Positions 1 through 64,000 of a DNA stretch of 64,000 nt are shown in pieces. Below the pieces are notes generated by a model that did not search any database, was not told the DNA's origin, and was given only the letters and a program-made list of their open reading frames with translations. The first letter of the stretch is position 1, and each line of letters starts with the position of its first letter. This DNA is from Hydrogenophaga sp. (GTDB taxonomy: Bacteria; Pseudomonadota; Gammaproteobacteria; Burkholderiales; Burkholderiaceae_C), in the NCBI RefSeq assembly GCF_025699295.1, contig NZ_JAILWB010000005.1, positions 1 through 64,000 of the forward strand, in the 5' to 3' direction. The translations under genes were made by a program, and so were the position numbers.

Positions 1-627
1 GGGGCTGTCGATGTCGCCGTTGGCCACCACCGGGATGCGCACGCGGCTCTTGATGTGGGCGACGGTATCGTGTTCGGCCTGGCCCTTGTAGCCCTGCTCG
101 CGCGTGCGACCATGCACAGTCAGCATCTGCACGCCGGCGGCTTCGGCGGCCAGCGCCAGCGTGGGCGCGTTGCGCACATCGGCGCACCAGCCAGTGCGCA
201 TCTTGAGCGTCACGGGCACGCCATGCGGCTCGCACGCGGCCACCACTGCCTGCACGATGCCGATGGCGAGCGCCTCGTCCTGCATCAGCGCCGAGCCCGC
301 CCACTTGTTGCAGACCTTCTTGGCCGGGCAGCCCATGTTGATGTCGATGATCTGCGCGCCGCGGTCGATGTTGTAGCGCGCGGCATCGGCCATCATCTGC
401 GCGTCGGTACCGGCGATCTGCACCGCGATGGGCGCGGCCTCACCTTCGTGGTTGGCGCGGCGCGATGTCTTCAGGCTGTCGCGCAGGTCCGGGCGCGAAG
501 TCACCATCTCGCTCACCGCGTAGCCTGCCCCGAGGCGTTTGCACAGCTTGCGGAACGGCCGGTCCGTCACCCCCGCCATGGGCGCGACGAACAGGGCATT
601 GGGCAAGGTGAAAGCCCCAAGTTGCAT
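1..627 (-). CDS. dusB: tRNA-dihydrouridine synthase DusB (3' part cut by window edge)
   Basis: FMN-dependent enzyme that reduces specific uridines in the tRNA D-loop to dihydrouridine, in the cytoplasm. The 209 visible residues start at the ATG at 627 and show the family hallmarks in order: the N-terminal LFVAPMAGVTDRPFR segment, the NMGCPAKKV motif with the catalytic Cys near residue 98, the LKMRTGW strand and the TVHGRTREQGYKG phosphate-binding region, then VVANGDI at the window edge. The C-terminal third lies outside the window. The match is to the DusB branch of the family by overall sequence; DusA or DusC is less likely. The stretch 628-806 up to the next gene holds no recognisable gene. 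Confidence 0.92.
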   Translation of the reverse strand, partial: MQLGAFTLPNALFVAPMAGVTDRPFRKLCKRLGAGYAVSEMVTSRPDLRDSLKTSRRANHEGEAAPIAVQIAGTDAQMMADAARYNIDRGAQIIDINMGCPAKKVCNKWAGSALMQDEALAIGIVQAVVAACEPHGVPVTLKMRTGWCADVRNAPTLALAAEAAGVQMLTVHGRTREQGYKGQAEHDTVAHIKSRVRIPVVANGDIDSP

Positions 628-806
628 GGCGGTGGGAGAATCGGTGTCGAGCGGTTGGACTGCCACGACCCCGGCAAACGCGGGGCGCGAAGGAGAGCGA
701 TTGTATCTGCCTGTTTTTTCAGCAGACGATATGCCACCGTTCTTCGCCCGTGCTTCCACCCACCACCCTGACACGCCGGCCACCGGCACCGTGCCCTTCC
801 ACGCCC

Positions 807-1289
807 ATGCCCGACTGGTCGACGCATCTCCTGCAACTGCTGGCCCTGCCCGAATACGGCCTGAGCACGGTGTTCGTCGTGGCCTTCGTCTCGGCCACAC
901 TGCTGCCCATGGGCTCGGAGCCGGCGGTGTTCGGCCTGATCAAGCTCAACCCTGAACTCTTCTGGCCCGCCATCCTCGTGGCCACGGCCGGCAACACGCT
1001 GGGTGGCGCGGTGAGCTGGGCCATGGGCCTGGGCACGCACAAGGTCGTGGACCGCGCGCGCGGCAGCGCCACCGAGTTGCGCGCGCTGCGCTGGCTGGAA
1101 CGCTTCGGCCCCCGGGCCTGCCTGCTGGCCTGGTTGCCGGTGGTGGGCGACCCGCTGTGCGCCGTGGCCGGGTGGATGCGGTTTCCTTTCTGGCCCTGCG
1201 TGGCCTATATGGCCCTCGGCAAGTTCGCCCGCTACGTCACCATGACGGCGGCGCTGCTGTGGTTCTTCCCCGGCACACTGCACCCATGA
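807..1289 (+). CDS. YqaA family inner-membrane protein (DedA/VTT-like)
   Basis: A 160-residue membrane protein. It has the small YqaA layout: a first helix (FVVAFVSATLLPM), the conserved reentrant-like ATAGNTLGGAVSWAMG segment, then LLAWLPVVGDPLCAVAGWM and a C-terminal helix ending in WFFPGTLHP. The family is related to DedA/SNARE-associated proteins; its substrate is not established. The ATG at 807 is chosen because the longer reading frame upstream is proline/arginine-rich and unlike the family. The last codons overlap the start of the MFS gene by ATGA, so the two are probably cotranscribed and translationally coupled. Confidence 0.8.
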   Translation: MPDWSTHLLQLLALPEYGLSTVFVVAFVSATLLPMGSEPAVFGLIKLNPELFWPAILVATAGNTLGGAVSWAMGLGTHKVVDRARGSATELRALRWLERFGPRACLLAWLPVVGDPLCAVAGWMRFPFWPCVAYMALGKFARYVTMTAALLWFFPGTLHP

Positions 1290-2470
1290 ACACCACAAGC
1301 TCCACGCTGCCGCGCGCCCTCTGGGCGCTGATGGTCGGCAATTTCGTGATCGGCACCGGTGTGATGGTGGTGCCCGGCACGCTCAACGACATCAGCGTTT
1401 CGCTGGGCGTGTCGATCCCGCAGGCCGGCCAGCTCATCACTGCCGCGGCCATCCTCATGGGGCTGGGCGCGCCGGTGTTTGCCAGCCTGGTCGCCGGCTG
1501 GGACCGCCGGCGTCTGCTCGCCATCTCGCTGATCTGGTACGGCGTGCTCACCGCGGCCTGCGCGATCGCGCCGAACTACGCGGCCTTGCTGCCGCTTCGC
1601 GTGCTGGCGGTGATCGCGCCGGCCGTGTTCACGCCGCAGGCCGCAGCCAGCGTGGGCCTGCTGGTGGGCCCGGCGCAGCGCGGACGCGCCATCACCTTCG
1701 TGTTCCTCGGCTGGTCGGTGGCGTCGGTGATGGGCATGCCACTGTCGGCGTGGATCAGCGGTGAGTTGGGCTGGCGCTGGGCCTTCGGTCTCGTGGCCGC
1801 GATGTCCTTCGCCAGCGGCGCCTGGGTCTGGCGCGAGATGCCCGACGGCATCAAGCCCGCGGCGCTCTCACGCGAGGCCTGGGGCCGCACCATCGGCTCC
1901 GCAACGCTGATGATGGCCGTGGGCGTGACCCTGCTCTCGGCCTTCGGCCAGTTCACGCTGTTCTCGTATTTCGCGCCCTATTTCGCGCAGACGCTGGGTG
2001 CGGGAGGCGCAGCGCTGTCCCTGATGTTCCTGTGGTTCGGGGTCTTCGGCCTCGCGGGCAACATGGCCGTGACGCGCTTCATCGACCGCATCGGCGCGCC
2101 CATGGCGGTGCTCGTCACCCTGGGGGCCATGGCCTTGAGCCTGCTGCTCTGGCCGCTCGGACGCCATGGCTTCTGGGCCCAGGCGCTGGTCATCGTTCCA
2201 TGGGCGCTGGGCTGCTTCTCGTGCAACTCGGCGCAGCAGGCGCGGCTGGTGCAAGTGTCACCCGCGCTGGCACCGGCCACCGTGGCCCTCAACACCTCGG
2301 CCATGTACGGCGGACAGGCGCTGGGTGCCGCCCTGGGTGGTGTGATGATCGCGCAGGGCCGCATGCTGGATCTGCACGAGGTGGGTCTGGTGGTGATGCT
2401 GGCCGCGATGGCATTGAGCGTGTGGGCCGCGCGCTTGCATGCGGGCCCGCTGTATCAGAAGCGCTCGTAG
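1286..2470 (+). CDS. MFS transporter, DHA1/AraJ-like efflux family
   Basis: A 394-residue major facilitator superfamily permease, with about 12 hydrophobic helices visible. The loop after helix 2 (VAGWDRRRLLAIS) is the shortened motif A of the DHA1 drug:H+ antiporter group, and the GLVVML..SVWAA helix closes the protein. Members export small molecules such as drugs or sugars by proton antiport; the substrate here cannot be told. The ATG overlaps the yqaA-like stop codon (ATGA). The 3' end runs 16 bp into the 3' end of the convergent RsuA-like gene, so the two coding regions overlap antisense. Confidence 0.82.
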   Translation: MNTTSSTLPRALWALMVGNFVIGTGVMVVPGTLNDISVSLGVSIPQAGQLITAAAILMGLGAPVFASLVAGWDRRRLLAISLIWYGVLTAACAIAPNYAALLPLRVLAVIAPAVFTPQAAASVGLLVGPAQRGRAITFVFLGWSVASVMGMPLSAWISGELGWRWAFGLVAAMSFASGAWVWREMPDGIKPAALSREAWGRTIGSATLMMAVGVTLLSAFGQFTLFSYFAPYFAQTLGAGGAALSLMFLWFGVFGLAGNMAVTRFIDRIGAPMAVLVTLGAMALSLLLWPLGRHGFWAQALVIVPWALGCFSCNSAQQARLVQVSPALAPATVALNTSAMYGGQALGAALGGVMIAQGRMLDLHEVGLVVMLAAMALSVWAARLHAGPLYQKRS

Positions 2471-3213
2471 GGCAGCAGGTAGCGCCACTCGCCCACCGGC
2501 AGGCCGGCCAGGGAAATACGACCGAGACGCAGGCGGCGCAAGGCGGTGAGTTGCAGGCCGGCGCGCTCACACAGGTGCGCCACCTGGCCCGGCCGGTTGC
2601 CCTTGATGGCCAGGCGCAGACGCAGTTCGCTCTGCCAGCTGGCGCGCGCCGAGGGCACGGCCCAGCCGTCAAAGAACAGCGCCTGACCCAATGACCTGAG
2701 CACCGCCTCGCGCCGGGCCTCGTCTTCCAGATCGGGATCGGCCGCCACTTCGGCCAGCCATTCGTGTTCCAGCTGGCCGGCGTCGTCGGTCATCTTGCGC
2801 GCCACGCCCGGGTTCTGGGTGAACACCATCAGGCCGCTGGCCTTGGTGCCCAGCGGCGCCACCGGCAGCAGCTTGTGCCGGTGCGCCTTGAGCGGACGCA
2901 CGCCCGAGCGATCCCCCTTGAAGCGGTTGGCGTTGGTGAACCACCTGGCGGCCAGCGCGTCCGGCAGCAGCGGCTCGTCGGGCAGCACCCGGGTGGCCGG
3001 CTTGTGCCAGAGCAGCGTCATGGACGCCAGCGGCTCCAGCCTGGCCTTGGGGTCCAGCAGCACCGTCTGGTCGTCGCGCACCCGTTCCATGGGCTCTTCC
3101 ACGACCACGCCATCCACCCGCACCCAGCCACCGGCAATGTAGTTTTCGGCGTCGCTGCGCGAGCATGGCAGTTGCGCCGCCAGGCGTTTGGCCAGGCGCT
3201 GGGGTTCGCCCAT
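2455..3213 (-). CDS. RsuA/RluB-family S4-domain protein lacking the catalytic Asp
   Basis: A 252-residue protein with an N-terminal S4 RNA-binding domain (LAKRLAAQLPCSRSDAENYIAGG, residues 7-29) and a region aligning with RsuA/RluB/RluF rRNA pseudouridine synthases (HKPATRVL near 70; LPVAPLGTKASGLMVFT at 116-132; LTALRRLRLGRISLAGLPVGEWR near the end). Active members carry G-R-L-D in the central motif, where the Asp is the nucleophile; here it reads A-P-L-G, with Gly122 in the Asp position. Pseudouridylation is therefore unlikely and an RNA-binding role more plausible (inference). The start ATG overlaps the ychF stop (TGATG), so it is probably expressed from the ychF promoter. Confidence 0.78.
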   Translation of the reverse strand: MGEPQRLAKRLAAQLPCSRSDAENYIAGGWVRVDGVVVEEPMERVRDDQTVLLDPKARLEPLASMTLLWHKPATRVLPDEPLLPDALAARWFTNANRFKGDRSGVRPLKAHRHKLLPVAPLGTKASGLMVFTQNPGVARKMTDDAGQLEHEWLAEVAADPDLEDEARREAVLRSLGQALFFDGWAVPSARASWQSELRLRLAIKGNRPGQVAHLCERAGLQLTALRRLRLGRISLAGLPVGEWRYLLPYERF

Positions 3214-4304
3214 CAGCTGCTGAACAGGAAGTTCATCACGTCGCCGTCCTTGACAACGTAGTCCTTGCCTTCGGCGCGCATCTTGCCGGCGTCTTTCGCG
3301 CCCTGCTCGCCCTTGAAGGCGATGTAGTCGTCGAAGCCGATGGTCTGGGCGCGGATGTAGCCCTTCTCGAAATCGGTGTGGATCACGCCAGCGGCCTGCG
3401 GGCCGGTGTCCCCGACGTGGATGGTCCAGGCGCGCACTTCCTTCACGCCGGCGGTGAAATAGGTCTGCAGGCCGAGCAGCTGGTAGGCCGCGCGGATCAG
3501 GCGGTTCAGGCCGGGTTCGTCCTGGCCGAGTTCCTTGAGGAATTCGAGCCGGTCGGCGTCGTCCATCTCGGAGAGTTCGGCCTCGATCTTGGCGCAGATC
3601 GCCACCACGGGCGCGTTCTGCTTCGCCGCAAACTCCTGGAGGCGATCGAGCAGCGGGTTGTTCTCGAAGCCGTCTTCGGACACGTTGGCCACGAACATCG
3701 CGGGCTTGGCGGTGATCAGGAAAAACTGCTTGAGCTGGGCGAGTTCTTCCTTGCTGAAGTCGATGGTGCGCACCGGCTGGGTGTTGTTGAGCGCAGCCTG
3801 GCACTTCTCCAGAATGGCCACCTGCTTGATGGACTCCTTGTCGCCCGAACGTGCGGTCTTGCTCACGCGGTGCAGCGCCTTCTCCACCGCAGCCAGATCG
3901 GCCAGGCAGAGCTCGGTGAGGATGACCTCGATGTCGGCGATCGGATCGACCTTGTTGGCCACATGGATCACGTTGTCGTCTTCGAAGCAGCGCACCACGT
4001 TGACGATGGCATCGGTCTCGCGGATGTGCGCCAGGAACTTGTTGCCCAGGCCCTCACCGGTGCTGGCACCGGCCACCAGACCGGCGATGTCCACGAACTC
4101 CACGATGGCCGGCACGACCCGCTCGGGCTTGACGATCTCGGCGAGTTGCTGCAGGCGCGGATCGGGCACCTCCACCACGCCGGTGTTGGGCTCGATCGTG
4201 CAGAAGGGGTAGTTTTCGGCCGCGATGCCGGCCTTGGTCAGCGCGTTGAAAAGGGTGGACTTGCCGACGTTGGGCAGGCCCACGATGCCGCATTGGAGAC
4301 TCAT
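3213..4304 (-). CDS. ychF: Redox-regulated P-loop ATPase YchF (OLA1 family)
   Basis: Cytoplasmic Obg-family NTPase that binds ribosomes and preferentially hydrolyses ATP. The 363-residue length equals the usual family length. The Walker A (GLPNVGKST, residues 9-17) is intact, followed by the switch regions and DIAGLV. The G4 position reads ANVSED rather than NKxD, the known change that gives YchF its ATP preference. The C-terminal third carries the TGS domain ([20 protein letters not shown], then [16 protein letters not shown]). The ATG at 4304 has a GAGG ribosome binding site on the minus strand. It is followed directly by the RsuA-like gene. Confidence 0.97.
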
Positions 4305-4440
4305 GGAATACCTCGAAAAACAGCCGTCAAGTGTATGCGATGCCTGTTTTTCGCCAGGGGATGCGAGGTGGCGCGAATCTTCAAGACGGTCGCGCCGATC
4401 GCGGCGAAAGTGCGCCATCGCCACCCGACGGAGAACCACC

Positions 4441-4911
4441 ATGAACCTTCTCGTGAACCGCCAGCGCTTCCCCATCCCTCCCGACTGGCAGGACGAAACC
4501 CTGCTCGCCGTCCTGCGCGAACACCTGGGCCTGAGCGGCACGAAGTTCGGCTGTGGGGCAGGCCAGTGCGGCGCCTGCACCGTGCTGATCGACGGCCATG
4601 CACAACGCAGCTGCCTGCTGCCGGCGCGCGCGGTCGGCCAGCAGGCGGTCGAGACCATAGAGGGCCTGGCCGGTGCCGATGGCCGGTTGCATCCGGTGCA
4701 ACAGGCCTGGCTGGACGAGCGCGTGCCGCAGTGCGGCTACTGCCAGGCGGGCCAGATCATGGCCACCGTGGCGCTGCTGCGCCAGGACCCGGCACCTGGC
4801 GCGGCGCGGATCGACGAAGCGCTGGCCGGCAACCTCTGCCGCTGCGGCACGCAGCAGCGCATCCGCGCCGGCGTGCAGCGCGCGGCGGCGCTGCAAAGGG
4901 GGCAGGCATGA
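4441..4911 (+). CDS. [2Fe-2S] small subunit of a molybdenum hydroxylase (IorA/QorC-like)
   Basis: A 156-residue electron-transfer subunit of a xanthine oxidase-family hydroxylase. The N-terminal plant-type ferredoxin cluster is held by Cys38, Cys43, Cys46 and Cys58 ([13 protein letters not shown]...SC). The C-terminal four-helix domain carries the second cluster (QCGYCQAGQ and NLCRCGT), typical of isoquinoline 1-oxidoreductase alpha subunits. Electrons would pass from the molybdenum site of the partner subunit. The ATG at 4441 follows a GGAGA ribosome binding site. The stop overlaps the large-subunit start (ATGA). The 136 bp between this gene and divergent ychF hold the promoters of both. Confidence 0.9.
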
Positions 4912-6971
4912 AGCGACGCGCCTTCCTTCAAACCAGCGCTGTGCTGGGCGTGAGCTTCGTCGCGGGGTGCAGCCTGCCCGTGATTCCCAAGCGGCCTGCG
5001 GCGCAGTACGAGGACGCGCTGGGCTGGATCCGCCGCAGCCAGGGGCGCTACGAGTTGCTGCTGCCGCGCGTGGAAATGGGCCAGAACATCACCACCGCGC
5101 TCAAGCAGGTCGCCTGCGCCGAACTCGGCATCGACTGGAACGACCTTACCGTGCGCCTGCCGCACACCGGCGAGATGGCCCGCGTGCGGGCCACCGTGGG
5201 CAGCGAATCGGTGAAGGACTTCGCCGTGCCGCTGGCCCAGGCCTGCGCCACGCTGCGCGACGCGCTCGCTGCCGGCCACACCGAAGGCGATCGCCAGGCC
5301 GAACCGCGGCCCCTGTCCGAGCTGCGTGCCTTCCAGCCCGGCGCGCGCCACGTCGGCCGCGCCGCGCCCCTCGAACAGGCGCGCGCCATCGTCACCGGCG
5401 CGCCGGTCTTCGTGGCCGACATGCGCCTGCCGGGCATGCTGTTCGGGCGCGTGCTGCACGCGCCCGTGTCACCCGAGCAGGCATCGACGCTGGCGTCGAT
5501 CGACGAGGACGCCGCGCGGCAGGTGCCTGGCTGGGTCGCGACCGTGCGCGACGAGCGCCTGCGCCTCGGACAGAGCGAGGGCCTGGGCATCGTGGCGCGC
5601 ACGCCGGGCGCGCTCGACCGCATCGAGGCCGCGCTCGACGCGCGCTGGCATTCGCAAGGCGGCTTCGCCCAGGCCGACATCGACCACGCGGTGGACGTCG
5701 ACCGCCACCTGGCCGGCGATGGCTTCAGGTACACGGTGCACGACGGTGCCGTCGACAGGGAGGGTGCCTGGGACGTGGACCTGCGCATCGACGTGCCACT
5801 GGCTGCGCACGCGCCGATCCAGCCGCGCGCGGCCGTGGCCGCGTTCGACGACCAGGGCGGGCTGGACCTCTGGGTCGGCTCGCAGGACGTGTACTACCAG
5901 CGCGACGTGGTTCGCAAACACCTCGGACTGGACGAGACGCAGGTGAGGGTGCACGGCCACCGCGTGGGCGGTGCCTTCGGCGGCAGGACGCTCTGCACCG
6001 TCGAACTGGAGGCCGCCGTGCTGGCCCGGGCGGTGCGCCAGCCGGTGAAGCTGCAGTGGACGCGCGCACAAGAGCTTCGCCAGGGTTTCCACCGCCCACC
6101 GTCGAGCCACCGCATCCGCGCACGCCTGCGCGACGGCCGGCTCGAACAGTGGTGGCACGTGTTCGCCAGCAGCCACATCCTCTTCACGAACGCCGGCCTG
6201 CCGGTCTGGATGCAGCGCATCACCGACTTCGTCGGCGACGCCGGTGTGGCGCGCGGCGCGCAGCTGCCCTACCGCTGCGACCGCAAGCGCGCCGAATTCG
6301 CGCTGCGCCGCCTGCCGGTGTTCACCGGGCCCTGGCGCGGCCTGGGCGCGGGACCGAACGGCCTGGCCATGGAGTCCGCCATCGACGAATGCGCGCGCCA
6401 CGCCGGTGCCGACCCGGTGGCCTTCCGCCTGCAGCACGCCGAAGACCCCCGGCTGGCACGCGTGCTGCGCGCGGTGGCGGACCGCGCCGGCGCGCAGGTT
6501 GCTGCACCTGCCTGCCTGCGGCGCGGGCGCGGTGTGGCCTGCGGCATCTACAAGCAGGGCAGCTACGCCGCCGTGGTGGCCGAGGTCGACGTGGCGCCGA
6601 ACGGTGTGCCACGCGTGACCCGCCTGGTCTGCGCGCACGACTGCGGCACCGTGATCAACCCCGACCAGGTGCGCGCGCAGTGCGAAGGCAACCTGGTCTG
6701 GGGCCTGGGCATGGCCCTGAGCGACCGGCTCGACGTGGCCCACGCGCGCATTGCCGCGGGCAGTTTTGCCGAAGCGCCGATACCATCGCTGGACCGGGTT
6801 CCGCCGCTGGAGGTGGTGCTGGTGGACGAGGGTGGCGCGCCCTCGGGTGCGGGTGAAACCGCCATCGTGGCCGCGGCCGCCGCCATCGCCAACGCCGTGC
6901 GCGACGCCACCGGCGTGCGCATCCAGCGCTTCCCGATCGACCCCACCGAGCTCAAGGCACAGCCCGCATGA
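4908..6971 (+). CDS. Molybdopterin-binding large subunit, isoquinoline 1-oxidoreductase beta-like
   Basis: A 687-residue molybdenum hydroxylase subunit of the IorB type, slightly shorter than IorB. The N-terminus ([17 protein letters not shown] then VAGCS) combines a twin-arginine-like motif with a lipobox-like Cys, suggesting Tat export and perhaps membrane anchoring. Molybdopterin-binding signatures are seen: [48 protein letters not shown], and [18 protein letters not shown] carrying the active-site Glu. The family hydroxylates N-heterocycles or aldehydes; the true substrate is unknown. It forms an operon with the [2Fe-2S] subunit and the AraC regulator, joined at both ends by ATGA overlaps. 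No XdhC-type cofactor chaperone lies next to it. Confidence 0.87.
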
Positions 6972-7888
6972 ACGACTTCGCTTCCGCCGCCATGCTCAGG
7001 GTCGTGCGCGCCGGCCTGCGCATGCAGGGACTGGCCGACGACGGCCCGCCGCCGGCGCAGCAGGCCCATGTGCCGCTGGCGGACAAGCGCGCCTGGCTGG
7101 ACCGGCTCTGGCAGGCGCATGGCGCGGACGTGGTCGTGCGCCTGGGCGAGGCGGTGCACGGCATGGACGAAGAGCCCTTGCTGCTGGCCCTGTCGCCGGC
7201 GCGCGACCCGGCCGACCTGCTGCAGCGCTGGCAGCGTCTGGAGCGTTTCGTGCACTCGCGCCACCGCATGCGGGTCGGCCAGCCCGAGCCCGGCCTGCTG
7301 CGCATCCAGCACGTCTCGCTCGACCCCGCGCGGCCGCCCGCACCGGTCGAAGACCTGCTGGTGTTCGGCCTGCTGGTGGCGCTGTGCGAGCGCCTGGACA
7401 TGCCCGGCGTGCAGGCCCGTCCCGCCGGCCTCGCAGGCTGGAGTCGCCAGCAGCGCGCCTGGCACCCCCACGCCTGGCCGGACGACGTGTCGAGCTGGGA
7501 GCTGCGCTGGCAGCCGCAGCCGCAGCACACCCTGGCCGACACCGGGCAGGCCGACGCCGACCGCTGGATTGCGCAGCTGCGGGCCCACCTGGCCAGCGAC
7601 CCGGGACGCGGCTGGACGGTGGACCTGCTGGCACGGGAGGTCGGAGCCTCTGCGCGCACGCTGCAGCGGCAGCTCGCGCACCGCGGACTGAGCTTCACGC
7701 AACTGCTGTCGGCCGCGCGGCTCACGGGTGCGGCCCGGCTGCTCACGACCGGTGCCATGTCCACGGCCGAGGTGGGCTACGTGTGCGGCTTCGCCGACCA
7801 GGCCCACTTCACGCGCCAGTTCAAGCGCCACACGGCCATGACGCCAGCCCTGTACCGCAGCGAGTTCGCCCAGGCCACGCGCCACTGA
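6968..7888 (+). CDS. AraC family transcriptional regulator
   Basis: A 306-residue regulator. The N-terminal two-thirds form an unclassified sensing region (a sterol-carrier or AraC-binding type cannot be decided). The C-terminal ~95 residues contain the two AraC helix-turn-helix units: TVDLLAREVGASARTLQRQLAHRGLSF and the signature STAEVGYVCGFADQAHFTRQFKRHTAMTPALYR. It is the third gene of the molybdenum hydroxylase operon (ATGA overlap), so it probably controls that operon in response to its substrate. An AraC-type regulator linked to iorAB-like genes is known from isoquinoline degraders, but the substrate here is not established. Confidence 0.88.
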   Translation: MNDFASAAMLRVVRAGLRMQGLADDGPPPAQQAHVPLADKRAWLDRLWQAHGADVVVRLGEAVHGMDEEPLLLALSPARDPADLLQRWQRLERFVHSRHRMRVGQPEPGLLRIQHVSLDPARPPAPVEDLLVFGLLVALCERLDMPGVQARPAGLAGWSRQQRAWHPHAWPDDVSSWELRWQPQPQHTLADTGQADADRWIAQLRAHLASDPGRGWTVDLLAREVGASARTLQRQLAHRGLSFTQLLSAARLTGAARLLTTGAMSTAEVGYVCGFADQAHFTRQFKRHTAMTPALYRSEFAQATRH

Positions 7889-7912
7889 GCCCGGGCGTGC
7901 CCGCGCGGTTCT

Positions 7913-8812
7913 TCAGTCGAACTGCCAGTCCGCCGACACCGCCTGCCCCAGGCGCAGCATCTGCCCGTCGCCTTCGAGCACGATGGCGTTCATGCCGAAG
8001 GTGATGGCACCGTTCAGCCGCGGGTCCTGGCGGTAGGCCTGCAGCGCATCGCTCACCTCGGGACTGGAGGCCGCGGTGGCCGGATCGATGTTGGGGATCG
8101 GGCAGCGCCCGCAGGGCTTGACGGGCTCGATGCGCGCGCCGGCCTCGGTGGCGATGTGCATGGCGCCGACGCGGTCCTCATCATGTGCTTCCACGCCGTC
8201 GAGCACGATGTTGGGCCGGAAGCGCTCCATGCCCACGGGCCCATGACCCGCCGCCACCAGGCGCTCGTTGAGCCCCGCTAGCGACGCGGTGCTGGTCACC
8301 AGCAGGCTGAAGCCGTCGGCGAACTGCGTGGTGGCCTCGCGCCCGCCGGTCCACTTCGGGCTGCTCACGCGCCGCACCTCGGGGTCGAAGCGCGCCAGGC
8401 GCAGGCGCTTGAGGTGCGCCGGTGCGTCCGGCCCGAGGAAATCGCTGAACCACTGCGCCGCGATGTCGCCCATGTCGCAGGCCATCACTTCGTCGTCCCA
8501 CACCCGCACCTTCAGCGGCCCTTCGGCGGCGTCCAGCGCCAGGTGCAGCGCGAGCATGCCGGGCGCGCGCAGCACGAGCTGGCCCATCCTGAACGCGGGC
8601 TGGATCAGCGCCATGCGCGGCAGCTCGCGCTGGGTCACGAATTCGCCCTCGGCGTCCACCACCATCCAGGCGCGGTCGTACAGCAGGCCGGTGTCGGTCA
8701 GCTCGGCCTCGGTCAGCGCGATGCCGGCGCAGGACTTGACCGGATAGACCCAGAGCTGGGCGATGGTGGCCTGCACGTCGGCGGGGGTGGTGGGGCGGCT
8801 GTCTGCGTTCAT
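7913..8812 (-). CDS. MOSC domain protein with N-terminal MOSC beta-barrel
   Basis: A 299-residue protein of the YcbX/mARC-like type. The N-terminal beta-barrel domain begins IAQLWVYPVKSCAGIALTEAEL and continues to the DRAWMVVDAEGEFVTQRE strand. The C-terminal MOSC sulfur-carrier/molybdenum-cofactor domain includes VGMERFRPNIVLDG and the conserved Cys in EPVKPCGRCPIPNIDP. Family members use molybdenum cofactor to reduce N-hydroxylated bases, or move sulfur. It has no adjacent ferredoxin domain, unlike YcbX itself. It lies tail to tail with the AraC gene and divergent from the ubiH-like gene. Confidence 0.88.
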   Translation of the reverse strand: MNADSRPTTPADVQATIAQLWVYPVKSCAGIALTEAELTDTGLLYDRAWMVVDAEGEFVTQRELPRMALIQPAFRMGQLVLRAPGMLALHLALDAAEGPLKVRVWDDEVMACDMGDIAAQWFSDFLGPDAPAHLKRLRLARFDPEVRRVSSPKWTGGREATTQFADGFSLLVTSTASLAGLNERLVAAGHGPVGMERFRPNIVLDGVEAHDEDRVGAMHIATEAGARIEPVKPCGRCPIPNIDPATAASSPEVSDALQAYRQDPRLNGAITFGMNAIVLEGDGQMLRLGQAVSADWQFD

Positions 8813-8928
8813 GGTCGGGCGTGGTCGGTGGCGCGCCGTCCAGCGGGGCGCCGTGCGCGGCTGTCGGGCAAAGTCGGCAATGCAGGCGAGGGCATCGCCC
8901 GGCGAAGGCCCGGATTGTGCCCTGCTCC

Positions 8929-8934
8929 TAAAAT
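8929..8934 (+). promoter_or_regulatory. -10 element of the ubiH-like gene, leaderless geometry
   Basis: TAAAAT ends 6 nt before the ATG at 8941 (spacer CCCCGC), so transcription would start at or next to the start codon. No Shine-Dalgarno sequence is seen. No convincing -35 is visible. Confidence 0.5.
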
Positions 8935-8940
8935 CCCCGC

Positions 8941-10122
8941 ATGAACGCCCCCAGCCCCCGAACTGCCTCCACCCGGCGCTTTGACGTCGTCATCCGCGGG
9001 GCCGGTGTGGTGGGACAGACCCTGGCCCTGCTGCTGGCGCGCGACCGTCTGCGCGTGGCCCTGGTGGGCGCACCCCGCGCCACCGCCCTCGATACGCCCG
9101 ATGTGCGCGCCTACGCGATCAACGCGGCTTCGCGCGATCTGCTGCGTTCGGTGCGCGCCTGGCCCGAATCGGGTCCCCAGGACGACACGCGCGCGACGCC
9201 CGTCACGCCGGTGAGCGCCATGCAGGTCTGGGGCGACGATGGCGGCGAGCTGCAGTTCTCGGCCGACGACCAGGGCACCGACGCACTGACCTGGATCGTC
9301 GACGTGCCGGCACTGGAACAGCGACTGGCCGACGCGATCAGCTTCCAGGCCGGCATCGAGTGTCTGGACGAGACAGCGCCAACCACCGCCGCCCTTACCG
9401 TGGTCTGCGAAGGCAAGCGCAGCCGCACGCGCGAGGAACTCGGGCTGGAGTTCGAGGTGCAGCCCTACCCTCACAAGGCCGTGGCCGCGCGGCTGCGCTG
9501 CGATCAGCCGCACGGCGGCATTGCCCGGCAGTGGTTCACCCAGGGCGAGGTCATGGCGCTGCTGCCGCTGGGCGGGGCCCAGGGGAACTCCGTCGCGCTC
9601 GTCTGGTCTGTTCCTTCACAGCAGGCCGACACCTGGCTGCAAGCCGATCCCACCATCTTCACCCAGGCGCTGCAGGCACGCTGCGCGCAAGCCCTGGGCC
9701 ACATGCACATGGAAAGCCCTGCCCAGGCCTGGCCTCTGGAACACTCGCGCGCCCAGCGCTGGATCACCCGCACCGCCCGCGGCGGCGTGGCGCTGGCCGG
9801 CGACGCGGCGCACACCCTGCACCCTCTGGCCGGCCAGGGCCTCAACGTCGGCCTGGCCGACGTGGCCGAGCTGGCGCGCGTGCTGCGGGAACGCGAGTAC
9901 TGGCGAGACCTGGGCGACCTCAAACTGCTGCGCCGCTACGAGCGCGCGCGCGCCGCCGAGGTGGGCGCCATGGGCTGGGTCACCGACGGCCTGTTCGGCC
10001 TGTTCGCCCACACCGATTCGCGCGTGCAGGCGCTGCGCAACTGGGGCCTCAACGGCTTCGACCGCAGCGGACCGATCAAGCACTGGATCGCGCGACAGGC
10101 CATGGGCCAGTCGGTCGCCTGA
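8941..10122 (+). CDS. UbiH/UbiF/VisC-family FAD-dependent hydroxylase
   Basis: A 393-residue class A flavoprotein monooxygenase, probably in ubiquinone ring hydroxylation. The N-terminal dinucleotide fold is VVIRGAGVVGQTLALLLARDRLRVALVG. The second FAD motif GDAAHTLHPLAGQGLNVGLADV is the UbiH/COQ6 family signature. Which ring position it modifies cannot be told. The ATG at 8941 is supported by a -10 hexamer 6 nt upstream, suggesting a leaderless transcript. dsbC follows about 65 bp downstream on the same strand, so the two may be cotranscribed. Confidence 0.88.
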   Translation: MNAPSPRTASTRRFDVVIRGAGVVGQTLALLLARDRLRVALVGAPRATALDTPDVRAYAINAASRDLLRSVRAWPESGPQDDTRATPVTPVSAMQVWGDDGGELQFSADDQGTDALTWIVDVPALEQRLADAISFQAGIECLDETAPTTAALTVVCEGKRSRTREELGLEFEVQPYPHKAVAARLRCDQPHGGIARQWFTQGEVMALLPLGGAQGNSVALVWSVPSQQADTWLQADPTIFTQALQARCAQALGHMHMESPAQAWPLEHSRAQRWITRTARGGVALAGDAAHTLHPLAGQGLNVGLADVAELARVLREREYWRDLGDLKLLRRYERARAAEVGAMGWVTDGLFGLFAHTDSRVQALRNWGLNGFDRSGPIKHWIARQAMGQSVA

Positions 10123-10186
10123 GCAACGCAGGCGCACGCACCCACTTTCCCCCGACGACCCCGAACGCCACCCGATGGCCCCCACG

Positions 10187-10903
10187 ATGAAACTGATCAA
10201 AACCCTCCTGCTGGCGGTGCTCGCCACCCTGACGCTGACCACCGCCTTCGCGCAGGATGCGACCATCCGCAAGAACCTGGCCGAGCGCCTGCCCAACCTG
10301 CCGCCGATCGACGAAATCAGCAAGACGCCCATGCCCGGCGTGTTCGAGGTGCGTTTCAACCAGACCGAGATCTTCTACACCGACGCCGAAGGCAACTACG
10401 TGCTGCAAGGTTCGATGATCGACACCAAGGCGCGCGTGGACCTGACCGAGCAGCGCCTGGACAAGCTCACGGCGATCGCGTTCAAGGACCTGCCGCTCAA
10501 GGACGCCTTCACCATCGTGCGCGGCAACGGCAAGCGCAAGATGGCTGTGTTCGAAGACCCCAATTGCGGCTACTGCAAGCGCTTCGAACGCGACCTGATG
10601 CAGATCGACAACGTGACCGTGCATGTCTTCCTCTACCCCATCCTGAGCGCGGACTCGGGCGAGAAGTCCCGCCACATCTGGTGCGCCCGGGACAAGGGCA
10701 AGGCCTTCCTGGACTGGATGGTGCGCGACGTGACGCCGCCAGCGGCCACCTGTGACGCCTCGGCCGTGGCGCGCAACTTCGAGTTCGGCAAGAAGGCGCG
10801 CATCACCGGCACGCCAACCATCTTCTTTGCCGACGGCTCGCGCGTGCCTGGCGCCATTGGCGCCGACCGCATCGAAAAAATGCTCGCCAGCGCCAAGCCT
10901 TGA
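10187..10903 (+). CDS. dsbC: Thiol:disulfide interchange protein DsbC
   Basis: Periplasmic disulfide isomerase, about 238 residues. It has a signal peptide (MKLIKTLLLAVLATLTLTTAFAQ), an N-terminal dimerisation domain (PGVFEVRF...IFYTDAEGNYVLQGSMID) and a thioredoxin-fold domain with the CGYC active site at Cys127-Cys130 (PNCGYCKRFE) and the cis-Pro loop GTPTIFF. DsbD would keep it reduced. A second ATG at 10175, four codons upstream in frame, is an equally possible start; neither has a clear ribosome binding site. The stop overlaps the TTG start of the M61 peptidase gene. Confidence 0.93.
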   Translation: MKLIKTLLLAVLATLTLTTAFAQDATIRKNLAERLPNLPPIDEISKTPMPGVFEVRFNQTEIFYTDAEGNYVLQGSMIDTKARVDLTEQRLDKLTAIAFKDLPLKDAFTIVRGNGKRKMAVFEDPNCGYCKRFERDLMQIDNVTVHVFLYPILSADSGEKSRHIWCARDKGKAFLDWMVRDVTPPAATCDASAVARNFEFGKKARITGTPTIFFADGSRVPGAIGADRIEKMLASAKP

Positions 10904-12702
10904 GCCCGCGTCGCGCTCCCTCCTCCGCCGGCGTGCGCTACACCGTCTCGGTGCGGGACGCGCACGCCCACCTGTTCGAGATCACGCTGCGGGTGGCCCA
11001 GCCCGCGAAGAACCAGCGGCTGAGCCTGCCGGTGTGGATACCGGGCAGCTACCTGGTGCGCGAGTTCTCGCAGCACCTGCAACAGCTGCGCGCATGGCAG
11101 AACGACCAGCCGGTGCCCCTGAAGCAGCTCGACAAGCACCGCTGGCAGGCGCAAGCCGAGGCCGGCGTACCCCTGGAACTGCGCTATCAGGTCTATGCCT
11201 TCGACGCCTCGGTGCGCACCGCCTTCCTTGATGCATCGCGCGGCTTTTTCAATGCGACCAGCCTGTGCCTGCGGGTGCTCGGTCAGGAAGACGTGGCGCA
11301 TGCACTGGAGATCGCGACCAGCTCGGCGACCGCGGGCTGGCAGGTCGCCACGGGCCTGACGCCGCAGAAGGTGGATGGTGCCGGATTCGGCCACTACTTC
11401 GCCGAGAGCTACGACGAACTTGCCGACTGCCCGGTGGAGATGGGCCGCTTCTGGAGCGCAGGCTTCACCGCCGGTGGTGTCGAGCACCGCTTCGTCGTCA
11501 GTGGCGCGGGCGACTGGCTGGACGGCGAGCGCCTGATCGAGGACACGCGCAGGATCTGCGAGACGCAGATCGCCTTCTGGCACGGCAAACAACCGCCGCC
11601 TTTCTCGCGCTACGTCTTCATGCTGCATGCGAGCGCCGACGGCTACGGCGGTCTGGAGCACCGCAACTCCACCGCGCTGATCTGCCAGCGTGCCGACCTG
11701 CCGCGCCCACCGGCACCGGGCGACAAGCCCGTGGCCCTGAAAGCCACCGACGGATACACCACGCTGCTGGGCCTGATCAGCCACGAGTACTTCCACACCT
11801 GGAACGTCAAGCGCCTGCGCCCGGCCGAGTTCGCGCGCTACGACTACGACACCGAGAACCACACCGGACTGCTGTGGTTCTTCGAAGGCTTCACCAGCTA
11901 CTACGACGACCTGATGCTGCGCCGCGCCGGCCTGATCGACGACGCGGCCTACCTGCAGCTGGTGACCAAGACCATCAACCAGGTGCAGCAGACACCGGGC
12001 CGTCTGGTGCAGACCGTGGCCGAGGCCAGCTTCGACGCCTGGGTGAAGTACTACCGCGTCAACGAGAACACGCCCAACGCCACCGTGAGCTACTACACCA
12101 AGGGCGCGCTGGTGGCCCTGTGCCTGGACCTGACCCTGCGCGCCGAGGGTCACAGCTCGCTCGATGCGGTGATGCGCGAACTCTGGCAGCGCTGCGAGGG
12201 TGGACCGATGCGCGAGACCGACCTGCTGCGCGCGCTCAAACGCCTGGGCCGACGCAGCTACGAGGGCGAGATCGCAGCCTGGGTGCACAGCACCGATGAA
12301 CTGCCGCTGTCGTCTCTGCTGCAGGACCAGGGGGTGAAGGTGACGCACGACAAGGCACCGCTGGCGCAGCAGCTGGGCCTGCGGGTGAGCGAGGCCAACG
12401 GCGTGCTGCAGCTCAAAACGGTGCTGCGCGGTGGCGCGGCCGAGGCCGCGGGCATGGCCGCGGGCGACGAATGGCTGGGCGTGGAGTTCGCTTCTCCGGC
12501 ACCCGGTACAGCGCCCGAGGCCTGGCGCATCCACAAGCTCGACGAGATCCCGGCACTGCGTGCGCAAAGGGCGCAGCTCACCGCCCTGATGTCGCGCGAC
12601 AGACGCCTCGTGCGCTGTGCGCTGAACTGGCCCACCACATCGCATGCGGTGCGGCTCGCCGTGGAAGACGCTTCGCACCTGGCCACCTGGCTGGCGGCCT
12701 GA
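10900..12702 (+). CDS. M61 family metallopeptidase with PDZ domain
   Basis: A 600-residue member of the glycyl aminopeptidase family. The N-terminal beta-domain (RYTVSVRDAHAHLFEITLRV) is followed by the gluzincin active site HEYFHTWNVKRLRP, with zinc ligands His295 and His299 and catalytic Glu296; the third ligand is probably Glu329 in WFFEGFTSYYDD. A PDZ-like region lies near residue 500 (LKTVLRGGAAEAAGMAAGDEWLGV). No clear signal peptide is seen. The start is a TTG at 10900 overlapping the dsbC stop (TTGA); no ATG is available before the conserved region. Physiological substrates of these bacterial peptidases are unknown. Confidence 0.88.
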   Translation: MSPRRAPSSAGVRYTVSVRDAHAHLFEITLRVAQPAKNQRLSLPVWIPGSYLVREFSQHLQQLRAWQNDQPVPLKQLDKHRWQAQAEAGVPLELRYQVYAFDASVRTAFLDASRGFFNATSLCLRVLGQEDVAHALEIATSSATAGWQVATGLTPQKVDGAGFGHYFAESYDELADCPVEMGRFWSAGFTAGGVEHRFVVSGAGDWLDGERLIEDTRRICETQIAFWHGKQPPPFSRYVFMLHASADGYGGLEHRNSTALICQRADLPRPPAPGDKPVALKATDGYTTLLGLISHEYFHTWNVKRLRPAEFARYDYDTENHTGLLWFFEGFTSYYDDLMLRRAGLIDDAAYLQLVTKTINQVQQTPGRLVQTVAEASFDAWVKYYRVNENTPNATVSYYTKGALVALCLDLTLRAEGHSSLDAVMRELWQRCEGGPMRETDLLRALKRLGRRSYEGEIAAWVHSTDELPLSSLLQDQGVKVTHDKAPLAQQLGLRVSEANGVLQLKTVLRGGAAEAAGMAAGDEWLGVEFASPAPGTAPEAWRIHKLDEIPALRAQRAQLTALMSRDRRLVRCALNWPTTSHAVRLAVEDASHLATWLAA

Positions 12703-12717
12703 CACGGCCGCAACGGA

Positions 12718-13287
12718 TCAGACTTTCGGCAGGCGCGCGACGAGCTCGTCGTCGAAACGCTGCACCGTGGCCAAATTCTTGAAGTTCTTCAGACCGTCCC
12801 GGATGCGCGGGAGGGCGATCTGCAGGTCGACCGGTGTCTTGCAGGCCTCGACGCGCAGGGCCAGCGGCTCGCCCATGGGGCCCAGCTGGTCGTTGATGAA
12901 GCGCACCACCAGGCGGCGCGCCTCGCTGAAGGGCAAGGTCGGAACGGGCGCTGGCTCCTGGGCAGCCGGCGTCAGCGAAGCCAGATCGGCGGGCACGGTG
13001 ACCTGTTGCTGCGGGTCACTCACCGCAGGGGCTGCGCCGCCTTCCATGGCGTGCAACACCGGATGCCCCGCGGCATCCACCTGGGCGATCCATCCCGCCG
13101 AGGCGAGCTGATCCAGCAGCGGCGCGGCCAGGCCGTCGCCCCCCAGCAGCTTGTCCAGATCGGCCACCGAGCGCTTGCCGTCGATCATGATCAGCAGCGA
13201 GCGCAGGCGTGGCCCCAGTTCCGGCGGACGGGAGCTCAAGGCATCTCGGCCCTGGTCCGTCTTGGCAAACAATGTGTTTCTGTCCAT
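12718..13287 (-). CDS. Conserved protein of unknown function
   Basis: A 189-residue soluble protein that I cannot assign. The N-terminal ~80 residues (LGPRLRSLLIMIDGKRSVADLDKLLG, then LLDQLASAGWIAQVD) look like a small winged-helix or PatD-like module. The central part is low-complexity Ala/Pro, and the C-terminal half (SEARRLVVRFINDQLGPMGEPLALRVEACK) is helical. Similar short regions occur in Burkholderiales regulators (recollection, not checked). No signal peptide or membrane helix. It is convergent with the M61 gene and separated by 111 bp from paaK, so it is probably a single-gene unit. Confidence 0.7.
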   Translation of the reverse strand: MDRNTLFAKTDQGRDALSSRPPELGPRLRSLLIMIDGKRSVADLDKLLGGDGLAAPLLDQLASAGWIAQVDAAGHPVLHAMEGGAAPAVSDPQQQVTVPADLASLTPAAQEPAPVPTLPFSEARRLVVRFINDQLGPMGEPLALRVEACKTPVDLQIALPRIRDGLKNFKNLATVQRFDDELVARLPKV

Positions 13288-13398
13288 GGCATCCCAAACG
13301 TTGCCGAAATGTACGGCGCGAGAAGGACGATGCCAAGCGGGTAGACCCCGCAGAGCACCCGATTTGTGCGCAGGCTGTCACACAGGGGGCAGTCGCGT

Positions 13399-14694
13399 TC
13401 AGGACTTTCTCAGGTCGACCACCCGCTTCGCCTTGCCCTGGCTGCGTTCGACACCGCCCTCGGGCTTGAGCTGCACGTCCACGCTGCTGCCGATGAACAC
13501 CTTGATGTCATGCTGCAGCAGGCGCGCCGCGCTGCGCGCTTCCTCACTGTCGGGCGCGAGTCCGGCGCGGGTCTCCACCACCACCATCAGGTCGTCCATC
13601 GGCCCCTTGCGCGTGAGCACGCACTGGTAGTGGGCGCTGAGTTCGGCGCGCTTGAGGATGAGCTCCTCGATCTGCGTGGGGAACACGTTGACACCGCGCA
13701 CGATCATCATGTCGTCGCTGCGGCCCGTGATCTTTTCCATGCGGCGCATGGTGCGCGCCGTGCCGGGCAGCAGGCGCGTGAGGTCGCGCGTGCGGTAGCG
13801 GATGATGGGCAACGCCTCCTTGGTCAGACTGGTGAACACCAGCTCGCCCAGTTCGCCATCGGGCAGCGGCTCGCCGGTCTCGGGGTGAATGATCTCGGGG
13901 AAGAAATGGTCCTCCCAGATCGTCGGTCCGTCCTTGGTCTCGACGCATTCGTTGGCCACACCCGGGCCCATCACCTCCGACAGGCCGTAGATGTCGACCG
14001 CGTCAATGCCCATGCGCGCCTCGATCGCCACCCGCATGTCGTTCGTCCATGGCTCGGCGCCAAAAATGCCGATGCGCAGGCTGCTTTCGCGCGGGTCCAG
14101 ACCCAGGCGCTCGAACTCGTCGGCAATCGCCAGCATATAGCTGGGCGTGACCATGATGATGTCAGGCCGGAAATCCTGCATCAGCTGCACCTGGCGCTCG
14201 GTCTGGCCGCCGCCGAAAGGCACCACCGTCAGGCCGAGTTTCTCGGCGCCATAGTGCGCGCCCAGACCACCCGTGAACAGGCCGTAGCCGTAGCTCACGT
14301 GCACGAGGTCGCCGGGGCGCGCGCCGCTGGCGCGGATGCTGCGCGCCACCACCGTGGCCCAGGTGTCGATGTCCTTCAAGGTGTAGCCGACCACCGTGGG
14401 CTTGCCCGTGGTGCCGCTGCTGGCGTGGATGCGCGCGCACCGCTCCCGCGGCACAGCGAACATGCCGAACGGGTAGCTGTCGCGCAGGTCCTTCTTGGTC
14501 GTGAAGGGAAATTTCGCCAGATCGGCAAGGCTGCGGCAGTCGTCCGGGTGCACGCCGGCGGCGTCGAACTTGGTGCGGTACACAGGTGAGTTCGCGTAGG
14601 CGTGGCGCAGCGTGCCCTGCAGCCGCTTGAGCTGCAGCGCGCGCAATTCATCGAGGCTCGCCTTCTCGATCGGTTCCAGTGGAAAGGTCTTCAT
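13399..14694 (-). CDS. paaK: Phenylacetate--CoA ligase
   Basis: Cytoplasmic adenylate-forming ligase that activates phenylacetate to phenylacetyl-CoA, the first step of the aerobic phenylacetate pathway. Its 431 residues match the family length. It shows the AMP-binding loop HASSGTTGKPTVVGYT, the YGLSEVMGPGV core motif, YRTRDL with the adenylate-binding Asp, and the C-terminal hinge region GRSDDMMIVRGVNVFPTQIEE. It is the last gene of the leftward paaG-paaI-paaK operon; its ATG overlaps the paaI stop (ATGA). Confidence 0.95.
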   Translation of the reverse strand: MKTFPLEPIEKASLDELRALQLKRLQGTLRHAYANSPVYRTKFDAAGVHPDDCRSLADLAKFPFTTKKDLRDSYPFGMFAVPRERCARIHASSGTTGKPTVVGYTLKDIDTWATVVARSIRASGARPGDLVHVSYGYGLFTGGLGAHYGAEKLGLTVVPFGGGQTERQVQLMQDFRPDIIMVTPSYMLAIADEFERLGLDPRESSLRIGIFGAEPWTNDMRVAIEARMGIDAVDIYGLSEVMGPGVANECVETKDGPTIWEDHFFPEIIHPETGEPLPDGELGELVFTSLTKEALPIIRYRTRDLTRLLPGTARTMRRMEKITGRSDDMMIVRGVNVFPTQIEELILKRAELSAHYQCVLTRKGPMDDLMVVVETRAGLAPDSEEARSAARLLQHDIKVFIGSSVDVQLKPEGGVERSQGKAKRVVDLRKS

Positions 14695-15137
14695 GATGTC
14701 TTGTCGTCCTCGGGAAACACGGTGCCGGCAATGGTGGCGCTCTTGCCCCGGAACAGGGCCACGACCTCGCCGCGCTGGTTGCTCACGCGCATGTCGTAGA
14801 TGCCGTGGCGCCCCGACAGCGTCTGCTCCAGGCCCTCGCAGGTGAGCACGTCACCTGCGTGCGCAGGCCGCAGGAACTCGATGCTGCAGCCCGCGGCCAC
14901 GGTGTTGCGGTTGTGGCTGTTGCAGGCGAATGCGAAAGTGGAATCGGCCAGCGTGAAGATGAAGCCACCGTGGCAGATCTGGTGGCCGTTGAGGTGCAGT
15001 GGGCGCACCGCCATGCGCATCACCGCGCGGCCCGGCTCGCAGGCCAGCAACTCCATGCCCATGGTGTCCTTGCTCGCGGTGTCGACCGCGAACATCGTCT
15101 CGCCGACCTTTTTTGCCTTGTCCTGCGGGCTCATCAT
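14691..15137 (-). CDS. paaI: Hydroxyphenylacetyl-CoA thioesterase PaaI
   Basis: Hotdog-fold thioesterase of about 148 residues. In the phenylacetate pathway it hydrolyses dead-end ring-hydroxylated CoA thioesters and so recycles CoA. The family motif HGGFIFTLADSTFAFACNS carries the catalytic Asp in the central helix. The N-terminal DKAKKVGETMFAVDTASKDTMGMELL matches PaaI. Two adjacent in-frame ATGs (15137, 15134) are possible starts; both overlap the end of paaG, so translational coupling is likely. Confidence 0.93.
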   Translation of the reverse strand: MMSPQDKAKKVGETMFAVDTASKDTMGMELLACEPGRAVMRMAVRPLHLNGHQICHGGFIFTLADSTFAFACNSHNRNTVAAGCSIEFLRPAHAGDVLTCEGLEQTLSGRHGIYDMRVSNQRGEVVALFRGKSATIAGTVFPEDDKTS

Positions 15138-15928
15138 GCGCCCTTGAACCGGGCCGGGCGCTTCTCGCGAAATGCCATCACACCTTCGATGTAGTCGTGC
15201 GTGCGGCCCAGTGCCGACTGGGTGTCGCGCTCGACATCGAGGTGTTCGTCGAGCGAGCGCGTGGCCGCGTCGCGCAGCAGCGCGCGCGTGGCCACCAGCG
15301 CCTTCGTGGGCATCATGGCCAGGCGTTCGGCCAGCGCGAGCGCGGCGCCCACGCAATCGTCGGTCACGTCCCACACCATGCCCCACTCCTTCGCCTGCGC
15401 GGCAGGCAGCTTGTCGCCCGTCATGGCCAGCGCCATGGCGCGCGCCAGCCCCAGGCGTTCAACCAGAAACCAGCTGCCGCCAGCATCGGGCACCAGGCCG
15501 ATCTTGCTGAACGCCTGGATGAAGCTCGCACCGGAGGCGGCGATGGCGATGTCGCAGGTCATGGCCAGCGAAGCGCCTGCGCCCGCGGCCACGCCGTTCA
15601 CTGCTGCGATCGTGGGCATGCGCAGGCTCTGCAGCCGGCGCACGGTGGGGTTGAAGGCCTGGTCAATCACCGGGCCCGGGTCGGCGCGTTGCACCAGATC
15701 AGGCCCGGGCTCGAAGTCGAACTCGGCCAGGTCGGCGCCGGCACAGAAGCCGCGTCCCGCGCCGGTGATGACCAGGGCGCGCACCGACGGGTTGGCCTCG
15801 GCCTGGTCCAGCGCGGCCCAGAGCTCGCGGTGCATCTGGCGCGTGAAGCTGTTGAGGGCGTCGGGGCGGTTGAGCGTGACCAGGGCCACGGCCCCGCGCT
15901 CTTCATACACCACAGTGGCTGTGCTCAT
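15134..15928 (-). CDS. paaG: 2-(1,2-epoxy-1,2-dihydrophenyl)acetyl-CoA isomerase PaaG
   Basis: Crotonase-fold enzyme of 264 residues. PaaG isomerises ring-1,2-epoxyphenylacetyl-CoA to the oxepin and also moves double bonds in later intermediates. Visible: ALVTLNRPDALNSF at the N-terminus, the GAGRGFCAGADLAEFD oxyanion segment, AAVNGVAAGAGASLAMTCDIAIA, and the PaaG-typical SFIQAFSKIGLVPDAGGSW with the catalytic Asp. It is assigned to paaG rather than paaF from that segment and the paaI-paaK neighbours. It is the first gene of the leftward operon and faces paaF across a palindromic operator. Confidence 0.92.
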   Translation of the reverse strand: MSTATVVYEERGAVALVTLNRPDALNSFTRQMHRELWAALDQAEANPSVRALVITGAGRGFCAGADLAEFDFEPGPDLVQRADPGPVIDQAFNPTVRRLQSLRMPTIAAVNGVAAGAGASLAMTCDIAIAASGASFIQAFSKIGLVPDAGGSWFLVERLGLARAMALAMTGDKLPAAQAKEWGMVWDVTDDCVGAALALAERLAMMPTKALVATRALLRDAATRSLDEHLDVERDTQSALGRTHDYIEGVMAFREKRPARFKGA

Positions 15929-15978
15929 GCTTGGCTTGTCTCCATGTTGTCGTTGCTGGGTCTGGCCGCAATTTACCA

Positions 15979-16002
15979 TTAACCAACCAATCGGTCGGCT
16001 AA
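15979..16002. promoter_or_regulatory. TetR-type (PaaR-like) palindromic operator between paaG and paaF
   Basis: The two 12-bp half sites are TTAACCAACCAA and TCGGTCGGCTAA; the second reads TTAGCCGACCGA in reverse, so 9 of 12 positions match and all mismatches are A/G. AACCRACCRR-type palindromes of this kind are operators of the TetR-family regulator PaaR in Betaproteobacteria (recalled). It lies against possible promoter elements in both directions (TATAGT at 16027-16032 for paaF; TAAATT at 15970-15975 on the minus strand for paaG), so a bound repressor could block both operons. No paaR gene is in the window. Confidence 0.6.
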
Positions 16003-16069
16003 TTTTTGCCACAAGTGCCTGCCCGATATAGTGAGGGACTTTCCATCGACCGCAGCCTGAGGAGACTTC

Positions 16070-16858
16070 ATGACCACCGCCACCCCACCCGAATGCATCA
16101 CCGTGCGCACCGAAGGCCGCGTGGGCATCGTCACGCTCAACCGCCCCAAGCAGCTCAACGCGCTCAACAACCAGTTGATGGACGAACTGGGCGCCGCGCT
16201 CAAGGCCTTCGACGCGGACGACAGCATCGGCTGCATGATCGTCACCGGCAGCGAGAAGGCCTTTGCCGCAGGCGCCGACATCGGCGCGATGGCGACCTAC
16301 ACCTTCGCCGATGTCTACAAGGGCGACTACATCACGCGCAACTGGGAGACCATCCGCAGCGTGCGCAAACCGGTGATCGCAGCGGTGAGCGGCTTCGCCC
16401 TGGGCGGCGGCTGCGAACTCGCCATGATGTGCGACTTCATCATCGCGGCCGACAACGCGAAGTTCGGCCAGCCCGAGATCAAGCTCGGCATCATCCCCGG
16501 CGCGGGTGGCACGCAGCGCCTGCCGCGCGCGGTGGGCAAGGCCAAGACCATGGACATGGTGCTCACCAGCCGCATGATGGACGCGGTGGAGGCCGAGCGC
16601 GCCGGCCTGGTCAGCCGCGTGGTGCCTCTGGACAAGCTGATGGACGAGGCCCTGGGCGCCGCGCTGGTCATCTGTGGTCTCTCGCTGCCCAGTGTGATGG
16701 CGGCCAAGGAAGCGGTGAACCGCTCGTTCGAAGGCACGCTCTCCGACGGCGTGATGTTCGAGCGCCGTCTGTTCCACGCCCTGTTCGCCACAGCCGACCA
16801 GAAGGAAGGCATGGACGCCTTCGTGAACAAGCGCAAGCCGGTGTTCCAGCACGGCTGA
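16070..16858 (+). CDS. paaF: 2,3-dehydroadipyl-CoA hydratase / enoyl-CoA hydratase (PaaF-like)
   Basis: Crotonase-fold hydratase of 262 residues with both catalytic glutamates in the expected motifs: [18 protein letters not shown] and [22 protein letters not shown]. The oxyanion-hole segment [14 protein letters not shown] is also typical of classical short-chain enoyl-CoA hydratases. In the phenylacetate pathway PaaF hydrates 2,3-dehydroadipyl-CoA. The paaF name rests on the divergent paa operon and shared operator; a general fatty-acid enoyl-CoA hydratase cannot be excluded. A GAGGAG ribosome binding site precedes the ATG. Confidence 0.88.
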
Positions 16859-16877
16859 GCGCCCTTCAAAAGCTCGC

Positions 16878-16883
16878 TATAAT
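16878..16883 (+). promoter_or_regulatory. -10 box of the tRNA-Met gene
   Basis: Perfect TATAAT 12 nt upstream of the first base of the mature tRNA. The -35 region lies at the end of paaF and matches poorly. Confidence 0.65.
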
Positions 16884-16895
16884 GCGCGCTTCGCT

Positions 16896-16972
16896 GGCGA
16901 TATAGCTCAGTTGGTTAGAGCGCAGCATTCATAATGCTGATGTCGGTGGTTCAAGTCCACCTATCGCCACCA
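16896..16972 (+). tRNA. tRNA-Met (CAT), elongator
   Basis: A 77-nt cloverleaf with encoded CCA. The acceptor stem pairs GGCGATA with TATCGCC, followed by discriminator A. The D-arm is TAGCTCAGTTGGTTAGAGC, the anticodon stem CAGCA/TGCTG encloses TTCATAA with CAT at 16930-16932, and the T-arm is GGTGGTTCAAGTCCACC. It lacks the initiator features (unpaired first base, three G-C pairs at the anticodon stem). A CAT anticodon could also belong to tRNA-Ile2 (lysidine-modified); the overall sequence resembles elongator Met. Confidence 0.92.
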
Positions 16973-16983
16973 GCATTTCAGGA

Positions 16984-17014
16984 AGCGGGTTCCGGCAACG
17001 GAGCCCGCTTTTTT
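16984..17014 (+). terminator. Intrinsic terminator of the tRNA-Met gene
   Basis: An 11-bp stem AGCGGGTTCCG/CGGAGCCCGCT (one G-U pair) closed by a GCAA tetraloop and followed by six T in 17009-17014. It lies 12 nt past the CCA end and only 7 nt before the yaeQ start codon. Confidence 0.88.
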
Positions 17015-17020
17015 CATTTC

Positions 17021-17581
17021 ATGGCCCTCAAGTCCACCATCTTCAAGGCGAATCTGCAGATCGCCGACATCGACCACGGTTACTACGCCGACCACGCGCT
17101 CACCCTGGCTCGCCACCCCAGCGAGACCGACGAGCGCATGATGGTGCGTCTGGTGGCGCTGGCGATCCACGCGCACGAACTGCAGGACACCTGCCGGGGT
17201 GACGGCACGCTGGCTTTCGGCGCCGGCCTGTCCGATCCGGACGACCCGGACGTCTCGCTGACCGACTTCACCGGCCGCAAGCGCCTGTGGATCGAGGTGG
17301 GACAGCCCGAGGACAAGCCGCTGGCCAAAGCGTGCAGCAAGGCCGACGCGGTGGTGGTCTACGCCTTCGGCAGCGCGGCCGATGTGTGGTGGCGCGGCAT
17401 CGAGGGCAAGCTCTCGCGGCTCGACCGGCTGCAGGCCTGGCGCCTGCCGACCGAGGTGGCACCGGCGCTGGCCCAGTTGGCCGAGCGCAGCATGCAGCTG
17501 CAGGCCACAGTGCAGGAAAGCGCGCTCACCCTCTCCAGCGACCGCGGCAGCGTGCACATCGAGCCGCTGCGCTGGAAATAA
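17021..17581 (+). CDS. yaeQ: YaeQ family protein
   Basis: A 186-residue protein of the YaeQ family, which has a PD-(D/E)XK nuclease-like fold. Visible: the family start MALKSTIFKANLQIADIDHGYYADHALTLARHPSETDERMMVRL (only the ends matter: MALKST and DERMM), GLSDPDDPDVSLTDFTGRKRLWIEVGQPEDKPLAKACSKAD. The Asp, Glu and Lys positions of the nuclease-like core (D..IEVGQP) are present. Biochemical function is not established. The ATG lies 7 nt after the tRNA terminator, so translation from tRNA readthrough RNA would start at the edge of a stable hairpin. Confidence 0.88.
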   Translation: MALKSTIFKANLQIADIDHGYYADHALTLARHPSETDERMMVRLVALAIHAHELQDTCRGDGTLAFGAGLSDPDDPDVSLTDFTGRKRLWIEVGQPEDKPLAKACSKADAVVVYAFGSAADVWWRGIEGKLSRLDRLQAWRLPTEVAPALAQLAERSMQLQATVQESALTLSSDRGSVHIEPLRWK

Positions 17582-17603
17582 GTCCACGGCACCGAACCGC
17601 GCC

Positions 17604-18245
17604 ATGCGCTGCCCGGTCTGCGAAGGCCCCGAAGGCCGGCCGTTCCAGGTCATCGATGGCCGCGCCTATGGCCGCTGCGGGTGCTGCGAGGCCACCTTTC
17701 TCCTGCCCGAACACTGGCCCACTCCCGAGGCCGAGCGCGCCGAGTACGCGCTGCACCGCAATGCGTCCGACGACGCGGGCTACCGTGGCTTCCTGCAGAC
17801 GGTGGTCGCCCCGCTGCTGCAACGCCTGCCGCCCGCGCAACACGGTCTCGACTACGGCTGCGGCCCCGGCCCTGTCCTGGCCTCGATGCTGCGCGAGGCC
17901 GGTCACACGGTCGCGCTGTACGACCCGGTCTACCAGCGGGACCCCACTCCGCTGACCGGCAGCTATCACTTCGTCACCTGCACCGAGGTGGCCGAACACT
18001 TCCACCGCCCGGCAGACGAATTCCGGCGGCTGGATGCGCTGCTCAGGCCCGGCGGCTGGCTGGCGCTCATGACCTGCTTCCAGACCGACGACGCGCGCTT
18101 CGCGCAGTGGCACTACCGGCGCGATCCGACCCATGTCGTGTTCTACCGCGAGGCCACGCTGCGCTGGCTCGCACGGCACCATGGCTGGCGCTGCGAGGTG
18201 CCGTGTGCCAATGTGGCACTGATGCAAAAGTCCGTCACCGGCTGA
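17604..18245 (+). CDS. Class I SAM-dependent methyltransferase with N-terminal Cys-rich segment
   Basis: A 213-residue protein. The N-terminal MRCPVCEG...YGRCGCCEATFLLP provides a CxxC...CxCC knuckle of the type found before some methyltransferase domains. The Rossmann motif I is LDYGCGPGPVLASMLREAGH, followed by LYDP (acidic end of strand 2) and VTCTEVAEHFHRPADEF, then LLRPGGWLALMTC. The substrate is unknown; similar proteins are annotated only as methyltransferase. The start follows yaeQ by 22 bp on the same strand. Confidence 0.82.
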   Translation: MRCPVCEGPEGRPFQVIDGRAYGRCGCCEATFLLPEHWPTPEAERAEYALHRNASDDAGYRGFLQTVVAPLLQRLPPAQHGLDYGCGPGPVLASMLREAGHTVALYDPVYQRDPTPLTGSYHFVTCTEVAEHFHRPADEFRRLDALLRPGGWLALMTCFQTDDARFAQWHYRRDPTHVVFYREATLRWLARHHGWRCEVPCANVALMQKSVTG

Positions 18246-18330
18246 CAGGCCGCTCGCGGTGCCCGTGAGACAATCGGCCCGGTGCGCACACGGGTGCCAC
18301 GCCCTTTCCCACAGCCTCTGGACACATACC

Positions 18331-18762
18331 ATGAACCGCTGCACAACTTCCACGCCATCCCGAGCCCGCAAGACCGCCGCCACCCTGTCGGCCATGCTCT
18401 GCCTGGGCTTCTTCAGCGCAGGCACCGCCCAGGCGCAAGCCGTGCAGCGCAACTTCCCCGACAAGGCCCTGCGCGGCGAGATGGTGGTGGTGCAGCCGCC
18501 GCTCGTGGCCATGGACGACCGGCCCACACGCCTGTCGCCGGGCGCCCGCATTCTTGACACCAGCAACCGCCTCGTGCGCTCGGCCACGCTGGTCAACAAG
18601 GAACTGGTGGTGAACTACACCATGGACCACCGAGGCCAGGTCCACCAGGTGTGGATCCTGACCGAGGCCGAGGCGAAGGAAAAGCGCCCCGGCTATGGCA
18701 CGCAGCGCAACTTCACCTTCGAGTCGCAGCAGGCCACCCCGGCCGCCACCACCTCCAACTGA
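18331..18762 (+). CDS. Exported protein of unknown function
   Basis: A 143-residue protein with a signal peptide (basic [12 protein letters not shown], hydrophobic [15 protein letters not shown], probable cleavage after AQA near residue 36). The mature part ([37 protein letters not shown], then [18 protein letters not shown]) has no motif I recognise. Similar short periplasmic proteins occur next to miaB in Burkholderiales (recollection). The gene ends 68 bp before miaB on the same strand. Confidence 0.75.
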
Positions 18763-18830
18763 CGGCTGCCGCGCGCGGCCTGCACCACGGCCCTCCGGCC
18801 GGCGGCGTCCGTTCCCTCATTGGAATCGCC

Positions 18831-20183
18831 ATGAGCAAAAAAGTCTTCATCAAAACCTTCGGCTGCCAGATGAACGAGTACGACTCGGACAAGATGGCCG
18901 ACGTACTGGGCGCTGCCCAGGGCTATGTTCCGACGCAGGACGTGGAGGAGGCCGATCTGATCCTGTTCAACACCTGCTCGGTGCGCGAGAAGGCGCAGGA
19001 GAAGGTGTTCAGTGACCTCGGCCGCGTGCGGCACCTGAAGGAAAAAGGCGTGCTGATCGGCGTGGGTGGCTGCGTGGCCAGCCAGGAAGGTGCGGACATC
19101 ATCAAGCGCGCGCCCTATGTCGATGTGGTGTTCGGCCCGCAGACACTGCACCGCCTGCCCGAGATGCTGAACCAGCGCGCGCTGCAGGCGCTGCCGCAAG
19201 TCGACATCAGCTTTCCCGAGATCGAGAAGTTCGATCACCTGCCACCGGCCAGGGTAGACGGGGCCTCGGCCTTCGTCAGCATCATGGAAGGCTGTTCCAA
19301 GTACTGCAGCTACTGCGTCGTGCCCTACACCCGGGGCGAGGAAGTGAGCCGCCCGTTCGACGACGTGCTGGTGGAGGTAGCGGGCCTGGCCGACCAGGGC
19401 GTGAAGGAAGTGACCCTGCTGGGCCAGAACGTCAACGCCTACCGCGGCGCCATGGGCGAGACCAGCGAGATCGCCGACTTCGCGCTGCTGCTGGAGTACG
19501 TGGCCGACATTCCCGGCATCGAGCGCATCCGCTACACCACCAGCCACCCCAACGAATTCACGCCGCGGCTGATCGAGGCCTACGCGAAAATCCCGCAGCT
19601 CGTGAACCACCTGCACCTGCCGGTGCAGCACGGCAGCGACCGCATCCTCATGGCGATGAAGCGCGGCTACACCGCCATGGAATACAAGAGCACGGTGCGC
19701 AAGCTGCGCGCGATCCGCCCGGACCTCTCCCTCAGCAGCGACTTCATCGTCGGCTTCCCCGGCGAGACAGACGCCGACTTCGACAGGATGATGAAGCTGA
19801 TCCACGACGTCGGCTTCGACGCCAGCTTCAGCTTCATCTTCAGTCCGCGCCCGGGCACACCGGCGGCCAACCTTGCCGACGACACGCCGCACGCCGTGAA
19901 GCTCCAGCGCCTGCAGCATCTGCAGGCCGTGGTCGAGGACAACGTGCGCCGCATCAGCGCGTCGTGCGAGGGCACCGTGCAGCGCATCCTGGTGGAAGGC
20001 CGTTCGCGCAAGAGCGCCGACGAGTTCATGGGCCGCACCGAATGCAACCGCATCGTCAACTTCGACGGTGGCCCGCAGGCCGCGCGCCTGGTGGGGCAGA
20101 TGATCGATGTGCGCATCACCGAGGCCAGGCCCCATTCCCTGCGCGGCGCGGTGCTGGTGCGCGAAGAAGCCGCGCCAGTGTGA
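18831..20183 (+). CDS. miaB: tRNA-2-methylthio-N6-dimethylallyladenosine synthase MiaB
   Basis: Radical-SAM methylthiotransferase that converts i6A37 to ms2i6A37 in tRNAs reading UNN codons. The 450 residues show the N-terminal UPF0004 domain with three cluster Cys ([31 protein letters not shown]), the radical-SAM CxxxCxxC motif [14 protein letters not shown] with its preceding [17 protein letters not shown], and a C-terminal TRAM domain ([13 protein letters not shown]...MIDVRITEA). The last codons overlap the GTG start of glrK, so miaB may head the glrK-qseG-glrR operon. Confidence 0.96.
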
Positions 20184-21598
20184 AACCGCTGCGCTTCTCG
20201 TTCCAGCAGCTGCTGCTGGTCGCGTTCCTGCTGATCGGCGCGCTGCTCGGCGCGGCCGCGCTGCGCGCCCTCTTCTCGCTCGAGTCCCTGATGGCGCAAA
20301 GCCGTGAGAGCGCGGCCCAGGCGATCGCGCTTTCGACCGCGGCGCAGTCGCTCTCCGAACGCAGCCTGACCATGGAGCGCGCGGCGCGCCAGTCGCTGGT
20401 GCTGCGCGACAGCCAGCTGCGCCGGCGCTTCGACGAGGCATCGGGCAACGCCCGCGACATCCTGCGCCGGCTTGAGGACAACGAGCTGCCGCCCGAATAC
20501 GCCACCCACTGGCGCCAGCAGCTCGACGTCATCACCGAGCTGCTCGATGGCCCGCCCGAGACCGCGCTGGACCGCGAACGCGACGTGGCGCGCGCCTTTC
20601 GCGAGATCGACGGCCACAGTGCCTCGATCGCGCAGAAGGTGCAATCCATCATCGGCGCGCGCAACGACGCGCTGCAGGCCCGCTTCGAAACCAGCCGCCA
20701 GCAGCTCACGCAGCAGGTGGTGGGCTCGATCGGCATCGCCGCCGTGCTCGCGCTGGCTTTCGGCATCTGGCTGGCGCGGCCGTTCAAGCGGCTGGAGAAA
20801 GCCATCCAGGGACTGGGCGAAAACCGGCTCGACCTGCCCATCGACATTCCTGGTCCGAGCGACGTGCGGCGCGTGAGTCAGCAACTGGACTGGCTGCGCC
20901 AGCGCCTGACCGAGCTCGACGCCGACAAGGCGCGCTTCCTGCGCCACATCTCGCACGAACTCAAGACGCCACTGGCCTCGCTGCACGAAGGCGTGGCGGT
21001 GCTGGGCGACGGCGTGGCCGGCGCGCTCAACCCGAACCAGGCCGAGGTGGTGCACATCCTGCAGCACAACACGCAGTTGCTGCAGCACCAGATCGAGGCG
21101 CTGCTGCGCTTCAACGCCGCCGCCTTCGAGGCGCGCCAGCTCCGGCGCGAGCGCACCGACCTGCTGGCCCTCATCGAAGATCAGGTCGACAGCCAGCGCC
21201 TGCGCTGGCAGGCCCAGGCCCTGACGGTGCGCGTCGAGGGTGAGCCGGTCACGCTGCCGCTGGACCGCGAGAAGATCGCCTCGGCCGTGGGCAATCTGCT
21301 GTCCAACGCGATCCGCTTCTCGCCGCACGGCGGCCACATCCGGCTGGTGCTGCACGACCTGCCAGGGCACGCCTGCATCGACATCGTTGATCAGGGCCCG
21401 GGCGTGGCCGACGTGGACCGCGACCGCATCTTCGAACCGTTCTACCGCGGCGAACGGCAGCCCCAGGGCGCGGTGCGTGGCAGCGGCATCGGTCTGTCCA
21501 TCGTGCACGAGTACATTCTGGCCCACGGCGGCCGCATCACCCTGCTGCCCCAGCGCCAGGGCGCCCACTTCCGCATCGACCTTCCCCATGCCAACTGA
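20180..21598 (+). CDS. glrK: Sensor histidine kinase GlrK (QseE-like)
   Basis: Inner-membrane sensor kinase of 472 residues. TM1 lies at about residues 10-30, a periplasmic helical region runs to about 170, TM2 ([20 protein letters not shown]) follows, then a HAMP segment, the H-box [19 protein letters not shown] with phosphoacceptor His259, and an HATPase domain (N-box [13 protein letters not shown]1 [15 protein letters not shown]-box IFEPFYRG, G2 [12 protein letters not shown]). The GTG start overlaps the miaB stop. The gene order glrK-qseG-glrR is the same as in enterobacteria, which supports the assignment. Confidence 0.88.
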
Positions 21599-22279
21599 TC
21601 TTCTCCGGCCTTGCCATCCCACCCGCCTGGCCCGCGCCGGCCACGGCACCTGCGCCGCCCTGCTGAGCTTCTGGCTGGCCGCATGCGGCACCGCGCCCAC
21701 CGCAACGGCCTACGAAGGCGCCACACCAATGGTGGCTGCTGATGTGTCGCCGGCACCGCCTCCACCGGCGGTCACGCCGGTGCCGGTACAGCCGTCCCCC
21801 GCAGACCCGCCCGTGGTGCTGGATGCGCGCACCCCACCCGTGCCCGACGTGCTCACCGCCCTGCTCACCTACGCCGAACGGCTGCGCGCGCTCAGCAGCA
21901 CCGAGCTCGCCGCCGAAATCGTCGTACAGGGCGACCCGGGCAACGTGCCCCTGCGCCAGATGCAGCTCGCGCTGGCGCTGGCGCAGACGCACGCACCGGT
22001 GGACACGGCGCGCGCGCTAGGGCTGGCGCAGCGCGTGGTCGCCCACCCGGGGCCCGAGAGCGTGCCGCTCAAGCCGCTGGCACGGCTGCTTGCCAACCGT
22101 CTGGCGAACCAGCGCCGGCTCGAGGACGCGGCAGAGCGCCAGGCCCAGCAACTGCGCGACGCGCAACGCCGCATCGAACAACTCAGCGACCGGCTCGAGG
22201 CCATGCGCGCGATCGAGCGCAGCCTCACCACCCGCCCGCCTGTCACCTCCCCCAACGGCGGCGCACGCCCCACGCCACC

Positions 22280-22283
<4 letters not shown>
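21588..22283 (+). CDS. QseG-like lipoprotein
   Basis: A 231-residue predicted lipoprotein. The signal segment GTCAALLSFWLAAC ends in a lipobox (LAAC, Cys at about 33). A Pro/Ala-rich linker follows, then a helical region and a C-terminal coiled coil (AERQAQQLRDAQRRIEQLSDRLEAM). Its place between the GlrK and GlrR genes matches E. coli QseG, an outer-membrane lipoprotein that interacts with the GlrK sensor. Similarity is positional and architectural rather than strong in sequence. It overlaps glrK by 11 bp and glrR by 4 bp. Confidence 0.7.
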
Positions 22284-23686
<1,403 letters not shown>

Positions 23687-23737
23687 CAACGCAACATCCT
23701 TGTTTTTGCTGGGATTTTTCCAGCGCGTCGCAGGGCC

Positions 23738-23755
23738 TGTCGCCATCCGGCGACA
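23738..23755. promoter_or_regulatory. Putative GlrR upstream activator site 2
   Basis: TGTCGCCATCCGGCGACA, TGTC-N10-GACA with further inner dyad symmetry (TGTCGCC/GGCGACA). Its centre is 67 bp from that of site 1 and it lies about 100 bp upstream of the -24/-12 element, a usual distance for NtrC-type enhancers. Confidence 0.62.
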
Positions 23756-23850
23756 AAACCACGGGACTGCACCCATCCTGCAAGCGGTTGAACCTGCCGC
23801 ATACATCCGGATACCTTCAAAAGCGTTGATCCGTATGGGTTTTCTGGCCC

Positions 23851-23865
23851 TGGCACAGGGTTTGC
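23851..23865 (+). promoter_or_regulatory. Sigma-54 (-24/-12) promoter of opgGH
   Basis: TGGCAC-AGGGT-TTGC matches the RpoN consensus TGGCAC-N5-TTGC at every defined base, with the GG and GC doublets 12 bp apart. The predicted start is at about 23877, next to the opgG ATG at 23878. An in-frame stop at 23869-23871 excludes an earlier start, so this transcript would be nearly leaderless. Confidence 0.7.
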
Positions 23866-23877
23866 CCTTAGACGGGT

Positions 23878-25449
23878 ATGCCCCTCGCCATCCACCCGTT
23901 TTTCACCGCCAGACGCCCGCGCGCCTGGGCCGTGTCCGGTGCCCTGCTGCTCCTGCTGTGCGGGGCGTCGGCCCATGCCCAGCGCCTTGACTGGGACAGC
24001 CTGAGTCAGCTCGCGCAAGCCCGCGCGCAGCAGCCCTTTGTGGCAAACGGCGACAAGCTGCCTGCCGAACTGGCAACCATCACCTACGACCAGCTGCGCG
24101 ACATCCGCTTCAGGACCGACCGCTCCGTCTGGCGCAGCCTGAACCTGCCGTTTGAAACCCAGTTCTTCCATCTCGGCCTGTACCAGACCGAGCCGGTGCG
24201 CATCCACGAACTCCTGGCCGATGGCACGGTGAGCCACCTGCCCTACCGGGGTACGGATTTCGACTACGGCAAGAACACCTTCGACACCAGCCGCTGGGGC
24301 GACCTCGGTCACGCCGGCTTCCGGCTGCACTACCCGCTCAACGGCGCCGCCTACAAGGACGAGCTGGTGGTGTTCCAGGGCGCGAGCTACTTTCGCGCGC
24401 TCGGTGCCGGCCAGGGCTACGGCCTGTCGGCGCGCGGCCTGGCCATCGACACGGTGGGCGGCAGCGGCGAGGAGTTTCCGCGCTTCACCGAGTTCTGGCT
24501 GCAGCGACCGAGCGCCGAAGCGACCGAGGTCACCGTGCTGGCACTGCTCGAATCGCCGCGCGCCACCGGCGCCTACCGCTTCGTCATCCGCCCCGGCCAG
24601 CAGACCACCACCACAGTGAACGCGCGGATCTATCTGCGCGCGGGCACCTCCCCGGTGAACACACTGGGCATCGCGCCGCTCACCAGCATGTTCCTCTCGG
24701 GCGAGAACCAGCCCTTGCCGGGCGACTTCCGCCCCGAGGTGCACGACTCAGACGGCCTGATGATGGTCAGTGGCGAGGGCGAGTGGTTGTGGCGCCCGCT
24801 GCAGCGCCCCAAGGCCGTCACGGTCAGCTCCTTCACCCTGCGCAACCCGCGCGGCTTCGGCCTGATGCAGCGCGACCGCGCCTTCACCAGCTACGAGGAC
24901 GTGGAAGCGCGCTACGAGCGCCGCCCCAGCGCCTGGGTCAAACCCCTGGGCGACTGGGGCGCCGGCCGCGTGGAACTGGTGCAACTGCCCGCGCCCGACG
25001 AGACGCACGACAACGTCGTCGCCTACTGGGTGCCGGCGCAACTGCCCGCGGCCGGCGAGCCGCTGGAGTTGAGCTACGAAATCGCCTGGCAGGGTGACGA
25101 GCAGCAGCGCCCGCCATCGAGCTGGGTGACGCAGACGCGCCTCGGCTACGGCTTCACCCGGCTCTCCGTGGCCGAGCAGGCGCGTCAGCCGCAGTACGTG
25201 ATCGATTTCGCCGGCCCTGCGCTCGAAGCCCTGCCCGCCGACGCCGTGGTGAAGGCTGTCGTCACCGCGAACGCCAACGGCCGCCTGCTCGAAACCCTGG
25301 CCTACCCCAACCCCGCCACGCGCAGCTGGCGCGTGACCCTGCGCGTCGAGCGCCTGGACGCGACGCAGCCGGTCGAGCTGCGCGCCTTTCTGCAACACCA
25401 CAACGACACCGTGAGCGAAACATGGACACATCTGCTGCTACCCGAATGA
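23878..25449 (+). CDS. opgG: Glucans biosynthesis protein OpgG/OpgD (MdoG)
   Basis: Periplasmic protein needed for osmoregulated periplasmic glucan (OPG) synthesis. The 523 residues begin with a signal peptide (basic TARRPRAWAV, hydrophobic SGALLLLLCGASAHAQ). The large N-terminal beta-sandwich domain has FDWDSL-like RLDWDSLSQLAQARA, ITYDQLRDIRFRTDRSVWR, AYKDELVVFQGASYFRALGAGQGYGLSARGLAIDT and the conserved EEFPRFTEFW. A smaller Ig-like C-terminal domain follows. It partners OpgH, encoded next with an overlap. OpgG and OpgD are close paralogues; the opgH linkage favours OpgG. Confidence 0.93.
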   Translation: MPLAIHPFFTARRPRAWAVSGALLLLLCGASAHAQRLDWDSLSQLAQARAQQPFVANGDKLPAELATITYDQLRDIRFRTDRSVWRSLNLPFETQFFHLGLYQTEPVRIHELLADGTVSHLPYRGTDFDYGKNTFDTSRWGDLGHAGFRLHYPLNGAAYKDELVVFQGASYFRALGAGQGYGLSARGLAIDTVGGSGEEFPRFTEFWLQRPSAEATEVTVLALLESPRATGAYRFVIRPGQQTTTTVNARIYLRAGTSPVNTLGIAPLTSMFLSGENQPLPGDFRPEVHDSDGLMMVSGEGEWLWRPLQRPKAVTVSSFTLRNPRGFGLMQRDRAFTSYEDVEARYERRPSAWVKPLGDWGAGRVELVQLPAPDETHDNVVAYWVPAQLPAAGEPLELSYEIAWQGDEQQRPPSSWVTQTRLGYGFTRLSVAEQARQPQYVIDFAGPALEALPADAVVKAVVTANANGRLLETLAYPNPATRSWRVTLRVERLDATQPVELRAFLQHHNDTVSETWTHLLLPE

Positions 25450-27452
25450 CCCCCACCACACCGGAGCGCATCCTGGCCACTTCGCACAACCGCGGTGCCC
25501 TGCTGCGCGAGGAGCGCCACCCGAATGCCGTGACGGCGCCGCCGATCAACCGGGGATCCATGGTGCCCCGCCCCTGGCGCGGCTTCTGGAACAGCATCGG
25601 CACCGCCGTGCTGAGCACGGCCAGCCGGGCACTGCCACCGCGCGCGCCGGCCGCGGCCACCGGTGCGACCACCGCGCCGCGTCTGGCCTGGCAGGCCGCG
25701 GCCAACCGCCGGCGCGCCGTGTTCGCCCTGCTCACCGTGTTGAGCACGGCGTTCGCCACCAGCCTGTTCGCCGACGCCCAGCCAATGCACGAAAACATGT
25801 GGCTGCAATACGGACAGCTCGCGCTGTTCGGTCTGCTCTCGGCCTGGGTCGTGACCGGTTTCGTGACCGCCCTGATGGGCTTCTGGGTCTCGCTGTACGG
25901 TGACCGCCACACGTTGCGCGCCGCCGATGTGCGCGAGCACCCGATGAACCCGGACGCGCGCACCGCGGTCATCATGCCGATCTGCAACGAAGATGTGGCC
26001 ACCGTGTTCGCCGGCCTGCGCGCCACCTGCGAATCGCTTGCCGCCACCGGCCACGCCGGCCAGTTCGACGTGTTCGTGCTCTCCGACAGCTACGACCCCG
26101 CCATCGCCCGGGCCGAGCGCACGGCATGGGAAGACTTGCGCGCCGCTCTCGCCGCCCAGCCCGAGCTGCCGCAGATCGAGGTGTACTACCGCCTGCGCAC
26201 GCGCCGCACCCACCGCAAGGCCGGCAACGTGGCCGACTTCTGCCGCCGCTGGGGCAAGGACTACCGCTACATGGTGGTGCTCGACGCCGACAGCGTCATG
26301 AGCGGCAGCTGCCTGGTCTCCATGGTCAAGCTGATGGAAGCCCACCCCCAGGCCGGCATCGTGCAGACCGCCACCCAGGCCATCGGCCACGCCACGCTGC
26401 ACGCGCGCGCGCAGCAGTTCGGCTCGCGCGTGACGGGCCGCCTGTTCACGCTGGGCATGCAGTTCTGGCAACTGGGCGAATCGCACTACTGGGGCCACAA
26501 CGCGATCATCCGCGTCGAGCCGTTCATGAGGTACTGCGCGCTGGCACCCATCAAGGGCACGGGCGGCATGTCCGGCGGCATCCTGTCGCACGACTTCGTC
26601 GAGGCCGCGCTGATGCGCCGCGCCGGCTACCACGTGTGGCTGGTTTCCGATCTCACCGGCAGCTACGAGCAGCAGCCGCCCGACCTGCTGAGCGAACTTC
26701 AGCGCGACCGCCGCTGGTGCCAGGGCAACCTGCAGAACTCGCGCCTGATGGCCGAACCCGGCATCCACCGCGTGCACCGCGCGATGTTCGCCATCGGCGC
26801 CATGTCCTACCTGTCGGCGCCGCTGTGGCTGGCCTTCCTGAGCATCGGCACGGCTCTGTGGACCGCGGGTGGTGCCAGCACCGTGCCGAGCTGGCAGGCC
26901 GTGCCCGACGAGTTGCGCGCACTGTGGATGTGGACGCTCACCATGCTGTTCATGCCGCGCGTGCTGGGCCTGCTGGCGGTGTTCATGAAGGGCGAGCAGA
27001 AGTCCTTCGGCGGCACGGCCGGCCTGCTCGGCAGCTCGGCGGTAGAGACGCTGCTGGCCGTGATGCAGGCGCCGATCCGGATGCTGGCGCATTCGCTGTT
27101 CGTGCTGGTGGCCATCACCGGCATCAAGCTCGAATGGAAGTCGCCCCCACGCGAAGCGGCCGGCGTGAGCTGGCGCGACGCCGTGGCCCGGCTGGCGCCG
27201 ATGACGATCGTCATCGGCCTGCTGGGCCTGGCGGTGGCCGTAATCAACGCCAGCGCGCTGATCTGGCTCGCGCCGGTGGCGCTGCCGCTGCTGCTGGCCG
27301 TGCCGCTGACGGTAGCCACCAGTCACGTGGACCTGGGCGCCTGGATGCGCTCGCGCGGCGTGCTGCTGGTGCCCGAGGAAGCCTGGTCACCGGCCGTGCT
27401 GCGCCGCGCCTGGCGGCATGCGAGCCGGTTCGCGCTTCCTCAGGCAGTCTGA
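25422..27452 (+). CDS. opgH: Glucans biosynthesis glucosyltransferase OpgH (MdoH)
   Basis: Inner-membrane GT2 glucosyltransferase that polymerises the beta-1,2 glucan backbone from UDP-glucose. The 676 residues are shorter than the ~850 of E. coli OpgH, mainly at the ends. It has two N-terminal helices near 110-160, then the catalytic domain: AVIMPICNEDVATVFAGL, VFVLSDSYD, MVVLDADSVM (DxD) and DRRWCQGNL (Q/RxxRW). Four or more C-terminal helices follow. The ATG at 25422 overlaps opgG by 28 bp; a second in-frame ATG at 25446 overlaps its stop as ATGA and is an alternative start. Confidence 0.94.
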   Translation: MDTSAATRMTPTTPERILATSHNRGALLREERHPNAVTAPPINRGSMVPRPWRGFWNSIGTAVLSTASRALPPRAPAAATGATTAPRLAWQAAANRRRAVFALLTVLSTAFATSLFADAQPMHENMWLQYGQLALFGLLSAWVVTGFVTALMGFWVSLYGDRHTLRAADVREHPMNPDARTAVIMPICNEDVATVFAGLRATCESLAATGHAGQFDVFVLSDSYDPAIARAERTAWEDLRAALAAQPELPQIEVYYRLRTRRTHRKAGNVADFCRRWGKDYRYMVVLDADSVMSGSCLVSMVKLMEAHPQAGIVQTATQAIGHATLHARAQQFGSRVTGRLFTLGMQFWQLGESHYWGHNAIIRVEPFMRYCALAPIKGTGGMSGGILSHDFVEAALMRRAGYHVWLVSDLTGSYEQQPPDLLSELQRDRRWCQGNLQNSRLMAEPGIHRVHRAMFAIGAMSYLSAPLWLAFLSIGTALWTAGGASTVPSWQAVPDELRALWMWTLTMLFMPRVLGLLAVFMKGEQKSFGGTAGLLGSSAVETLLAVMQAPIRMLAHSLFVLVAITGIKLEWKSPPREAAGVSWRDAVARLAPMTIVIGLLGLAVAVINASALIWLAPVALPLLLAVPLTVATSHVDLGAWMRSRGVLLVPEEAWSPAVLRRAWRHASRFALPQAV

Positions 27453-27550
27453 CTTTTTGCCCGCATTCGGTCTCGCGCCGCCGGGTGGGCGAGGACGGCT
27501 GGGCTGGGTACGCGTTCTCCGGCCTGGCGCGAGGTCGATGAGCGAAATAC

Positions 27551-28465
27551 CTATGACCGCTGAAGAAGCACCGAAGACCACCAGCCTCCGAGCTGGTTCA
27601 CCACCAGCCCCATGAGCACCAGCCCCGTGCCCAGCCACTGCAGCGGCAGCGGCCACTCGCCGAAGAACATCCACGCCGCCCACAAACCCACCACCGGCAC
27701 CAGCAGCGAAAACGGCGTGACGCGTCCCGCCGGGTGGCGCTTGAGCAGTCGCGTCCACAGGCTGTAGGCCAGCAGGGTGGCCAGCCAGGCCAGGAACAGA
27801 ACCGAGAGAACCGCCGGCCAGGTGATTCCCGCCAGTTGATCCAGCACGGTGCGCGGCCCGTCCATCCACAGCGCCAGCGCCACGAAGGGCAGGATGGGGA
27901 ACAGGCTGCTCCAGACGATGAAGGGAAAGGGCTCGTAGTCGGCCACCCGGCTGGCCAGGCGCGCGACCAGATTGGAGACGGCCCACATGAAGGCCGCCGA
28001 GAGCGTGAGCACGAAACCCGCCAGCGTCATCTGCCCCGGTCCATCGCCGTGCGCGGTGGCGATCAGCAGCAGCCCGCCCAGTGCCACAACCAGGCCCAGG
28101 CCCTGCGACCAGCGGGCGCGTTCACCCAGCACCGGCACCGCCAGCAACAGCGTGAAGAAGGCCTGCGTCTGCATCACCACCGAGGCCATGCCCGCCGTCA
28201 TGCCCAATTGCAGGCCCAGGAACAAAAAGCCGAACTGGCCCAGGCCCTGCGCCAGGCCGTAGCCCGCGACATAGCGCCAGGGCAGGCGCGGAAAACGGAC
28301 GAACAGCAGGAACGGCAGCGCGGCGGCGGCAAAGCGCAACGCGCCCAGCAGCATTGGGCCGATGCCCTGCAACCCCACCTTCATCACGACGAAGTTCAGG
28401 CCCCAGATGACCACCACCGCGAGCGCGCGCAGCAGGTCGCCGCGCGAGAGTGGCAACGCGTTCAC
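27551..28465 (-). CDS. EamA/DMT-family transporter
   Basis: A 304-residue drug/metabolite transporter with two EamA repeats and ten hydrophobic helices, beginning LRALAVVVIWGLNFVVMKVGL and ending GLVLMGLVVNQLGGW. The SVVMQTQAFFTLLLAVPVLGE signature of repeat 1 and the SLLVPVVGLWAAWMFFGEWP signature of repeat 2 are typical of the YdcZ/RhtA-like amino-acid or metabolite exporter group. The start is a GTG overlapping the stop of the upstream epimerase gene (GTGA). It is the last gene of the five-gene leftward cluster; the substrate is unknown. Confidence 0.85.
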   Translation of the reverse strand: MNALPLSRGDLLRALAVVVIWGLNFVVMKVGLQGIGPMLLGALRFAAAALPFLLFVRFPRLPWRYVAGYGLAQGLGQFGFLFLGLQLGMTAGMASVVMQTQAFFTLLLAVPVLGERARWSQGLGLVVALGGLLLIATAHGDGPGQMTLAGFVLTLSAAFMWAVSNLVARLASRVADYEPFPFIVWSSLFPILPFVALALWMDGPRTVLDQLAGITWPAVLSVLFLAWLATLLAYSLWTRLLKRHPAGRVTPFSLLVPVVGLWAAWMFFGEWPLPLQWLGTGLVLMGLVVNQLGGWWSSVLLQRS

Positions 28466-29472
28466 CGCACCCCCTTCACCGGCCGCCCCTGCGCGGCGCG
28501 CGCGGCCACGAAGGCCTCGAAGGCCTCGGCGCTGGTCTTGCGTGGCGTGTAGCCGAAGCGCTCCTTCAGCGCGGTGTTGAGCAGCACCGGGCGGTAGCGC
28601 AGGAAGTCGAGCTGCTCGGGCCCGTAGCGGCTGATACCCAGCATCGAGCCGATCCGCAGCGCGGCGCGCAACAGACCCGCGGGCAGTACGCGCAGTGGCT
28701 TGTCGAGCCGCCGCGCGATCTCGGCCAGGGGCAGCGCGCCATCGCCGGCGAGGTTGTAGCAGCCGGGAACGCCCTGGCCGCCCAGCGCGTGCTGGATGGC
28801 GCCGGTCACGTCCTCGTCCCACACGAACACGAAGGGGCTGTCGCTGCCGGCAATGGCCAGGATGCGCGGCTTCTCGAACAGCGAAGTGATCTGGTTGTCC
28901 ACCCGCTCGCCGAGGATGGTGCCGATGCGCAGCACGGTCTGGCGCAGCGCCGGGTGGTTCGTGCGCGCCTTGGCCAGCATCTCCTCGACCAGGCGCTTGT
29001 GGTGCGCGTAGGCAAACACCTCGTTGCCGCGCAAGGGATTCTCCTCGGTCAGCCAGTCCGGGTTGTCGGCGTGGTAACCATAGGCTGCACCACTGGACGA
29101 GACCACCAGATGCTGCACGCTGTGCGCCAGGCAGGCACGGATGACGTTGCGCGTGCCGCCCACGTCGACCGCGTACTCGAACGCGCGGCTCGAACCCTTG
29201 CCCGGCGTGACGATGGAGGCCAGGTGCACCACGGTGTCGATGGCGTGCAGGGCTACGGTATCGGCCAGCGCCGGCGCGCGCACGTCCTGCCGCACGTAGA
29301 CCACGTTCGGCAAGTGGCGCTCGGCAGGCACCTCGCGCACATCCACCGCCACGAGGTGCTGGACATGCGGCTCGCGCGCCAGCGCCTCGATCAGACCACG
29401 GCCCAGAAAGCCGTCGGCGCCCGTGACCAGCACGCGCCGGGCCAGCGGCGCCCGTTCGATCGCGCCCGTCAT
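28462..29472 (-). CDS. NAD-dependent epimerase/dehydratase (extended SDR)
   Basis: A 336-residue extended short-chain dehydrogenase. The NAD-binding motif is VLVTGADGFLGRGLIEAL; DVRAPALADTVA, VVHLASIV, SSSGAAYGYHAD and the catalytic YAHHK (Tyr-xxx-Lys) follow, then a C-terminal substrate domain. Members act on nucleotide sugars or on 3-beta-hydroxy steroids, so a sugar substrate should not be assumed. The ATG at 29472 overlaps the stop of the symporter gene (ATGA), and its own stop overlaps the transporter start, so all are translated from one message. Confidence 0.82.
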   Translation of the reverse strand: MTGAIERAPLARRVLVTGADGFLGRGLIEALAREPHVQHLVAVDVREVPAERHLPNVVYVRQDVRAPALADTVALHAIDTVVHLASIVTPGKGSSRAFEYAVDVGGTRNVIRACLAHSVQHLVVSSSGAAYGYHADNPDWLTEENPLRGNEVFAYAHHKRLVEEMLAKARTNHPALRQTVLRIGTILGERVDNQITSLFEKPRILAIAGSDSPFVFVWDEDVTGAIQHALGGQGVPGCYNLAGDGALPLAEIARRLDKPLRVLPAGLLRAALRIGSMLGISRYGPEQLDFLRYRPVLLNTALKERFGYTPRKTSAEAFEAFVAARAAQGRPVKGVR

Positions 29473-30404
29473 GTGCGCGGGGCGGAAGGCGCCGCCGGCA
29501 CGCCGCCCTGCAAGGGCCGGCGCGACCACCAGCCCGCCAGCAGCAGGCCGGCGATGATGTCCCAGAAACCCCAGACCCCGGCCACCACGGCCATGCCACC
29601 CAGGCCACCGAAGAAGCTGAATATGAGGACCAGACCCAGCCCGGCGTTGCGGATGCCGACCTCGATGGAGAGCGCGCGGCGGTCGTAGTCAGGCAGGCCG
29701 GCGGCGCGCGCGATGGCGTAGCCGGTGCCGAAGGCCAGCGCGTCGTGGATCACCACGGCCAGCAGCACCAGGCCGACGTAGTCCAGGAAATAGCGCCAGT
29801 TGCCGGCGATGGCGCCGACGATGAAGGCGATGAGCGCGAGAAAGCTCAGGATGCGCACCGGCTTCTTGAAGCGCGCCGTCCAGTTCGGAAAGCGGTGCGC
29901 GCACCACAGGCCGAGCACGAAGGGCACGCCGATGATGAGCAGGATGTGGCCGACCATCTCCAGCGGGTCCAGCGCAATGGTCTTGAGCAGCGGCGCGGCC
30001 GTGGGGTGGATGCCGCCCCAGAACGCGAAGTTCAGCGGCATGGCGACGATGGCGATGGCATTGGACACGGCCGTCATCGACACGCTCAGCGCCACGTTGC
30101 CATTGGCGCGGTGGGTGAGAATGTTGCTCACGTTGCCCGGTGGGCAGCAGGCCACCAGGATCATGCCCAGCGCAATGCTCGGGCCGGGTTGCAGCAACAG
30201 TGTGAGCGCGTAGGTGATGGCCGGCAGCGCGATGAACTGCGCGACGATGCCGACCGTGAACGCCAGCGGCATGCGCGCGACACGGCGAAAGTCCTCGATG
30301 CGCGTGTCCAGCGCGATACCGAACATCAGGAAGGCGAGCACACCGTTGAGCACCGCGAGCGAGGCGGGGTTGAAGTTCAGGCGGATTTCGTCCACAGGCA
30401 GCAT
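29469..30404 (-). CDS. Bile acid:sodium symporter (BASS) family transporter
   Basis: A 311-residue membrane protein with about 9-10 helices. It has the family hallmarks MLVACCPPGNVSNILTHRANGNVALSVSMTAVSN (crossover region; PPGNVSN at its core) and the later EVGIRNAGLGLVL segment, both of which form the sodium and substrate crossover in BASS proteins. Such proteins carry organic anions with Na+, not only bile acids; in this cluster it could import the monooxygenase substrate (inference). Start ATG at 30404 follows a GGAGA ribosome binding site. Confidence 0.87.
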   Translation of the reverse strand: MLPVDEIRLNFNPASLAVLNGVLAFLMFGIALDTRIEDFRRVARMPLAFTVGIVAQFIALPAITYALTLLLQPGPSIALGMILVACCPPGNVSNILTHRANGNVALSVSMTAVSNAIAIVAMPLNFAFWGGIHPTAAPLLKTIALDPLEMVGHILLIIGVPFVLGLWCAHRFPNWTARFKKPVRILSFLALIAFIVGAIAGNWRYFLDYVGLVLLAVVIHDALAFGTGYAIARAAGLPDYDRRALSIEVGIRNAGLGLVLIFSFFGGLGGMAVVAGVWGFWDIIAGLLLAGWWSRRPLQGGVPAAPSAPRT

Positions 30405-30436
30405 GGCATGTCTCCAGTCGTTGAGGTCGGTCGGAC

Positions 30437-31750
30437 TCAGCCCTGCGCGGCGGCGGCCTGGCGCACCGCCTTGCGGTACGCGTCCTTGTTCACGTAGTAG
30501 GCCATGCGTTCGAGCTGCAGGTACTTGTAGCCACCCGAAAGATCCGGTGGCGGGCCAGCCTTGGCGGCCTTGAGCGCGGTCGCCGCCGCCGAGCCCGCGT
30601 CCAGGCCCTTGAAGTAACGCGCCACAAGTTCGGCCTGTTCGTAGCGACCCTGCCAGCCCAGGCCGCTGGCCTCGACCATGCCGAGCACGGCCAGGCGGTC
30701 GAAGCGCGGCGCGAAGATGTTGAGGTAGAGCGACGGTGCCATGCCCCGCCAGTTGAGCAGGGCGTGGTCCAGGAAGGGATAGTGCAGCTTGTAGCCGGTG
30801 GCGGCGAGCACCAGGTCGTAGTCGCCCTGGCTGCCGTCCTTGAAGTGCACCGTGTGGCCGTCGAAGCGTGCCACATCGGCGCGCACGCCCACGTCGCCAT
30901 GGCCGATGTGGTACAGGATGAGCGAGTTCACCACCGGGTGCGACTCGTACATCCTGTAGGCTGGTTTGGGGAAGCCGAAGCGCACCGGGTCACCGGTGAA
31001 CCACTTGAGGATGGTGCTGTCGACCTTCTGCTTGAGCCAGGGCGGCAGCGTGATCTTGCCGCCAATGGAGTCGGCCGGCTTGCCGAACACGTACTTGGGC
31101 ACGAAGTAGTAGCCGCGCCGCACCGAGATGTCCACGCTGCGCGCCTGGTGCACCGCGTCGACCGCGATGTCGCAGCCCGAGTTGCCCGCACCGACGATCA
31201 GCACGCGCCGGTCGCGGAACTGGTCCGCGTGCTTGTAGGCCGAGGTGTGCAGCAACTCGCCCGCAAACTGCCCTTCAAACTGCGGCATGTTGGGCTCGGC
31301 CAGCGTGCCGTTGGCCACCACCACGCCCTTGTAGTCGGCCGTCGTCTGCTGACCGTCTGCGTCCTCGGTGGTCACGCGCCAGAGCGAGTCGGGCGCGTCG
31401 CTCACCGGCGCGACCTTGAGCACGCGCGTGCCGAAGCGAAAATGCGCGCGCAGGCCGAAGTGGTCGGCGAAGGCGCTGAAGTAGTCCAGCAGCTCGCGGT
31501 GGCTCGGGTAATCGGCCACGTGTTCGGCCATGGGAAATTCACTGAACTCCGTCATGCGCTTGCTGGAGATCAGGTGCGCCGAGGCGTACACCGTGGAGCG
31601 CGGGTTGTGGATGTTCCACAAGCCCCCCACGTCGGTATGGGCCTCGAAGCCCTGGAAGTCGATGCCGTGCTTCTGCAGGCAGCGCGCCCCGGCCAGGCCC
31701 GAGGGGCCCGCGCCGATGAGGGCGATCTGTTGTTCTGTGGGTGTCGTCAT
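30437..31750 (-). CDS. Flavin-containing monooxygenase, group B
   Basis: A 437-residue FAD- and NADPH-binding monooxygenase. FAD motif IALIGAGPSGLAGARCLQKHG, GGLWN, the FMO identifying sequence in FAGELLHTSAYK (FxGxxxHxxxY), and the NADPH motif VLIVGAGNSGCDIAVDA are all present. A Trp in place of that Tyr would mark a Baeyer-Villiger enzyme, so this is nearer the FMO/N-oxidising group, although ketone oxidation is not excluded. It overlaps the upstream SDR gene by ATGA, which suggests alcohol-to-ketone oxidation followed by oxygenation (inference). Confidence 0.87.
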   Translation of the reverse strand: MTTPTEQQIALIGAGPSGLAGARCLQKHGIDFQGFEAHTDVGGLWNIHNPRSTVYASAHLISSKRMTEFSEFPMAEHVADYPSHRELLDYFSAFADHFGLRAHFRFGTRVLKVAPVSDAPDSLWRVTTEDADGQQTTADYKGVVVANGTLAEPNMPQFEGQFAGELLHTSAYKHADQFRDRRVLIVGAGNSGCDIAVDAVHQARSVDISVRRGYYFVPKYVFGKPADSIGGKITLPPWLKQKVDSTILKWFTGDPVRFGFPKPAYRMYESHPVVNSLILYHIGHGDVGVRADVARFDGHTVHFKDGSQGDYDLVLAATGYKLHYPFLDHALLNWRGMAPSLYLNIFAPRFDRLAVLGMVEASGLGWQGRYEQAELVARYFKGLDAGSAAATALKAAKAGPPPDLSGGYKYLQLERMAYYVNKDAYRKAVRQAAAAQG

Positions 31751-32571
31751 GGTTTCCTGATGCCGGGGATCTCGGTCGCGCCGGGTTCGCCGGCGCGGGG
31801 TTTGCGCGGCTGGCCGAGCAGGATGCGGTCGTGCAGTCGCGCGGGCAACAGACCCAGCGCGCGCGCGAGCCAGCCGATGCGCCGTGGCAGCACGATGTGT
31901 TCGGTGCCTGCGGCCACGCCCGCAAGCAGGCGGCGCGCGGCCTCCCCGGGTTCAAGCAGGCCGGGCATGGCAAACCGGTTGCCGGCGGTCAGCGCGGTGC
32001 GCAGGTAGCCCGGGCTGACGGTGTGCACGCGCAGCGCGGTCGGGCGCAACTCGGCGCGCAGGCTCTGCAGGTAGGCAATCAGCCCGGCCTTGCTCGCGCA
32101 GTAGGCGCCGTTGCCCGGCATGCCGCGCCAGCCCGCGACGCTGGCCACGCCCACCAGCGCGCCGCGCCGCGCACTCGTTCGCATGGGTTCCAGAAAGGGC
32201 TGGAAAGTCGTGGCCACGCCCAGCAGGTTGATCTCCAGCATGCGGCGCATCACGGCCAGGTCGCCCGCCTGCGCAGTGTCGAACCCGCCGGCCACGCCGG
32301 CGTTGGCGATCACGAGGTCGGGTGTGCCGAAACGGCCCATCCAGTCGGCCGCCATGGCCTGCATCGCCAGGCTGTCGGACACGTCGGGCTGGTAGATGGC
32401 GCAGCGGCCGGGCGCCAGCGAGGCCAGCGTTTCCAGTGCCGGGCGCTGCAGGCCCACCAGCGCCACCCGCGCGCCGCGGTCGATCAGCGCCCGCGCCAGC
32501 GCCTGGCCCAGGCCGCCGCAGGCACCGGTCACCACAGCGTTGTGAAAGCTCGGTGTGATCAAACCACCCAT
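31747..32571 (-). CDS. SDR family NAD(P)-dependent oxidoreductase
   Basis: A 274-residue classical short-chain dehydrogenase. Cofactor motif NAVVTGACGGLGQALARALI (TGxxxGxG), VIANAGVAGG (NAG), the catalytic Ser region ALVGVASVAG and YCASK (Tyr-xxx-Lys) followed by AGLIAYLQSLRAEL are all intact, ending with the PG motif region HTVSPGYLRTAL. It is the first gene of the leftward cluster, with a GAGGAG ribosome binding site, and faces the IclR regulator gene. The substrate is unknown but is probably an alcohol or ketone shared with the FMO. Confidence 0.87.
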   Translation of the reverse strand: MGGLITPSFHNAVVTGACGGLGQALARALIDRGARVALVGLQRPALETLASLAPGRCAIYQPDVSDSLAMQAMAADWMGRFGTPDLVIANAGVAGGFDTAQAGDLAVMRRMLEINLLGVATTFQPFLEPMRTSARRGALVGVASVAGWRGMPGNGAYCASKAGLIAYLQSLRAELRPTALRVHTVSPGYLRTALTAGNRFAMPGLLEPGEAARRLLAGVAAGTEHIVLPRRIGWLARALGLLPARLHDRILLGQPRKPRAGEPGATEIPGIRKP

Positions 32572-32614
32572 CTCCTCGAAGTTGTGCCCGCAATGTAGGC
32601 GGCACTAGAATTTG

Positions 32615-32652
32615 TCTCGAAATAATTTGATTAATCGTCTCATTTTTCGAGA
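32615..32652. promoter_or_regulatory. IclR-type operator with the iclR-like gene promoter
   Basis: Perfect 8-bp inverted repeat TCTCGAAA (32615-32622) and TTTCGAGA (32645-32652) around an AT-rich 22-bp centre that itself holds ATTTGATTAAT. It starts 4 bp after a probable -10 (TAGAAT, 32606-32611) and ends 1 bp before the regulator's ATG. Binding here could repress the regulator gene and control the divergent SDR-FMO operon. Confidence 0.6.
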
Positions 32653-32653
32653 T

Positions 32654-33415
32654 ATGGACACCGACGCCGACAACAGCCCGGGCCTGCGGCTCATGGCCCT
32701 GCTGGACATTCTCACGCGCCAGGAAAGGCCGCTGGCCTTGCCCGACGTGGTCGAGCTGAGCGGCTGGCCCAAGCCCACGGTGCACCGCATGCTGGTGCAA
32801 CTGGAAGCCGGCGGCTGGCTACAGCGCGAGCCCGACGGGCGCCGCTTTGCGTTGGCCCCGCGCCTGCTGCGTTTTGCAGAAGCCACGCTGAGCGCGAGCA
32901 CACGCCAGGGCGTGCGCCACTCGGTGCTGCGCCAGCTGGTGGCCGAGGTGGGCGAGAGCTGCAACCTGACCGCGATGTCGGGCGCGGAGGTGGTCTACCT
33001 CGATCGCGTGGAATCGGCATTCCCCCTGCGGCTGGAGCTGCGCCCCGGCACGCGCGTGCCGGCGCACTGCTCGGCCAGCGGCAAGCTGTTCCTGGCCTGG
33101 ATGGGCGTGCGCCAGCGCCGCGCGCTGCTCGACGGCCTGGCGCTCACGCGCTACACCGCGCACACACTGACCGAGCGCGCGGCGCTGGACGCCGAACTCG
33201 ACGCGATCCGGCGTGATGGCCACGCCGTGGACGCCGAGGAGTTCGTCGAGGGGCTGGTGTGCGTGGCGGTGCCGGTGCTGGCACCGGGCAAGCGCACGGT
33301 GCGCTGCGCGCTGGCGCTGCAGGCCCCGGCGGCGCGCATGACGCTGGCACAGGCCCGCCTGCAGCTGCCGCGCCTGCAGGCGGCGGCGCAGGCGATGGCG
33401 CGCACGCTGGGCTGA
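32654..33415 (+). CDS. IclR family transcriptional regulator
   Basis: A 253-residue regulator. The N-terminal winged helix is LRLMALLDILTRQERPLALPDVVELSGWPKPTVHRMLVQLEAGGWL (core ALPDVVELSGWPKPTVHR). The C-terminal ligand-binding domain starts near residue 85 and includes AHCSASGKLFLAWM and EFVEGLVCVAVPV. The ATG at 32654 is preferred to the TTG at 32612, because the TTG follows the -10 directly and would place the operator inside the gene. It is divergent from the FMO/SDR cluster and is probably its local regulator. Confidence 0.9.
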   Translation: MDTDADNSPGLRLMALLDILTRQERPLALPDVVELSGWPKPTVHRMLVQLEAGGWLQREPDGRRFALAPRLLRFAEATLSASTRQGVRHSVLRQLVAEVGESCNLTAMSGAEVVYLDRVESAFPLRLELRPGTRVPAHCSASGKLFLAWMGVRQRRALLDGLALTRYTAHTLTERAALDAELDAIRRDGHAVDAEEFVEGLVCVAVPVLAPGKRTVRCALALQAPAARMTLAQARLQLPRLQAAAQAMARTLG

Positions 33416-33422
33416 GCGCCGC

Positions 33423-34793
33423 TCAGCCCATGCCAGGCAGCTTGGGCATGCCCTTCATGCCGCCCATGCGCTTCATCATCTTCATCATGCCGCCGCCCTT
33501 CATCTTCTTCATCATGTCCTGCATCTGCTCGAACTCCTTGAGCAGGCGGTTCACGTCCTGAACCTGCACGCCCGCGCCGGCAGCGATGCGGCGCTTGCGC
33601 GTGGCCTTGATGATGTCGGGCTTGCGGCGCTCCTTGAGCGTCATGCTGCAGATGATGCCCTCCTTGCGCTGGATGTCCTTCTCGGCACGGTTCATGTCGA
33701 CCTGACCGGCCTTGGCGGCCATCGCACTGGGCAGCTTGTCCATCAGGCTGGAGAGCCCGCCCATCTGTTTCATCTGGCGGATCTGTTCGAGGAAGTCGTT
33801 GAGGTCGAAGCCTTCTCCACTCTTGACCTTGGCGGCCAGCTTCTGCGCCGCGGCCATGTCCACACCGGCCGTGACCTGCTCGACCAGCGCCAGGATGTCG
33901 CCCATGCCGAGGATGCGCTGCGCATGGCGCTCGGCATCGAACACTTCGAGCCCGTCGAGCTTTTCCGACACGCCGGCGAACTTGATCGGCGCGCCCGTGA
34001 CGGCACGCACCGAGAGCGCGGCGCCGCCACGCGAATCGCCGTCGGTCTTGGTCAGGATGATGCCGGTCAGGGGCAATGCGTCCTTGAAGGCCTTGGCGGT
34101 GTTGATCGCATCCTGGCCCTGCATCGCGTCCACCACGAACAGCGTCTCCACCGGCTTGAGCACCGCATGCAGCTCCTGAATCTCGCGCATCAGGGTTTCG
34201 TCGATGGCCAGGCGACCGGCGGTGTCGACCAGCAGCACGTCAAAGTAGTGGCGCCGCGCGTGGTCGATGGCCGCGCGCGCGATGTCGACCGGTTTCTGGT
34301 CAGGCGTACTGGGGAACCACTCGGCGCCGGCCTGCGCGGTGACGGTCCTGAGCTGCTCGATGGCTGCGGGTCGGTACACGTCGCCCGAGACCGTGAGCAC
34401 CTTCTTCTTGCGTTTCTCGATCAGGTGCCTGGCCAGCTTGGCGGTGGTGGTCGTCTTGCCCGCGCCCTGCAGACCGGCCATGAGGATCACCGCCGGCGGT
34501 TGCGCGGCCAGGTTGATGTCGGCCACGCCGTCGCCCATGGTCGCGGCGAGCTCGCGATTGACGATGCCCACCAGCGCCTGCCCGGGCGTGAGTGAACCCA
34601 CCACCTCCTGGCCCAGCGCCTTGTCCTTCACCCGGGCGATGAAGTCGCGCACCACTGGCAGAGCCACGTCGGCCTCCAGCAAGGCCATGCGCACCTCGCG
34701 CAGCATGTCGGTGACGTTGCTCTCGGTGATGCGGGCCTGGCCGCGCATTTCCTTGACGATGCGTGAGAGTCGGTCTGAAAGGGCTGATGCCAT
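33423..34793 (-). CDS. ffh: Signal recognition particle protein Ffh
   Basis: SRP54 GTPase that binds 4.5S RNA and signal sequences and targets nascent membrane proteins to FtsY. The 456 residues show the N domain, G domain (P-loop LQGAGKTTTTAKLA, DTAGRL, TKTDGDSRGG with the TKxD motif, and the closing GVSEKLDGLE) and the methionine-rich M domain ending in MQDMMKKMKGGGMMKMMKRMGGMKG (Met/Lys/Gly-rich tail). It is convergent with the IclR gene, 7 bp apart, and divergent from ypjD, as ffh-ypjD is in many proteobacteria. Confidence 0.97.
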   Translation of the reverse strand: MASALSDRLSRIVKEMRGQARITESNVTDMLREVRMALLEADVALPVVRDFIARVKDKALGQEVVGSLTPGQALVGIVNRELAATMGDGVADINLAAQPPAVILMAGLQGAGKTTTTAKLARHLIEKRKKKVLTVSGDVYRPAAIEQLRTVTAQAGAEWFPSTPDQKPVDIARAAIDHARRHYFDVLLVDTAGRLAIDETLMREIQELHAVLKPVETLFVVDAMQGQDAINTAKAFKDALPLTGIILTKTDGDSRGGAALSVRAVTGAPIKFAGVSEKLDGLEVFDAERHAQRILGMGDILALVEQVTAGVDMAAAQKLAAKVKSGEGFDLNDFLEQIRQMKQMGGLSSLMDKLPSAMAAKAGQVDMNRAEKDIQRKEGIICSMTLKERRKPDIIKATRKRRIAAGAGVQVQDVNRLLKEFEQMQDMMKKMKGGGMMKMMKRMGGMKGMPKLPGMG

Positions 34794-34897
34794 GCTGCGC
34801 TCGGGTGGGGGAGGAAGAGGCGGAAAGCCGCCTCGGGCGGGCCGTCGGACGGGCGGTTGGGCCGGCGGACCGGCGGCGTCTGGCCGGGCGGGGCCGT

Positions 34898-34903
34898 TAA
34901 ACT
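34898..34903 (+). promoter_or_regulatory. -10 element upstream of the ypjD leader ORF
   Basis: TAAACT ends 6 nt before the ATG at 34910. The same spacing is seen at other probable leaderless starts in this window. Confidence 0.4.
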
Positions 34904-34909
34904 GTGTGG

Positions 34910-34963
34910 ATGATTTTAGCTGCGCCCTCCACCCACACGCCCGGCGCACCACGCACCCGATGA
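34910..34963 (+). CDS. Possible 17-codon leader ORF coupled to ypjD
   Basis: Encodes MILAAPSTHTPGAPRTR. Its stop overlaps the ypjD start codon as ATGA, and a -10 hexamer lies 6 nt before its ATG, which suggests a leaderless upstream ORF that delivers ribosomes to ypjD. There is no run of one amino acid and no terminator hairpin, so it is not an attenuator. It could be fortuitous. Confidence 0.35.
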   Translation: MILAAPSTHTPGAPRTR

Positions 34964-35760
34964 GCCAGATGCCCGCACTCGCGTCCACCCTGCCCGCGGC
35001 CGTGCTCTCGGGCTGCGCGGCTCTGGCGTACGCGGTGCTGGCCTGGGTCCATCCAAGAATTTCCGTACCGCAAAGCCGGGGCCTGCTGGGCATGGCCTGG
35101 CTGCTGCATCTGGTGGTGCTGCTGATCGGCCTGTTCGAGCAGCCGGCGCGCTTCGGTTTTGCGCCTGCGCTGTCGGTCACGGCCTGGCTGGTGCTCACCG
35201 TGTACCTGGTCGAGAGCCGCCTCTATCCGCAACTGCGCGCGCGCTGGACGCTGGCTGTGCTGGGTACGGTGGCGGTGGTGCTGGCCTGGTTCTTTCCGGG
35301 TTCGCCTTACCCGGCCCTGGGATCGGCCCTGATGCCCTTGCACTGGGCGCTGGGAATTGCTTCGTACGGCCTGATTGCCGCCGCTGTGGTGCACGCGTGG
35401 CTGATGCAGCGCGCGGAGAAAGCCATGCGCCAGGGCAATGCCAGCGAGACGGCCATGCCACTGCTCACGCTGGAGCGGCTCACTTTCCGTTTCGTTGCGG
35501 CAGGCTTCGCGCTGCTCAGCGCCACCTTGCTGGCCGGCTGGTATTTCTCTGAAACACTCAACCACCGCTGGGTCTGGGACCACAAGACCACGTTCTCGGT
35601 GCTGTCATGGCTCACCATGGGCGTACTGCTCTGGGGGCGCTGGCAACTGGGCTGGCGTGGTCGGGTGGCCGTGCGCATGCTTTACCTGGCCGCCGGCCTG
35701 CTGCTGCTGGGCTATGTCGGCTCGCGCTTCGTTCTCGAAGTTCTGCTGCAACGCGGCTGA
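34960..35760 (+). CDS. ypjD: Inner-membrane protein YpjD/CorE (CcsA/HemX-like)
   Basis: A 266-residue membrane protein with eight hydrophobic helices, of the cytochrome c assembly (CcsA/HemX) superfamily. The conserved segment HRWVWDHKTTFSVLSWLTMGVLLWGRW near residue 210 is the family signature, and LHWALGIASYGLIAAAVVHAW is helix 5. E. coli ypjD is also next to ffh, which supports the name over a true cytochrome c assembly role. The ATG at 34960 overlaps the stop of a possible 17-codon leader ORF; a GTG at 34906 in the same frame is too close to the -10 to serve. Confidence 0.85.
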   Translation: MSQMPALASTLPAAVLSGCAALAYAVLAWVHPRISVPQSRGLLGMAWLLHLVVLLIGLFEQPARFGFAPALSVTAWLVLTVYLVESRLYPQLRARWTLAVLGTVAVVLAWFFPGSPYPALGSALMPLHWALGIASYGLIAAAVVHAWLMQRAEKAMRQGNASETAMPLLTLERLTFRFVAAGFALLSATLLAGWYFSETLNHRWVWDHKTTFSVLSWLTMGVLLWGRWQLGWRGRVAVRMLYLAAGLLLLGYVGSRFVLEVLLQRG

Positions 35761-35771
35761 ATCGCCCCTCC

Positions 35772-36011
35772 ATGAAATACCTGCTTGTCCTGGCTGTGGT
35801 GATCGTGGCCTTCTACGTCTGGCGCAACAACCGCCTGGGCGACAAGGCCGAGGCGAGTCGCAAGCAACCACCTCAACCGGGCCGGGCGAAGGCGCCCACC
35901 GTCATGGTCGCGTGCCGCCAGTGCGGCACCCACCTGCCAGAGAACGAGGCGGTGCAGGGCAGCCAGGGCGTCTACTGCAGTGCCGAGCACCGGCGCCTGC
36001 GCGAGGACTGA
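35772..36011 (+). CDS. PP0621 family small membrane-anchored Cys protein
   Basis: A 79-residue protein. One N-terminal helix (YLLVLAVVIVAFYVW) is followed by a charged linker and a small metal-binding-like knuckle ACRQCGTHLPENEA...GVYCSAEHRR (Cys-xx-Cys...Cys...His). The function is unknown. It lies between ypjD and the pilS-like kinase gene, 11 bp and 1 bp away, and looks like part of that operon. The same small family is commonly found before pilS-like genes in betaproteobacteria (recollection). Confidence 0.82.
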   Translation: MKYLLVLAVVIVAFYVWRNNRLGDKAEASRKQPPQPGRAKAPTVMVACRQCGTHLPENEAVQGSQGVYCSAEHRRLRED

Positions 36012-36012
36012 C

Positions 36013-37818
36013 ATGGCCAGGGACATCAGTTCGCAGTTCGCGCCGTCCTGGTACTCGGCCTTCGAGGGCAGCCACACGCAAGGCCGCGAGCAGCGCATGC
36101 GCGCCTTCGTGCGCCTGTGGCGGGCCTTCATGCGTGCGCGTGTCTTCATTGCCGCGGTGCTGCTGGCCATGCAGGTCTTCATGGTCGTCTCCAAGAACGA
36201 CAGCGCGGGCTGGCTGGTGCTGCTGTGCTCGCTGCACCTGTGTTCCACCCTGATCGTGCTCTACGCCTGGCGCCCTGTCGAACAGGGTCGTCCCCTGCAA
36301 CTGCAATGGCTGATGACCATCGGTGTGGACGTGGTGGTCTTCGCGCTGCTGCAGTCGTTCCAGGTCGCCAGCATCAACTACACCGCGCTGTTCGCGCTGC
36401 CGGTGCTGCTGGCTTCCATCCTGGGGCCGCTCATCCTGGCCCTGGCCACGGCCGCCAGCGTCACGCTCTACCTGCTGGGCGAGGCCGCGTTGAGCGCCAC
36501 CCTGTTGGGCGACATGTCGACCTCCCGCTTCCTGCAGGCCGCCCTCACCGGCACCGGATTCTTCCTGGTCGCCGTGCTGGCCAACCAGCTGGCCATCCGG
36601 CTGGCGCGCGAGGAGGCCGTGGCCGCCAGCAGCCAGGCCGTCGCGCGCGCGCAGGCGCAGGTGAACGAGCTCGTTATCGAAAGCCTGACGGTGGGCGTGC
36701 TCGTGGTGGATCCGCACGGCGTGGTGCGCAACGCCAATCCCGCGGCGCAGGCCATGTTGCTCGGCCACACCTCCCCGCAGGCCGCCAAGCTGCTGCTCTC
36801 GGCGCGGCCCAGCTGGCACCATCTGGCCCATATCGTGAACGAGACCTTCGCGATGGGCGAAGCGCTCGAGATGGAGACGACAATCGACAACGACGACCGG
36901 CCGAGCCAGCGCCTGCATGCGCGCACCCGGCTGACGGCGCAGCACGGGCGCCGTGCGGGTCTGTGCGTGCTGTTCCTCGAAGATCTGCGCGAGGTTGAGG
37001 CGCGGGTACGCACCGAGAAGCTGGCGTCGATGGGGCGCATGTCGGCAGCCGTGGCGCACGAGATCAGAAACCCTTTGTCGGCCATCACCCAGGCCAATGC
37101 GCTGCTCGACGAGGAAGTGCAGGCGCCCGCGCAGAAGCGCCTGACGCGCATGATCGAACAGAATGCCCAGCGGCTCTCGCGCATCGTCGACGACGTTCTC
37201 AACGTGGCACGCGCCCAGCCCAGCCAGGACCAGGCTTCCGCGCCAGCGCTGCCGCTGGACCAGACGGTGCGACAAATCACGCACGAATGGGCACGGCAGA
37301 ACCGGGCCGAACGCATCCTGGGTGTGCACGTGCATGCGGCAGCGGCCCACATCGGCTTCGACCCTGAGCACCTGCGCCGGCTGCTGATCAATCTGCTGGA
37401 CAACGCGCTTCGCCATGCCAGCGGCAAGCCGTCGTCGATCCGCGTCATCACGCAGCCCAGCGGCAGCGAGCACATCCGCCTGTCGGTGTGGAGTGATGGC
37501 CAGGCGCTCGAAGCCAGCGTGATGCGCCACCTGTTCGAGCCCTTCTTCTCGTCGGAGAGCCGCTCCAGCGGCCTGGGCCTCTACATCTGTCGCGAGCTGT
37601 GCGAGCGCTACGGCGCGCAGATCGCCTACCGCCGCACCCGCCTGGACCAGCGCGAGGGCAACGAGTTCTATGCCCTGATCCCGTCCAGGGGACCCGGTGC
37701 GAGCTCGAACCGCGAACCCACGCAGCAGAGCCTGCCCTACCCCGGCGACTCCGTGGTCACGCGCACCGTCCAGTATGGCGGCCCGATGTCGGGTGACGCA
37801 CCCCTGGCCACCCGCTGA
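36013..37818 (+). CDS. pilS: Sensor histidine kinase PilS-like
   Basis: A 601-residue sensor kinase. The N-terminal region carries six hydrophobic segments (about residues 40-190), as in PilS. A PAS-like region follows (NELVIESLTVGVLVVDPHGVVRNANPAAQAML), then the H-box SAAVAHEIRNPLSAITQ with phosphoacceptor His349 and the HATPase domain (N-box INLLDNALRHA, F-box HLFEPFFSSE, G2 GLGLYICRELC). In other bacteria PilS senses pilin and controls pilA through PilR. No pil structural gene is in the window. The C-terminal tail of ~45 residues after the kinase domain is unassigned. Confidence 0.85.
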   Translation: MARDISSQFAPSWYSAFEGSHTQGREQRMRAFVRLWRAFMRARVFIAAVLLAMQVFMVVSKNDSAGWLVLLCSLHLCSTLIVLYAWRPVEQGRPLQLQWLMTIGVDVVVFALLQSFQVASINYTALFALPVLLASILGPLILALATAASVTLYLLGEAALSATLLGDMSTSRFLQAALTGTGFFLVAVLANQLAIRLAREEAVAASSQAVARAQAQVNELVIESLTVGVLVVDPHGVVRNANPAAQAMLLGHTSPQAAKLLLSARPSWHHLAHIVNETFAMGEALEMETTIDNDDRPSQRLHARTRLTAQHGRRAGLCVLFLEDLREVEARVRTEKLASMGRMSAAVAHEIRNPLSAITQANALLDEEVQAPAQKRLTRMIEQNAQRLSRIVDDVLNVARAQPSQDQASAPALPLDQTVRQITHEWARQNRAERILGVHVHAAAAHIGFDPEHLRRLLINLLDNALRHASGKPSSIRVITQPSGSEHIRLSVWSDGQALEASVMRHLFEPFFSSESRSSGLGLYICRELCERYGAQIAYRRTRLDQREGNEFYALIPSRGPGASSNREPTQQSLPYPGDSVVTRTVQYGGPMSGDAPLATR

Positions 37819-37835
37819 CTCCCACTCCCGGCCCG

Positions 37836-39324
<1,489 letters not shown>

Positions 39325-39341
<17 letters not shown>

Positions 39342-39948
39342 CAACCCCGTGCAGGCGCCCTGGACGGGTGGCTGGCTGCGCGGCGCGCGCCACTGTCCTT
39401 CGCCCAATTTCGGCCCGAGGCCCGACGGCGCACGTGTCGATCTCATCGTCATCCACTCCATCAGCCTGCCGCCAGGCGTGTATGGTGGCCCGGAGGTGGA
39501 GCAACTCTTCACGAACCGCCTGGACTGGAACGCCCACCCCTATTTCGAACGCATCCGCGGCATCGAGGTGTCGGCGCACTTCTTCGTGCGGCGCAATGGT
39601 GAGCTGCTGCAATTCGTCGATGTGGACGCACGCGCCTGGCACGCCGGTGCGTCCTGCTGGCGCGGCCGGGACAACTGCAACGACCACTCCATCGGTATCG
39701 AGCTCGAAGGTCTGGAGGGCGAGCACTTCGAGGCCGCCCAGTACACCACGCTGACCGGCCTGTGCCGGCAGCTCGCGCAACGCAACCCCATCGCGCACGT
39801 GGCAGGCCACGAGCACATCGCACCGGGTCGGAAACAGGACCCGGGCCCGGGTTTCGACTGGCGGCGCCTGCGGGATGACCTGGGCTGGATCGATGCCTGT
39901 TTCCCTCAGGACACACTGCGCCGCGACACACCGTCCCCCCGGGCCTGA
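39325..39948 (+). CDS. ampD: 1,6-anhydro-N-acetylmuramyl-L-alanine amidase AmpD
   Basis: Cytoplasmic zinc amidase (amidase_2 family, 207 residues) that cleaves the peptide from anhydromuropeptides in cell-wall recycling. The zinc ligands are expected at His in IVIHSISLPPG and at His/Asp in HEHIAPGRKQDPGPGFDW (core HEHIAPGRKQDPG); SAHFFVRRNGELLQFV and NDHSIGIELEG are also typical of AmpD. Short for the family's longer members, right for AmpD. It is the last gene of the pilS-pilR operon and overlaps pilR. 442 bp without a gene follow. Confidence 0.93.
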
Positions 39949-40107
39949 GCTGCGCCAGCACGACGCGACACATGCATGCCCTGCAACGGCGCGCCCGACA
40001 ATGGCAAATTGACCCGCAGTGCGCGCGTGCGCTGCAGTCCCGCACGCAAACGCAGACGGATCGCCCACTCACCGGCATCCCGCCGACGCAGCATGGTCCC
40101 GGGTCAT

Positions 40108-40136
40108 CGTGCTTTTCCTGTCTGGTGAAAAGCACG
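40108..40136. repeat. Perfect 10-bp inverted repeat in the ampD-nrdA gap
   Basis: CGTGCTTTTC and GAAAAGCACG around a 9-nt loop. The hairpin is strong but no T run follows on either strand, so it is not a classical terminator. The rest of 39949-40166 holds nothing I recognise. Confidence 0.55.
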
Positions 40137-40166
40137 CGATACAAACGGATTGAAAGTTTCTGGAAA

Positions 40167-40182
40167 ACGCTACCTGTAGTGG
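40167..40182. promoter_or_regulatory. NrdR box 1 (weaker)
   Basis: ACGCTACCTGTAGTGG matches about 11 of 16 positions of the NrdR consensus ACACWATATATWGWGT. It starts exactly 32 bp before box 2, three helical turns, which is the usual tandem spacing. Confidence 0.6.
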
Positions 40183-40183
40183 C

Positions 40184-40212
40184 TTGAATGGGGCCCGCAC
40201 ACCAGATATAGT
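40184..40212 (+). promoter_or_regulatory. Sigma-70 promoter of nrdA
   Basis: -35 TTGAAT (40184-40189), 17-bp spacer, -10 TATAGT (40207-40212). The predicted start near 40219 gives a 5' untranslated region of about 170 nt before the nrdA ATG. Box 2 covers the -10. Confidence 0.7.
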
Positions 40213-40214
40213 GT
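40199..40214. promoter_or_regulatory. NrdR box 2
   Basis: ACACCAGATATAGTGT matches 14 of 16 consensus positions and covers the -10 element, so bound NrdR would block RNA polymerase. Confidence 0.75.
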
Positions 40215-40390
40215 GCTCCGTGAGTTTCGGAAATCCCCTTGCCCAGCGTCGATCCACCCGGCCCCTTGCCAGACCGGTGAGCCTGTCGGCGCCCCGCGGC
40301 CTGCGCTGACACCGACACCCCCGTCACCTGCACTGCCACCGGACAACGCGCACCCGATGCAGTGACCACACAACAAACGAAAGAGGAACC

Positions 40391-43309
40391 ATGCTGACCG
40401 CTTCCCCCATCACCCCTTCATCCGCCGCTTCGCTGAAGTCCCCCGCCGGTTCCCCGGCGGCGGCTCCGCTGGCCGCGAGCAGCTCGGTTTTTTCGCACTA
40501 CCAGATCATCCGACGCAATGGTGCCGTGGTGCCGTTCGAACCCGGCAAGATCGCCGTGGCCCTGATGAAAGCCTTCCTGGCCGTGCATGGCACCCAGGGC
40601 GCGGCATCGGCCAGCGTGCGCGAAACCGTCGACGCATTGACCCAGAACGTCGCCCGCGCCCTGATGCGCTCGCGCCCCGGTGGCGGCACCTTTCATATTG
40701 AAGACGTGCAGGATCAGGTCGAACTCGGCCTGATGCGCAGCGGACACCACGAGGTCGCGCGCGCCTATGTGCTGTACCGTGAGCGCCGCACCCAGGAGCG
40801 CGCTCACCAGGCAGAGGCGGCACAGCCGGCCGAGGTCACCTTGCACGTGATCGACGGCGGCCAGCGTGTGCCACTCGATCTGCAGCGCCTGCAGGGACTG
40901 ATCGCCGCAGCCTGCAGCGGTCTGGGCCAGGACGTCCAGGCCGATCCCATCGTGGCCGAGACCAAACGCAACCTGTACGACGGCGTGCCGATCGAAGAGG
41001 TCTACAAGGCCTCGATCCTGGCCGCTCGCACACTGATCGAGAAGGACCCCGACTACACCTACGCCACCGCGCGCCTGCTGCTGCACACCATCGTCAAGGA
41101 AGTGATGGGCGAGGAAGTGCCCGCCGCGGAAATGGGCGCGCGCTATGCCGACTACTTCCCGCAGTTCATCAAGAAGGGCGTGGACAATGAACTGCTCGAC
41201 GAGAAGCTGCTGCAGTTCGACCTGGCCCGCCTGGGCGCCGCGCTCAAGCCCGAGCGCGACCTGCAATTCGACTACCTCGGCCTGCAGACCCTGTACGACC
41301 GCTACTTCCTGCACGTGCGCAAGACCCGCATCGAGCTGCCGCAATCCTTCTTCATGCGCGTGGCCATGGGCCTGTCGCTCAACGAGATCGACCGCGAAGC
41401 CCGTGCCATCGAGTTCTACGAGGTGCTGTCCTCGTTCGACTTCATGTCCTCCACGCCCACGCTGTTCAACAGCGGCACGCTGCGCTCGCAGCTCTCCAGC
41501 TGCTACCTGACCACCGTGCCCGACGACCTCGACGGCATCTACGAGTCCATCAAGGAAAACGCACTGCTCTCCAAGTTCGCTGGTGGCCTGGGCAACGACT
41601 GGACGCGCGTGCGCGCCCTGGGCTCGCACATCAAGGGCACCAACGGCGAATCGCAGGGTGTCGTGCCCTTCCTCAAGGTCGTCAACGACACCGCCGTGGC
41701 GGTGAACCAGGGCGGCAAGCGCAAGGGCGCGGTCTGCACCTACCTGGAAACCTGGCACCTGGACATCGAGGAATTCCTGGAGCTGCGCAAGAACACCGGT
41801 GACGACCGCCGCCGCACCCACGACATGAACACGGCGAACTGGATTCCCGACCTGTTCATGAAGCGCGTGATGGAAAAGGGCGAGTGGAGCCTGTTCTCGC
41901 CCAACAGCGTGCCCGACCTGCACGACAAGTTCGGCGCCGACTTCGAGAAGGCCTACGTGTCCTATGAGGAGCGTGCCTCGCGCGGCGAGATCAAGCCCTA
42001 CCGGAAGGTGCCCGCCAGCGACCTGTGGCGCAAGATGCTCTCGATGCTGTTCGAGACCGGCCATCCCTGGATCACCTTCAAGGACGCCTGCAACGTGCGC
42101 AGCCCGCAGCAGCACGCCGGCGTGGTCCACAGCTCCAACCTGTGCACCGAGATCACGCTCAACACCAGCGATACCGAAACCGCCGTGTGCAACCTGGGTT
42201 CGGTCAACCTGCTCAACCACGTCAAGCGCGGCGACGACGGCACCAAACTGCTCGATCACGAGAAGCTGCAGGCCACGATCAAGACGGCCATGCGCATGCT
42301 CGACAACGTGATCGACATCAACTACTACGCGGTCAAGAAGGCGCGCGACTCCAACATGCGCCACCGTCCGGTGGGCCTGGGCGTGATGGGCTTCCAGGAC
42401 GCGCTGTACGAGCTGCGCATCCCCTACGCGTCGACCGACGCGGTGGATTTCGCCGACCGCTCGATGGAAGCGGTCTGCTACTACGCCTATTGGGCCTCGA
42501 CAGAGCTCGCCCGCGAGCGTGGCCGCTACGCCAGCTACCGCGGCTCCCTGTGGGACAAGGGCATTCTGCCGCCCGACACCCTGGACCTGCTGGCGCGCGA
42601 GCGCGGTGGTTATGTCGACGTGGACCGCTCCAGCAGCCTGGACTGGGACGCGCTGCGCAAGAAGATCGCGGCCGACGGCATGCGCAACTCCAACTGCGTG
42701 GCCATCGCCCCCACCGCCACCATCTCCAACATCATCGGCGTGGACGCGTCCATCGAGCCCTGCTTCGGCAACCTCTCGGTCAAGTCCAACCTCTCCGGCG
42801 AGTTCACCGTCATCAACAGCTACCTGGTGAAGGACCTCAAGCGCCTGGGCCTGTGGGACGACGTGATGGTGATGGATCTCAAGCACTTCGACGGTTCGCT
42901 GCGCCCGATCGACCGTGTGCCGCAGGAAGTCAAGGCGCTGTACGCCACCGCGTTCGAGGTCGAACCGCTGTGGCTGGTGGAAGCCGCGGCGCGCCGCCAG
43001 AAGTGGATCGATCAGGCGCAGAGCCTGAACATCTACATGGCCGGCGCATCGGGCAAGAAGCTCGACGACACCTACAAGCTCGCCTGGTTGCGCGGCCTCA
43101 AGACCACGTACTACCTGCGCACCACCTCGGCGACGCAGATCGAGAAGTCCACCGGTCGCACGGGTCAGCTCAACGCGGTGTCGCTCAGTCCGGCAAGTGC
43201 CGTTCCGACGGCAGCCGAAGCAGCGGCCTCGGCAACGTCCGATGCAGCGCCCGCGACCGACATCAAGTTCTGCGCCATCGACGACCCGGGTTGCGAAGCG
43301 TGTCAGTGA
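40391..43309 (+). CDS. nrdA: Ribonucleoside-diphosphate reductase alpha subunit (class Ia)
   Basis: Catalytic subunit that reduces NDPs to dNDPs with NrdB and thioredoxin or glutaredoxin. The 972 residues are longer than E. coli NrdA (~760) because the N-terminus holds two ATP-cone domains: about 36-135 (YQIIRRNGAVVPFEPGKIAVAL) and about 150-240 (LHVIDGGQRVPLDLQRLQGLI). The barrel has the active-site Cys in QLSSCYLTTVPD, SNLCTEITLNTSDTETAVCNLGS (Cys radical and Asn/Glu pair) and ASIEPCFGN. The C-terminal CEACQ holds the redox-relay cysteines. An AGAGGA ribosome binding site precedes the ATG. NrdR boxes lie upstream. Confidence 0.97.
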   Translation: MLTASPITPSSAASLKSPAGSPAAAPLAASSSVFSHYQIIRRNGAVVPFEPGKIAVALMKAFLAVHGTQGAASASVRETVDALTQNVARALMRSRPGGGTFHIEDVQDQVELGLMRSGHHEVARAYVLYRERRTQERAHQAEAAQPAEVTLHVIDGGQRVPLDLQRLQGLIAAACSGLGQDVQADPIVAETKRNLYDGVPIEEVYKASILAARTLIEKDPDYTYATARLLLHTIVKEVMGEEVPAAEMGARYADYFPQFIKKGVDNELLDEKLLQFDLARLGAALKPERDLQFDYLGLQTLYDRYFLHVRKTRIELPQSFFMRVAMGLSLNEIDREARAIEFYEVLSSFDFMSSTPTLFNSGTLRSQLSSCYLTTVPDDLDGIYESIKENALLSKFAGGLGNDWTRVRALGSHIKGTNGESQGVVPFLKVVNDTAVAVNQGGKRKGAVCTYLETWHLDIEEFLELRKNTGDDRRRTHDMNTANWIPDLFMKRVMEKGEWSLFSPNSVPDLHDKFGADFEKAYVSYEERASRGEIKPYRKVPASDLWRKMLSMLFETGHPWITFKDACNVRSPQQHAGVVHSSNLCTEITLNTSDTETAVCNLGSVNLLNHVKRGDDGTKLLDHEKLQATIKTAMRMLDNVIDINYYAVKKARDSNMRHRPVGLGVMGFQDALYELRIPYASTDAVDFADRSMEAVCYYAYWASTELARERGRYASYRGSLWDKGILPPDTLDLLARERGGYVDVDRSSSLDWDALRKKIAADGMRNSNCVAIAPTATISNIIGVDASIEPCFGNLSVKSNLSGEFTVINSYLVKDLKRLGLWDDVMVMDLKHFDGSLRPIDRVPQEVKALYATAFEVEPLWLVEAAARRQKWIDQAQSLNIYMAGASGKKLDDTYKLAWLRGLKTTYYLRTTSATQIEKSTGRTGQLNAVSLSPASAVPTAAEAAASATSDAAPATDIKFCAIDDPGCEACQ

Positions 43310-43349
43310 TGTCCATCAGCGTGCGCGCGATCGCAATTGTTGTGATGCT

Positions 43350-43368
43350 CATCGAATGCAATTCGATG
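43350..43368. repeat. Inverted repeat between nrdA and nrdB
   Basis: CATCGAA-TGCAA-TTCGATG, a perfect 7-bp dyad with a 5-nt centre, 40 bp after the nrdA stop and 42 bp before a possible nrdB -35. It could be an operator or an RNA hairpin that limits readthrough. Confidence 0.4.
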
Positions 43369-43409
43369 CGACACCGCAACACAAATTGCGCGCATTGCGT
43401 CTGATCACT

Positions 43410-43437
43410 TTGCATTTCATGCAGACACTTTGATAAT
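43410..43437 (+). promoter_or_regulatory. Probable internal promoter of nrdB
   Basis: -35 TTGCAT (43410-43415), 16-bp spacer, -10 GATAAT (43432-43437). The predicted start is near 43444, 13 nt before the nrdB ATG. The surrounding 146 bp are distinctly AT-richer than the coding DNA. Confidence 0.5.
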
Positions 43438-43456
43438 CCGAACATTGGAAACCTCT

Positions 43457-44647
43457 ATGTTGACCTGGGACGAACACATCACGCCCTCATCGAAGCCAGC
43501 GAACAGCCCACTGCCCTCCGGCGCGTCGGGCCTGCAAGCCGCACTGTCCTCATCGTCTGGTGAGCGCAACTTTTCCTCTTCCGCTTCGATCAACCCAGCG
43601 ACCACCTCACAAGCCGCAGCACCTGCCGCGCGCCGCATCAATGTGGCTGACAAGCGCATCATCAATGCGCAGACCGACGTCAACCAGCTGGTGCCCTTCA
43701 AGTACAAGTGGGCCTGGGAAAAGTACCTCGCCACCTGCGCCAACCACTGGATGCCGCAGGAAGTGAACATGAGCCGCGACATCGCGCTCTGGAAAGACCC
43801 CAACGGCCTGACCGAAGACGAGCGCCGCATCGTCAAGCGCAACCTCGGCTTCTTCGTCACGGCCGATTCGCTGGCTGCCAACAACATTGTGCTGGGCACC
43901 TACCGCCACATCACCGCGCCCGAGTGCCGCCAGTTCCTGCTGCGCCAGGCCTTCGAGGAAGCGATCCATACGCACGCCTACCAGTACATCGTGGAGTCGC
44001 TGGGTCTGGACGAGTCCGAGATCTTCAACGCCTACAACGAAGTCCAGTCGATCCGCGACAAGGATCAGTTCCTGATTCCCTTCATTGAAGCGATCATGGA
44101 CCCGAATTTCCACACCGGCACGCCAGAGACCGACCAGCGCCTGCTCAAGAGCCTGATCGTCTTTGCCTGCCTGATGGAAGGCCTGTTCTTCTACGTGGGC
44201 TTCACGCAGATCCTGGCGCTGGGTCGCCAGAACAAGATGACTGGCGCAGCCGAGCAGTACCAGTACATCCTGCGCGACGAATCCATGCACTGCAATTTCG
44301 GCATCGATCTGATCAATGCGATCAAGATGGAGAACCCGATGCTGTGGACCAGCGAATTCAAGGCCGAGATCAAGGAACTGTTCCTCAAGGCCGTCGAACT
44401 CGAATACCGCTATGCCGAGGACACCATGCCACGCGGCGTGCTCGGCCTCAATGCTTCCATGTTCAAGGGCTATCTGCGCTACATCGCCAACCGGCGCGCC
44501 ACGCAGATCGGCCTGGAGCCCCTGTTCCCGAACGAAGAGAATCCGTTCCCCTGGATGAGCGAGATGATCGACCTCAAGAAGGAGCGCAATTTCTTCGAAA
44601 CCCGGGTGATCGAATACCAGTCCGGCGGCGCACTTTCCTGGGATTGA
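43457..44647 (+). CDS. nrdB: Ribonucleoside-diphosphate reductase beta subunit (class Ia)
   Basis: Di-iron, tyrosyl-radical subunit, 396 residues. Iron ligands and radical Tyr are expected in the conserved helices: [42 protein letters not shown] (cores [12 protein letters not shown] and FLLRQAF), EGLFFYVGF and [13 protein letters not shown]. The first ~60 residues are a Ser/Ala-rich extension before [16 protein letters not shown]. The ATG at 43457 is chosen over a TTG nine codons upstream because it follows a probable promoter. It is 147 bp downstream of nrdA and may have its own promoter. Confidence 0.96.
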
Positions 44648-44700
44648 TGCCACAGCAGCCGCATTGCCCATACCGACCCATCACATGTGTTTCGTTCATT

Positions 44701-44744
44701 CAAGACCCAGCCCACAACGCCCCGGCGTTGATGACTGGGTCTTG
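44701..44744. repeat. Nested hairpin downstream of nrdB
   Basis: Outer 10-bp perfect stem CAAGACCCAG/CTGGGTCTTG encloses a second stem CAACGCC/GGCGTTG. There is no T run after it on either strand, so it may stop transcription weakly or protect the nrdB mRNA 3' end. Confidence 0.5.
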
Positions 44745-44760
44745 TCACAGGATTCAGTGC

Positions 44761-44800
44761 CTTGGGGCCTACCGTGGATGCATCCACAGGACCCCAGGGT
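44761..44800. repeat. Palindrome before the histone-like gene
   Basis: Perfect 14-bp palindrome GTGGATGCATCCAC (44774-44787) within a wider imperfect dyad (CTTGGGGCCT against AGGACCCCAG). A protein-binding site or a cruciform/hairpin is possible; nothing identifies the factor. Confidence 0.4.
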
Positions 44801-44867
44801 GTTGAATCACTTCACCGGCGACAAGGCTGGCTGAAGTGCTCTTTGCAACTTGATCAAGGAGAAAACA

Positions 44868-45416
44868 ATGGCAACTGCGAAAAAAGCCCCGGCCAAGAAG
44901 GCCGCTGCGAAGAAGGCCACTCCGGCCAAGAAGAAGGCACCTGCGAAAAAGGTCGCCGCCAAGAAGGCCGCTCCGGCCAAGAAGAAGGCACCTGCGAAAA
45001 AGGTCGCCGTGAAGAAGGTCGCGGCCAAGAAGGCCCCTGCGAAGAAGGCCGCTCCGGCCAAGAAGAAGGCACCTGCGAAAAAGGTCGCCGTGAAGAAGGT
45101 CGCGACCAAGAAAGCCCCTGCGAAGAAGGCCGCTGCGAAGAAGGCGCCGGCGAAGAAGGTTGCCGCCAAGAAGGCGCCGGCGAAGAAGGCCGTTGCCAAG
45201 AAGGCGCCGGCGAAAAAGGCCGCTGCGAAGAAGGCCCCTGCGAAGAAGGCCGCTGCGAAGAAGGCGCCTGCCAAGAAGGCCGCCCCTGCGAAAAAGGCAG
45301 CCCCAGCAAAAAAAGCTGAGCCGGCCAAGAAGCCGGCGGCCCCTGCTGCACCTGCGGCGCAGACGAAGCTCAACCCTCAGGCAGCCTGGCCGTTCCCCAC
45401 GTCCAGCAAGCCCTGA
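44868..45416 (+). CDS. Histone H1-like Ala/Lys/Pro-repeat protein (AlgP/HctB-like)
   Basis: A 182-residue DNA-binding protein made almost entirely of tandem [10 protein letters not shown] and [10 protein letters not shown] units (residues ~4-150), then a proline-rich stretch and a short conserved tail ([17 protein letters not shown]). Such tails resemble eukaryotic histone H1 C-termini and bind DNA without sequence specificity; AlgP of Pseudomonas is the best-known relative. An AAGGAGA ribosome binding site at 44856-44862 sets the start. At the DNA level long near-identical units repeat, so unit number may vary between strains. A strong terminator follows. Confidence 0.9.
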
Positions 45417-45438
45417 AGTTCTCGTTGAGATGACCTGC

Positions 45439-45466
45439 AGCCCGGCGCGAAAGCGCCGGGCTTTTT
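45439..45466 (+). terminator. Intrinsic terminator of the histone-like gene
   Basis: Perfect 10-bp stem AGCCCGGCGC/GCGCCGGGCT with a GAAA tetraloop, followed by TTTT. It sits 22 bp after the stop and right against the 3' end of the convergent kinase gene. Confidence 0.92.
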
Positions 45467-45470
45467 CATT

Positions 45471-46352
45471 TCAGATCGTATAGTTCTGACCGCCTCGGCT
45501 GGCGATCTTCGTCGCACCCATGCGGTTGCCCAGTTCGGCGCAGCGCTGCAATGGCCAACCCTGCTCCAGGCCATGCAGCAGCGCCGCGCGAAACGCATCG
45601 CCGCATCCGGTCGGGTCCACCACGGTCGTGGCAGCCACGCCTGCGACCCGCACCTTCTCCGCCCCGTCCCACACGTCGCAGCCTTCGGCGCCCAGTGTGA
45701 CGATGAGACCGCGCACCTGTGCCGCCATCGCGTCCAGCGTGAGTCCGGTACGGTCGCACAGCATCCGGGCCTCGTAGTCGTTGAGCGTGACCCAACTGGC
45801 CAGGTCGATGAACTGGCGCAACTCCTCGCCGTTGAACATGGGCAGACCTTGCCCGGGATCGAACACGAAGGGCACGCCGGCGTCGTGCAACTGGCGCGCG
45901 TGCGTGAGCATGGCATCCCGGCCATCGGGTGAAATGATGGCCACCGAGAGGTCGCCGCGCTGCGGCACCGGGTTGTCGTGCGCCATCGACATCGCGCCCG
46001 GGTGGAACGCCGTGATCTGGTTGTTGTCGCGGTCGGTCATGATCATGGCTTGCGCGGTGTAGCTCTCGGCCACGCAGGACACGTGGCTCACATCCACGCC
46101 CAGCGCGCGCAGGCGATCCAGGTACTCGCCACCGTCATTGCCCAGCGTGGCCAGGGGCACGGCCTGGGTGCCGAGCTGGCGCAGGCCGTAGGCGATGTTG
46201 CCCGCGCATCCGCCGTATTCGCGGCGCAGGCCGGGCACCAGGAACGACACGTTGAGGATGTGCAACTGGCTGGGGAGGATCTGTTCGGCGAAGCGGCCCT
46301 CGAAGGTCATGATGGTGTCGAAGGCCAGCGAACCGCAAACAAGAATGGGCAT
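45471..46352 (-). CDS. PfkB-family carbohydrate/nucleoside kinase
   Basis: A 293-residue ribokinase-like kinase. It begins ILVCGSLAFDTIMTFEG, has the glycine-rich substrate segment REYGGCAGNIAYGLRQLG, and ends with the PfkB signature DPTGCGDAFRAALLHGL, whose GCGD Asp is the catalytic base. The family usually shows GAGD; Cys for Ala is a mild variant. Similar short bacterial members are annotated as adenosine kinase or generic sugar kinase; I cannot choose. It lies 15 bp after the DUF3426 gene and probably ends the leftward operon. Confidence 0.86.
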   Translation of the reverse strand: MPILVCGSLAFDTIMTFEGRFAEQILPSQLHILNVSFLVPGLRREYGGCAGNIAYGLRQLGTQAVPLATLGNDGGEYLDRLRALGVDVSHVSCVAESYTAQAMIMTDRDNNQITAFHPGAMSMAHDNPVPQRGDLSVAIISPDGRDAMLTHARQLHDAGVPFVFDPGQGLPMFNGEELRQFIDLASWVTLNDYEARMLCDRTGLTLDAMAAQVRGLIVTLGAEGCDVWDGAEKVRVAGVAATTVVDPTGCGDAFRAALLHGLEQGWPLQRCAELGNRMGATKIASRGGQNYTI

Positions 46353-46367
46353 GGAAGTATTCCAGGG

Positions 46368-47474
46368 TCAGGGATAGAAAACCAGGGCACGGTAGCCCGC
46401 CATGGGCGTGGCGTCGCCCAGGGCGAGGGAGAGTCGGAAGTTCACCGTGACCGTGCCACTCGCAGGCAGCACGGACGGTGCGTCGGGCCACTCCGAGGGC
46501 AGGAACACGCGGCGCGATATCACCTGGTTGCCGATGTCGGTGAGGCTCAGCTCCAGCGCCGGCACCGCCAATGGCATGGACGCGGTGTTCTTCAGCACGA
46601 GATCGAACGAATAGAAGTTGCCAAGCCGGCGCACCAGAGCCGTGCTGTCGATGACGATGGCGTCGATGCGACGCACCGGCTTCACGGTGCAGCCCAGGTG
46701 CTCGCATGCCTGCACCAGCAGCGGTTGCAGGTCGGGTCGCCACGCGGCCAGCCGGTCGCGCTCCTGCAAAGCCCATTGCGCCGCCAGCAGCGCCGCCAGC
46801 ACCAGCACACACAGCGACAGTCCGATCCGCATGCCCGGTGACTGCCAGAAGGCCTTGCGGCGGGCCTGCCGCACAAAACCGGGCTCAGTGATGGGCAAAT
46901 CCAGCTCGCTGTCCACCAGGCCAGGGGAAACGATGTCTTGTGGGGCGGGTGCTTCGGGAATGACGCCGGCCTCGGCCGCGACGACTTCGCTGCTGCTCAC
47001 GACGGCTCCGGTGCCCGCCGCGCTCAAGCGACCCAGGCCGGCGGCAAACCGCTCCAGCTCGGTCTGAAAGTCAGACTCTTCGGCATCGGGAGGTCCCGCC
47101 AGCTCGATCGCATCCGCGCCCTCAGGTGGCGGCAAGGTTTCGACTGCATGCTCGCCAATGGGGTCGTCTTCATCCCACACGGGGGCATGCGCGGACTCAT
47201 CGCCCGGCAGACCTGCCAGCACGGCGTCCTGAGCCTCGTCAGGTGGTGCAAGTTCCGGTTCGGCACGCTCCTCGGGTTCGGGTTCGGGCGCGGCCTCGAC
47301 AAATTCCTCGGGCGTGCTCTCGGAGCCCGGCGGTATCCAGGGCTGGAGGTACAACGTGGCGTCGAACACGTCGGCGCAATGACCACAGCGCACCCAGCCT
47401 TCGGATATCTTCAGCTGGTCGGCGACGACCCTGAACATCGTTCCGCATGCGGGGCAACGTGTGGTGAAACTCAT
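46368..47474 (-). CDS. Zinc-ribbon and DUF3426 membrane protein
   Basis: A 368-residue protein. The N-terminal MJ0042-type zinc finger has two CxxC pairs (TRCPACGTMFRV and VRCGHCADVFDA). A long acidic, Pro/Glu-rich linker runs to about residue 200. One transmembrane helix (IGLSLCVLVLAALLAAQWAL) leads to the C-terminal DUF3426 domain (LGCTVKPVRRIDAIVIDSTALVRR). The function is unknown, but the family occupies this position after prmA in many betaproteobacteria. The ATG at 47474 has a -10 hexamer 6 nt upstream. Confidence 0.88.
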   Translation of the reverse strand: MSFTTRCPACGTMFRVVADQLKISEGWVRCGHCADVFDATLYLQPWIPPGSESTPEEFVEAAPEPEPEERAEPELAPPDEAQDAVLAGLPGDESAHAPVWDEDDPIGEHAVETLPPPEGADAIELAGPPDAEESDFQTELERFAAGLGRLSAAGTGAVVSSSEVVAAEAGVIPEAPAPQDIVSPGLVDSELDLPITEPGFVRQARRKAFWQSPGMRIGLSLCVLVLAALLAAQWALQERDRLAAWRPDLQPLLVQACEHLGCTVKPVRRIDAIVIDSTALVRRLGNFYSFDLVLKNTASMPLAVPALELSLTDIGNQVISRRVFLPSEWPDAPSVLPASGTVTVNFRLSLALGDATPMAGYRALVFYP

Positions 47475-47480
47475 GCGCCG

Positions 47481-47486
47481 ATTATC
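47481..47486 (-). promoter_or_regulatory. -10 element of the DUF3426 gene, leaderless geometry
   Basis: GATAAT on the minus strand ends 6 nt (CGGCGC) before the ATG at 47474. No Shine-Dalgarno sequence is seen. Confidence 0.45.
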
Positions 47487-47505
47487 GCGGGCGCCGCACC
47501 GGACC

Positions 47506-48424
47506 TCAGGCCTTGACGGCGGTCATCAGAATCCAGCCGTCTTCTTCGTCGCTGACCTGCAACGCGACCCACGGTGCATAGGCCTCGATCAGCTCATCGG
47601 CCTGGCGCGCCAGGATGCCCGCGAGCACCAGCTGTCCGCCGGAGCGCACGTGGGCACACAGCAGGGGCGCAAGCACCTTGAGCGGTGTGGCCAGGATGTT
47701 CGCCAGCACCAGGTCATGCTCACCCCGGGCCAGGCCGGGCAGCCCAGCCTCCAACTGGGCATTGTTGGCCTCGGCGTTGAGCCGGGTCGACTCCACCGCC
47801 GCCGGATCGATGTCGACCGCGACGATGTCGCGCGCGCCGTGCCTGGCCGCGCCAATGGCAAGGATGCCGGAGCCGCAGCCATAGTCGAGCACGCGTGGCC
47901 CCACGGGCGCATGCCGCGCGGTCCAGCGCAGGCACATGCGCGTGGTCGGATGAGTGCCGGTGCCGAAGGCCAGACCGGGGTCGAGGCGGATGACCTCGCG
48001 TGCCGCCGCGGGTGGCTCGTGCCAGGTTGGCACGATCCAGAAGCTGGGTGTGATCTCGACCGGTTCGAACTGCGACTGTGTCAGGCGCACCCAGTCCTGA
48101 TCGGGCACAGCGCGCACGCCCTGCACTGCACAGCCTTCAAAAAAATCCTGCGCCTGCAACAGACGCGCTGCACTGCGTGCCGCCGCATCGGTGGGAAACA
48201 GGGCGACCACGCGGGAGCGTTGCCAGCCTTCTTTCGGGGGTGGCATGCCGGGTTCGCCAAACAGCGCCGACTCGGCATCGGTCATCGCGTCGGCGTCCTC
48301 CACTGACACACTGAGCGCATCCAGCGCCACCATGGCATCGCTCACGTCGTCCACCGCCGCCTCCGGCGCCAGCAGCACCAGCTCGAACAGAGACCCCGCA
48401 GGTGGCTGGGTCGGCGCGGATGCG

Positions 48425-48435
<11 letters not shown>
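47506..48435 (-). CDS. prmA: Ribosomal protein L11 methyltransferase PrmA
   Basis: SAM-dependent methyltransferase that trimethylates ribosomal protein L11 on several residues. The 309 residues have an N-terminal substrate-recognition domain ([22 protein letters not shown]) and a Rossmann domain with motif [36 protein letters not shown] just before it, [11 protein letters not shown], and the NPP-like post-motif [16 protein letters not shown]. The chosen start is a GTG at 48435, 11 bp inside accC; there is no ATG between the end of accC and the conserved domain. Confidence 0.92.
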
Positions 48436-49774
<1,339 letters not shown>

Positions 49775-49790
49775 GGGCTCGGGGTCTTCT

Positions 49791-50255
49791 TTATTCGATC
49801 ACGTACAAAGGCTGGCCGTATTCCACGGCCTGGCCGTTTTCCACCAGGATCTGGGTCACGGTACCGGACTTGTCGGCCTCGATCTCGTTGAGGATCTTCA
49901 TCGCTTCGACGATGCAGATGGTCTCGCCTTCCTTGATGGTGTCGCCCACTTCCACGAAGGGCTTGGCCCCGGGGCTCGACGCGCGGTAGAACGTACCGAC
50001 CATGGGCGACTTCACCATGTGGCCCACCGGTGCGGCGGGCGTCGGTGCCGCCACGGGTGCTGGAGCAACTTCCACCGCCGGCACAACCGACGGTGTGACG
50101 GGTGCAGGCGCCATGCTGTAGGTGACGGGGGCGGCAGCCACCACGGGTGCACTCTTGACGATGCGCACCTTGCCTTCGGCTTCGGTGATTTCCAGCTCGG
50201 ACACGTTCGACTCGGACACCAGGTCGATCAGTGTCTTCAGTTTTCTTAGATCCAT
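49791..50255 (-). CDS. accB: Acetyl-CoA carboxylase biotin carboxyl carrier protein
   Basis: Carrier subunit of acetyl-CoA carboxylase, 154 residues. N-terminal [30 protein letters not shown] (core [15 protein letters not shown]), a Pro/Ala/Val-rich hinge (about 36-75), and the biotinyl domain with the modified Lys in [10 protein letters not shown] near residue 120 and the thumb [23 protein letters not shown] (ends [17 protein letters not shown]). The ATG at 50255 is preferred over an in-frame upstream ATG at 50306 because the conserved N-terminus starts here. Confidence 0.97.
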
Positions 50256-50299
50256 GGTTTCTCCAACGAATTTCGGCCAAGTTGATCTAAAAGCATTCA

Positions 50300-50317
50300 A
50301 CTTCACCGAAATGAAGT
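50300..50317. repeat. Inverted repeat upstream of accB
   Basis: ACTTCA-CCGAAA-TGAAGT, a perfect 6-bp dyad 45 bp upstream of the accB start codon in the 239-bp gap 50256-50494. A minus-strand TTGACG lies close by. It could be an operator or a 5' UTR hairpin; I recognise no known family. The rest of the gap shows nothing else. Confidence 0.35.
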
Positions 50318-50494
50318 CACGTCAACCCGCCGGGGTGCCGCAGTGTACACGATCGGGCCGGTCTCGAGGCCCCCGGTGAAACGAGACTGACAACCGCCTG
50401 CGGCCGAGCGGTGCCGGGTACATTTTTGAGAGAAGTGGGGAATTTACCCCTTTTTGGCAGCGGCTTGCGGTGGCTTGACGAAAGGCGAGCGTTG

Positions 50495-51022
50495 TCAGGC
50501 CAAAGCTGCCCACTGGGCCAGATCGGCCTCGGACAGTTTGCCGATCTTCCGGTGCAACAGCTCGCCCGACGCACCGAAGACCACGCTGAAGGGCAGGGCT
50601 CCGGTGACGTTGCCCAGACTGCGGCTGATCTCGGTCCCGGCGAAGCCGGCCATGGCGACTGGAAAATTCAGCGGCAGCTTCTGCATGAAGCCGCGCACGG
50701 CGCTGGCCTGGTCGACCGCCAGCCCCAGCACCTGCCAACCCCGGGTCCTGTGAGCCTGATGAAAGGCATTGAGCAAAGGCAGCTCTTCCACGCAAGGGGG
50801 ACACCAGGTGGCCCAGAAGTTGACCAGCAAGGGACGGCCATGGAAATCGGCCAGGCGCACGGCCTCGCCGTGGGGACCTTCGTAAGCCCCGGCCCAGAAC
50901 GCGGCCTGCGCCTCGGAACGCACCGCTTGCGGCTGCAGCCGACGCCAGGACAGAAAACCGCCCGCGGCCGCTGCAGCCAGTGCCACGCCCGCCATCGCGA
51001 CGGTACGGCGCCGCGGCATCAT
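50495..51022 (-). CDS. TlpA/ResA-like thioredoxin-fold protein
   Basis: A 175-residue membrane-anchored or exported thiol-disulfide reductase. The N-terminal hydrophobic segment (RRRTVAMAGVALAAAAAGGFLSW) precedes a thioredoxin fold with active site FWATWCPPCVEELPLL and the cis-Pro loop GALPFSVVF. Members reduce periplasmic disulfides, for example in cytochrome c maturation; the partner is not known here. The RRRTVAMAG start could be a Tat-like signal, but the motif is incomplete. The ATG at 51022 overlaps the stop of the unknown gene upstream (ATGA). Confidence 0.88.
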   Translation of the reverse strand: MMPRRRTVAMAGVALAAAAAGGFLSWRRLQPQAVRSEAQAAFWAGAYEGPHGEAVRLADFHGRPLLVNFWATWCPPCVEELPLLNAFHQAHRTRGWQVLGLAVDQASAVRGFMQKLPLNFPVAMAGFAGTEISRSLGNVTGALPFSVVFGASGELLHRKIGKLSEADLAQWAALA

Positions 51023-51633
51023 GCGTGCTCCTTGCCGGGCACAGCCATGAGCTGGCGCAGCGCGGGCGCATCACCACGCGGCTTGCGCCCCTGCGCATCA
51101 GGCTTGAGCGCCCCGCGCAGGTCATCATGCCCGTGCACCATGAGGTGCACCAGTACCCACTGGCCCAATGATTCGCAGCGGGTACGCAAAGTCAGCGCCT
51201 CCACCGGTTCGCCACGCCATCCGTTGACGGTACCGGGGTGGTACTCCACGCGGTGGTCGAGCAAGGTCCATTCGGGCGCCTTGGGGTCGTCACAGAAAAG
51301 CTGCAGATAGATGTCGCTGTGGCGCGTGGCGGTCCCATGCCAGACCGCGCCCCCCAGATACGGGCGAAAGGACTGCAGGCGCTCCATCCACACCAGTGCG
51401 AGTTCTCGCAGCGCACGCAGCTCGACGGCCTGGGACTCCGGACAGAACACCGCGATGTCTTCCCGCACCGCCGCATCGAGCACCGCGTTGTCGGGCAGCG
51501 GCGTGCGCGCCGGCAGTCCCATCTGTTTCACGGCGCGGCGCTTGGCCGCCGCGTATTCCAGGCCATCCTCGACCACCAGGCGGGCGGCCACGGCGGCGAT
51601 TTCCAGGGTGATCTCGTCTCGGCTCGCATCCAT
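51019..51633 (-). CDS. Conserved protein of unknown function, divergent from mpl
   Basis: A 204-residue soluble protein that I cannot assign. The N-terminal helices (DEITLEIAAVAARLVVEDGLEYAAAKRRAVKQMGL) are charged. The C-terminal half (GGAVWHGTATRHSDIYLQLFCDDPKAPEWTLLDHRVEYHPGTV) contains W-H-G-T-A-T-R-HSD, which could be a nucleotidyltransferase-like G-T-A-T...HSDID motif: 'WHGTATRHSDIYLQLF'. I judge that a possibility only. It has a -10 hexamer 7 nt before its ATG and is cotranscribed with the TlpA-like gene. Confidence 0.72.
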   Translation of the reverse strand: MDASRDEITLEIAAVAARLVVEDGLEYAAAKRRAVKQMGLPARTPLPDNAVLDAAVREDIAVFCPESQAVELRALRELALVWMERLQSFRPYLGGAVWHGTATRHSDIYLQLFCDDPKAPEWTLLDHRVEYHPGTVNGWRGEPVEALTLRTRCESLGQWVLVHLMVHGHDDLRGALKPDAQGRKPRGDAPALRQLMAVPGKEHA

Positions 51634-51640
51634 GCAGGGG

Positions 51641-51646
51641 ATTGTG
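51641..51646 (-). promoter_or_regulatory. -10 element of the unknown-tlpA operon, leaderless geometry
   Basis: CACAAT on the minus strand ends 7 nt (CCCCTGC) before the ATG at 51633; no Shine-Dalgarno sequence. It shares the 89-bp gap with the mpl promoter. Confidence 0.4.
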
Positions 51647-51710
51647 CCTGCCGAACGGGTACCGCGAGCGTCGCACCGCCCATACCCGCAGGCGCCACGG
51701 GTGCGCCCCC

Positions 51711-51716
51711 TAGAAT
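51711..51716 (+). promoter_or_regulatory. -10 element of mpl, leaderless geometry
   Basis: TAGAAT ends 6 nt (CCCGGG) before the mpl ATG at 51723; no Shine-Dalgarno sequence is visible, so the mRNA probably begins at or next to the start codon. Confidence 0.5.
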
Positions 51717-51722
51717 CCCGGG

Positions 51723-53108
51723 ATGCACATACATATTCTGGGTATTTGCGGCACCTTCATGGGCGGCCTGGCCGCGCTGGCCCGCGAGGCAGGCCATCGC
51801 GTGACCGGTTGCGATGCCGGCGTCTACCCGCCCATGAGCGACCAGCTCCGCGCGCTCGGCATCGAGCTCATCGAAGGCTTCGATGCCGACCAGTTGGCCC
51901 TCAAGCCCGACATGTTCGTGGTCGGCAACGTGGTGAGCCGGGCCCGGGCGGCGGATGGCACGCCGAAGTTCGCGCTGATGGAAGCCATCATGGACAACGG
52001 CGCGGCCTACACCAGCGGTCCGCAGTGGCTGGCCGAACACGTGCTGCAGGGCCGACACGTACTGGCGGTCGCCGGCACCCACGGCAAAACGACGACCACC
52101 GGCATGCTGACCTGGATCCTGGAGGCGAACGGCCTGCAACCCGGTTTTCTCATCGGCGGCGTGCCCATGAACTTCGGCATTTCAGCCCGTCTGGGTCAGG
52201 GCAACCCATTCACCATTGAAGCGGACGAATACGACACCGCCTTCTTCGACAAGCGCAGCAAGTTCGTGCACTACCGGCCGCGCACGGCGATCCTGAACAA
52301 CCTCGAGTTCGACCATGCCGACATCTTCGACAACCTGGCTGCGATCGAGCGCCAGTTCCACCACCTGGTCCGCACCGTGCCCGGCAACGGCCGCGTCGTC
52401 GTCAACGGGCTGGAAGAAAGCCTGGAGCGTGTGCTGCACAAGGGCCTGTGGAGCGAGCTGCGCAGTTTCGGCGCCGCCGTGAGCGATTTCACCGCGCACG
52501 GTGAGCCGCATGCCTTCGACGTGCTGCACCAAGGCCAGCCAGTCGGCCGCGTGGAGTGGGCACTCACAGGCGTGCACAATCAGCTGAACGCTCTGGCGGC
52601 CATTGCGGCTGCCGAGCACGTGGGCGTGGCGCCGACCGACGCAGCTCGAGCGCTGGGGGCCTTCGAAAACGTGCGGCGCCGCATGGAAGTGCGCGGCACC
52701 GTGGTGCGCGCAGGCGGCGACATCACCGTCTACGACGATTTCGCCCATCACCCCACCGCCATCCGCACCACGCTTGACGGCCTGCAGCGCCGGCTTGGGA
52801 GCCCGCGCGGGCGCATCCTGGCGGTGTTCGAGCCCCGCAGCAACACCATGAAGCTGGGGACCATGAAGTCACAACTGCCCTGGAGCCTGGAGGCCGCGGA
52901 CCTCGCCTTCTGCCACACCGGCGGGCTGGACTGGAACGCAGCCGAGGCGCTGGTGCCCATGGGTGCGCGCGCGCAGGTGAGTCGCACCATCGACGAAGTG
53001 GTGGCGCAGGTGACGGCCGCCGCCCAGCCCGGCGACCACATCGTCTGCATGAGCAATGGCGGCTTCGGTGGCGTGCACGAGCGCCTGTTGAAAGCGCTTG
53101 CCGCCTGA
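51723..53108 (+). CDS. mpl: UDP-N-acetylmuramate:L-alanyl-gamma-D-glutamyl-meso-diaminopimelate ligase
   Basis: Murein peptide ligase of the Mur family (461 residues) that reattaches recycled tripeptide to UDP-MurNAc. N-terminal Rossmann domain starts HIHILGICGTFMGGLAALAREAGH (ICGTFMGG loop). The central domain has the P-loop VAGTHGKTTTTGML and the EADEYDTAFFDKRSKFVHYRP segment. The C-terminal domain has VYDDFAHHPTAIRTTL and FEPRSNTMKLG, typical of Mpl rather than MurC. It complements AmpD, also encoded in this window, in cell-wall recycling. Confidence 0.96.
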   Translation: MHIHILGICGTFMGGLAALAREAGHRVTGCDAGVYPPMSDQLRALGIELIEGFDADQLALKPDMFVVGNVVSRARAADGTPKFALMEAIMDNGAAYTSGPQWLAEHVLQGRHVLAVAGTHGKTTTTGMLTWILEANGLQPGFLIGGVPMNFGISARLGQGNPFTIEADEYDTAFFDKRSKFVHYRPRTAILNNLEFDHADIFDNLAAIERQFHHLVRTVPGNGRVVVNGLEESLERVLHKGLWSELRSFGAAVSDFTAHGEPHAFDVLHQGQPVGRVEWALTGVHNQLNALAAIAAAEHVGVAPTDAARALGAFENVRRRMEVRGTVVRAGGDITVYDDFAHHPTAIRTTLDGLQRRLGSPRGRILAVFEPRSNTMKLGTMKSQLPWSLEAADLAFCHTGGLDWNAAEALVPMGARAQVSRTIDEVVAQVTAAAQPGDHIVCMSNGGFGGVHERLLKALAA

Positions 53109-53111
53109 CGG

Positions 53112-53432
53112 TCAATACGTCAGGGACTGCTTCGGCACGTCCACCGACACCACCGGCTTGGCCAGGGCCGCGCTCGCGGCGCGCGCGAATGCCATGGCCC
53201 AGGGGCGGTGCGCCGCATCGCGAAAGCGACCCTCCCCCGCCGCTTCCGCCACGCAGAGGATCTTGTCGGCCGTGAGCACCTTGCCGGTGGGCCGGATGGG
53301 CTCGCAGCCCAGGAAGGTGAACTGCTCGTCGAGCCAGTGGCGGGCCAGGTCGTGCGGCATGGGCTGCACCTCTTCGAGATCAAAGCGGTAGGTGGCGGGA
53401 TCGCCCCAGCTCACGGTGACTTGGCTGCGCAT
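53112..53432 (-). CDS. Conserved small protein of unknown function
   Basis: A 106-residue soluble protein that I do not recognise. It starts MRSQVTVSWGDPATYRFDLEEVQ, contains DKILCVAEAAGEGRFRDA, and has no signal peptide, membrane segment or metal motif. An AGGAG ribosome binding site lies 7 nt before the ATG at 53432. Its stop codon is only 3 bp from the end of convergent mpl. It is separated from upstream aroG by 76 bp with a possible terminator hairpin, so it may be read through from aroG. Confidence 0.68.
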   Translation of the reverse strand: MRSQVTVSWGDPATYRFDLEEVQPMPHDLARHWLDEQFTFLGCEPIRPTGKVLTADKILCVAEAAGEGRFRDAAHRPWAMAFARAASAALAKPVVSVDVPKQSLTY

Positions 53433-53470
53433 GCGTGATTCTCCTGTTCGGTCGCGCCATTGTGGCCTGT

Positions 53471-53506
53471 GCCCCGGGCGCGATCCACCCCGTGAAAGCC
53501 CGGGGC
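53471..53506 (-). terminator. Possible terminator hairpin after aroG
   Basis: Perfect 9-bp inverted repeat GCCCGGGGC/GCCCCGGGC around 18 nt, starting 3 bp past the aroG stop. It has no U tract, so termination strength is doubtful. Confidence 0.35.
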
Positions 53507-53508
53507 GG

Positions 53509-54642
53509 TCAGGCCCGCGCGCGGCGCGCGGACAGCACCGCCCCCGAAAGAACCTCCAGCGCCTGCAGCGAATCGCTCCAGCCGAGGCAGGCGTCGGTAA
53601 TGCTCTGGCCGTACTTGAGACCGCCCACCGCGTCCTTGCCGGGGGAGAACTTCTGCGCGCCGGCCTCGATGTGGCTCTCGATCATCACGCCGAAGATGCT
53701 GCGCGAGCCACCAGCGATCTGCGCCCCGATGTCGCGCGCCACATCGAGCTGCTTCTCGTGCTGCTTGCTGCTGTTGGCGTGGCTGCAGTCCACCATCAGG
53801 CGCGGCGCCAGCTTTGCGGCCTCGAGTTCCTTCACCGACGCAGCCACGCTGGCGGCGTCGTAGTTGGGCGCCTTGCCGCCGCGCAGGATGACGTGGCAAT
53901 CCTTGTTGCCATTGGTCTGCACGATTGCAACCTGGCCATTCTTGTGCACCGACAGGAAGTGGTGGCCACGCGAGGCGGCCTGGATGGCATCGGTCGCGAT
54001 CTTGATGTTGCCATCCGTGCCGTTCTTGAAGCCGATCGGGGCCGACAGGCCCGAGGCGAGCTCGCGGTGCACCTGGCTTTCGGTGGTGCGCGCGCCGATC
54101 GCACCCCAGGCGATGAGGTCGCCGATGTACTGCGGCGAGATCACGTCCAGGAATTCGCTGCCGGCCGGCAGGCCCAGGCGATTGATCTCGATCAGCAACT
54201 GGCGCGCGATGCGCAGACCCTCGTCGATGCGGTAGCTCTCGTCCAGGTAGGGATCGTTGATCAGGCCCTTCCATCCCACCGTGGTGCGCGGCTTTTCGAA
54301 ATAGACACGCATCACGACCTCCAGCGTGTCGGCGTACTTCTCGCGCAGTGGCTTGAGACGGCGCGCGTAGTCCACCGCGGCCACCGGGTCGTGGATGGAG
54401 CAGGGTCCGATCACCACCAGCAGGCGGTCGTCCTTGCCATGCAGGATGTCGTGGATGCGCTTTCGCGTGCGACTGATGAGGGTCTCCACGGGCGTGCCGC
54501 CGATGGGGAAGAAGCGGATCAGGTGTTCAGGAGGCGGCAGCACGGTGATGTCCTTGATGCGTTCGTCGTCGGTCTGGCTGGTCTTGTCGACTGGACGGGC
54601 ATGCCAGGCATCGCTGCTGGAGGGGGCATTCTTGGCGGTCAT
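53509..54642 (-). CDS. aroG: 3-deoxy-7-phosphoheptulonate synthase, class I (AroG type)
   Basis: First enzyme of the shikimate pathway, joining PEP and erythrose 4-phosphate. The 377 residues carry AroG/AroF/AroH signatures: VIGPCSIHDP, MRVYFEKPRTTVGWKGLINDP, LDVISPQYIGDLIAWGAIGARTTESQ, GFKNGTDGN, DCSHANSSK, FGVMIESHI and YGQSITDACLGW. The ATG at 54642 has an AGGAG site 7 nt upstream; a GTG at 54645 directly before it would be too close. A leader with an aromatic-rich peptide and a terminator precedes it, implying attenuation by charged Phe, Tyr or Trp tRNA. Which amino acid inhibits the enzyme cannot be told. Confidence 0.95.
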   Translation of the reverse strand: MTAKNAPSSSDAWHARPVDKTSQTDDERIKDITVLPPPEHLIRFFPIGGTPVETLISRTRKRIHDILHGKDDRLLVVIGPCSIHDPVAAVDYARRLKPLREKYADTLEVVMRVYFEKPRTTVGWKGLINDPYLDESYRIDEGLRIARQLLIEINRLGLPAGSEFLDVISPQYIGDLIAWGAIGARTTESQVHRELASGLSAPIGFKNGTDGNIKIATDAIQAASRGHHFLSVHKNGQVAIVQTNGNKDCHVILRGGKAPNYDAASVAASVKELEAAKLAPRLMVDCSHANSSKQHEKQLDVARDIGAQIAGGSRSIFGVMIESHIEAGAQKFSPGKDAVGGLKYGQSITDACLGWSDSLQALEVLSGAVLSARRARA

Positions 54643-54685
54643 CACAGGGCTCCTGAGTGGGGTTGCGTGGAAAAGTGGAAGGGCG

Positions 54686-54720
54686 AAAAAAAACCGCCGG
54701 GCTTGGAGCTCCGGCGGTTT
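54686..54720 (-). terminator. Attenuator (intrinsic terminator) in the aroG leader
   Basis: On the minus strand AAACCGCCGG pairs perfectly with CCGGCGGTTT (10 bp, 10-nt loop), followed by five more T, giving an eight-T run. It lies between the leader peptide stop (54742) and the aroG start (54642). A second CCGGCGG copy at 54761-54767, inside the leader peptide codons, can pair with the 5' arm (CCGCCGG, 54711-54717) as an antiterminator. Confidence 0.85.
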
Positions 54721-54741
54721 GATCGAGATTCGGTGATGCGC

Positions 54742-54816
54742 TTACAGCCTCGCCTCTCGTCCGCCGGGGACTGAGAACCAGAAATAAAAGGCAAAAAAGG
54801 CGAAGCGCGAAGACAT
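54742..54816 (-). CDS. aroG leader peptide, aromatic-rich
   Basis: A 24-codon ORF whose residues 5-14 are FAFFAFYFWF: six Phe, one Tyr and one Trp in ten codons, ending at TAA 54744-54742, 21 nt before the terminator stem. This is the architecture of pheL/trpL-type leaders. Ribosomes stalled at the aromatic codons would leave the CCGGCGG segment free to pair with the terminator's 5' arm, allowing transcription into aroG; fast translation would cover it. No Shine-Dalgarno sequence is seen, and a TACATT -10 lies 8 nt before the ATG, so the leader may be translated leaderless. Confidence 0.85.
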   Translation of the reverse strand: MSSRFAFFAFYFWFSVPGGREARL

Positions 54817-54824
54817 GGAAGCGG

Positions 54825-54830
54825 AATGTA
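54825..54830 (-). promoter_or_regulatory. Possible -10 element of the aroG leader
   Basis: TACATT on the minus strand (TGTGCTACATT), 8 nt before the leader ATG at 54816, in the 37-bp gap after tldD. The -35 region is weak. Confidence 0.35.
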
Positions 54831-54853
54831 GCACAGGCAAACGAAAACGACGA

Positions 54854-56314
54854 TCAGGCAGTGCCGCCGACGGTCAGGCCATCGATGCGCAGCGTCGGCT
54901 GGCCCACGCCCACCGGCACGCTCTGGCCTTCCTTGCCACAGGTGCCCACGCCGCTGTCGAGCTTCATGTCGTTGCCGATCATGCTCACGCGGGTCAGCGC
55001 ATCGGGGCCGTTGCCCACCAGCGTGGCACCCTTCACCGGGTACTGGATCTGGCCGTTCTCCACCCAGTAGGCCTGGCTGGCAGAAAACACGAACTTGCCG
55101 CTGGTGATGTCGACCTGGCCACCGCCGAAGTTGGTGGCGTACAGGCCCTTCCTGATGCTGGCCACGATTTCTTCGGGTGCCTTGTCGCCCCCCAGCATGT
55201 AGGTGTTGGTCATGCGCGGCATGGGCACATGGGCGTAGCTCTCGCGCCGGCCGTTGCCGGTGGGCTTGACGCCCATCAGGCGCGCGTTCATCGCGTCCTG
55301 GATGTAGCCACGCAGGATGCCGTCCTCGATCAGCACGTTCTTCTGCGAGGTGTGGCCCTCGTCGTCCACGTTGAGCGAGCCACGGCGGTCAGCGATCGTG
55401 CCGTCGTCGAGCACGGTCACTCCCTTGGCGGCCACGCGCTGGCCGATGCGGCCGGCGAAGGCACTGGAGCCCTTGCGGTTGAAGTCGCCCTCCAGGCCAT
55501 GGCCCACGGCTTCGTGCAGCAGGATGCCGGGCCAGCCCGAGCCCAGCACCACCACCATCTCGCCAGCCGGTGCGGGACGGGCGTCGAGGTTGGTCAGCGC
55601 GTACGACACGGCCTCGTCCACATAGGACTGCACCATGGCATCGTCGAAATACGCCAGGCCGAAACGGCCACCACCGCCCGAGGAGCCGGATTCCCTGCGC
55701 CCGGCCTGCTCGGCGATCACCGTCACCGACAGACGGATCAACGGGCGCACGTCGGCGGCCAGGGTGCCATCGGCACGCGCCACCAGCACCACGTCGTGTT
55801 CGGCGGCCAGGCCGGCCATGACCTGCTTGACCCGCGGGTCCCTGGCCTTGGCCATGCGCTCCACCTTCTCCAGCAGCGCCACCTTGGCCGTGCTGTCGAG
55901 CGTGGCGATCGGGTCCAGGCCGGGGTAGAGCGAGCGCGACTTCGGCACCTTGACGGTCGGCACGCGCACCTTGCGGCCCTGGCCCTGCGCGGAAATCGAA
56001 CGCACGGTGTGGGCCGCGTCGAGCAGCGAATCCCAGGACAGGTCGTCGGAGTAGGCAAATGCTGTCTTCTCGCCACTGACCGCGCGCACGCCCACGCCCT
56101 GGTCGATGCTGAAGCTGCCCGTCTTGACGATGCCTTCCTCCAGACTCCAACCCTCGCTGCGCGTGGTCTGGAAATACAGGTCGGCGTCGTCCACGCCGTG
56201 CGACATGATCTCGCCCAGCGCGCGCTGCAGGTGCGACGGACTCAGGCCGAAGGGTTCGAGCAGCAGGTTCTGGGCGGTGGCCAGGCGGGCCAGGGTGGGT
56301 TCGCGTGAAATCAT
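54854..56314 (-). CDS. tldD: Metalloprotease TldD
   Basis: Cytoplasmic zinc-dependent peptidase subunit that works with PmbA/TldE on unfolded peptides and leader sequences. The 486 residues match the family. The N-terminal domain shows DADLYFQTTRSEGWSLEEGIVKTG and the C-terminal domain GWPGILLHEAVGHGLEGD, where HEAVGH (about residues 263-268) binds zinc, then RGYIQDAMNARLMG and the terminal GVGQPTLRIDGLTVGG. The ATG at 56314 is chosen because the longer frame upstream has no family similarity, and a -10 hexamer lies 6 nt before it. No pmbA is in the window. Confidence 0.95.
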   Translation of the reverse strand: MISREPTLARLATAQNLLLEPFGLSPSHLQRALGEIMSHGVDDADLYFQTTRSEGWSLEEGIVKTGSFSIDQGVGVRAVSGEKTAFAYSDDLSWDSLLDAAHTVRSISAQGQGRKVRVPTVKVPKSRSLYPGLDPIATLDSTAKVALLEKVERMAKARDPRVKQVMAGLAAEHDVVLVARADGTLAADVRPLIRLSVTVIAEQAGRRESGSSGGGGRFGLAYFDDAMVQSYVDEAVSYALTNLDARPAPAGEMVVVLGSGWPGILLHEAVGHGLEGDFNRKGSSAFAGRIGQRVAAKGVTVLDDGTIADRRGSLNVDDEGHTSQKNVLIEDGILRGYIQDAMNARLMGVKPTGNGRRESYAHVPMPRMTNTYMLGGDKAPEEIVASIRKGLYATNFGGGQVDITSGKFVFSASQAYWVENGQIQYPVKGATLVGNGPDALTRVSMIGNDMKLDSGVGTCGKEGQSVPVGVGQPTLRIDGLTVGGTA

Positions 56315-56320
56315 CGGACA

Positions 56321-56326
56321 ATTGTA
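56321..56326 (-). promoter_or_regulatory. -10 element of tldD, leaderless geometry
   Basis: TACAAT on the minus strand ends 6 nt (TGTCCG) before the tldD ATG at 56314. No Shine-Dalgarno sequence is seen. Confidence 0.45.
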
Positions 56327-56351
56327 TGAAGCAATGGCCCACGCGCCCGCA

Positions 56352-57317
56352 TCAGGGTCTTGGCGGCGTCTGGCGCAGCAGTTCGAACAGGGCCGCGTCG
56401 TCCAGCCCGGCCATGCCGGCTTCATGGGCATCGACAAAAACGCGTGCGGCATGAGCGCCCAGCGGGCCTTCAAACCCCACGCTGCGGCCTGCCGCCACGG
56501 CCAGACGGGTGTCCTTCTCCAGCAGGGTCAGATGTGCGCGTGGCGCGAAATCGCCCGCCACGGCACGGCGCATGCGGTCCAGGCCGATCCAGCTCTGGCC
56601 GCTGGAACGCTCGATCACGTCCAGTGTGGTCGACAGGTCCAGACCCATGCGCTCGGCCATGGCCAGCACCTCGGCCGCGCCAACGAGGTTGATGCCGGCC
56701 AGCAGGTTGTTGACCAGCTTGGTGCGGGCGCCGTCGCCGACGCGTTCGCCCACGCGCAGTACGTTGTCGGACAAGGCGGCCAGCAAGCCTGCGTGGCGCG
56801 CCAGCACAGGCCCGGGCGCGGCCACCATCAGGCTCATGCGACCATCGCGCGCGCGCTGCGGGCCGCCGGACATGGGTGCGTCGATGCAGTCCACCCCCTG
56901 CCCCGCCAGCCTCGCGGCCATCCGCTCGACGTCCTCGGGTGCGATCGTCGGGCACAGCAGCACGGCCTGACCGGCTTGCAGCGCGGGGGCGGCGCCACCC
57001 TCGCCCCAGAGGACCTCGTCGCACTGCAGCGCGTCCACCACCACGAGGATCAGGGCGCCGTTCGCGCCGAGGGCGCGCGCCGCGGCCAGCGGGGTTCCTG
57101 CGAGCGCCGCGCCGGCGGCGCTGGCCTGCTGCTGGCGCCCGGAATCGATGTCACACACCGTCACCGGCCAGCCGCCCTCGCGCAGGCGCTCGACCATGGC
57201 GCCACCCATATTGCCCGCGCCCACCACCGACACGGCTGCGAGGGCGCTCACCGGGGTACCTTCGCCCTGCGGGCTGCGGTGCGAGCTTGTTTGGGAACGG
57301 CCCGGCGCGGCGCTCAT
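56352..57317 (-). CDS. NAD(P)-dependent beta-hydroxyacid dehydrogenase
   Basis: A 321-residue member of the 3-hydroxyisobutyrate dehydrogenase family. NAD-binding motif VSVVGAGNMGGAMVERLREGG, substrate motif DAPMSGGPQRARDGRMSLMVA, and the catalytic Lys in GARTKLVNNLLAGINLVGAAEVL are intact. The specific substrate (for example 2-hydroxy-3-oxopropionate or hydroxyisobutyrate) cannot be inferred. The ATG at 57317 overlaps the rodA stop (ATGA); the first ~25 residues (MSAAPGRSQTSSHRSPQGEG) are low complexity, and a GTG inside them, at VSALAAVSVVG, is an alternative start. Confidence 0.85.
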   Translation of the reverse strand: MSAAPGRSQTSSHRSPQGEGTPVSALAAVSVVGAGNMGGAMVERLREGGWPVTVCDIDSGRQQQASAAGAALAGTPLAAARALGANGALILVVVDALQCDEVLWGEGGAAPALQAGQAVLLCPTIAPEDVERMAARLAGQGVDCIDAPMSGGPQRARDGRMSLMVAAPGPVLARHAGLLAALSDNVLRVGERVGDGARTKLVNNLLAGINLVGAAEVLAMAERMGLDLSTTLDVIERSSGQSWIGLDRMRRAVAGDFAPRAHLTLLEKDTRLAVAAGRSVGFEGPLGAHAARVFVDAHEAGMAGLDDAALFELLRQTPPRP

Positions 57318-58471
57318 GACTGCATCAGGCGCTTGGACTTGGCCACCGACATCAGGATGCCCAGACCCACGCCGAGCGTCACCATGGCCGTGCCGCCATA
57401 GCTCACGAAGGGCAGCGGCACGCCCACCACCGGCAGGATGCCGCTGACCATGCCCATGTTGACGAAGGCGTACACGAAGACGTTGAGCGTGACCGCGCCG
57501 GCGAGCAGGCGCGAGAACTGCGTCGGCGCCTCCAGCGCGATCACCAGGCCGCGCAGGATCAGGAAGATGAAGCCGACCATCAGCAACAGCGTGCCCACCA
57601 GACCGAACTCCTCGGAAAAGGCGGCATAGATGAAGTCGGTGGTGCGCTCGGGAATGAATTCCAGGTGCGTCTGCGTGCCCTGCATGAAACCCTTTCCCCA
57701 CACCCCGCCCGAGCCGATGGCGATCATGCCCTGGATGATGTGGAACCCCTTGCCCAGCGGGTCCTTCGAGGGGTCGAGCAGCGTGCACACGCGCTGGCGC
57801 TGGTACTCGTGCAGGATCTGCCAGTCCACTCCGGGCGCGCACATCTGCGGCTCCAGGGCGATCAGGGCCACGATGCCGACCGCGCCGAGCAGCACCGGCG
57901 GCAGGATGAGCTTCCAGCTCAGGCCGGCAAAGAAGATCACGAACAGGCCGGACGACACCACCAGCAGGGAAGTTCCCAGGTCCGGCTGCTTGAGGATCAG
58001 CGCCACAGGGAACAGGAGCAGGATACCCGCCACCAGGAAGTCCAGTGGCTTGAGGTGGCCCTCACGGCGGTGGAACCACCAGGCCAGCATGAGCGGCATG
58101 GCGATCTTCATGAGCTCGCTGGGCTGGATGACGGTCACCCCCACGTCCAGCCAGCGCTGAGCGCCCTTGCGCTGGATGCCGAACCACATGACCGCCAGCA
58201 GCAGCGCCACACCCACGGTGTACATCGGCAGCGCCAGGCTCATCAGCCGCTGCGGCGGCACCTGCGCCACCACGAACATCAGGGTCACGGCGATCAACAT
58301 GTTGCGCGCATGCATGGCGAACCGGGTGCCGTGATCGAAGCCCACGGAATACATGGTGAGCAGCCCCGCGCCCGCCATCAGGAAGATCGCGAACAGCAGC
58401 GGCACGTCAAAGCCCTGGAAGATCGGGGCAATGCGTTGCAGCAGCGAGGGTTTGTCGAACACGACGGCCAT
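57314..58471 (-). CDS. rodA: Rod shape-determining protein RodA
   Basis: SEDS-family peptidoglycan polymerase of the elongasome, an inner-membrane protein of 385 residues with ten helices. Typical segments: DVPLLFAIFLMAGAGLLTMYSVG at helix 1, GVTVIQPSELMKIAMPLMLAWWF with the conserved P-S-E, LKQPDLGTSLLV, GSGGVWGKGFMQGTQTHLEFIPERTTDFIYAAFSEEFG (cores GVWGKGF and ERTTDFIYA; catalytic Asp in the extracellular loop), and GVPLPFVSYGGTAM. It works with PBP2 (MrdA), which is not in the window. Its -10 overlaps that of the divergent esterase gene. Confidence 0.95.
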   Translation of the reverse strand: MAVVFDKPSLLQRIAPIFQGFDVPLLFAIFLMAGAGLLTMYSVGFDHGTRFAMHARNMLIAVTLMFVVAQVPPQRLMSLALPMYTVGVALLLAVMWFGIQRKGAQRWLDVGVTVIQPSELMKIAMPLMLAWWFHRREGHLKPLDFLVAGILLLFPVALILKQPDLGTSLLVVSSGLFVIFFAGLSWKLILPPVLLGAVGIVALIALEPQMCAPGVDWQILHEYQRQRVCTLLDPSKDPLGKGFHIIQGMIAIGSGGVWGKGFMQGTQTHLEFIPERTTDFIYAAFSEEFGLVGTLLLMVGFIFLILRGLVIALEAPTQFSRLLAGAVTLNVFVYAFVNMGMVSGILPVVGVPLPFVSYGGTAMVTLGVGLGILMSVAKSKRLMQS

Positions 58472-58478
58472 GGCGCCC

Positions 58479-58485
58479 GATTATC
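58479..58485. promoter_or_regulatory. Overlapping divergent -10 elements of rodA and the yqiA-like gene
   Basis: GATTATC reads GATTAT (58479-58484) toward the yqiA-like gene, 9 nt from its ATG, and GATAAT (58485-58480) on the minus strand, 8 nt from the rodA ATG. The two promoters cannot be occupied together. Confidence 0.45.
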
Positions 58486-58493
58486 CTTCGCCC

Positions 58494-59114
58494 ATGAGCA
58501 CCCCCACCGCTACCCGCACGACCCACCTGCTGTACCTGCATGGTTTTCGCTCGTCGCCGCATTCGATGAAGGCGCGCCAGGTGGCCGCGCGCGTGCAGGC
58601 ACAACACCCCGGCGTGACCTGGTGGTGCCCGCAGCTGCCGCCATCGCCGCGCGAGGCCATGGCCCTGGTGATGGAAGGCATCCGGGCCTGGCCGCGCGAA
58701 TCCCTGGCCGTCGCCGGCTCCTCGCTGGGCGGCTTCTATGCGCGCTGGCTTGCGCTGCAGATCCCCTGCCGCGCGGTGCTGCTCAACCCAGCGGTGTTCC
58801 CAGCGCGCGACCTGGCGAAGTACATCGGCGAGCAGACCGCCTGGCACGATCCGCAGGAGCGTTTCTTCTTCGAGCCCGCCTTCGTCGACGAGCTGCGGAC
58901 ACTGCAGGACGACATCGCCCGTCTGACACCGCGGCAACCGGCAACGCCTGAATCCCGGTTCGCCATCGTGGCCAAAGGCGACGAGGTACTGGACTGGCGC
59001 GAGATGCAGGCCTTTTGCGCCGGTGGCGAGATCCGCCTGTTGCCGGGCAGCGACCACGCCATCAGCGACTTCGACCAGCACATCGACGCGGTCTTCGCCT
59101 TCCTCGGGTTGTAA
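58494..59114 (+). CDS. YqiA/YcfP-family alpha/beta-hydrolase (esterase)
   Basis: A 206-residue small esterase. Oxyanion start HLLYLHGFRSSPHSMKARQ, nucleophile elbow AVAGSSLGGFYARWLA (Ser in GSSLGG), acidic residue near FAIVAKGDEVLDWREM, and the catalytic His in GSDHAISDFDQH. The YqiA/YcfP family hydrolyses short acyl esters; the cellular role is not defined. The ATG at 58494 lies 9 nt after a probable -10. It is divergent from rodA and 35 bp upstream of the RNase gene. Confidence 0.88.
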   Translation: MSTPTATRTTHLLYLHGFRSSPHSMKARQVAARVQAQHPGVTWWCPQLPPSPREAMALVMEGIRAWPRESLAVAGSSLGGFYARWLALQIPCRAVLLNPAVFPARDLAKYIGEQTAWHDPQERFFFEPAFVDELRTLQDDIARLTPRQPATPESRFAIVAKGDEVLDWREMQAFCAGGEIRLLPGSDHAISDFDQHIDAVFAFLGL

Positions 59115-59136
59115 CGGGAGCCACACGACCCCATGG

Positions 59137-59142
59137 GACAAT
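59137..59142 (+). promoter_or_regulatory. -10 element of the RNB ribonuclease gene, leaderless geometry
   Basis: GACAAT ends 7 nt (CCCGCCC) before the ATG at 59150, with no Shine-Dalgarno sequence. Confidence 0.4.
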
Positions 59143-59149
59143 CCCGCCC

Positions 59150-61231
59150 ATGCACATCCTGTTTGATGACGCCGGCAAGCTGTTGACCGGCCGCCTCCTG
59201 TCGGAGGCCGAAAGTTCCCTTCAAGTCGAGCTCGAATCGGGCAAGCGCGTCAAGGTCAAGTCCGCCAACGCCCTGCTGCGCTTCGACAAACCCTCCCCCA
59301 GCCAGCTGATGCCCGCAGCCACCACGCTGGCCGAGACCATGGAACTCGAACTCGCCTACGAGTTCGCCCCCGAGGACGAGTTCGGGTTCGCCGATCTGGC
59401 GCACGAGTACTTCAGCGACAGCGCCAGCACCACCGAGCAGGTCGCCGCGCTGCTGTGCCTGCAAGGCGCGCCGCACTACTTCCGCCGCGCCGGCAAAGGC
59501 CGCTACAAAAAAGCGCCGCCGGAGATCCTGGCGCAGGCGCTCGCGGCGATCGAGAAGAAGAAGGAAGTGCAGGCCCGGATCGAGGCCTGGGCCGCAGAAC
59601 TCGCCAGCGGTGTCTGTCCCGAGCCGGTGCGCCAGCAGCTCTACAAGATCCTCTTCAAGCCGGACAAGAACGCGCCCGAGTACAAAGCCGTGGTGGAAGC
59701 CGCGCGCAACAGCCACACGGCGCCGCTGACGCTGCTGCAGAATGCCGGCGCGATCCACAGCGCCTACCAGTTCCACTGGCAGCGCTTCCTGTTTGACCAG
59801 TTCCCCAGGGGCACGGGCTTTCCGCCGCTGGAGGCACCGGTGATCGCCGACGAACTGCCCCTGGCCACCGTGCAGGCCTTCTCGATCGACGATTCGGCCA
59901 CCACCGAGATCGACGACGCGCTCTCGCTGCAGGGCCTGGGCAGCGGCCAGGTCACCCTGGGCATCCACATCGCCGCACCGGGCCTGGCGGTGTCACCCGA
60001 GGACGTGATCGACCAGGTGGCGCGCCAGCGCCTGTCCACTGTCTACATGCCGGGCCACAAGATCACCATGCTGCCCGACGACGTCGTGCAGGCCTACACC
60101 CTGATGGCCGGGCGCGACTGCCCCGCTGTGTCGCTCTACGTCACGCTCGACGAGGCCACGCTGGCCGTCGCCGGCAGCCGCACCGTGCTCGAGCGCGTGC
60201 CGATCGCGCTCAACCTGCGCCACGACCAGCTCGACGCCGTCATCACCGAAGCCTGGCTCGATGGCGCGGTACCGGCCACAGGCGCCACGCCCGCGATCGC
60301 GGCCCTGCAGCCCTCGCTCGCCTTCCTGCACCGCCTGGCTCGACACCTCAAGGCGCAGCGCGAGGTGGTGCGTGGCAAACCCGAAAACTTCAACCGCCCC
60401 GACTACACCTTCCGCCTCGAGGGCGTGACCGGCGACGAGCCTACGGGCGACGAACGCGTGCGCATCGGCACGCGCCAGCGCGGCGCCCCCCTGGACTTGA
60501 TGGTCGCCGAAGCCATGATCCTGGCCAACAGCACCTGGGGCAACTGGCTGGCCGAATGCGGCGTGCCCGGCATCTACCGCAGCCAGGCCAGCCTGCAACC
60601 CGGCGTGAAGGTGCGCATGGGCACGAAAGCGCAGCCGCACGCCGGCATCGGCGTCAAAAGCTATGCCTGGAGCACCTCGCCGCTGCGCCGCTACGTGGAC
60701 CTGGTGAACCAGTGGCAGATCATTGCCTGCGCGCGCCACAGCAAGACCGCCGCGCTGGCCGCGCCGTTCAAGCCCCGGGATGCCAATCTGTTCGCCATCA
60801 TCAGCGCCTTCGACGCCGCCTACACCGCCTACAACGGCTTCCAGAACGGCATGGAGCGCTACTGGACGCTGCGCTACCTGCGACAGGAGAACCTCACCGA
60901 ACTCACTGCGACCCTGATCAAGGACAACCTGGTGCGCGCCGACACCCTGCCCCTGGTGCTGCCGGTACTGGGCGCCGAGGGCCTGCCGCGCGGCGCCCAC
61001 CTGCGCGTGAAACTGGGCGAGATCGACGACATCACGCTCGACATACACGGCACGGTGACCGAGCGTCTGGACCTGCCGGTGGACAGCACGCTGGACGACG
61101 AAGGCGGCTCGGACGAGGACGGCGAGGACGAGGAACTGGCCGCGCCGCTGGCACTGGCCATCGATGTCGACGAGGCCGAAAACGATCCAGCCGCCCAGCC
61201 CCCTCAAACGCCCGGCCCGGCAGGGGATTGA
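59150..61231 (+). CDS. RNase II/RNase R-family exoribonuclease (RNB domain)
   Basis: A 693-residue 3'-5' exoribonuclease-like protein. After a ~220-residue N-terminal region that lacks obvious cold-shock domains, the RNB domain has the metal-binding aspartates in AFSIDDSATTEIDDALSL (about residues 242-258) followed by LGIHIAAPG, and ends with YAWSTSPLRRYVDLVNQWQI (the conserved R-R-Y-x-D). A short OB-like tail and an acidic C-terminus (DDEGGSDEDGEDEE) replace the usual S1 and basic tail of RNase R. Many Burkholderiales carry this second RNB protein besides RNase R (recollection). Confidence 0.88.
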   Translation: MHILFDDAGKLLTGRLLSEAESSLQVELESGKRVKVKSANALLRFDKPSPSQLMPAATTLAETMELELAYEFAPEDEFGFADLAHEYFSDSASTTEQVAALLCLQGAPHYFRRAGKGRYKKAPPEILAQALAAIEKKKEVQARIEAWAAELASGVCPEPVRQQLYKILFKPDKNAPEYKAVVEAARNSHTAPLTLLQNAGAIHSAYQFHWQRFLFDQFPRGTGFPPLEAPVIADELPLATVQAFSIDDSATTEIDDALSLQGLGSGQVTLGIHIAAPGLAVSPEDVIDQVARQRLSTVYMPGHKITMLPDDVVQAYTLMAGRDCPAVSLYVTLDEATLAVAGSRTVLERVPIALNLRHDQLDAVITEAWLDGAVPATGATPAIAALQPSLAFLHRLARHLKAQREVVRGKPENFNRPDYTFRLEGVTGDEPTGDERVRIGTRQRGAPLDLMVAEAMILANSTWGNWLAECGVPGIYRSQASLQPGVKVRMGTKAQPHAGIGVKSYAWSTSPLRRYVDLVNQWQIIACARHSKTAALAAPFKPRDANLFAIISAFDAAYTAYNGFQNGMERYWTLRYLRQENLTELTATLIKDNLVRADTLPLVLPVLGAEGLPRGAHLRVKLGEIDDITLDIHGTVTERLDLPVDSTLDDEGGSDEDGEDEELAAPLALAIDVDEAENDPAAQPPQTPGPAGD

Positions 61232-61253
61232 GCCCCGAGCCACCCGCAGCACG

Positions 61254-61259
61254 GATAAT
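61254..61259 (+). promoter_or_regulatory. -10 element of the TonB-like gene, leaderless geometry
   Basis: GATAAT ends 6 nt before GTG 61266, which is in frame and directly before ATG 61269; no Shine-Dalgarno sequence. By analogy with its neighbours in this window the GTG may be the true start. Confidence 0.45.
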
Positions 61260-61268
61260 TCCCGCGTG

Positions 61269-62135
61269 ATGAAGTCTGCCCTGTCCTTTCTCAAGACGCT
61301 GAGCACGCTGCAACTCGCGCTGGGGATCTCGGTGGCCGTGCATGCCGCGCTGCTGACCGTGCGCTTCGTGGACCCCGAACGCTTCAACCGCGTGTTCCAG
61401 GACACCCCGCTGGAAGTGATCCTGGTCAACGCGCGCAGCGACGGCCGTCCCGACAAGGCCACCGCCATTGCGCAGGCCTCGCTGGCCGGAGGCGGCGACA
61501 AGGAGCGCGGACGCGCCACCTCGCCCCTGCCACCGGCGGCCGTGGCGCGCATCGGCGATGCACACGAAGACGACGAGCGCAAGATCGAACAGCTGCGTGA
61601 GCAGCAGAACCGCCTGCTGGCGCAGGTCCGGCGCGAGCTGGCGAAGATGCCACCGCCCGATCCCGAATCTGTCACGCCCAGCCCCGACGCCTCCGAACGC
61701 GAACAGCGGCGCCGGGCCCTGGTGAAGATCCTGGCCGAAATCGAGAAGCGCATCAGCGAGGAAAACGCCCGACCCAAGAAGCGCTACATCAGCCCGGCCA
61801 CGCGCGAGGCGGTCTATGCCATCTACTACGACGGGCTGCGGCGCAAGATTGAGGACCGCGGCACCAGCAACTTCCCCGAGGCGGGTGGACGCAAGCTGTA
61901 TGGCGAACTCACCATGATCATCACGGTCAATCACAACGGCGCCGTGCTCGATACCGAGGTGGTGCAACCCTCGGGCATCGCCCTGCTCGACCGCCGCGCG
62001 CAGGCCATCGTGCACAGCCTGGCCTTCGGCAACTTCAGCGACGCGATGCGCCGCCAGGCCGATCAGATCGTGGTGGTCTCGCGCTTTCGGTTCACGCGCG
62101 AAGAGACGCTGCAGACCCAGCTCTCCGGGCAGTGA
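61269..62135 (+). CDS. TonB-family energy transducer-like protein
   Basis: A 288-residue inner-membrane protein with one N-terminal helix (LALGISVAVHAALLTVRFV), a charged coiled-coil linker (DDERKIEQLREQQNRLLAQVRRELAKM), and a C-terminal TonB domain (RKIEDRGTSNFPEAGGRKLYGELTMIITVNHNGAVLDTEVVQPSGIALLDRRAQAIV; core GELTMIITVNHNGAVL). The proline-rich periplasmic stretch of classical TonB is short. No exbB or exbD adjoins it. It may serve a cell-envelope process other than iron uptake (inference). An alternative GTG start lies at 61266. Confidence 0.82.
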   Translation: MKSALSFLKTLSTLQLALGISVAVHAALLTVRFVDPERFNRVFQDTPLEVILVNARSDGRPDKATAIAQASLAGGGDKERGRATSPLPPAAVARIGDAHEDDERKIEQLREQQNRLLAQVRRELAKMPPPDPESVTPSPDASEREQRRRALVKILAEIEKRISEENARPKKRYISPATREAVYAIYYDGLRRKIEDRGTSNFPEAGGRKLYGELTMIITVNHNGAVLDTEVVQPSGIALLDRRAQAIVHSLAFGNFSDAMRRQADQIVVVSRFRFTREETLQTQLSGQ

Positions 62136-62882
62136 ATGAAATCCTTCGGCCGCTGGTTGTCGTGGTTGCTGTTGGCCGGCGTGGCGCTGCAGATGTTCTT
62201 CATCGCACGCATCGCGGTCATGGCCGCCATCGATCCCGTGAGCACCGCCTTCATGCGCTCGGAGGCCTGGCGCGTGGCCGGTGCGAGCCTGGGCGGTGAC
62301 AAGACCTGGCGGTGGTCCCATCAATGGGTGGACAACGAGCAGATCAGTCCCCACCTCAAGCGCGCTGTGATCGCGTCCGAGGATGCCGGCTTCATCGACC
62401 ACGGTGGTGTGGACTGGGAAGCGATCGAGGGTGCATGGCAGAAGAACGTGCGCCGCCAGCAACTGGCCGAGAAGCGCGCCGCCAGACAGCCCGACCGGCC
62501 CGCGCGCGAACCGAAGATCGTCGGCGGCTCCACCATCACCCAGCAACTGGCCAAGAACCTGCTGCTCTCGGGTGAGCGTCAGTTCCTGCGCAAGGGTCAG
62601 GAACTGGTGCTCGCGCTGGCGCTGGAGGCGCTGCTGGACAAGCGCCGCATCCTGGAGATCTACCTCAACAGCGTGGAATGGGGCGAAGGCGTGTTCGGCG
62701 CCGAGGCGGCCGCGCAGCGCTACTTCGGGAAGCCGGCGAGCAAGCTCAACGCCCACGAGGCCGCGCGCCTGGCGGTGATGCTGCCCTCGCCGAAGTTCTT
62801 CGAGACGCGCCAGGGTTCGGCCTACCTGGCGCGGCGCACTGGCACCATCGTCGCGCGCATGGGCGCCGTTCAACCGCCATGA
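62136..62882 (+). CDS. mtgA: Monofunctional biosynthetic peptidoglycan transglycosylase
   Basis: GT51 glycosyltransferase that polymerises lipid II into glycan strands, 248 residues. N-terminal membrane helix (WLSWLLLAGVALQMFFIARIAVM), catalytic motif ASEDAGFIDHGGVDW with Glu near residue 82, GGSTITQQLAKNLLL, the second catalytic region LEALLDKRRILEIYLNSVEWGEGVFGAEAAAQRYF (core EIYLNSVEWG), and AHEAARLAVMLPSP. Its start directly follows the TonB-like stop (no gap), and its stop overlaps the next start by ATGA. Confidence 0.96.
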   Translation: MKSFGRWLSWLLLAGVALQMFFIARIAVMAAIDPVSTAFMRSEAWRVAGASLGGDKTWRWSHQWVDNEQISPHLKRAVIASEDAGFIDHGGVDWEAIEGAWQKNVRRQQLAEKRAARQPDRPAREPKIVGGSTITQQLAKNLLLSGERQFLRKGQELVLALALEALLDKRRILEIYLNSVEWGEGVFGAEAAAQRYFGKPASKLNAHEAARLAVMLPSPKFFETRQGSAYLARRTGTIVARMGAVQPP

Positions 62883-63496
62883 ACCTTCGCGCCCAGGCCA
62901 TGGCCGTGCTTCTGCTGGGCCTGGTGCGCCTGCTGACCGGCGCGCAGGCGCGCTGGCACGGTTGCCCACCCAAGGCCGAGCAGCGCATCTATTTCGCCAA
63001 CCACCAGAGCCACGCCGACCTGGTGCTGATCTGGGCCGCGCTGCCACAGGAGTTGCGCAGCATCACGCGCCCGATCGCCGCCAGGGACTACTGGACCGCG
63101 TCGAACTTCAAGCGCTGGATCACCACCGAGGTGTTCAATGCCGTGTATGTGGAGCGAGAGAGGAAGGGCGACGAAGACCCGCTGGCGCCGCTGGCGCAGG
63201 CGCTGGAGAGCGGCGACTCGCTGATCCTGTTTCCGGAGGGCACGCGCGGCCACGGGGAAGACCCGCAGCCCTTCAAGTCGGGCCTGTACAACCTCGCGCA
63301 GCGCTTTCCCGACGTGGTGCTGGTGCCCGCCTGGATCCACAACGTGCAGCGCGTGATCCCCAAGGGCGAGGTGGTGCCGGTGCCGGTGCTGTGCTCGGTG
63401 ACCTTTGGCGAACCGCTCGCGCTCGGTGCCGATGAGCCGCGCGCCGACTTCCTGCAACGCGCGCGCGCGGCCGTCATGGCCCTGCGCGAGGTCTGA
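62879..63496 (+). CDS. 1-acyl-sn-glycerol-3-phosphate acyltransferase (PlsC-like)
   Basis: A 205-residue lysophospholipid acyltransferase. The NHxxxxD motif reads ANHQSHADLVLIW (about residue 41), followed by ARDYW and the FPEGTRG substrate motif near residue 118, then VPAWIHNV. One N-terminal helix (AMAVLLLGLVRLLTG) anchors it. Position directly before a cdsA-like gene supports a role in CDP-diacylglycerol and phospholipid synthesis. It overlaps mtgA by ATGA and precedes the cdsA-like gene by 13 bp. Confidence 0.9.
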   Translation: MNLRAQAMAVLLLGLVRLLTGAQARWHGCPPKAEQRIYFANHQSHADLVLIWAALPQELRSITRPIAARDYWTASNFKRWITTEVFNAVYVERERKGDEDPLAPLAQALESGDSLILFPEGTRGHGEDPQPFKSGLYNLAQRFPDVVLVPAWIHNVQRVIPKGEVVPVPVLCSVTFGEPLALGADEPRADFLQRARAAVMALREV

Positions 63497-63509
63497 ACGG
63501 AGCGCCAAC

Positions 63510-64000
63510 ATGGGCAGCTTCCTGCGCAGCCTCACCCCCGATCAGCAGGTCAGCCTGGTATTCGTGGTGCTCTTCGGCCTGTTGCTGATCGCCAGTGGTG
63601 TGTCGGTGCTGCTGTCGCTGCGCGAACGCCGCGCCGGCGACGAAGGCGATGACAACGAATCGGGTGATCGCACGCGCCGTCTGCAGGACAACCAGGCCCT
63701 GCTGCGCAGCTCCTGGATCATGGTGCTGGTGTTCTGGATCGGCTGGGCCCTGGGCGAGGGCTTTGCCATCGTCATGTTCGGCTTCGTGTCCTTCTTCATC
63801 CTGCGCGAGTTCATCAGCCTCTCACCCACGCGCCGCGGCGATCACCGCAGCCTGGTGCTGGCCTTCTTCGTCGTGCTGCCCTTGCAGTACGCCCTGGTGT
63901 GGACCGAGCGCTTCAACCTGTTCACCGTCTTCATCCCGGTCTATGTGTTCCTCGCCATCGCAGTGGTGAGCGCGCTGGGCAACGACCCGCAGCGCTTTCT
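63510..64000 (+). CDS. Phosphatidate cytidylyltransferase family protein (5' part)
   Basis: Open reading frame running off the window, 163 codons visible. Multiple hydrophobic helices (VSLVFVVLFGLLLIASGVSVLLSL, SSWIMVLVFWIGWALGEGFAIVMFGFVSFFILREFISL) are followed by RRGDHRSLVLAFFVVLPLQYALVW. This N-terminal pattern, with the FFILREF segment, is that of CdsA-like cytidylyltransferases that convert phosphatidate to CDP-diacylglycerol; the CDP-alcohol signature would lie beyond the window. The ATG at 63510 follows the acyltransferase gene. Confidence 0.8.
   Translation, partial: MGSFLRSLTPDQQVSLVFVVLFGLLLIASGVSVLLSLRERRAGDEGDDNESGDRTRRLQDNQALLRSSWIMVLVFWIGWALGEGFAIVMFGFVSFFILREFISLSPTRRGDHRSLVLAFFVVLPLQYALVWTERFNLFTVFIPVYVFLAIAVVSALGNDPQRF

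Follow-up and report, generated by a model that had tools for sequence, protein, structure and literature searches.

A GlrK-QseG-GlrR-type regulatory system encoded in the window (the whole 64,000-nucleotide stretch of Hydrogenophaga DNA analyzed here) very probably controls the adjoining opgGH genes, through a predicted sigma-54-dependent start of transcription at the opgG ATG that would yield a leaderless mRNA. A preliminary description of this DNA had proposed that GlrK-GlrR is linked to opgGH, and sequence comparison argues for that link through the conservation of the sites, their movement together with opgGH, the lack of an 18/20 pair upstream of opgGH in genomes without a close GlrR, and the match of the activator to GlrR. 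In the mechanism we propose, GlrR, phosphorylated in response to a signal presumably sensed by GlrK, would bind two enhancer sites (UAS1 and UAS2) 67 bp apart, and IHF would bend the DNA between enhancer sites and promoter, at sites that are weak here and better in most relatives. GlrR would open the sigma-54 polymerase at TGGCACAGGGTTTGC, transcription would begin at the opgG ATG or one base before it, and opgGH would be translated from a leaderless mRNA. The GlrR/sigma-54 circuit is already known; what is added here is the conserved, predicted leaderless start and the difference in targets.

Genes and predicted regulatory elements in the window

The features concerned are the following.

20180..21598, + strand, GlrK-type sensor histidine kinase gene (GTG start at 20180, from the ORF translation)
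21588..22283, + strand, QseG-like lipoprotein gene (by its place between glrK and glrR; LAAC lipobox-like stretch, by eye)
22280..23686, + strand, GlrR-type sigma-54 activator gene (NCBIfam GlrR the best model; loop GAFTDA)
23671..23688, + strand, UAS1, predicted GlrR-type enhancer site, TGTCGCCGAAGAGTGACA, exact TGTC-N10-GACA
23692..23704, + strand, weak IHF-like site (6/9) between UAS1 and UAS2
23738..23755, + strand, UAS2, predicted GlrR-type enhancer site, TGTCGCCATCCGGCGACA, exact TGTC-N10-GACA
23819..23831, + strand, weak IHF-like site (7/9) between UAS2 and promoter, position matching that of the relatives' site
23851..23865, + strand, predicted sigma-54 promoter -24/-12 element, TGGCACAGGGTTTGC, TGGCAC-N5-TTGC
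23877..23878, + strand, predicted transcription start, on the A of the opgG ATG or the base preceding it (from glmY geometry)
23878..25449, + strand, opgG (Pfam MdoG, 631 bits), predicted leaderless
25422..27452, + strand, opgH (NCBIfam MdoH, 1144 bits), overlapping the end of opgG

The gene order is miaB, sensor kinase, small lipoprotein-like gene, sigma-54 activator, opgG and opgH; the kinase-qseG-glrR order is present, with weak QseG homology. The kinase carries HAMP, HisKA and HATPase_c domains (Pfam) and is 32% identical to E. coli GlrK over 477 columns, and the QseG-like protein, which had no match among Pfam or NCBIfam models, aligned weakly with E. coli QseG, over 34 residues only. The activator has the Pfam domains Response_reg, Sigma54_activat and AAA_lid_14, and its helix-turn-helix end, which gave no Pfam hit of its own, aligned with that of E. 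coli GlrR. It is 57% identical to E. coli GlrR over 443 columns and shares with it the recognition helix RNRTEFY(K/R)LL. When E. coli GlrR was searched against the genome to which the window belongs (the source genome), the window activator came top at 520 bits and the next gene scored 288 bits. The NCBIfam GlrR model (NF011695) was the best among 108 models for this protein, at 607 bits; since this is below the curated equivalog cut-off of 763, we call the activator GlrR-type and not an NCBIfam GlrR equivalog. Its closest named relatives by GlrR are six Hydrogenophaga loci (88 to 95% identity). The matches to the opgG and opgH families assign the downstream genes to OpgGH/MdoGH osmoregulated periplasmic glucan synthesis. 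An rpoN gene was found in the source genome, which also encodes other sigma-54 activators besides the GlrR-type one; a second gene with a receiver and a sigma-54 activator part lies in the window at 37854-39044.

Both perfect TGTC-N10-GACA motifs of the preliminary description proved exact, and its TGGCAC-N5-TTGC element was confirmed as the sole exact one in the window, with the -24 GG and -12 GC present at the correct spacing. The sites had been placed directly between glrR and opgG, which is true of UAS2 and the promoter but not of UAS1, which overlaps the glrR stop codon (23684-23686) and ends in GTGACA. UAS2 and the promoter are 113 bp apart. No sigma-70-like site was seen in a scan of 23560-23960.

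The downstream IHF-like site was read from the spacer; an equal-scoring site further upstream was the script's pick. IHF-like sites of at least 8/9 were found in the UAS1-UAS2 spacers of 92/114 loci (3.9 expected) and in the UAS2-promoter spacers of 100/114 (7.2 expected), the 114 being cassette-bearing loci that are opg-linked or labelled as BON-linked (see below). E. coli glmY has the IHF-like sequence TAACTCATTGATT between its last two UAS, and TGTCN10GACA sites, together with the action of QseF with IHF, are described for glmY in the available parts of PMC8745638 and PMC6075780. IHF-like sites are a general part of the cassette, though weak in the window.

Conservation of the sites and their movement with opgGH

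A family sample of 200 genomes yielded 56 loci with a GlrR-type identity of at least 55%, the window's own locus included. The identity was at least 71% in 46 of them, and opgG or opgH followed in 44 of these 46 (opgH alone in 21). These 44 loci and one more, in genome G119, where opgGH lies ~50 kb away, made up the 45 opg loci compared. Comparison of the glrR-opgG gap across Comamonadaceae, a check suggested by the preliminary description, found the UAS pair kept: it scored at least 18/20 in 43/45 opg loci with GlrR identity of at least 71%, the exceptions being L041 (pair 16/20) and L040 (sites 146 bp apart, outside the set spacing). The best pairs were 66 to 69 bp apart in 36/45 loci, and the -24/-12 element lay 78 to 113 bp 3' of UAS2 in related opg loci. 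Among 80 named loci, the layout was common to those of Hydrogenophaga, Acidovorax, Variovorax, Ramlibacter, Polaromonas, Pseudorhodoferax, Xenophilus, Xylophilus and Melaminivora; Ramlibacter aurantiacus (L170) was without the cassette.

As controls, 17 opgGH stretches were taken from genomes without a close GlrR, and 14 were testable; L059 was dropped, no opg being recognized there, and L066 and L071 were without upstream sequence. Two distant OpgH paralogues with no UAS within one mismatch (L076 and L077) were excluded from the controls. None of the 14 testable regions carried a UAS pair scoring 18/20 or better upstream of opgGH; one reached 17/20. At a threshold of at least 17/20, the pair was present in 42/45 loci (spacing of 64-92 required) versus 1/16 controls (two truncated ones included), giving 1.7e-10 in Fisher's test, a value that, like the locus counts, ignores kinship among loci that are related and not independent.

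These comparisons also bear on chance, as GC-rich DNA gives palindromes and -24/-12 look-alikes. Motif number within the window is weak evidence on its own: TGTC-N10-GACA occurs 3 times in the 64 kb where 0.78 are expected, and at least 3 were obtained in 5/100 shuffles; the exact promoter element was expected 0.31 times, and at least one was obtained in 28/100 shuffles. It is conservation, not count, that raises the site pair above chance. Given the conservation across genera, the near-fixed spacing, and the 0.1% frequency of a pair of at least 17/20 when these regions were dinucleotide-shuffled, the probability left to chance is negligible, and we regard it as refuted by the conservation.

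The sites were also found to travel with opgGH. In three loci (L021, L032 and L039) inserted DNA separates glrR from the sites, which remain beside opg. In G119 the pair and promoter precede opgG (L058), ~50 kb from glrR, and there was no pair or promoter behind glrR (L035, L079). Since the sites stay with opg after both the insertions and the G119 move, the elements belong to opgGH and not to the glrR end. Genome G065 keeps GlrR, the UAS pair and a slightly altered promoter, TGGCCC, ahead of a small ORF that is retained at the start point; OpgH was not found there in a genome search.

Instead of GlrR, the sites might serve another sigma-54 activator, such as those encoded elsewhere in the genome, or opgGH might be transcribed mainly by read-through from glrR or from another promoter. 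No + strand terminator was seen between glrR and opgG, so read-through is possible, and a promoter of RpoE type would fit the listing of opgG under RpoE in E. coli (the part of PMC10100675 available). We consider these alternatives very unlikely. The motif equals the E. coli glmY sites, and the sites were seen with GlrR and not without it and move with opgGH, all of which argues against them; the promoter is directed at opgG, and the lack of a ribosome-binding site before the ATG is consistent with a start at the 5' end. Control of opgGH by the adjoining GlrR-type system remains the preferred reading.

The opgG start codon and the predicted transcription start

E. coli glmY has its annotated 5' end 27 nt downstream of the first TGGCAC base, and the opgG ATG at 23878 lies 27 nt after the corresponding base in the window. 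The preliminary description had placed the transcript start next to this ATG and had taken an in-frame stop at 23869 to exclude an earlier opgG start. The TAG (23869-23871), in frame and upstream of the ATG, was confirmed, and the placement of the start holds but was understated, the position being conserved across loci and implying a leaderless mRNA. No ribosome-binding site was found ahead of the ATG. Because the ATG falls at the predicted sigma-54 start point, the opgGH mRNA is predicted, from promoter geometry together with conservation, to be leaderless.

Among the 45 family loci, an ATG was found 26 to 29 nt after the first TGGCAC base in 33 and at exactly 27 nt in 22, while other offsets had a mean of 0.42 loci. 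In a larger set of 97 opg-linked loci, which partly overlaps the 45, the cassette was recognized in 95, and the ATG was at 26 to 29 nt in 80 of these (in distinct 60-nt segments, 73/87). This ATG opens opgG in 42 loci and opgH in 15; in 19 it begins a conserved small ORF and in 4 other short frames. The remaining 15/95 opg loci, most of them on early branches, have no ATG at the start point, so a leaderless start is not a feature of every opg locus. An ATG at 26 to 29 nt was found in 0/19 loci labelled BON-linked with a cassette. Of the 13 other perfect -24/-12 matches in the source genome, none had an ATG at this position or, in the upstream stretches examined, a UAS-like motif.

In loci without opgG (Variovorax, Xenophilus and Pseudacidovorax types), the ATG at the start point begins a conserved ORF, 66-70 aa long and ending in KR(L/F)PxIG(D/E), which G065 also retains (L016, L023, L024, L130, L131, L133-L135, L137-L142, L144, L145, L158, L163 and L164; also L028). 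Three examples of this ORF were scanned, with no Pfam or NCBIfam match.

The mRNA would not be leaderless if transcription started further upstream or if translation began at a later start codon. Later in-frame ATGs do occur in some opgG genes, and the opg loci lacking an ATG at the start point agree with this possibility, which we nevertheless judge rather unlikely. The concentration of ATGs at 26 to 29 nt compared with every other offset, and its absence from the other perfect -24/-12 matches of the genome, argue against it, as does the use of the start-point ATG to open opgG, opgH or the small ORF alike. Furthermore, L036, L037 and L042 have no later in-frame ATG before the mature part, and their signal peptide (by eye) needs the start-point ATG. 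Leaderless transcripts and sigma-54 promoters have both been shown in Sinorhizobium (in the part of PMC3616915 available); no description of a sigma-54 leaderless operon was found among the literature matches listed.

Other targets and relation to known systems

The activator encoded in the window has GAFTDA in its AAA+ loop in place of the usual GAFTGA. GAFTDA was present in 73/97 opg-linked GlrRs and in 0/22 of those labelled BON-linked (3 without a readable motif), and it is absent from E. coli GlrR. An ATG at 26 to 29 nt accompanied it in 72/74 GAFTDA rows (L028 included) versus 9/25 other opg-type rows; loop and start-point ATG are linked mainly via one lineage. NorR becomes constitutively active, independently of its signal, when the same glycine is replaced by aspartate (PMC2941729, in part), and in Desulfovibrio GAFTDA is natural and held to keep activity (PMC4641369, in part).

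A search of the source genome for other pairs near -24/-12 elements, likewise suggested beforehand, found the strict UAS-plus-promoter composite once, at opgG, and the looser pair (TGTC-N10-GACA twice, gap of 20-50 bp) also occurred once. By such strict patterns, which miss weaker sites, opgGH is the only target of this kind in the genome. One-mismatch scans proved useless for finding targets, giving 307 UAS matches versus 376 in the reversed control and 225 -24/-12 matches versus 146. Across the family, the strict composite was found in 17/200 genomes, once in each (reversed pattern, 0/200), at 15 opg loci, one BON locus (G156) and one place elsewhere (G011). The strict pair (TGTCG-N8-CGACA twice), a pattern that misses the window because UAS1 ends in GTGACA, was found in 14/200 genomes versus 1/200 for the reversed control: nine places were opg-type cassettes including that of G065, one was elsewhere (G165:C2), and the remaining four each shared a contig with a more distant GlrR-like gene (~3.5 kb away in G039). 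In an order-wide search the composite was present in 9/300 genomes; the loci included three labelled BON (L206, L207 and L209), one opg (L205), one neither (L210), and a stretch without GlrR (L208). Two UAS-type matches off glrR loci, G011:C9:218260-218399 (L104) and G165:C2:188587-188662 (L089), possibly reflect another target or chance.

The gene behind the cassette in Chitinimonas, Chitiniphilus, Herbaspirillum, Niveibacterium, a Roseateles genome and others encodes a secreted BON-domain protein and has a ribosome-binding site; counted from where the -24 element begins, its ATG is 65-103 nt away. BON-type cassette loci were L048, L049, L169, L172, L174, L177, L178, L180, L186-L189, L193 and L206. 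The BON-linked label was assigned to 22 rows with tblastn, and eight targets were checked with Pfam: PF04972 was found in seven, one of which also had EF-hands, and the eighth (L057) had EF-hands only, its BON label being an error that came from the EF-hand part. As in the window, a UAS pair, IHF-like sites and a sigma-54 promoter lie behind glrR in these other betaproteobacteria; the differences are the BON target, the ordinary ribosome-binding site, the distant ATG, and a loop of GAFTGA or GSFTGA where readable. In a quick GlrR tree of 141 rows, all opg-linked GlrRs formed a single group that was nested within BON-linked rows. In a more careful tree of 60 chosen rows (17 long or odd rows omitted; opg rows, L028 and L035 among them, thinned to 32 names), BON-linked rows fell inside opg ones with weak support. 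The trees group rows by target, and because the 60-row tree leaves root and order unsettled, we claim no direction for the target switch. More distant GlrR-like activators with 51-59% identity were seen at L054, L055, L056 and L057, accompanied in G134 and G039 by a closer GlrR. The UAS pairs behind those of L054, L055 and L057 precede other genes (a globin-like frame, by eye, at L055 and an EF-hand gene at L057); no such pair was present at L056.

The nearest known system is GlrK-QseG-GlrR (QseE-QseG-QseF) with glmY in Enterobacteriaceae, where GlrR is known via glmY and rpoE (PMC6075780, in part). The two share the three-gene order, TGTC-N10-GACA sites with the same inner bases, an IHF-like site and a sigma-54 promoter, and the last two enhancer sites are 63 bp apart at E. 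coli glmY, compared with 67 bp here. However, glmY has three enhancer sites and the window two, and the target is an sRNA gene ahead of glrK in Enterobacteriaceae but a protein operon, opgGH, behind glrR in the window. The window also differs in having no sigma-70-like site in the gap, a predicted leaderless start, GAFTDA, and a barely similar QseG. GlmY (RF00128) had no match in the source genome, while the E. coli control was positive. In E. coli itself, GlrR is joined to opgG through sigma-E: QseF activates rpoE (PMC6075780), and a table in PMC10100675 has RpoE regulating opgG, with GlrR and RpoN among the rpoE regulators (both sources in part). This chain makes the present link less surprising, but it is indirect, whereas here the sites are at opgGH itself.

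The preliminary description had called the target one not known to have been described. No paper on direct sigma-54 or GlrR/QseF control of opgGH was found among the literature matches listed, although the indirect E. coli chain had gone unnamed in that description. The available parts of PMC11778176, PMC5231179 and PMC6584795 combine key terms yet treat other matters, and PMC4243431 names both QseF and mdoH. The sigma-54 survey PMC3162934 has no mention of glucan or mdoH, the survey PMC12316311 none of glucan, opgG, mdoG, GlrR or QseF, and the Bordetella S17 paper none of GlrR.

We further propose, with the balance for and against about even, that in Comamonadaceae the GlrR circuit has been remade into a one-target switch in which sigma-54 transcription feeds leaderless translation, with the ATG fixed whichever gene comes first and with a GAFTDA loop. 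If this is true, control of an osmotic envelope polymer would bring enhancer-dependent transcription together with leaderless translation in a single conserved device. A role of GlrR outside enterobacteria is scarcely described among the matches listed, and a concrete target is now proposed for a whole family. That target acts on the osmotic balance of the envelope and would offer a ready reporter for what GlrK senses, and the chain from GlrR through rpoE to opgG, indirect in E. coli, would become direct here. If true, a sigma-54 promoter that in many species keeps its start point on the start codon would couple the control of transcription to that of translation in an unusual way.
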